From a virus, in IMG/VR virus record IMGVR_UViG_3300042563_000212, positions 1-21,929 of that record: 21,929 nt of DNA; one strand, given 5' to 3'. Shown here one piece after another: positions 1 through 21,929 of the stretch. Below the pieces are notes generated by a model. The model had not been told where the DNA came from. It ran no database searches and saw only the letters and a program-made list of their open reading frames with translations. Both the position numbers and the translations under genes were made by a program. Position 1 is the first letter of the stretch; every line of letters starts with the position of its first letter.

Positions 1-516
1 TACCCCTTGCATTGTAATCTCATTAGAGTTAATCTTAGTTACCTCTCCTGGATGATCCCATTGTCCTCTATCATCTTCTATAACAGAACCATCTCTACTA
101 ATACTCTTTGGTTTCCAATCAAGACCATTCTGATAGAATTGCATCTCTTTACCATTCTGTGCAGATGCTTTTGTCTTCTTAGCATATGGACCATTAGAAG
201 GAATTCCTTTTGTTCTAGCATATGTAAATCCTACAGAACCTGGAACTGTTCCACCATGTTCAAATTGTCCACCCCATGCAGGAGAATAGTTTCTACCTAT
301 TATATCATAACCTGCTCCAACATAATCTTCAGAATAAAATGCATCAGCATCATTATAGTTTTCCTGCATAGGACCGCCATCATCATATTTACTCAGCCAA
401 CCACCATCTTTCATAGTGTTGTCCTTTCCACATTCATGGCATACATACATATCTTTCTTACTGGAATCTTTTTTATCCCATGAATGTCCACATGTGCATT
501 TTACTTTGCTACTCAT
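1..516 (-). CDS. N-terminal part of a zinc-ribbon crAss-like virion protein (3' end outside window)
   Basis: An open minus-strand frame of 172 codons runs off the left edge, so only the N-terminus is present. It opens with a zinc-ribbon-like unit: Cys7 and Cys9, then Cys26 and Cys29 (CxC-x16-CxxC). A Gly/Asp/Tyr-rich stretch follows, with the segments GGWLSKYDDGG and GRNYSPAWGGQF. I recognise this N-terminus from large proteins in the late cluster of crAss-like phages, where it is thought to be virion-associated; the exact function is unknown to me. The ATG overlaps the TAA of the upstream endonuclease gene (TAATG), which fixes the start and suggests translational coupling. A plus-strand open frame over the same stretch is a shadow. 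The zinc-ribbon reading is firm, the virion role is inferred. Confidence 0.8.
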   Translation of the reverse strand, partial: MSSKVKCTCGHSWDKKDSSKKDMYVCHECGKDNTMKDGGWLSKYDDGGPMQENYNDADAFYSEDYVGAGYDIIGRNYSPAWGGQFEHGGTVPGSVGFTYARTKGIPSNGPYAKKTKASAQNGKEMQFYQNGLDWKPKSISRDGSVIEDDRGQWDHPGEVTKINSNEITMQGV

Positions 517-1223
517 TATTTATAAGATGTTTGAGATTTCCAAATAAATCCACCTGATGATTTTGTTTTACACTGTACACAATGTCTGATTGATGTAGGA
601 TGTAATCCTAATTCTTTAGCAGCTATAGTTGCACTTTGCCAATCTTTAATAAAAATTCCATCTAAAGTATATTGACTAATAGGTTTTGAATTAGCTAATA
701 TTTGTCCTTTATATAGTTTTTCTAAATGTTCTTTAGATGTCTTTTTACCTTTATGTGACTCACTGATTTTTGTTTTAGTTTCTTTAGAATGAATATATCC
801 TTTTCTAGAAGCTACTCTTTTTTCAATAGTTTTCTCAGATTGTTTTCTACCAATCATATATTCTGAATGCTTTTTACTCCATTCTTTACTTCTAATATAA
901 TTTATTAGTCCATCTCCACCATCTGTCATATTTGACAAACATCCTGTTTTTTTATTTATTCTTCCATATAAAGCAATGAACTCTATTTCTTTTTGTTTAA
1001 TAAACTCATAATCCTCAGATTCTAAAAGAATTTCTACTTCATATTCTGTTTTAGAAACTATATTATTCCAAATAGTTGACTCTTTTCTAGTTGTTTCAAA
1101 TGCTCTTCTATATTCTGATTCAAAACTATTATGATTACGTTTCTGTTTTGTACCTATTCCAATATAAAATGGCTCATTTTTATCAAGTCTAATATGTCTA
1201 TATAAATAATGTCTAGTTGTCAT
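516..1223 (-). CDS. GIY-YIG homing endonuclease with NUMOD3 and NUMOD1 DNA-binding modules
   Basis: This 235-aa protein looks like a free-standing homing endonuclease. Residues 5-100 form a GIY-YIG-type nuclease domain. The YIG half is clear at residues 20-22, the first GIY half is degenerate (Tyr-Leu-Tyr at 6-8), a Glu near 79-81 is the candidate catalytic acid, and the typical N-x-T-DGGDG segment is at 98-105. Residues 113-170 are Lys/Ser-rich repeated helices of NUMOD3 type, and residues 181-229 match NUMOD1, with a helix-turn-helix-like AAKELGLHPTSIRHC core. Such enzymes cut a phage genome lacking the gene and spread by recombination; they do not belong to the virion. The gene sits between two structural genes, 7 bases after one and overlapping the start of the next by one base, so both neighbours look intact. 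Confidence 0.9.
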   Translation of the reverse strand: MTTRHYLYRHIRLDKNEPFYIGIGTKQKRNHNSFESEYRRAFETTRKESTIWNNIVSKTEYEVEILLESEDYEFIKQKEIEFIALYGRINKKTGCLSNMTDGGDGLINYIRSKEWSKKHSEYMIGRKQSEKTIEKRVASRKGYIHSKETKTKISESHKGKKTSKEHLEKLYKGQILANSKPISQYTLDGIFIKDWQSATIAAKELGLHPTSIRHCVQCKTKSSGGFIWKSQTSYK

Positions 1224-1230
1224 ATTATAA

Positions 1231-2094
1231 TTATTTGTAAGATATCATAGCACTTCCTATAATAAACTGGCTAACTAAATGTGCATCTGCTCTATCATCA
1301 AGGATGTGTCTCACCTTTAAATCTTTAGCTCTCAATGGTTCTTTCTTAAAAGATCTCAAACCATAATCCATATTTGCTTGGTTTACAACCTTGTCTATAG
1401 AAAGAGACTCACAGGTTCTTACAAACAAAGGTATGGATTTATCTTTAACTAAAGACCAAAAAGTATTGTATTGATAAAAATTATCTGATTTAGTATAAGT
1501 AATCGTCTTAGAGTTTGTATTAAACTTTGGATAAGCTAGGTATGCACTTAGATTATGCATTGGTTTAGGAACCAGTTCAAGTATACCAGAACTCTGTTGT
1601 CCGTTATAAACCACAGCTTTGTTAAACCATCTGTCATTAGTTTCTATCTTATCACATTCATCTGAAACAAAGTCAGTGTCAATTGAATATTTATATGCTT
1701 TAGTGTAATCTTTTACGTTCTGTAAAATCTCATCATATGATTGATAACTAAAAGGATACTCTATTACATAAGGTTCTATGTTATCATAGAAATAATTATA
1801 TAATACAGGATTCTTTAAATGTGTCCATAGACATGCATTCCTTGATGGTGTATATGTAGCAGAAGCTATATCACCAGAAGATATATTACCTACAGGAAAT
1901 GATTTAACAGTATTACATTTACCAATAGAAGTTAGAATTATAATAGTAACATTATCATTTACATTATAAGATACTCCAGCAATAAGTTCATTCCTAGATA
2001 CATCAGTGGCAATAACATCACCATACTCGTTGGTGATGTTAAAGGGTCCACTTCTTAAAGAAGATTTTGTTAATTTTATAAATACTGTTTTCAT
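1231..2094 (-). CDS. Paralogous anchor domain fused to a tail-muzzle C-terminal domain
   Basis: The 287-aa protein has two parts. Residues 1-70 are a third copy of the N-terminal domain found in the two upstream genes (shared pattern: TVxIxLT, SGPF, ELIAG or LLAG, TSIGKC). Residues 86-287 resemble the C-terminal domain that normally ends the giant P22 gp10-like muzzle (stabilization) protein of crAss-like phages. Landmarks are NACLW at 86-90, EPYVIEYPF near 107, WFNKAVVYN in the middle and the run PLRAKDLKVRHIL near the end. In relatives I remember, this sequence follows directly on the HSYLPNW-type segment, which here ends the main body of the 1663-aa protein. I infer that it is the detached distal part of the tail muzzle. 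Its coding frame ends in TAA, 7 bases before the endonuclease gene. Confidence 0.75.
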   Translation of the reverse strand: MKTVFIKLTKSSLRSGPFNITNEYGDVIATDVSRNELIAGVSYNVNDNVTIIILTSIGKCNTVKSFPVGNISSGDIASATYTPSRNACLWTHLKNPVLYNYFYDNIEPYVIEYPFSYQSYDEILQNVKDYTKAYKYSIDTDFVSDECDKIETNDRWFNKAVVYNGQQSSGILELVPKPMHNLSAYLAYPKFNTNSKTITYTKSDNFYQYNTFWSLVKDKSIPLFVRTCESLSIDKVVNQANMDYGLRSFKKEPLRAKDLKVRHILDDRADAHLVSQFIIGSAMISYK

Positions 2095-2107
2095 TACTAA
2101 TTATGTA

Positions 2108-2941
2108 TTACGGACAATTAATTCCAGTTAATGACCCAACTGTATTTCCACTCAAAGTAAATATACTATATCCTGTAGTCACATATGTAGCTCCACCAGA
2201 ATAAGCTATTGTTAAAGCTGCATCTGTAAATATCTGCGTTCCTGTATAAAATGTTCCTCCTGATCCTCCTAATATATAATAATTTGCAAATGATGTACCA
2301 CAAAGAGCAAATTGATCATTAGACATTTTTAAAGGTATCAGATTTGGAGATACTGTAGTGGTAGTAGTTGTTGTAGGAAATACTGTACACACTGCATAAC
2401 TAGATATAGTACTTACTGCAAGATAGAAAGAATATCCGCCAACATATAAATAACCAGGCGATGTTAGTACAAACTGACTAGTTAAAGCAGGATTGCTAAA
2501 TAACTGAGTTCCATTTCCTAATACACCACTATAATATAATGTTATAGAAAAGAACGAAGCTGGTCCATCAGTACATGCATCATTACCTGTTGAATATCCA
2601 TAATATGTTACAGGACCACCGCTACCAAATGAATATTTTACAACTATAGAGTTTGATGCTCCTGTTGTTGTAGTGGTAGTTGTAGGTGCTACACTGGTAG
2701 TGGTTGTTGTTGTACCACCAGATATTGTTAAATCAATATAGTTAGTACAAGTACCAGTTGACATAATTCTAATGACAGTGCTTCCATCAGGAACAACATA
2801 AGATGTATAGCCTGCTAATAAAGCAGACTTTGTTATCCCTGTTGCAAACACTGTAAAAGTTATTCCATCAGGACTTGAATAAAGATCGTATGGACCTGAG
2901 TCAGTTCCAGCTATCGATAATGTTATTAGTACAGTTATCAT
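2108..2941 (-). CDS. Thr-linker fibre-like protein with two Cys-containing beta repeats
   Basis: This 277-aa protein is modular. Residues 1-75 are the shared N-terminal domain (SGPYDLYSSPDG, SALLAGYTSYVVP, CTNYIDLTI). A poly-Thr linker covers residues 77-93, a first beta-rich unit 96-186, a second Thr linker 190-196 and a second unit 199-277. The two units resemble each other: an early Cys, then a Gly-Thr-Gln-(Leu/Ile)-Phe motif followed by Ala-Leu-Thr (GTQLFSNPALT at 144-154 and GTQIFTDAALT at 234-244). There is no signal peptide or membrane segment. Position directly after the muzzle and this architecture suggest a tail-tip or fibre appendage, but no enzymatic or binding motif is visible. 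The function is inferred from context only. Confidence 0.75.
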   Translation of the reverse strand: MITVLITLSIAGTDSGPYDLYSSPDGITFTVFATGITKSALLAGYTSYVVPDGSTVIRIMSTGTCTNYIDLTISGGTTTTTTSVAPTTTTTTTGASNSIVVKYSFGSGGPVTYYGYSTGNDACTDGPASFFSITLYYSGVLGNGTQLFSNPALTSQFVLTSPGYLYVGGYSFYLAVSTISSYAVCTVFPTTTTTTTVSPNLIPLKMSNDQFALCGTSFANYYILGGSGGTFYTGTQIFTDAALTIAYSGGATYVTTGYSIFTLSGNTVGSLTGINCP

Positions 2942-2959
2942 TTTATTATATTTTAAATA

Positions 2960-3475
2960 TTATGATATACAAGCACCAGTTGGAGTTCCATCAACTGATC
3001 CGAATGTTACATTATAACTACCATTTTGAGTACAAATATTAAGTGTTCCAGTGAATGAAGTACTGTTATAATTACCACCACAATCATCCCATTCAACACC
3101 TGCTAATTCTCCACCACTATCTAATTGGAATCCTTGACATTCTATAGGACCAGCAGTTGTAGTAGTGGTTGTAGTTGAACTAGTTGATGTGCTAGTAGAT
3201 GTACTTGTTGAAGTACTTGTTGAACTAGAGCTACTAGTAGTAGTTGTTGTACCAGGTAATTGTATTGTTATATCAGTGAAATTAGTACATACACCAATTG
3301 ATTTCACTCTGATAATAGTAGTACCTGCAGGAACAACTGTAGAAGTGTAACCTGCAAGTAATGTAGATTTTGCAATTGATAATGCAAATGGTGTAACGTA
3401 ACCATCTACATTTGAAAACAAATCAAATGGTCCTGAATCAGTACCTGCGGTTGTTAATTGAATTAATACGGTCAT
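2960..3475 (-). CDS. Ser/Thr-linker fibre-like protein, short paralogue
   Basis: The 171-aa protein begins with the shared N-terminal domain (residues 1-72; TDSGPFDLFSNVDG, STLLAGYTSTVVP, CTNFTDITI), clearly a paralogue of the next gene downstream. Residues 76-106 are a pure Thr/Ser stretch including a Ser-Thr alternation. The C-terminal unit (108-171) has four cysteines (111, 130, 146, 169) in a pattern common in small beta domains of Bacteroidota phage appendages (WDDCGG then NICTQNG). It lies 47 bases after the muzzle stop and 18 bases before the next start, so it is probably co-translated with them. I infer a virion appendage; the domain itself has no function I can name. A 61-codon plus-strand frame across the linker is only the complement of the Thr codons. 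Confidence 0.75.
   Translation of the reverse strand: MTVLIQLTTAGTDSGPFDLFSNVDGYVTPFALSIAKSTLLAGYTSTVVPAGTTIIRVKSIGVCTNFTDITIQLPGTTTTTSSSSSTSTSTSTSTSTSTSSTTTTTTTAGPIECQGFQLDSGGELAGVEWDDCGGNYNSTSFTGTLNICTQNGSYNVTFGSVDGTPTGACIS
3158..3250 (-). repeat. Ser/Thr codon tract (31 residues)
   Basis: Residues 76-106 of the 171-aa protein are exclusively Thr and Ser, with a central Ser-Thr alternation flanked by pure Thr runs. It separates the shared N-terminal domain from the Cys-containing C-terminal domain and probably acts as an extended flexible linker. The codon sequence is a degenerate hexanucleotide repeat. Confidence 0.9.
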
Positions 3476-3522
3476 TTTATTAAGTTTTAAATTTTAATTT
3501 ATTATAATTATTCTATTGATGA

Positions 3523-6500
3523 TTAAAGTAAAAATGCTTCTCCACTTATATCACATTCAGGCACCAATGTTGTAGTGGTGGTAGTAGTAGTTGTTATTGG
3601 TGCTGATGTAGTGGTAGTAGTTGTAGTAGTAGTAGGTGTTTCATCTATTGCAATTCCAGATATTTCACAATTGAATAATGTTGTAGTTGATGTTGTTGTT
3701 GGTGTTAGCGTAGTGGTTGTGGTTGTTGTTGGTGTCTCATCAATTGCAATCCCAACTATTTCGCAATCAGGCCCAGCTGTAGTGGTTGTAGTTGTGGTTG
3801 TTGGTGATTCATCTATTGCAATTCCTGCAATCAAACAGTTATTTACAGTGGTGGTGGTGGTGGTTGTACCATTTGTCACTGCATCACCTACCATCTCACA
3901 TGGCTCAATTAAATAAGCAACTCCTGTTACTGCACATGGATCAATTAAATATGCTACACCAGTTACATTACAATATAATTCTTCAACGTTACCAACTAAG
4001 TAACAATGTGTAACTACACCAACTATAGCTTCAAGATCACTACAGCAATCATTAAGTCCTGAATAAAAGAAGTTATTTTCTGCAATATACCAGTTTGGAA
4101 TATAACTATGAAAAGAAATCCAACTATTAGTATTCATACTATATGTAAGAGTCCAAGACTTATTACAGAAATAATCAAGATCAGTTAAATAAACTTCTGT
4201 TCTGATTTCTTGTCCTGTTGAAAGAATAGTAGATAGATAGTATGTTCTAGTTATAGGATCATATTTGATATTTTTATTCTTAGGAATATAATCAAGCTTT
4301 GTTACAATAACTCTTTCGTATTTACTATCAAATGTTCCATGTAGTCCACATCCAGTAAAATGGTTATCTGTATCTACCTCTGGAAAATATTTTAGTATTT
4401 CAAAGGCTAGATGTTCGGTAAAAAACCGATTAAGTCCTGATCCTAATACAGAAAGATCCTTTGCTTGATTACCAGCAATAAGAAAAACTTGTCCTCTTTT
4501 AGCATCAATTGTTATTTGTCCCTGAGGAATCTTTAATAACATTTTGTTTTGAGAACCTACATAACCAAGATCTGTTTCAGCAAAGTCAATTGGAGGAGAT
4601 GACTTGAATAAAGTGTCATTGCCCATGTATGCTGCTTGTGGATTACTTGTATTGATTGTAAGCATTGTATTGTATAACAATGACTTGTTTTCAAATCTTG
4701 CTAATACAGCTTTGTTTTGTATACCATCTAATGATATTAAACCACCGTAGTTTTGTGGAAAATCAAAAGATGCTATAGATTTATATGTTAACCAATTATT
4801 TACTTTAACATCAGGATTGTCACTTGCTGTTTCTGAATATATAGCCCTAAATGGAAAATATGTAAAACATATCTCTGGTGACCAATCTGCTGGTAAATGA
4901 CTAAAGAAGTTTTCTTTATTTTGTTTAGAGAATGTTACATTATAATAATATGTATTGTCTTGTGCAATACTTACATAACTTTCTTGAACCCAATCATCAG
5001 GAATATTTGTACTTACATGAGGCCAGAAGTCTCCTTCTCTATTATTAAATGCTTGACGTAAGTCTACATTATAACTTGTTTCGCAATAGAAAGAAGGTAT
5101 GCCGTAAGCAAACTGATACATCTTACCATCGTAGTAAGTTCTACCTGGGGCTGTTGCTGGAGTTTGACTATTAGGACAATCTAAGTTATGGGCCTTAATA
5201 GATATAAAGTTTTTAAGAACTCCACTACCTCCTCCTCCAGTCCAAGTAACATCACTCAATACAGATCTAGAAGACCACCAATATTGTGGATAGGCAACAT
5301 TACCTATTTCATCGTAATATATATCAGAATCATCAGGAGCACCAACTCTATTATCAATAAAGAAAGGAAGTTTTGTTTTAAATGCAAATTGACCAATGAA
5401 TGTATCTCCACCAAATACTGTAGCATATACTGGTTCTGTTAAAGGTGTAATGTCTCTCTGGAATCCTGTATCAATAGTGGTGTATGAATATATCTGACCC
5501 CATTGATTAATAGCTATATTCTTTAATGATGCATAATAAGATATAACATTTATATTAACATGATTACCAGGATTATTACAATCTGCTCTTGGGTCAGAGT
5601 TTACAAATCTAGAATTATCAGTTACAAGATTATTTACAACTGTTGGGCTTTTATCAGGATATACAAGAGTTGGTGTTGGTGAATCAACAGTTACACTAGA
5701 TGTACTTACTACAGTGATTATGAATTGTGATGGACCAAGTATTTGCTGAGGATATGTAAATGAATCTACATACACACACTGTCCTGCATTTAAAGAAATT
5801 GTTGTTTCTCCTATTACAATATTTTCATATTTGAATATTTCAATATCACTTGATGAAGTGTTGCAAATTATATAATTTGTATAATATCTTATAAATCTTC
5901 CTACCTTATCAGTTGTTTTTAAATACACTGAAGACTCTCTCTGCCAATTGTTAATGTTATTATTATCACCAGCTGATTGTACACCAGGAATAAGATATTG
6001 AGCTATGTCAAGCATTCTTTGCTTAACTCCTAAATATCCAGTGTAATCATACGTATTATTTTCTATTGGACTGTTATAATCATAACTGGCAATAGAGTTA
6101 AATGACCAACTGTAATTACGTCTAGTTATACCATTAATATAAATAGTAAGATAAGATTGGTAAGCAGCAAATAAAGCTGAAGTGTTATATGGAGTGGTTA
6201 TTGCAGCAATAGTGTTAGAACTAGCAAACGCATCTAATTGTGCCTCTCTACTAAGAAGTCTATTTTGAGCATTCTTTCTAACCTGTACAAAATGTGCTCT
6301 ACCAGCACCATATATTACATTTTCTAATTTTAAAATATCACCTAAGAAAGGTTGTCCAAAAGAAGTTTCTGGAGAATTAAATACTTGTCTATATTGAGAA
6401 GCAGATGTATCAAATCCTTTTAAAGGTTCTGGATTACAAACTGTATCACTTATATATTCACTAACTGTTCCTGTTCCTGCTGTAATTAACGGTTTAGGAT

Positions 6501-8514
6501 TACTTAATGCACATGTAATAATTGTGTCTCCCACTAAGTATTTCGAAACTGTAACCACTGCATTAGTATCACAATTTCTATACTCAACTGTAAATAATCC
6601 ATCAACCGAAAGTGTTGTAACAGTTATTATATAATTTAAACATTTAGTTACAGCATCACCATCACCACCTATGATATATGCATTACTTTTATTTAATAAA
6701 AATGGATCAGCAGAAATATCATTATATGGATAGTTAGGATAGTAGTATTCTGTTCCTTCTCTTTCATATTTACCAACATTTCTAAGAATACCTTTGGCAA
6801 CAATAGATCTGTTTGTACTTCTGTCTCCTCTAACTATTTTAAATCCAGCAATTGCTGATTTTTGTTCTGTTGTAAGATTTGAATTATTTATTGCAGAAGT
6901 GATTTGAGTTAAGTCAAGTTTAACACCTATTGGAAATATAGCATCTTTTTGCATAACCATAGCTGATGCAGATGTAAACATTGCTGATTCAAATATAGGA
7001 GAAACTGCTACATCAGGAAACTTATGATGTCTAATAGGTGTATTAGCTAAATCTCCCCAAACTAATGTGTTACATGGATAAACATCTACTGATTCCCAAT
7101 AAGAGAATTCACCATATTGATAAGGTCCTTTGTAATCTGTTGATTGAGAATAATCAGGAGAAAATCCAGTTAATGATCCTGTATTATATATCTTCCAATA
7201 AGGACTTGTTCCTGTAAAAGAATCTGGTTCTCCAATAAAGTCAGCATTTGTAGGATAGACAGGAGTTAAATCATTAATTGTAGATTCTCTTCCAGGAATA
7301 TGAAATCCATCTGTCTGTTTACCATTAGCCAATAAGAAAACTATTTCAAATGCATAAACTTCATCTCTAAGGTAACCTCTAAGATTAGTTGCATTTAACT
7401 CATCTGCATAAGTTTCTGTATTAGGGATTCTATGTGTTTCCCATTGAAGAGTTATTTGATTAGCTATTTGTTGGTAGTTAACTCTATCAATAGATGTAAG
7501 ACCGTTCCATACTAATATATCTTGTACAGATGTTATATCTTCAGCTATTTCATAATAAGGAAACTTCTCAAATATATCATTTGTTGTAAGTCGTATCTGT
7601 GTAGTATTCTGACCAGTGTAAGTAATAGTTTCTTCTACCCTATCAATAAAATAAGTACCAACTAATTCTACAGAAGGAATGTTATTAATAGTTTTTATTA
7701 CAGCAAGGTTGTAGTATTGAAACTGACCAGACATATCTAAATTAGATATGGTGAGTACCACTGATTTACCAACTTCATAATTAAAGTTTGGTGTAGTGAT
7801 AGATGGATCAGCAATAGGGGTGGGGTTGGTTACTGAGTAATAAGATGTGTATCCATTACCAGCAACATCAGAATATTGTATTGCAAACTGTACGGTACCA
7901 GCTAAGTTACTTCCTCCTGTAACAATGTCTGTTACTTCTAATTGAGGAATTGTAAAGTTTGGTTGTATAGATAGTTGATTACAATCTAATTCATTAGTGT
8001 AAATAATATCACAACCGCTTGATAAATTAGATTTAGTATAAGGAATGTTATCTATATCTAAATATCTTCTAGGATTAAATCCATCAGTCCAATAAATCTC
8101 TGTAGCACAATTTGTTATTTTGTGTACAGCTTTGTGTATAGGATGATTAATATTAAAGTTAAGACAATCTGCATTAACTAATGTATGGTATACACAATCA
8201 TTATTATTCATATATCCAATTTCAGATCCACCTGTTTCAGGAGAAGCTAAAAAGAATATGTGTTTATTTTTTTCGTAAATAGAATGTTCACCAATTAATT
8301 GATAACTAACAGGAAAATCCAGACAATGTTCGTTGCCTGGTTCATTTTGATAATTTATTGTATTACCATCAAAGTTTTCTACAGAAGCATTAAGTGCATA
8401 GCTAAGAGAACCTTTCTCAATTTGATTAACGGTGCTATCTAAATTTAGGCCTGTTCTACCAAGACTATACTCTTGTTTAACATTGCCTTGATTAGTTGTT
8501 TCTTCTCCTGCCAT
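3523..8514 (-). CDS. Giant tail muzzle / P22 gp10-like stabilization protein with poly-Thr repeat tail
   Basis: At 1663 aa this is the largest protein in the window and occupies the place of the crAss-like tail 'muzzle', the distal tail component distantly related to P22 gp10. Recognisable pieces include the N-terminal SYALNASVENFDGN region, the middle IKTINNIPSVELVGTYFIDR stretch, and near residue 1468 the FHSYIPNWYIAENNFFYSGL segment. In relatives that segment is followed by the C-terminal domain, which here is in a separate gene (1231-2094). Instead, residues 1515-1663 are seven Cys-x-x-x-Gly-x-Ala units; the last four linkers are poly-Thr. The start overlaps the preceding P22 gp4-like gene by 23 bases. 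Assignment as a muzzle is confident; the exact fold of the terminal repeats is unknown. Confidence 0.85.
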   Translation of the reverse strand: MAGEETTNQGNVKQEYSLGRTGLNLDSTVNQIEKGSLSYALNASVENFDGNTINYQNEPGNEHCLDFPVSYQLIGEHSIYEKNKHIFFLASPETGGSEIGYMNNNDCVYHTLVNADCLNFNINHPIHKAVHKITNCATEIYWTDGFNPRRYLDIDNIPYTKSNLSSGCDIIYTNELDCNQLSIQPNFTIPQLEVTDIVTGGSNLAGTVQFAIQYSDVAGNGYTSYYSVTNPTPIADPSITTPNFNYEVGKSVVLTISNLDMSGQFQYYNLAVIKTINNIPSVELVGTYFIDRVEETITYTGQNTTQIRLTTNDIFEKFPYYEIAEDITSVQDILVWNGLTSIDRVNYQQIANQITLQWETHRIPNTETYADELNATNLRGYLRDEVYAFEIVFLLANGKQTDGFHIPGRESTINDLTPVYPTNADFIGEPDSFTGTSPYWKIYNTGSLTGFSPDYSQSTDYKGPYQYGEFSYWESVDVYPCNTLVWGDLANTPIRHHKFPDVAVSPIFESAMFTSASAMVMQKDAIFPIGVKLDLTQITSAINNSNLTTEQKSAIAGFKIVRGDRSTNRSIVAKGILRNVGKYEREGTEYYYPNYPYNDISADPFLLNKSNAYIIGGDGDAVTKCLNYIITVTTLSVDGLFTVEYRNCDTNAVVTVSKYLVGDTIITCALSNPKPLITAGTGTVSEYISDTVCNPEPLKGFDTSASQYRQVFNSPETSFGQPFLGDILKLENVIYGAGRAHFVQVRKNAQNRLLSREAQLDAFASSNTIAAITTPYNTSALFAAYQSYLTIYINGITRRNYSWSFNSIASYDYNSPIENNTYDYTGYLGVKQRMLDIAQYLIPGVQSAGDNNNINNWQRESSVYLKTTDKVGRFIRYYTNYIICNTSSSDIEIFKYENIVIGETTISLNAGQCVYVDSFTYPQQILGPSQFIITVVSTSSVTVDSPTPTLVYPDKSPTVVNNLVTDNSRFVNSDPRADCNNPGNHVNINVISYYASLKNIAINQWGQIYSYTTIDTGFQRDITPLTEPVYATVFGGDTFIGQFAFKTKLPFFIDNRVGAPDDSDIYYDEIGNVAYPQYWWSSRSVLSDVTWTGGGGSGVLKNFISIKAHNLDCPNSQTPATAPGRTYYDGKMYQFAYGIPSFYCETSYNVDLRQAFNNREGDFWPHVSTNIPDDWVQESYVSIAQDNTYYYNVTFSKQNKENFFSHLPADWSPEICFTYFPFRAIYSETASDNPDVKVNNWLTYKSIASFDFPQNYGGLISLDGIQNKAVLARFENKSLLYNTMLTINTSNPQAAYMGNDTLFKSSPPIDFAETDLGYVGSQNKMLLKIPQGQITIDAKRGQVFLIAGNQAKDLSVLGSGLNRFFTEHLAFEILKYFPEVDTDNHFTGCGLHGTFDSKYERVIVTKLDYIPKNKNIKYDPITRTYYLSTILSTGQEIRTEVYLTDLDYFCNKSWTLTYSMNTNSWISFHSYIPNWYIAENNFFYSGLNDCCSDLEAIVGVVTHCYLVGNVEELYCNVTGVAYLIDPCAVTGVAYLIEPCEMVGDAVTNGTTTTTTTVNNCLIAGIAIDESPTTTTTTTTAGPDCEIVGIAIDETPTTTTTTTLTPTTTSTTTLFNCEISGIAIDETPTTTTTTTTTSAPITTTTTTTTTLVPECDISGEAFLL
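3526..3972 (-). repeat. Seven Cys-x-x-x-Gly-x-Ala units with poly-Thr linkers (muzzle C-terminus)
   Basis: These 149 codons encode seven units starting CNVTGVA, CAVTGVA, CEMVGDA, CLIAGIA, CEIVGIA, CEISGIA and CDISGEA. Units 4-6 share the ending IDE(S/T)P. From unit 3 onward the linkers contain runs of 7 to 9 threonines, two of them doubled by a short break (LTP, SAPI). Thr codons are a mixture of ACT, ACA and ACC, so the DNA is an interrupted GTN-type trinucleotide repeat on the plus strand. Copy number could change by slippage or recombination. Confidence 0.9.
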
Positions 8515-9430
8515 ATCTGTTAGTTCTATTTGGTAGTTCGTACATGTTGAACCTATTCAGATCATTTTTTATTCTTCTCTGCTTAGTCCAAGCATCTTGT
8601 TTCTTGATTTCAATATCAGCCATGATAAATGCTTCATCATGTAATTGCTTATAATAAAGCATCTTCTGCTGTACTTGATTAAATGTTTCATCATTAATTT
8701 GATTAGACAATGTTTCAAATACTTTATATTTAATAAATGCTTCAAGAAATTCTCTTATACGATAATTGTCAGGAATCAATTGATTACCACCATTATCATA
8801 TTCTGTTGCATAAAATAATAAATGTACAACACCATTTCTGAAGTTAGTTACAAACTTGTTGTCTCTAATATCAAATGAGTCTATACCACTAGATCCTGGT
8901 GTAAAGTTTTTTGTATATGATGCATCACAGTTAGTGCTAGCTGATATATTACCTGGTTGCAATAAGTATTCTTGTCTGTAAGATCTAGCTACTTCTTGAT
9001 TAGTTTTGTATACAGCTTGTATTAATAATGGCATACATTCTCCACCACAACCAGGACTAGCACACTCAGGGTTAGCACAATCAACACCACCTACAGTGAG
9101 GGGTGCAATTTGAATTGTTGTTTGTGTAGCAGCTTGTGAATAAAATGAGTTAGCTGATTGATATGGTAGTTGAGGAATCTCAGAACACATCCAAGCTTCT
9201 CTTACAGCATAAAAGTTATCTGGAAGTCTAGCTACAAAATCTTCAACATGCAATATCTCAGCAGTGATTGAGTAAGTGGTTCTTCCTAACTTCCTAAGAC
9301 ACTTATCTAAATAAGTAGGAAATAATAGGTCATCAACTGCACCTGTATCAAAGTAAGACTTTAATTCTTCTTTAACAGTAGCATAGATAGGCTCAGGTGA
9401 TACGAAATTATATTTATAGTAGTATGACAT
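8492..9430 (-). CDS. P22 gp4-like tail accessory/stabilization protein
   Basis: This 312-aa protein matches my memory of the crAss-like protein annotated as P22 gp4-like (tail accessory factor), a ring component that joins the portal side to the tail. Characteristic segments are the N-terminal YYYKYNFVSPEPI, then KEELKSYFDTGAVDD at 21-35, LPDNFYAVREAW at 69-80, SFDIRDNKFVTNFRNGVVHL in the middle, and LIPDNYRIREFLEAFIKYK late. The C-terminus is a basic, Arg/Asn-rich helix (QRRIKNDLNRF onward). Cys118, 123, 128 and 132 form a tight CX4CX4CX3C cluster that might bind metal. It starts 6 bases after the IHF-like gene and overlaps the muzzle start by 23 bases, consistent with equimolar assembly of the tail. 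Confidence 0.85.
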   Translation of the reverse strand: MSYYYKYNFVSPEPIYATVKEELKSYFDTGAVDDLLFPTYLDKCLRKLGRTTYSITAEILHVEDFVARLPDNFYAVREAWMCSEIPQLPYQSANSFYSQAATQTTIQIAPLTVGGVDCANPECASPGCGGECMPLLIQAVYKTNQEVARSYRQEYLLQPGNISASTNCDASYTKNFTPGSSGIDSFDIRDNKFVTNFRNGVVHLLFYATEYDNGGNQLIPDNYRIREFLEAFIKYKVFETLSNQINDETFNQVQQKMLYYKQLHDEAFIMADIEIKKQDAWTKQRRIKNDLNRFNMYELPNRTNRYGRRRNN

Positions 9431-9435
9431 CTAAT

Positions 9436-9915
9436 TTATTTTTTCCACTCTTTATAGAGGTATTGATAATCATTATTTATTTTGAGGTAGTGCGACAGTA
9501 ATCTTGATGTTGTTCTTGAAGGTTTAAAGTACCATAGCTCTATATGTTTAAATCTAGCTGTTTCTTTAAACCACATCCATCCAAAAAAAAATCCTTCTGT
9601 ATGGTAGTTAAAATTATATATAACTTTAGATTTCTCTTTAGTTTTTTGCCAGTCAATTGGTAAGTTTATGTACTCTTTACCATCAATAACTTTAATCTTT
9701 TTTCTTTTCTTTTTGTTGATAGAGAATTCACCAAATCCAAATGGAAGTTTTGCTTTCTCTCCAGTTTCTAATATATAGTCTTTAAATGATTCATTAAAAG
9801 AATAAACTATAATTCTCCATTCATCAAAAGATAATTTAGTTGAAGGGTATTTCTTAGAGAAATTGGTGTAGTTTTCTTTACTTGCACTTCTCCAATCAAC
9901 AGAAACTCTAGACAT
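9436..9915 (-). CDS. IHF/HU-fold-like basic structural protein
   Basis: The 159-aa protein is Lys-rich. Residues 31-105 follow the HU/IHF layout: an amphipathic helix (EWRIIVYSFNESFKDYIL), a tight LPFGFGEFSI strand equivalent to the GFGxF motif of HU, then a long basic beta-arm-like stretch (INKKKRKKIKVIDGKEYINL). Such IHF-like genes are known in the crAss-like late cluster next to the P22 gp4-like gene. Whether they bind DNA or act as virion ring proteins I cannot tell from sequence; the late-gene position favours a structural role. The C-terminal third is aromatic (FFFGWMWF near 109-116) and unlike host HU. It begins 2 bases after the preceding gene's stop. Confidence 0.65.
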   Translation of the reverse strand: MSRVSVDWRSASKENYTNFSKKYPSTKLSFDEWRIIVYSFNESFKDYILETGEKAKLPFGFGEFSINKKKRKKIKVIDGKEYINLPIDWQKTKEKSKVIYNFNYHTEGFFFGWMWFKETARFKHIELWYFKPSRTTSRLLSHYLKINNDYQYLYKEWKK

Positions 9916-9917
9916 TA

Positions 9918-10646
9918 TTAGTTGGTTGGTTTTGTATTAGGGGCTTGTCCATCAACACCATCTTCTGTCATATCAGTTTTAATTCTGAAATATGTAGCTA
10001 ATAGTTTTTGTGACACTAATTCCAAGACTTGTTTTTCTAAGTATCCTGGAAGAGAGAACGGTTTATCTAATGGGTTCATACACCATTCTTCATTAGTTGG
10101 TTGACAATTACCACAACCAGCATCAGGGTACATTAATTGATTAGGAACATCTTCTTCAAAACAAGCTGCAAGTCTAATAGCTTGTAGTAATGGATTACTA
10201 ATATATAAATAGTCATTCAAAATCCAATAGTAACTTTCTTTTTTTATAATAGGAAGTTTAATTAGATTAGTGTATCTATTAATAGTAATTTCTTTAAGTC
10301 TTGTTCCTGTACCTCCCATTGCATTTATAGAATAAACACCTTGTATTAGATACTGGTAGTTTCCTTCAGAGATGCGTGGAATTTTATATTTAGTTCTAGC
10401 AACAGTACAAGGATCTTGATAATCACAACATTCAGAAATAGGAACCTCCATCATTTCTAAACAAGGAATGGTAGTAAATAATGTACTTGTAGCCCAAAGC
10501 TTTCTAAGATTAGTTTCTCTCTTAATTAGCATGATGCTATTATTCCTCACCTCAGATGCAATTACTCGATCTGTGATAAGACTATCTGTTGATAGCATCT
10601 TGTGCATTGAACGCACATCTGAAACTAATTTTCTTAATGTTGCCAT
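9918..10646 (-). CDS. crAss-like tail ring / connector protein
   Basis: This 242-aa protein belongs to a conserved family of the crAss-like tail module, which I recall as a ring-type component of the tail barrel. Typical segments are the N-terminal helix with SEVRNNSIMLIKRETNLRKLW, then TTIPCLEMMEVPISECCDY at about 58-76, KIPRISEGNYQYLIQGVYS at 88-106 and a late PFSLPGYLEKQVLELVSQKL helix. Cysteines are frequent (62, 73, 74, 80, 162, 178, 181, 189) and could form disulfides or a metal site. It lies 4 bases after the phosphoesterase gene and 2 bases before the IHF-like gene, so it is translated from the same message. The ring assignment is from family memory and position; no catalytic motif is present. 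Confidence 0.7.
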   Translation of the reverse strand: MATLRKLVSDVRSMHKMLSTDSLITDRVIASEVRNNSIMLIKRETNLRKLWATSTLFTTIPCLEMMEVPISECCDYQDPCTVARTKYKIPRISEGNYQYLIQGVYSINAMGGTGTRLKEITINRYTNLIKLPIIKKESYYWILNDYLYISNPLLQAIRLAACFEEDVPNQLMYPDAGCGNCQPTNEEWCMNPLDKPFSLPGYLEKQVLELVSQKLLATYFRIKTDMTEDGVDGQAPNTKPTN

Positions 10647-10650
10647 ATTA

Positions 10651-11862
10651 TTAAATGCGAGTTTCGAACTCTGCTATTTTTCCTTTTTCTATATCATATA
10701 CTAAAGCAAGTGCTGCTCTAACACTATGAACATAATTGTTATCTCTATGCCATCTATCAGCTCCTGATAAGCTAGGCATTTGTTGAATCCTAACACCTTT
10801 GACTTCCTTAGCCATGTAATGATGTTTATCTCCTGTATGTACTTCTCTATAAATTGCATCACCAAATTCAGAAGAGTGTACATGATGTGTTGCAAACAAT
10901 AAAGGAAGGTCCTCTATCTTACAGTTACCATGATGGTAACCAATAAATGTATTACCTAAGGTGATTGCTTTTAATGTACTATCTTCTCTATCAAAAGAGA
11001 TTCTATCGTTATTTTTAAAATACACTTCTAATGCATGTGCTAAATAGAATGACTTAGTTTTATCATGATTACCTTGAACTAATATGACATTAACTTCATT
11101 GCAATATCTACTTAGTAATGTAATTGATTGTACCAATACATCAAAACCTGCTTCATACTCTTGAGCATAATCTACAATAGTATCTTGTGGTGTATAGTTT
11201 GTAGTTTGGTTATGATAGTTATCTGTGTGAAAGAAATCATTTGATATTGGAAACACAAGTGTATCAATATTGTAATTAGCTAACACCTTTAATAATAATT
11301 CACTTACTACATTGATGTAAGTTTGTTTTCTATTTCTAATATCATTATTACCATCTACAACTTTCTTAGCTAAGTGATAATCTGATAATGACATTTCAAC
11401 ATCTACTGTATCCTTTGCTGGGTTATTTTCAATAAGTAATGTAGATACGTGTGTAGGTGTGTAGTTGGTTAGGAATTTAGCAAAGTCTTCTGGTGTGTAA
11501 TCTTTTGCTTGTTTTAGTTTTGAGGAAACTGAAGATGTAAAATCCCCATTTGTTTGTAATTTAGACCAGTAGTTTGTAATTACATATTTATTTAAATTTA
11601 TCTTATGTAGCTTTGCTAATTCAATATCATCTTTAGGTTCAAACTTTGTAGTGATGATACTTTCTAATGTTCCTTTTTCAATGTTTACTTTTCTTGTAGC
11701 TTCGAATAAGTCATTGATTGGTTTATCTTGTTCTCTTAGTTCTTTAAGGAGTAGACTAACTTCATTTTCTGAGATTCCAAGCTTGTCAGCGTAGAACTTT
11801 TTACTTTTTTTCCAAGTCAGTAATTCTGACAATTGATTTAAAAGATCCTGATTTTCAGACAT
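10651..11862 (-). CDS. Calcineurin-like metallophosphoesterase with N-terminal HTH-like segment
   Basis: The 403-aa protein carries the metal-binding motifs of the calcineurin-like phosphoesterase family in order: SLSDYHL (Asp161, His163), SNDFFHTDN (Asp209, His212), GNHD at 264-267, a His-His at 310-311, and HTGDKHH at 342-348 replacing the usual GHxH. These enzymes use two metal ions to hydrolyse phosphoester bonds in nucleic acids, nucleotides or proteins; the substrate is not evident. Residues 15-45 (KFYADKLGISENEVSLLLKE) look like a helix-turn-helix. A homologue in the tail block is something I remember from other crAss-like phages. It is the first gene after the double terminator and has its own promoter candidate. 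In-frame and shifted shorter frames within it are shadows. Confidence 0.85.
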   Translation of the reverse strand: MSENQDLLNQLSELLTWKKSKKFYADKLGISENEVSLLLKELREQDKPINDLFEATRKVNIEKGTLESIITTKFEPKDDIELAKLHKINLNKYVITNYWSKLQTNGDFTSSVSSKLKQAKDYTPEDFAKFLTNYTPTHVSTLLIENNPAKDTVDVEMSLSDYHLAKKVVDGNNDIRNRKQTYINVVSELLLKVLANYNIDTLVFPISNDFFHTDNYHNQTTNYTPQDTIVDYAQEYEAGFDVLVQSITLLSRYCNEVNVILVQGNHDKTKSFYLAHALEVYFKNNDRISFDREDSTLKAITLGNTFIGYHHGNCKIEDLPLLFATHHVHSSEFGDAIYREVHTGDKHHYMAKEVKGVRIQQMPSLSGADRWHRDNNYVHSVRAALALVYDIEKGKIAEFETRI

Positions 11863-11889
11863 AAATGCTGTATTTTAGTAAAATTAAGG

Positions 11890-11922
11890 TAAAGATACAA
11901 AATAGTTTTTAAAAGATGCAAA
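11890..11922 (-). promoter_or_regulatory. Bacteroidota-type promoter candidate for the tail module
   Basis: On the minus strand the sequence reads TTTG (11922-11919), 21 bases, then TATCTTTA (11897-11890), close to the Bacteroidota pattern TTTG-N19-21-TAnnTTTG. The -7-like box ends 28 bases before the phosphoesterase ATG. A perfect TAnnTTTG box (TATATTTG, 11926-11919) overlaps the -33 element and could instead be the -7 box of a second start. Either way the gap looks like a promoter region. Confidence 0.5.
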
Positions 11923-11939
11923 TATATTTAATTACATAA

Positions 11940-11954
11940 GTTATTGTTAATAAC
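11940..11954. promoter_or_regulatory. Short inverted repeat upstream of the promoter candidate
   Basis: GTTATT-GTT-AATAAC is a perfect 6-base inverted repeat lying between the terminator and the tail-module promoter candidate. It could be an operator or merely chance in AT-rich DNA. Confidence 0.2.
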
Positions 11955-11970
11955 CAAATTAGTTATAAAA

Positions 11971-12001
11971 TAAAAAACTCCTAGAACATGTGCCCTAGGA
12001 G
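11971..12001 (-). terminator. Rho-independent terminator after the fibre gene block
   Basis: On the minus strand CTCCTAG (12001-11995) pairs perfectly with CTAGGAG (11984-11978) across a 10-base loop, followed at once by six T residues and TTATTTT-like sequence. It lies 35 bases after the stop of the 105-aa gene and separates it from the tail module. Confidence 0.85.
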
Positions 12002-12029
12002 AACCCTGTAAAACCAACAAAACAGAGTT
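12002..12029 (-). terminator. Accessory hairpin directly upstream of the terminator
   Basis: AACTCTGT (12029-12022) pairs with ACAGGGTT (12009-12002) with a single G-U wobble over a 12-base loop in the minus-strand RNA. It abuts the main terminator hairpin with no gap, so the message would end in two tandem stem-loops. Confidence 0.55.
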
Positions 12030-12035
12030 TTTAAT

Positions 12036-12353
12036 TTACAATATGGTACTAGTGGTTGTTGTAGTTGGTACACATCCACTTACCAGTTGACAGAAGTATT
12101 GTTTTAATACACTGCTGTTTTCAATGGTTTGAATAATCTGTGCTACAAATTGATCAGAACATATTTTTTCATCTATCTTCTGTAATGCATCAGTTAAACA
12201 AGTGTTGGTTTGAATACCTGTACATGAAAGATTTGGTCCATCATAATTAACACGAGAACTTTCTATAATTTCAAAAGGTATTGGTGCACAACCTGGAGGA
12301 TAAATTATTTTTATCACAGGTTCGTAACATGGCATTCCTGGTAAACAGCTCAT
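12036..12353 (-). CDS. Small Cys-rich protein with a poly-Thr C-terminal tail
   Basis: This 105-aa protein starts MSCLPGMPCYEP, an N-terminus resembling the Cys-rich start of the fibre protein just upstream, and contains NLSCTGIQTNTCLTDALQKI near 42-61. It ends CVPTTTTTSTIL, a short Thr tail like those on other proteins of this phage. Eight cysteines are present in all. It begins 6 bases after the collar-domain fibre gene and is the last gene before a double terminator. I recall similar small proteins next to crAss-like fibre genes but know no function; a virion accessory or fibre partner is the best guess. Confidence 0.7.
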   Translation of the reverse strand: MSCLPGMPCYEPVIKIIYPPGCAPIPFEIIESSRVNYDGPNLSCTGIQTNTCLTDALQKIDEKICSDQFVAQIIQTIENSSVLKQYFCQLVSGCVPTTTTTSTIL

Positions 12354-12359
12354 AGTAAA

Positions 12360-13433
12360 TTAGCTTGGTATGTACATAATATAATAACACGCTCTAACTG
12401 TAGGAACGTTTGTATGTGATTGACCTCCTCCTGCAGAAGAGTTTACAACACCTATAGTAATACCAGTTGTTTTTGAACCAGTTTGAGTATCAGCAGCAAA
12501 TGCGATTAAATTACTTCCTATGCTACCATACGAAAAACTAGTTCCAGCAGATTTAACATACGTATGTGTATGTCCAGGATCATTAACTGATGGTACTGCA
12601 ATATGTGTATGACTTGGTATCTGCGGTAAAGACAATGTTACATTATTAATTCCATTTGTACTATTTAATGTATAATTAAAATTTCCACCTGCAGTACTAA
12701 CTTCTGGACCTAATGGACCACCTCCATACATATCAAGAGTACCTATACCAATTCTTCCTCGTTTATCAGGAGTACCATTAGCACCATTACATAAATAAAT
12801 CTTTTCCCATTGTCCTATACCAACACCAGCACCATTAAAGTTTGCTAATGTACCATAGTATTCAACTACAGTGTAAGGAACCATTTTATTGTAATATCTA
12901 TTTGATGGTGCCTGACTATCTAAATATTCTTGTATTAATACGTCTAACTCATCAAGTCTTACATAGTTAGTTGATAAGTTAGCAGCCAATGCAGCTAATG
13001 CAACATCTGTAGCACAAAGCTTTGTAATAACAGCTTGTAGAATAGCGTGTGTATCTGAACTAGCTGTAACTCCTGTTAAACAACCAATTGTATAATCAGC
13101 ATTTAATACATTTAGTGTATTATTTATTACACCAATTTGTGTTTGTAATGAACATGCTGATTTAATTAATGCATCAAGTACATCATTTAGAGATATATCT
13201 CCACAGGTTGGAAGATTATTTTCTACTAAATCACATAGAGTTGCAGGATTAATAATAGGTATAATACCTGTGCCATCTATAGCAGCAGTGAGGAATTCAA
13301 TAAGAGCTTGCTCCACATAAGATAGAGAATCTCCAGTTTTAATTCCAAGGACAGGAACATCTATTCCTGTATATCTAATGCACTTGTCTGAAACAATATC
13401 AGTACAACCATTATAGCAATTTGAACAGCTCAT
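12360..13433 (-). CDS. Fibre protein with C-terminal phage tail-collar domain
   Basis: The 357-aa protein begins with a Cys-rich motif (CSNCYNGC at 3-10) and a conserved DVPVLGIKTGDSLSYVEQAL segment that I recognise from crAss-like head or tail fibre proteins. A predicted helical shaft follows to about residue 180. Residues 187-357 are a tail-collar type domain: YLCNGANGTPDKRGRIGIG at 213-231, LPQIPSHTH at 269-277, the second HTH at 288-290, and GGGQSHTNVP at 336-344 before the closing YIMYIPS. Paired HxH motifs in such domains can coordinate metal ions in trimeric fibre tips. A host-contact role is likely. Its ATG overlaps the TGA of the 89-aa gene (ATGA), implying coupling. Confidence 0.85.
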   Translation of the reverse strand: MSCSNCYNGCTDIVSDKCIRYTGIDVPVLGIKTGDSLSYVEQALIEFLTAAIDGTGIIPIINPATLCDLVENNLPTCGDISLNDVLDALIKSACSLQTQIGVINNTLNVLNADYTIGCLTGVTASSDTHAILQAVITKLCATDVALAALAANLSTNYVRLDELDVLIQEYLDSQAPSNRYYNKMVPYTVVEYYGTLANFNGAGVGIGQWEKIYLCNGANGTPDKRGRIGIGTLDMYGGGPLGPEVSTAGGNFNYTLNSTNGINNVTLSLPQIPSHTHIAVPSVNDPGHTHTYVKSAGTSFSYGSIGSNLIAFAADTQTGSKTTGITIGVVNSSAGGGQSHTNVPTVRACYYIMYIPS

Positions 13434-13699
13434 TGTTTATATTTTAAAAGTTTAACTCTACTAGCAATTTGCTCTACTGTGAAAGGTAATGCATAGTCTG
13501 GGTTACAAAACTTATAGGTTAATATTCGTTTATAGGTTATAAGATCTAACATCACTATTCCTGGAACAGGTTGGTTTAGTAGATATATAATATTGTTATA
13601 AAGATTGTTAGCTAATTCTGTTAGTCTACAATCTATGTCTGTTAGAAGCACTGAGATAGTGCTACAATCAACGCAATTAGTTAAGCTTGGCTGCAACAT
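13430..13699 (-). CDS. Conserved small crAss-like protein (89 aa)
   Basis: This 89-aa protein has segments I recall from small proteins of the crAss-like structural cluster: LLTDIDCRLTELANNLYNNI at 18-37, MLDLITYKRILTYKFCNPDY at 50-69 and the basic C-terminal IASRVKLLKYKQ. It contains five cysteines and no membrane segment. Its start overlaps the end of the 44-aa Cys protein by 23 bases and its stop is TGA, the only non-TAA stop seen in the window, overlapping the next ATG. The function is unknown; position between capsid-associated and fibre genes suggests a virion or assembly role. Confidence 0.75.
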   Translation of the reverse strand: MLQPSLTNCVDCSTISVLLTDIDCRLTELANNLYNNIIYLLNQPVPGIVMLDLITYKRILTYKFCNPDYALPFTVEQIASRVKLLKYKQ

Positions 13700-13811
13700 G
13701 CTTGGAAGTTTGTGCTGCCTTCTGAGCAGCTGAATTACAATAAGTACAAAGGCCGTTTATTAGCTGACAGCTACATCCAACTTTTGCACCACATTTTTTA
13801 CACTGTGCCAT
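13677..13811 (-). CDS. 44-aa Cys-rich (zinc-ribbon-like) small protein
   Basis: A short gene reads MAQCKKCGAKVGCSCQLING followed by LCTYC, a polar Ala/Gln/Lys helix and the stop at 13677. Six cysteines at 4, 7, 13, 15, 22 and 25 form CxxC, CxC and CxxC pairs suited to metal binding. The ATG at 13811 lies just before the stop of the upstream 189-aa gene, and its end overlaps the 89-aa gene by 23 bases, so it fills what would otherwise be a 113-base gap. I remember similar mini-proteins in crAss-like genomes. No function is known to me; it may act in assembly or be a small virion component. Confidence 0.75.
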   Translation of the reverse strand: MAQCKKCGAKVGCSCQLINGLCTYCNSAAQKAAQTSKHVAAKLN

Positions 13812-13812
13812 A

Positions 13813-14382
13813 TTAATAGAAATTATTAATGTAGTTATTACCTGAACAATTACAATTATTTCTAATAAAGTTATCTAACATTCTGTTTGCTTGATTATAC
13901 AATGTATTAGATTGTGCCACTGCACAGTTATTAGCTGCTGCAATAGATCCTTGTATAAAGAAGTAGATGGTATTAAGATCAACTTTTGACTGTGTCTTAA
14001 TTGCAAGATCACATTCCATCATGTCAAGTTTCATAAATGCTCCATCAAACTTTTCTTGAATAATCTCAGTGCGCATGAATGTTCTTTCTACAAAATTTTC
14101 ATAAGCTGGAGCAACTGAATACTTAAATACATATATTCCATCTGGAATAGGTAATAAAGGTTCACTTACAGTTGTTAAACCAAGAGACGCAGAAGTAAAT
14201 ATATTAAAATCATTAGGTGTAAAAGGTAATGTTACACTACCAAATCCACCAGGAATAGTAATTTCTATAGATGGTGTTGTTGGAATATATGGAGGATCAG
14301 GATAAATTGATGCATCAGCAATACCTAATGTTAATGTATTATATGTAGGAACGACTAATATCTCTAGTTTTAAAGTTGCCAT
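13813..14382 (-). CDS. Conserved crAss-like structural-cluster protein (189 aa)
   Basis: The 189-aa protein starts MATLKLEILVVPTYNTLTLG, a beta-rich N-terminus with a conserved IADASIYPDPP segment, then a Pro/Gly-rich beta region (TPSIEITIPGGFGSVTLPF) and an all-helical C-terminal half with MECDLAIKTQSKVDLNTIYF and a Cys/Asn-rich end. I recognise it as a conserved member of the crAss-like late cluster but not a named component. It is the first gene after the strong terminator at 14392-14439, whose stem starts 19 bases upstream of this ATG, so it must be reached by read-through or by another promoter. It could be a virion accessory protein. Confidence 0.75.
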   Translation of the reverse strand: MATLKLEILVVPTYNTLTLGIADASIYPDPPYIPTTPSIEITIPGGFGSVTLPFTPNDFNIFTSASLGLTTVSEPLLPIPDGIYVFKYSVAPAYENFVERTFMRTEIIQEKFDGAFMKLDMMECDLAIKTQSKVDLNTIYFFIQGSIAAANNCAVAQSNTLYNQANRMLDNFIRNNCNCSGNNYINNFY

Positions 14383-14391
14383 ATGATGCTT

Positions 14392-14439
14392 AAAATAAAA
14401 ATGCCAGAAGGATATGAGTTATCCTCTTCCTTCTGGCAT
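14392..14439 (-). terminator. Strong rho-independent terminator after the 398-aa virion gene
   Basis: On the minus strand ATGCCAGAAGGA (14439-14428) pairs perfectly with TCCTTCTGGCAT (14412-14401), a 12-base stem, followed by TTTTATTTTA. The loop contains part of an alternative 5-base stem (GGATA/TATCC, 14410-14424). It ends 27 bases after the upstream stop codon. Confidence 0.9.
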
Positions 14440-14465
14440 AGGTTTGTTAATATGATTTCCTACTA

Positions 14466-15662
14466 TTAAGGAATCTGAGTTGAAGTTGTAGTGGTAGTTG
14501 ATGGACTAGCAGTAGAACTAGTAGTAGTAGTGCTAATACAAACGTTGTTAGATACTAAATCTCCTAATGCAGCTTCTAATATATTTTCAATTGTACCACC
14601 AACCATGCTAGTACTTGGAATAGCAATAATCACTGTAGCATCTTCATAAATATAATCACCCCATTGGTAAGCAGATTTATCATACTCATTAAACTTAATG
14701 TAATAAGTATTATAAGTAGTTCCAGCAGAAACATAAGACTCAAAGTTCTCATTGTATCCAGCCATTCTGTATAAATGCTTTAAGTAACCAGCTTGGTAGC
14801 TATAGAAATTCTTTTCTAGTTGAGCTATTTCAGCAGATTGTCCAGTTGGGTAAGAAGCACGTTGTGCAACTACAGCCTCAGCAACAATGTTACAATTGTC
14901 AGCAACAATAAAGTCAGCAGTGGTAGCAGGACCTGAATAAACAAATGTTCTGAAATACATTCTGTCATATTCAAATGGGAACGCAGCAACATCACATGGT
15001 TGACCATATGCAGTTAATGGCTTACCAGTAATAACTAAGATTGCATTTGCATCATTACCTACTCTTTGGAAAGTGTAGAAAGTATTGAATGAAATGTTGT
15101 CTGGGTTAATACCAGGAGCTTGTGCTGTAAATTTAGCAATAGCAGCATCAATAAATGCAGGTACATCTACAGTATCACATGGGTCACCACCACAGTCACA
15201 GCAAGGAGCTTGAACAGTAATAGAACGAGTGAAACCATTGAAGTATAATGTATCAATGTAAGAAGAATGAGCACGTAATGTAAAAGTTACGATATCACCA
15301 CACTTAACATTGAAGTTACCAACTTGTGTAATTTGATTAGCAGCAGTTGGACATCCTATAACTTTGTACCATTCAGTTACATTAGAACCAGCAGGTCTAA
15401 CTGTTTGTGCATTACCTGTAAGAACTACACTTCCACCTGAAATCTTATCAGATCTTTTAGATCCTTGAAGGTAAGTGTTTTGTCTTCCTTGAGCAACATA
15501 GAAGTAAGGAAAGTCATTAATTGTACCAGATGTTACTGGTGCATAAAGATTGTTGAAAATACCTACTTGACCAGGAGTAAGATTTTGTGTTGAACCAGAG
15601 CTAGGAAGAGAATTCTGTCCTACTGGCACCACGAATAACGTGGTTAATGAAAAATCAGCCAT
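14466..15662 (-). CDS. Conserved crAss-like virion protein with Cys cluster and Thr/Ser tail
   Basis: This 398-aa protein begins MADFSLTTLFVVPVGQNSLP, a start I recognise from an abundant crAss-like structural protein; FYVAQGRQNTYLQGSKRSDK (residues 54-73) is another conserved stretch. Candidate roles are capsid auxiliary (decoration) or head-associated protein, which I cannot decide from sequence. Cys154, 155, 157 and 162 form a compact CCxCx4C cluster. The final 24 residues (375-398) are a Thr/Ser tail, STTTTSSTASPSTTTTTSTQ in its core, resembling the linkers of the tail-end proteins. The mRNA ends in a strong terminator right after the gene, fitting a highly expressed virion component. Confidence 0.75.
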   Translation of the reverse strand: MADFSLTTLFVVPVGQNSLPSSGSTQNLTPGQVGIFNNLYAPVTSGTINDFPYFYVAQGRQNTYLQGSKRSDKISGGSVVLTGNAQTVRPAGSNVTEWYKVIGCPTAANQITQVGNFNVKCGDIVTFTLRAHSSYIDTLYFNGFTRSITVQAPCCDCGGDPCDTVDVPAFIDAAIAKFTAQAPGINPDNISFNTFYTFQRVGNDANAILVITGKPLTAYGQPCDVAAFPFEYDRMYFRTFVYSGPATTADFIVADNCNIVAEAVVAQRASYPTGQSAEIAQLEKNFYSYQAGYLKHLYRMAGYNENFESYVSAGTTYNTYYIKFNEYDKSAYQWGDYIYEDATVIIAIPSTSMVGGTIENILEAALGDLVSNNVCISTTTTSSTASPSTTTTTSTQIP

Positions 15663-15688
15663 TTTGTTTATTTAAATTGTTTAATTAA

Positions 15689-16420
15689 TTACTCGTTTGT
15701 TTGTATACGATATTGGGCACTTTGTACAGCAGAAGCATTTTCAGTATACATTGCTAAGTTCTGTACTGTAAGATCTAAAAGTTCATCTTCAAGATAGGTT
15801 TCTAATTCACAGTCTTGATCGAATGATGGCTCACCATCTAACATTATATATCCTGTCTTATTAATGTATACAGGATATCTGAAATAACTTATGAATATTT
15901 GCTTAGGTGTAAATGTACCATCAGTAAACACACTTATCTCATCAGATGAAATTAAGTTAAATGTTTCTTGGTATTCAAATGAAGGTCTGTAATGTGTGTT
16001 ATTCAGAATGAACTGAAGATCACCATGTTTTGCAAGATCTCTATTGATCCAAATCTTTCTATCTTCACATCTTCCCTTATCAGCTAATACATAACTATCT
16101 GCATAGAACATGTATTTTGGTTCAAGTAAATGGATGTATGCTTTCCACTGATTTAACTCAGGGTTTGTTAATGTGAGGTCTAAAGGTTGGTGATTGTAAT
16201 CAACCACCAAACTTTGTAAATCCTCGTATCTCTTTTTAAAAGCGTCTTGACCAAGCCCACTTGTTGTGCTTATACCATCGACTTTCTGTTTAATTAACTT
16301 GATTTGAGCTTCATTCAGTGCAAGGATCTTATCCTCCAATTGAATTTGTTGATGCTCATTTGTCGATAGCTTATTTAGTTTTTGATCTATTTTATAAAGT
16401 AAACTATCTACAGGTATCAT
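15689..16420 (-). CDS. Putative head-tail connector / ring protein (243 aa)
   Basis: The 243-aa protein has an N-terminal coiled-coil-like helix (residues 5-50, Leu/Gln/Lys-rich), then a beta-rich central part and an acidic helical C-terminus. Conserved pieces I recall from crAss-like phages are FRYPVYINKTGYIMLDGEPS (about 179-198) and CELETYLEDELLDLTVQNLA (about 203-222), typical of an adaptor-like protein between portal and tail. Its ATG overlaps the TAA of the preceding gene (TAATG), so the two are probably coupled. The connector role is inferred from family resemblance and gene order, not from a catalytic motif. Confidence 0.65.
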   Translation of the reverse strand: MIPVDSLLYKIDQKLNKLSTNEHQQIQLEDKILALNEAQIKLIKQKVDGISTTSGLGQDAFKKRYEDLQSLVVDYNHQPLDLTLTNPELNQWKAYIHLLEPKYMFYADSYVLADKGRCEDRKIWINRDLAKHGDLQFILNNTHYRPSFEYQETFNLISSDEISVFTDGTFTPKQIFISYFRYPVYINKTGYIMLDGEPSFDQDCELETYLEDELLDLTVQNLAMYTENASAVQSAQYRIQTNE

Positions 16421-17388
16421 TATACAGAGGCTAATTTTTTAGTTTTTAACTTTTGTTCCAACGTGATTAACTCGTCTTGGTTATCATCATCTGCTAGGAA
16501 CCTGATTAAATCTTCATCATCCTTTGCAACTTCAAATTCACCTTCGTAAACTTTACCATTTGGCTTAATTCTATAAATAGAATGAGTAATAGCTTGTTTA
16601 ACAAGATCTTTAATATGGAGTAAGTTTTCTTTCATCTCAGCAAATCTATTGAATACTTCAACTGGATTTAAGCCTGAATATTTACCATTCTTAAATTCTG
16701 TTTGCTTTAACATGTTGTCCACTAAGTTATAAACTAAGTCTTCTCTAGAATCATCTGTAATTGGAAGTCCTAATAGACGAGCTACTTTCTTCTTCTTATC
16801 AGGAGTCATTCCATCAAACTTAACAATAGCTTTATTGATCAATTGTTTCTTCTTAAAAATAACAGCATTTTCAATCTCATCATCTGCAACATAAAATTGA
16901 ATGTCAGCAGGATATTCACCACGTTCCCAAGCTTGATAGCTAGAAGCGATTGTTGGATGAACACGTAACCATGAGAACGCTAGTTCTTGAAAAGGAGTTG
17001 TCAAATCAAAGTAGTTATCATCATCTAATAACTTTACTGGTTGAACATGTTGTTGATCATCAGCAGAAGTAGATAAACCATAGTTCCAAAAAGGAGCTCT
17101 AGGTCCAAGGTCTACACCACCTAATAACATTTCTAATTTTTCTCTTAGAGCTGTTACACGTTCGACTTCCATTTCTCTTTCAAGAGGATCTGCAATTCTT
17201 TTAATGTAAGCAGCAGTAGGATCTAATCCTGTTCTGTACTGTCCACTAATTTCCTTGTAAGGATATTTGAAAACTCCTGTTCCAGGAATTCTTGTCATAC
17301 CTTGTGATGCTAATCCTCCTTGCATTGTTTGCAATTGAGTGTTGTTGTACTCTTTTTTAATAGTGGAGATTTTTCCTATCTTACCCAT
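16420..17388 (-). CDS. Conserved late-cluster protein following the capsid gene (322 aa)
   Basis: This 322-aa protein is mostly helical and charged. A basic N-terminus (residues 1-55) is followed by DPLEREMEVERVTALREKLE (about 67-86), an LGPRAPFWNYG segment, an FSWLRVHPTIASSYQAWERG segment near residue 140, and a Lys/Asp-rich C-terminus. I recognise the combination from phages of this group as a conserved protein next to the major capsid gene, but cannot name a function; a head or neck component is likely. It follows the structured RNA region after the capsid gene, starting 36 bases beyond the last stem, and overlaps the next gene by a TAATG junction. Confidence 0.7.
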   Translation of the reverse strand: MGKIGKISTIKKEYNNTQLQTMQGGLASQGMTRIPGTGVFKYPYKEISGQYRTGLDPTAAYIKRIADPLEREMEVERVTALREKLEMLLGGVDLGPRAPFWNYGLSTSADDQQHVQPVKLLDDDNYFDLTTPFQELAFSWLRVHPTIASSYQAWERGEYPADIQFYVADDEIENAVIFKKKQLINKAIVKFDGMTPDKKKKVARLLGLPITDDSREDLVYNLVDNMLKQTEFKNGKYSGLNPVEVFNRFAEMKENLLHIKDLVKQAITHSIYRIKPNGKVYEGEFEVAKDDEDLIRFLADDDNQDELITLEQKLKTKKLASV

Positions 17389-17424
17389 ATGTAGTTAATT
17401 GTTATTTGGTTTTATTTATTATTG

Positions 17425-17579
17425 TAGATAGTTACCATCGAAGGTAATGCGACTGGGAAACCCCAATCCATCTATCTATTTAAAATAGAAACCCTCTCCC
17501 TAGGAGGGAGCTTGTGGGAGAGGGATTTCTGAGAAAAGACACATCCTGGGACGCTGATCTAAAGGGTAGCGTGACGTGT
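17425..17579 (-). ncRNA. Structured, GC-richer intergenic RNA element between MCP and next gene
   Basis: In the minus-strand RNA three structures follow the capsid gene. (1) 17579-17539: ACACGTC-ACGCT pairs with AGCGT and GATGTGT, one G-U wobble, with a CCCAG bulge and 12-base loop. (2) 17524-17492: a 9-base GC-rich stem with T-rich tail. (3) 17478-17425: TAGATAG closes with CTATCTA around two small hairpins (TGGG/CCCA and TTACC/GGTAA), a three-way-junction layout. No open frame explains the region and its base composition is unlike the AT-rich surroundings. It may be a processed mRNA end, a leader element of the 322-aa gene, or an independent RNA. Confidence 0.45.
17481..17524 (-). terminator. 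Terminator / attenuator after the major capsid gene
   Basis: CCCTCTCCC (17524-17516) pairs with GGGAGAGGG (17500-17492) in the minus-strand RNA, followed by TTTCTATTTTA. The T-tract is interrupted, so termination may be partial. The loop holds a second CTCCC block (17510-17506) that can pair with the same GGGAG (17500-17496), giving an alternative shorter hairpin. Confidence 0.7.
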
Positions 17580-17592
17580 ACTATTATTGTTA

Positions 17593-19146
17593 TTAGAATT
17601 GTGGGATTTCTTCAATAAGAACTGTTCTAGACAAATCCTCAATAAATACATCACAACGATCCTTCATCCAGATTTCGTATCCTGGGAATTTATTTGCAGA
17701 GCTCATACCTTGAGATTTTGCAAATCCTAAGTGATGACGAGTTCCATCAATATAACCCCAAGTCATAGAAGGTGCACCCTTCATACGTACTTCTCTGATA
17801 TTATTAACCATAGATCCATCAGACATTGGAGATACATCAAACACCATGAATACAGGAGTTGACTTCTTGTTCTGTCCAAATTCTAAGTTAGATTGTGGTA
17901 AATCTAATTCTTTTAAGTGAATTAATTCAACACGACCAGTTTCTCTTGTAACCATTGCATCAAATGCAAAGTTGTAAGTGATATGCTGACCTTCACCTTG
18001 CATATATCTGTTACCAGAATCTGCCATGAAAGTTAAACCAGAGTTTAATGCATCAGTTTTCAAAGCTTGTTGGAATACATCGAATCCAGCTTCGTTAGTG
18101 TACATCTTTACTCTACGATCCTTAACATCAACCCTTCTGTAGAAAAGATCACCAAAAACTGAACGAATCAAGTTTGCAGAGAATTCTCCTCTATTGTATT
18201 GTACTAAGTTACCGTTGTTACGCATTCTGTGGTATACACCTGCAGAAGTACGTTTAACTTCTTGCTTAGAACCATTAGTCTTAACTGTACCTGGTTTAGC
18301 CCAGATCATACGCTTAACTTTTAATTCTAACATAGATTTACGCATCCAGAATTCAATGAACGGTTCCCATTTAACATCATTACGAGTTAAAGGTAATTGG
18401 TTACGTCTTTGTGGAGCATATACTAAAATGTCTAACGCTTTACCTGAAGCATCAACCATCATCTTATCATCAGCCCATTCAGTGATTTTGTGCTCATAAC
18501 CATATGCAGAACCTAAAGATTCAAACATTGTGATTTGCTCACCTAATCTTGGAAGACCTAATAAGTCTTGGTCAAATTCACCGATAGCAGCATCAACTAA
18601 TTCTAATTCAATACCTGACTTCAAGAAAGTAGCACTTACGAAATCAACTGTTGGATTATCAGTAACTAATGTGAAACTGTATAAGTAACCCATGTTCCAT
18701 GGTTGTGGATCTTTGATTACATAGAATCTTGGACCATATTGACGAGAACCTACAGAAACGATAGCGTTCTTAGAGAATTCGTTAGTATCTAAGATAAGAG
18801 AGAACTCTTGTCCATCAATACCTGGCTTAGTCAACGCTAAGGTTGAATCAGGAACGTCAATAATTTTTGGGAACTTGTAAGGAACTTGTACTTGCCATTT
18901 CCAAGCATCACTGTTATTATCAATGTAATAAGGTGTGCTCTTGTTGATCATGTCCAAGAAATCATTACTGTACAGTGAGCTCTGCGTATATAGACTGATA
19001 ATTTTCTTATCATAGTCAGCAGGCTCAGTGGAGTGAAAAGACTCCAAGTGGTTCGAATCTGTTAACTTACCAACTGCACGCTTATCCATAGAAGCTACCC
19101 TTGCGTAAGTAAAACCAGTTAAACCTGGGATTGTTTGAATTGCCAT
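17593..19146 (-). CDS. Major capsid protein (crAss-like, HK97-fold family)
   Basis: The 517-aa protein has the size and position of the crAss-like major capsid protein, after the scaffold-like gene. It is rich in acidic and aromatic residues, has no cysteine, and contains typical pieces such as GSRQYGPRFYVIKDPQPWNM (about 128-147), LPRLGEQITMFESLGSAYGY, and a C-terminal WGYIDGTRHHLGFAKSQGMS region. HK97-fold subunits form the icosahedral shell; the family assignment is from recognised pattern, since the fold cannot be seen directly. The codons are visibly less AT-biased than in the tail-end genes, as expected for a highly expressed product. It starts 30 bases after the scaffold stop and ends before the structured terminator region. 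Confidence 0.85.
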   Translation of the reverse strand: MAIQTIPGLTGFTYARVASMDKRAVGKLTDSNHLESFHSTEPADYDKKIISLYTQSSLYSNDFLDMINKSTPYYIDNNSDAWKWQVQVPYKFPKIIDVPDSTLALTKPGIDGQEFSLILDTNEFSKNAIVSVGSRQYGPRFYVIKDPQPWNMGYLYSFTLVTDNPTVDFVSATFLKSGIELELVDAAIGEFDQDLLGLPRLGEQITMFESLGSAYGYEHKITEWADDKMMVDASGKALDILVYAPQRRNQLPLTRNDVKWEPFIEFWMRKSMLELKVKRMIWAKPGTVKTNGSKQEVKRTSAGVYHRMRNNGNLVQYNRGEFSANLIRSVFGDLFYRRVDVKDRRVKMYTNEAGFDVFQQALKTDALNSGLTFMADSGNRYMQGEGQHITYNFAFDAMVTRETGRVELIHLKELDLPQSNLEFGQNKKSTPVFMVFDVSPMSDGSMVNNIREVRMKGAPSMTWGYIDGTRHHLGFAKSQGMSSANKFPGYEIWMKDRCDVFIEDLSRTVLIEEIPQF

Positions 19147-19176
19147 TTTTTTGTTATTTTAGATTATTATTTTAAA

Positions 19177-20424
19177 TTACACAAACCAAGATGAAGGCTT
19201 ATCTGAACTTCCTTTAACAGCACCTTTTTCAACTTGTCTGGCAACTTGACCAAATAATGCATTTGATTTTTTTGTTATGCCTGACTTTTGAATAGTAGAA
19301 AGTGTTGGATCTTTTTCCAATATCTTTAGCAAGAGTGCAACCTTCACCTTTCTTTCATGGTTTTCAGGTCTCTTCATTTCTAAGATAGTTCGGTCAAAAT
19401 CTGTGAGTGTTTCACCAGACGCTGTTTTATACTTATCTACCAAAAGGAAATCTTGTAGTTCACTTGCTAGTTTAGGGTTGATTGGAATACCATCAAACTC
19501 TTTCATTTTCAACTTGTCATTAAGGACAGTTTGAACATTGCTAATATATTGATTCCTAACAGCTGCTTTTTGTTGCAACTCACGTTGGGAATTTTCTTCT
19601 AGTTGTTTAAGCTTTACAGCTTCTTTCTTTACTAAAACCTTGTGATGCTTTGCAGCAACAGTTTCAAGATCTCCATAGTTTTGCAATCTCTCCACTTCAG
19701 TTTCAATATCTTCTGGATCAAATCCTTGATCTGTAAGTGCTTGAACTATCACTGCTTTCTGATTACCTTCTTGTGTAAGGTCCATATCAGAGAAGTTTGC
19801 TATGTTATTATATGTACTGAAGTATGACTTAGGGTCCACTCCATTTACAAATATGGCTTCAAATGCTTGTTGATAATCTTCTCCAAACTGTCCAATGAAA
19901 TTATTTACAACTTCAATTGCACCTTTTTTCTTTTCTGCTTGGAATCTTTCTAGAAACTCTTCTGGACTATTAATGTCTACAGCATCCTCATCATCTTCTT
20001 TAGTGAATACACCAAGATTAAATAAGTCATTCGATAATGCTGTGAATTTACTAACCTCAGGGAAATCATCGTCATCATCAGAAGTTGTTTCTTTTGCTTT
20101 TGTTTTTATAACTGGAGCAATTTCTTCTTCATCATCATCATCGTCATCACCAAGGAAATCACTAATGTTTTGAGCAGGATCTTTTGGTTCCTCAGGTTCT
20201 TTACCTTCTGCAATCGTATCTCCTATTGTTTTAATTGTAGGAGCTTTTGTTTTGGTAGGTGCAGGATCGTTTACCTCTGTAATAATATCTTTAATATCAT
20301 CAGGGTTGCTAGTAGATGTTTCAGGACTCATTAAATCATTTAAGAGTTCAGAATTTCCCATTCCCATTTCCATGGTGTTTTCAATACCAAAATTGAATGA
20401 TGGATTATCTAAGTTATCAGCCAT
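19177..20424 (-). CDS. Acidic scaffold-like head assembly protein
   Basis: This 415-aa protein lies between portal and major capsid genes, the usual place for a scaffolding protein. The N-terminal third is disordered and Pro/Thr/Lys-rich with two acidic blocks (residues 93-101, six Asp then three Glu, and 116-120, five Asp). The middle and C-terminal parts are charged helices with coiled-coil character (about 235-300, including QLEENSQRELQQKAAVRNQY). The protein ends SDKPSSWFV, a short hydrophobic tail that could contact capsid. No protease motif is visible. The scaffold role is inferred from position and composition; the ATG at 20424 is chosen because it follows a promoter candidate at a suitable distance. 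Confidence 0.7.
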   Translation of the reverse strand: MADNLDNPSFNFGIENTMEMGMGNSELLNDLMSPETSTSNPDDIKDIITEVNDPAPTKTKAPTIKTIGDTIAEGKEPEEPKDPAQNISDFLGDDDDDDEEEIAPVIKTKAKETTSDDDDDFPEVSKFTALSNDLFNLGVFTKEDDEDAVDINSPEEFLERFQAEKKKGAIEVVNNFIGQFGEDYQQAFEAIFVNGVDPKSYFSTYNNIANFSDMDLTQEGNQKAVIVQALTDQGFDPEDIETEVERLQNYGDLETVAAKHHKVLVKKEAVKLKQLEENSQRELQQKAAVRNQYISNVQTVLNDKLKMKEFDGIPINPKLASELQDFLLVDKYKTASGETLTDFDRTILEMKRPENHERKVKVALLLKILEKDPTLSTIQKSGITKKSNALFGQVARQVEKGAVKGSSDKPSSWFV

Positions 20425-20458
20425 ATGTAGTTCTTTTATTATGTGTGGTTTATTAGTG

Positions 20459-20489
20459 TAAAAGTATATAAGATAACTTAAAGAACAAA
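20459..20489 (-). promoter_or_regulatory. Bacteroidota-type promoter candidate upstream of scaffold and capsid genes
   Basis: The minus strand reads TTTG (20489-20486), 19 bases, TACTTTTA (20466-20459), matching the TTTG-N19-TAnnTTTG pattern except for the last base. It ends 35 bases before the scaffold ATG in a 136-base gene-free gap. It would let the scaffold and capsid genes be transcribed more than the portal. Confidence 0.45.
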
Positions 20490-20560
20490 GACATATATGC
20501 TGTTATCATAAATTTCTCAAAATAATATAGCATTAATATTTTGTTCTTTAATTAAAAATG

Positions 20561-21929
20561 TTATAGTTTTTTGTTTGATCTACCTTTTGCATTCTCTTTA
20601 GCCACTGCTAAATCGTTTGCCATGTTCTCTCTTGCAACAGCTATTTTATCTTTTTCAACTGCCATCTTATCATTAAATTGTTTATTCTTAGATTGCATAT
20701 CAGCCATCTTAAGTGAATAGTCTTTAGTAGCTTTTTCTTGTTCTTGAGATAGTTTACTCATCTCTAATACATCAGGAATAGCATTTGCATTCACATCCTC
20801 GCTCTCAACATTGCCAAATCCTGTAGCTTGAATGATTGCAATTTTCTCTTTAGATAATCTATCAAGTTGTTTTTGATAATCATCGTGAGCCAATTGTTGT
20901 TCTTGTTGTTGAGCAGCTTGTTGTATTTGTGCTTCAGCAATTTTACCTTGTTGTTCAATTTGTTGCTGTTGTTGCTGTGCTTGTTGAGCTTGTTGTGCAT
21001 CAACTTTATCTCTAAGATCTTTAAACACTTTTTTAAGTTCTCTTGTAGACTTAGTGCTGTACAATTCAATAACATCATACAATGAACCACCGTTCTGCAT
21101 AAGAGGTTGTGCCAATTGTCTAAGTTCATTAAACATTTGAGTATCTTCTGGTCTGTTGGTTAAGAATACTTTTAAGTCTCTAAATTTAAGATCAGTTCCG
21201 TTCACTTGTACAAATGCAGACTCTCCTTCATTTGTAATGTAAGAAAGTGTACTCTGTGGTTTAGAACTCTCTATATATAATGCAGCATCAATGATTGCTT
21301 GATATAGTTGACCAAGCACATACTCGTGTGCAACGAATAGAGGCTCTGTTTGTGAATAAGATTGTGTAATAGCAGCTTGTGTACCTGTAGCAGATTCAGA
21401 AGCTGATACTGAACCCATACGTTGTTTAGACATACCTATTAGTTCCCAACATTCATTCTTGATTTGTTGAGCTAGTGTATATCTAGATTGAATCTCTTGT
21501 GTACGTGTAAGATCTATTTCTCTATGTTGATTAAATGAGCTTGGAGATTTTAAGTTCTCTGGACTATCATCAATAAATACAACACCTCTGTTACGAGCTT
21601 CCATTTCCCATATATCAAGAGCATCTTGTGCATCTCCATCTTTAGGAGTTGGTATATGTCTAATAGATGTTAAATACACCTTACCCACTTCTTTCTCAAG
21701 AAGTTTGTATAGTTGATTCATACATACATTATATATAACCTGGAAAGGCTTCATCAGATCCACTAAAGACTTTGCCTCAGTGTTCTTTATCTCATGGGTA
21801 AGACCAATGATAGGGCAATAATTTAATAGCGTGTAAGGCTTTATATGATAGATATCTGGACCTATCTTAATTCCTTGGTACCACTGATTAATCCATCCCC
21901 AATCTAATGATTGTTGTGTAGGTATAGTT
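20561..21929 (-). CDS. Portal protein, C-terminal part (5' end outside window)
   Basis: An uninterrupted frame of 455 codons plus TAA reaches the right edge, so the start lies outside; an internal ATG at 21763 is not the start, since reading continues upstream through TIPTQQSLDWGWINQWYQGI. The segment MSKQRMGSVSASESATGTQA followed by YSQTEPLFVAHEYV is characteristic of the crAss-like portal, the dodecameric ring through which DNA is packaged and ejected. The C-terminal 150 residues are a Gln/Ala/Lys-rich coiled coil (Gln-rich core at 20864-21001), ending in a basic NDLAVAKENAKGRSNKKL tail. It is separated from the scaffold gene by a promoter candidate. A plus-strand frame and a shifted minus-strand frame over the Gln-rich stretch are shadows. 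Confidence 0.85.
   Translation of the reverse strand, partial: TIPTQQSLDWGWINQWYQGIKIGPDIYHIKPYTLLNYCPIIGLTHEIKNTEAKSLVDLMKPFQVIYNVCMNQLYKLLEKEVGKVYLTSIRHIPTPKDGDAQDALDIWEMEARNRGVVFIDDSPENLKSPSSFNQHREIDLTRTQEIQSRYTLAQQIKNECWELIGMSKQRMGSVSASESATGTQAAITQSYSQTEPLFVAHEYVLGQLYQAIIDAALYIESSKPQSTLSYITNEGESAFVQVNGTDLKFRDLKVFLTNRPEDTQMFNELRQLAQPLMQNGGSLYDVIELYSTKSTRELKKVFKDLRDKVDAQQAQQAQQQQQQIEQQGKIAEAQIQQAAQQQEQQLAHDDYQKQLDRLSKEKIAIIQATGFGNVESEDVNANAIPDVLEMSKLSQEQEKATKDYSLKMADMQSKNKQFNDKMAVEKDKIAVARENMANDLAVAKENAKGRSNKKL
20864..21001 (-). repeat. Gln-rich coiled-coil tract in the portal C-terminus
   Basis: About 46 codons encode a Gln/Ala-dominated stretch with a run of six glutamines and repeated QQA and EQQ units. 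The DNA is a degenerate TTG/TTGTTG repeat on the plus strand. It probably forms the helical barrel at the inner end of the portal. Confidence 0.75.

Follow-up and report, generated by a model that had tools for sequence, protein, structure and literature searches.

A crassvirus tail muzzle encoded as two chains by separate genes

The muzzle is the gate that keeps DNA and cargo proteins inside the phages most abundant in the human gut and inside their environmental relatives. Propeller nozzles at the tail end are also found among P22 gp10 and T7 gp12-type proteins, all of which are, to our knowledge, single chains. The crAss001 muzzle, gp44 (PDB 7qok), is one chain that forms a hexamer and comprises a ring-joining domain and a seven-bladed propeller, with large insertions in the propeller and IG2 loops (Bayfield et al. 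2023, PMC10172136). Variation in muzzle length was ascribed to loop insertions, and chain breaks were not described (PMC10172136). A split muzzle was not described in the literature searched, a coverage that leaves out most subscription journals and does not prove absence. Proteins encoded in pieces are known from T4-like phages, as exemplified by Aeh1 NrdA-a/b, the gp43A/B polymerase of phage 25 and the T4 topoisomerase gp39/60, with reassembly demonstrated for NrdA and gp43A/B (PMC2988022). The insertions in these genes are homing endonucleases or, in gene 43 of 44RR, untranslated sequence (PMC2988022).

The window analyzed here is a stretch of viral DNA of 21,929 nucleotides (IMG/VR record IMGVR_UViG_3300042563_000212, positions 1 to 21,929), in which an original prediction had seen a muzzle divided over two genes. 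Four ORFs follow one another on the minus strand, namely the muzzle body (3523-8514, 1663 aa), two intervening genes (2960-3475, 171 aa, and 2108-2941, 277 aa) and a small muzzle chain (1231-2094, 287 aa), separated, from body to small chain, by gaps of 47, 18 and 13 nt. Each of the four ends in TAA, and the ORF coordinates agree with the claim that three TAA stops and two complete genes lie between the halves. Because the muzzle parts occupy separate ORFs with these stops between them, the locus represents a split variant and not the canonical one-chain muzzle. The muzzle is set in a crassvirus neighbourhood, with matches to Crass_capsid, CrAss_Ring_1, CrAss_Ring_2 and P22_portal in the window, and the gene for tail ring protein 1 (8492..9430, minus strand; PF24228 CrAss_Ring_1, E 8.3e-11) fixes the crassvirus order of genes, in which ring 2 is followed by ring 1 and then the muzzle. 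Like crAss001 gp44, to which it is homologous, the muzzle in the window is encoded beside the gene for ring protein 1, but it is encoded as two chains whereas gp44 is one.

The larger chain corresponds to a crassvirus muzzle as far as a broken hairpin. Its residues 1-1486 (4057..8514, minus strand), which end in SFHSYIPNWYIAENNFFYSG, match PF25731 crAss_MUZ (E 1.6e-35; score 123 bits, family cut-off 27), phrog_37948 (E 6.7e-104) and positions 12-423 of phrog_15100, and the body is 31.8% identical to the muzzle of Leptolyngbya phage Lbo-JY46 over 82%. The last recognizable muzzle motif, FFYSG, begins at residue 1482, which bears out the expectation that the body cannot be recognized beyond about residue 1500. 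What follows is a hypervariable, Thr-rich extension with repeated CxxxGxA units (residues 1487-1663 and the stop; 3523..4056, minus strand), whose Thr runs are encoded by mixed ACN codons. Across split relatives this extension ranges from 29 to 858 aa and is usually Thr-rich, and it is missing in fused relatives.

The part that the body lacks is found in the small chain, whose residues 86-287 with the stop (1231..1839, minus strand) form the muzzle C-terminal domain, preceded at the new N-terminus by a GPF domain (residues 1-70; 1885..2094, minus strand). Residues 86-285 match positions 1587-1781 of the 1783 in phrog_15100 (E 1.9e-11), and a tblastn comparison aligns the small chain with Lbo-JY46 (E 5e-17), where both halves are adjacent within one CDS, so that the predicted alignment of the 287-aa protein with the C-terminal domain was obtained. 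The domain is 46-51% identical to those of L092, L094 and L104 and retains the invariant residues of fused muzzles. Moreover, the 287-aa ORF is the single match in the window to an HMM of the domain, and the large protein thus carries no second copy, again as anticipated. An hhalign comparison of A5 with A6 is partly circular, because A5 includes some fused rows, and is not counted as independent evidence. In these genomes the small chain has no Pfam family match at the cut-off and would be labelled hypothetical, a caution for annotation; a match to FtsH_ext beneath that cut-off and a PDB match to DltD (E 0.0075) were both judged to be due to chance.

In the suggested comparison with the crAss001 structure, 7qok_A is the best Foldseek match of the small-chain model, with a probability of 0.92 but a weak E value of 0.11. 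A profile of five muzzles matches 7qok (E 1.9e-10), with the C-terminal stretch aligned weakly and incompletely. Against PDB sequences, phmmer searches with the body and with the small chain alone returned no true relative, and a profile of fused C-terminal halves gave chance matches only and did not reach 7qok. The AF2 model of the fused relative L094 matches, in this order, the crAss001 muzzle (E 2e-12), podovirus tail (nozzle) chains and many beta-propellers, a ranking in keeping with the likeness to P22 gp10 and T7 gp12-type nozzles. In this model the strands SKFYSG and SVWTHN flank the break position, which places the break at one conserved hairpin loop of the beta-propeller, a hairpin modelled with low confidence (pLDDT 39-53).

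Comparison of relatives, which the original prediction had proposed, reveals both fused and split forms, and these sort on the tree. One-polypeptide muzzles with both parts are encoded by Lbo-JY46, Fpv1, phi17:2 and environmental relatives. In Lbo-JY46, L088, L092, L094 and L104, a single CDS carries the same parts in the same order as in the window, with a short loop, a few residues long, where the break would fall and with neither a GPF domain nor a Thr-rich tail. Close kin of the Lbo-JY46 domain were not found in IMG/VR, and the bacterial genomes searched gave no match. The break is present in all 80 of the nearest IMG/VR contigs, which come from many metagenomes, and in nine genomes of 110-117 kb each half occurs once and a fused version is absent. 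Both halves are under equal purifying selection, with dN/dS values of 0.081 for the small-chain C-terminal domain and 0.085 for the body, compared with 0.082 for ring 1 and 0.206 for the GPF linker region. The metagenomic nature of the data is all that speaks for gene decay or for an error in sequencing or assembly, and given the shared break, the genomes without a fused copy and the equal selection, the chance of this is negligible; the original prediction had likewise found a sequencing error a poor explanation. The halves constitute an adjacent gene pair that equals one gene of relatives, with both members conserved. We confirm that the muzzle of this lineage, a large uncultured group of crAss-like phages, is encoded as two chains, in some members three, and we show that the two chains combined account for the whole one-chain muzzle of its relatives.

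A single polypeptide might nevertheless be produced by ribosomal frameshifting or bypass, a self-splicing intron or an intein, and the ORFs of most relatives are indeed separated by only a few nucleotides or overlap. However, the frame offset from body to small-chain ORF is not constant (0, 1 and 2 in 11, 19 and 24 relatives, respectively) and frameshift fusion is therefore rejected. Moreover, 13 of the 67 non-redundant relatives have 0.25-2.9 kb with up to three complete ORFs between the halves, and the small chain of every relative starts with a Met of its own and a homologous N-terminal domain. Gaps of 1-20 nt are too short for an intron, and no Rfam intron family is matched in the window, so that we regard a single product as most improbable. 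It is also unlikely that the small chain no longer belongs to the muzzle, with a body that works without the C-terminal domain and a 287-aa protein newly serving, for example, as a GPF-family fibre adaptor. The acquired GPF domain, which is shared with fibre-like proteins, would fit such a role, but the invariant residues are preserved in the C-terminal domain, which is under the same constraint as the body, the nine genomes have no other copy of it, and in one relative (L248) it is again fused to the body, which would be hard to explain had it been relocated.

The T4-like genes in pieces, such as Aeh1 nrdA, suggest that a mobile homing endonuclease could have caused the break, and a GIY-YIG/NUMOD endonuclease gene (516-1223) does follow downstream of the small-chain gene after a gap of 7 nt. 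This gene is outside the break, however, and is peculiar to the window, since almost every relative has its next gene directly after that for the small chain. The breaks of relatives hold GPF-family genes or nothing, and the basal split members show no endonuclease trace there. A homing origin of this kind is thus very unlikely, although a long-lost endonuclease could have been the original cause. In both settings a coding region is halved; the T4-like products still serve one function, as the muzzle chains would. The T4-like cases differ in that they concern enzymes with endonucleases or untranslated sequence in their breaks, whereas the muzzle is a virion machine with a clade-wide break, no endonuclease within it and domains added on both ends.

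A GPF domain of about 70 aa, not remarked on in the original prediction, begins both intervening proteins and the 287-aa protein, where it is recognized by an HMM built without any small chain (E 3.5e-8) and modelled by AF2 with a pLDDT of about 85-94. It is present on every small chain detected, and in 10 of 10 split genomes compared with 0 of 15 basal fused genomes. The 171-aa protein (minus strand, as is the 277-aa protein) consists of GPF residues 1-71 (E 2.7e-37, with its own row included in the model), a Thr/Ser linker and one module at about residues 105-171, and the 277-aa protein consists of GPF residues 2-73 (E 1.4e-34, again with its own row included), Thr linkers and two modules. 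Neither of these modular, Thr-linked proteins matches Pfam or PHROGs, and the GPF domain and modules match no known family in these collections and no PDB entry. Across relatives, modules are common to body tails and intervening proteins; that of the 171-aa protein clusters with 38 body-tail modules from other phages, with the best direct match to the body tail of L011 (6.8e-9). The putative appendage genes expected in the split are present in the window but optional in the lineage, the break being kept without them in 54 of 67 non-redundant relatives, which bears out that expectation only in part. The constant features of the split lineage are the break, the small-chain GPF domain and the C-terminal extension of the large chain.

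We infer that the muzzle is very probably built from two chains, the new ends of which would serve for mounting exchangeable domains. Chain 1 contributes the N-terminal region as well as the inserted domains and the bulk of the beta-propeller, and chain 2 the last propeller strand or strands and the C-terminal part; the two would fold together in the virion through pairing across the cut hairpin such that the hexameric muzzle is preserved. The conservation of both chains and the rejoined relative L248 give such an assembly indirect support. The new C-terminus of chain 1 bears the variable Thr-linked module set, and the GPF-capped N-terminus of chain 2 would be the other mounting point. Standalone GPF proteins, which in some cases are encoded in the gap, may be appendages, and it can be speculated that the shared GPF domain keeps them near the muzzle. 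With the genes separate, modules at the gene boundary could be swapped or lengthened while the propeller frame stays intact.

A second break, at another propeller loop, is present in nine contigs, which encode three chains, and has at least two origins. It is conceivable, at somewhat less than even odds, that the crassvirus muzzle is a breakable scaffold in which propeller surface loops are cut and the free ends mount exchangeable modules, yielding two- and three-chain forms and at least one rejoining, with standalone GPF proteins recruited via the small-chain GPF domain. If so, the two- and three-chain gate would show where a muzzle tolerates cuts and by what route it can gain or exchange surface-contacting parts, and there would be a natural series of one, two and three chains for testing propeller nozzle assembly.

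In a first tree of 50 rows the split forms made up one clade with a single break, a picture that was revised after L248 and its kin were added, when the trees gave a break plus an apparent rejoining. The break is shown to be the ancestral state of a large clade that itself branches from within the one-chain muzzles. Nested within this split clade is L248, a single contig with both parts on one chain, and its muzzle appears to have been rejoined from pieces. The nesting has SH-aLRT values of 100 at three nested nodes, and exclusion of L248 from the split clade gives an AU p of 0.0002; an early AU test (p 0.736) is set aside and not used because the close relatives L250-L254 were missing from it. 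Alternatively, L248 might retain the ancestral one-chain state, with the break having arisen several times at one loop. Loop breaks do recur in this family, and a smaller data set of 647 columns does not reject the exclusion of L248 (AU p 0.255). We nevertheless consider this fairly unlikely, as the chain would have to break several times at a single position, every time gaining a homologous GPF cap, on the nested branches around L248.

By homology and gene order, the locus in the window, a 21,929-base IMG/VR virus record, is identified as that of the crassvirus muzzle, and because it does not encode one polypeptide we class it as a split variant. It lies in a structural block on the minus strand, ordered portal, Crass_capsid, CrAss_Ring_2, CrAss_Ring_1 and then the muzzle, whose 1663-residue body (3523-8514, minus strand) matches PF25731 crAss_MUZ (E 1.6e-35). 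The final recognizable muzzle motif of the body, SFHSYIPNWYIAENNFFYSG, ends at residue 1486 and is followed by 177 residues of Thr-rich extension. The small chain (287 aa; 1231-2094, minus strand) matches positions 1587-1781 of the 1783 in phrog_15100 with its residues 86-285, and the N-terminus of the body matches positions 12-423, so that one family covers both chains. Two ORFs of 171 and 277 aa separate them, and every stop is TAA. A free-standing GIY-YIG/NUMOD homing endonuclease gene (516-1223, minus strand) separates the small chain from the structural gene downstream; almost all of the split relatives examined have no GIY-YIG gene at this place, the small chain and the following gene being direct neighbours.

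The original prediction of a muzzle divided over two genes is upheld by Leptolyngbya phage Lbo-JY46, in which both parts, separate ORFs in the window, lie within one 1654-aa CDS (tblastn). Further fused muzzles occur in Flavobacterium phage Fpv1 (1783 aa), Cellulophaga phage phi17:2 (2289 aa), csAssE-Sib and one faecal contig. The small-chain domain is 46-51% identical to the fused environmental relatives L092, L094 and L104, in which the loop at the break position has only a few residues (for example, FYSG-RRDLGS-VWTH). Lbo-JY46 (PP438436.1, our L083) also encodes a crassvirus-type capsid protein, and was deposited with hypothetical proteins only at its muzzle region; its host as deposited, the cyanobacterium Leptolyngbya, is unusual for the order.

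In crAss001 the muzzle is hexameric; it combines a ring-joining domain with a seven-bladed propeller, and loops of the propeller and of IG2 hold large insertions (PMC10172136). When the last 688 residues of L094 were modelled with AlphaFold2, Foldseek retrieved this muzzle first (7qok_A, E 2e-12), then the podovirus portal-tail chains 9k09, 9nwi, 9efk, 8jov and 8vbx, then many beta-propellers. DSSP on this model places the break in a hairpin between the strands SKFYSG and SVWTHN, a low-confidence stretch. Folded alone with its own alignment, the small chain gave a mean pLDDT of 78 and again 7qok_A as its top Foldseek match (prob 0.92, E 0.11); the earlier assignment of its residues 86-287 to the muzzle C-terminal domain is borne out by the phrog_15100 match.

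The break is a trait fixed across a large lineage. Relatives were encoded by 403 stretches; the 80 IMG/VR contigs closest to the small chain are all split, and each of nine records of 110-117 kb contains exactly one body and one C-terminal domain, with no fused muzzle copy found in these nine. Close pairs have a median dN/dS of 0.081 in the small-chain domain, 0.085 in the body, 0.082 in ring protein 1 and 0.206 in the GPF/linker region; the near-equal, low values for domain and body indicate the same strong constraint on both, with neither decaying. Recoding of the two chains into one polypeptide is ruled out by varying frame offsets, gaps and intervening ORFs. Where no ORF intervenes, the small chain starts at -64 to +29 nt relative to the body stop, with a frame offset of 0 in 11 cases, 1 in 19 and 2 in 24. 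For 13 of the 67 non-redundant relatives the gap measures 0.25-2.9 kb and holds as many as three complete ORFs (L141). Small-chain starts are preceded by A/T-rich sequence resembling that ahead of other genes, and an Rfam search of the window matched no family.

One contig, L248 (IMGVR_UViG_3300027736_000055), encodes a single 1645-aa muzzle with the loop FYYSG-KVGIG-MWRH and no GPF cap, and carries a 335-aa GPF gene elsewhere. A tree from 643 columns places it within the split clade (ultrafast bootstrap 98, SH-aLRT 96), with SH-aLRT of 100 at three nested nodes when muzzle, ring and neighbour proteins are used (2360 columns). Grouping the split forms without L248, a group defined post hoc from a tree, was rejected by the larger set (AU p 0.0002) and not by the smaller (p 0.255). 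The simplest history is one ancestral break followed by one rejoining, known from this one contig, with loss of tail and cap.

Both new ends carry added sequence. Every small chain begins with a domain of about 70 residues, named GPF from its motif. An HMM built from standalone GPF ORFs only matches the small chains of split loci (E 3.5e-8 in the window and 4e-14 at best), and the domain is present in 10 of 10 split genomes searched and 0 of 15 fused ones (L248 set aside). The same domain opens the two intervening ORFs here, as well as additional ORFs close to tail genes in relatives; searches of a phage collection and PDB sequences gave no match. Foldseek matches of the GPF cap in the window (1885-2094, minus strand) to Ig-like folds were weak and non-significant; they include 8gl6_D, a type 9 secretion translocon small subunit (prob 0.75, E 0.87). 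The body extension of split forms spans 29-858 aa, with Thr+Ser up to 53%. In the basal members L250 and L252 it is about 30 residues without Thr runs, so the break is independent of the Thr-rich tail. The module of the 171-aa protein falls into a cluster with 38 modules from body tails and 23 from other Thr-rich ORFs in relatives, its best direct match having E 6.8e-9 and 38% identity; since body tails and intervening proteins have modules in common, one pool feeds both.

In nine contigs (L067, L068, L071, L076 and L263-L267) the body is cut as well, one loop earlier, behind the KLDYIP...FYIE stretch, and their third ORF comprises the penultimate segment (YFCNKSW...FFYSG) with its tail. They occupy two separate places on the tree, and this second break therefore arose at least twice. 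Phage phi17:2 has a long in-frame insertion at the same loop. By eye, the chain 1 tail of L263 (2146-7197) resembles leucine-rich repeats more than Thr-linked modules. The body of another contig (L010/L114) lies in two ORFs (4402-8193 and 8434-9984 of L010) with about 80 profile columns missing; a near relative, L011, is intact, and the case appears to be a frameshift or assembly fault, not a third type of break.

The split muzzle is two genes with their own starts and stops, a conserved break, capped ends, shared modules and second breaks. In the proposed mechanism, the body would contribute strands as far as the cut and the small chain would complete the propeller. Folding of the two chains together, across the cut hairpin, into a normal muzzle is likely, because the split form keeps all features of the single-chain domain and because L248 shows that one- and two-chain versions are interchangeable. 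More tentatively, the cut ends might display exchangeable surface-contacting modules, with the GPF cap recruiting GPF proteins. The arrangement would operate in the manner of genes-in-pieces enzymes from T4-like phages (PMC2988022), although here a virion machine is divided, the break is clade-wide and without a homing endonuclease, and both new ends have added domains. Our searches of the open-access literature turned up no description of a split muzzle.

Residues about 655-720 of the window body (within 3523-8514) resemble by eye the Cys-containing modules of C-terminal tails, so that modules may have been inserted in frame too. Two structural-block ORFs of 105 and 398 aa (12036-12353 and 14466-15662, minus strand) each end in a short Thr-rich tail, and tails of this kind may serve the lineage as a common end-tag for genes of the tail region.
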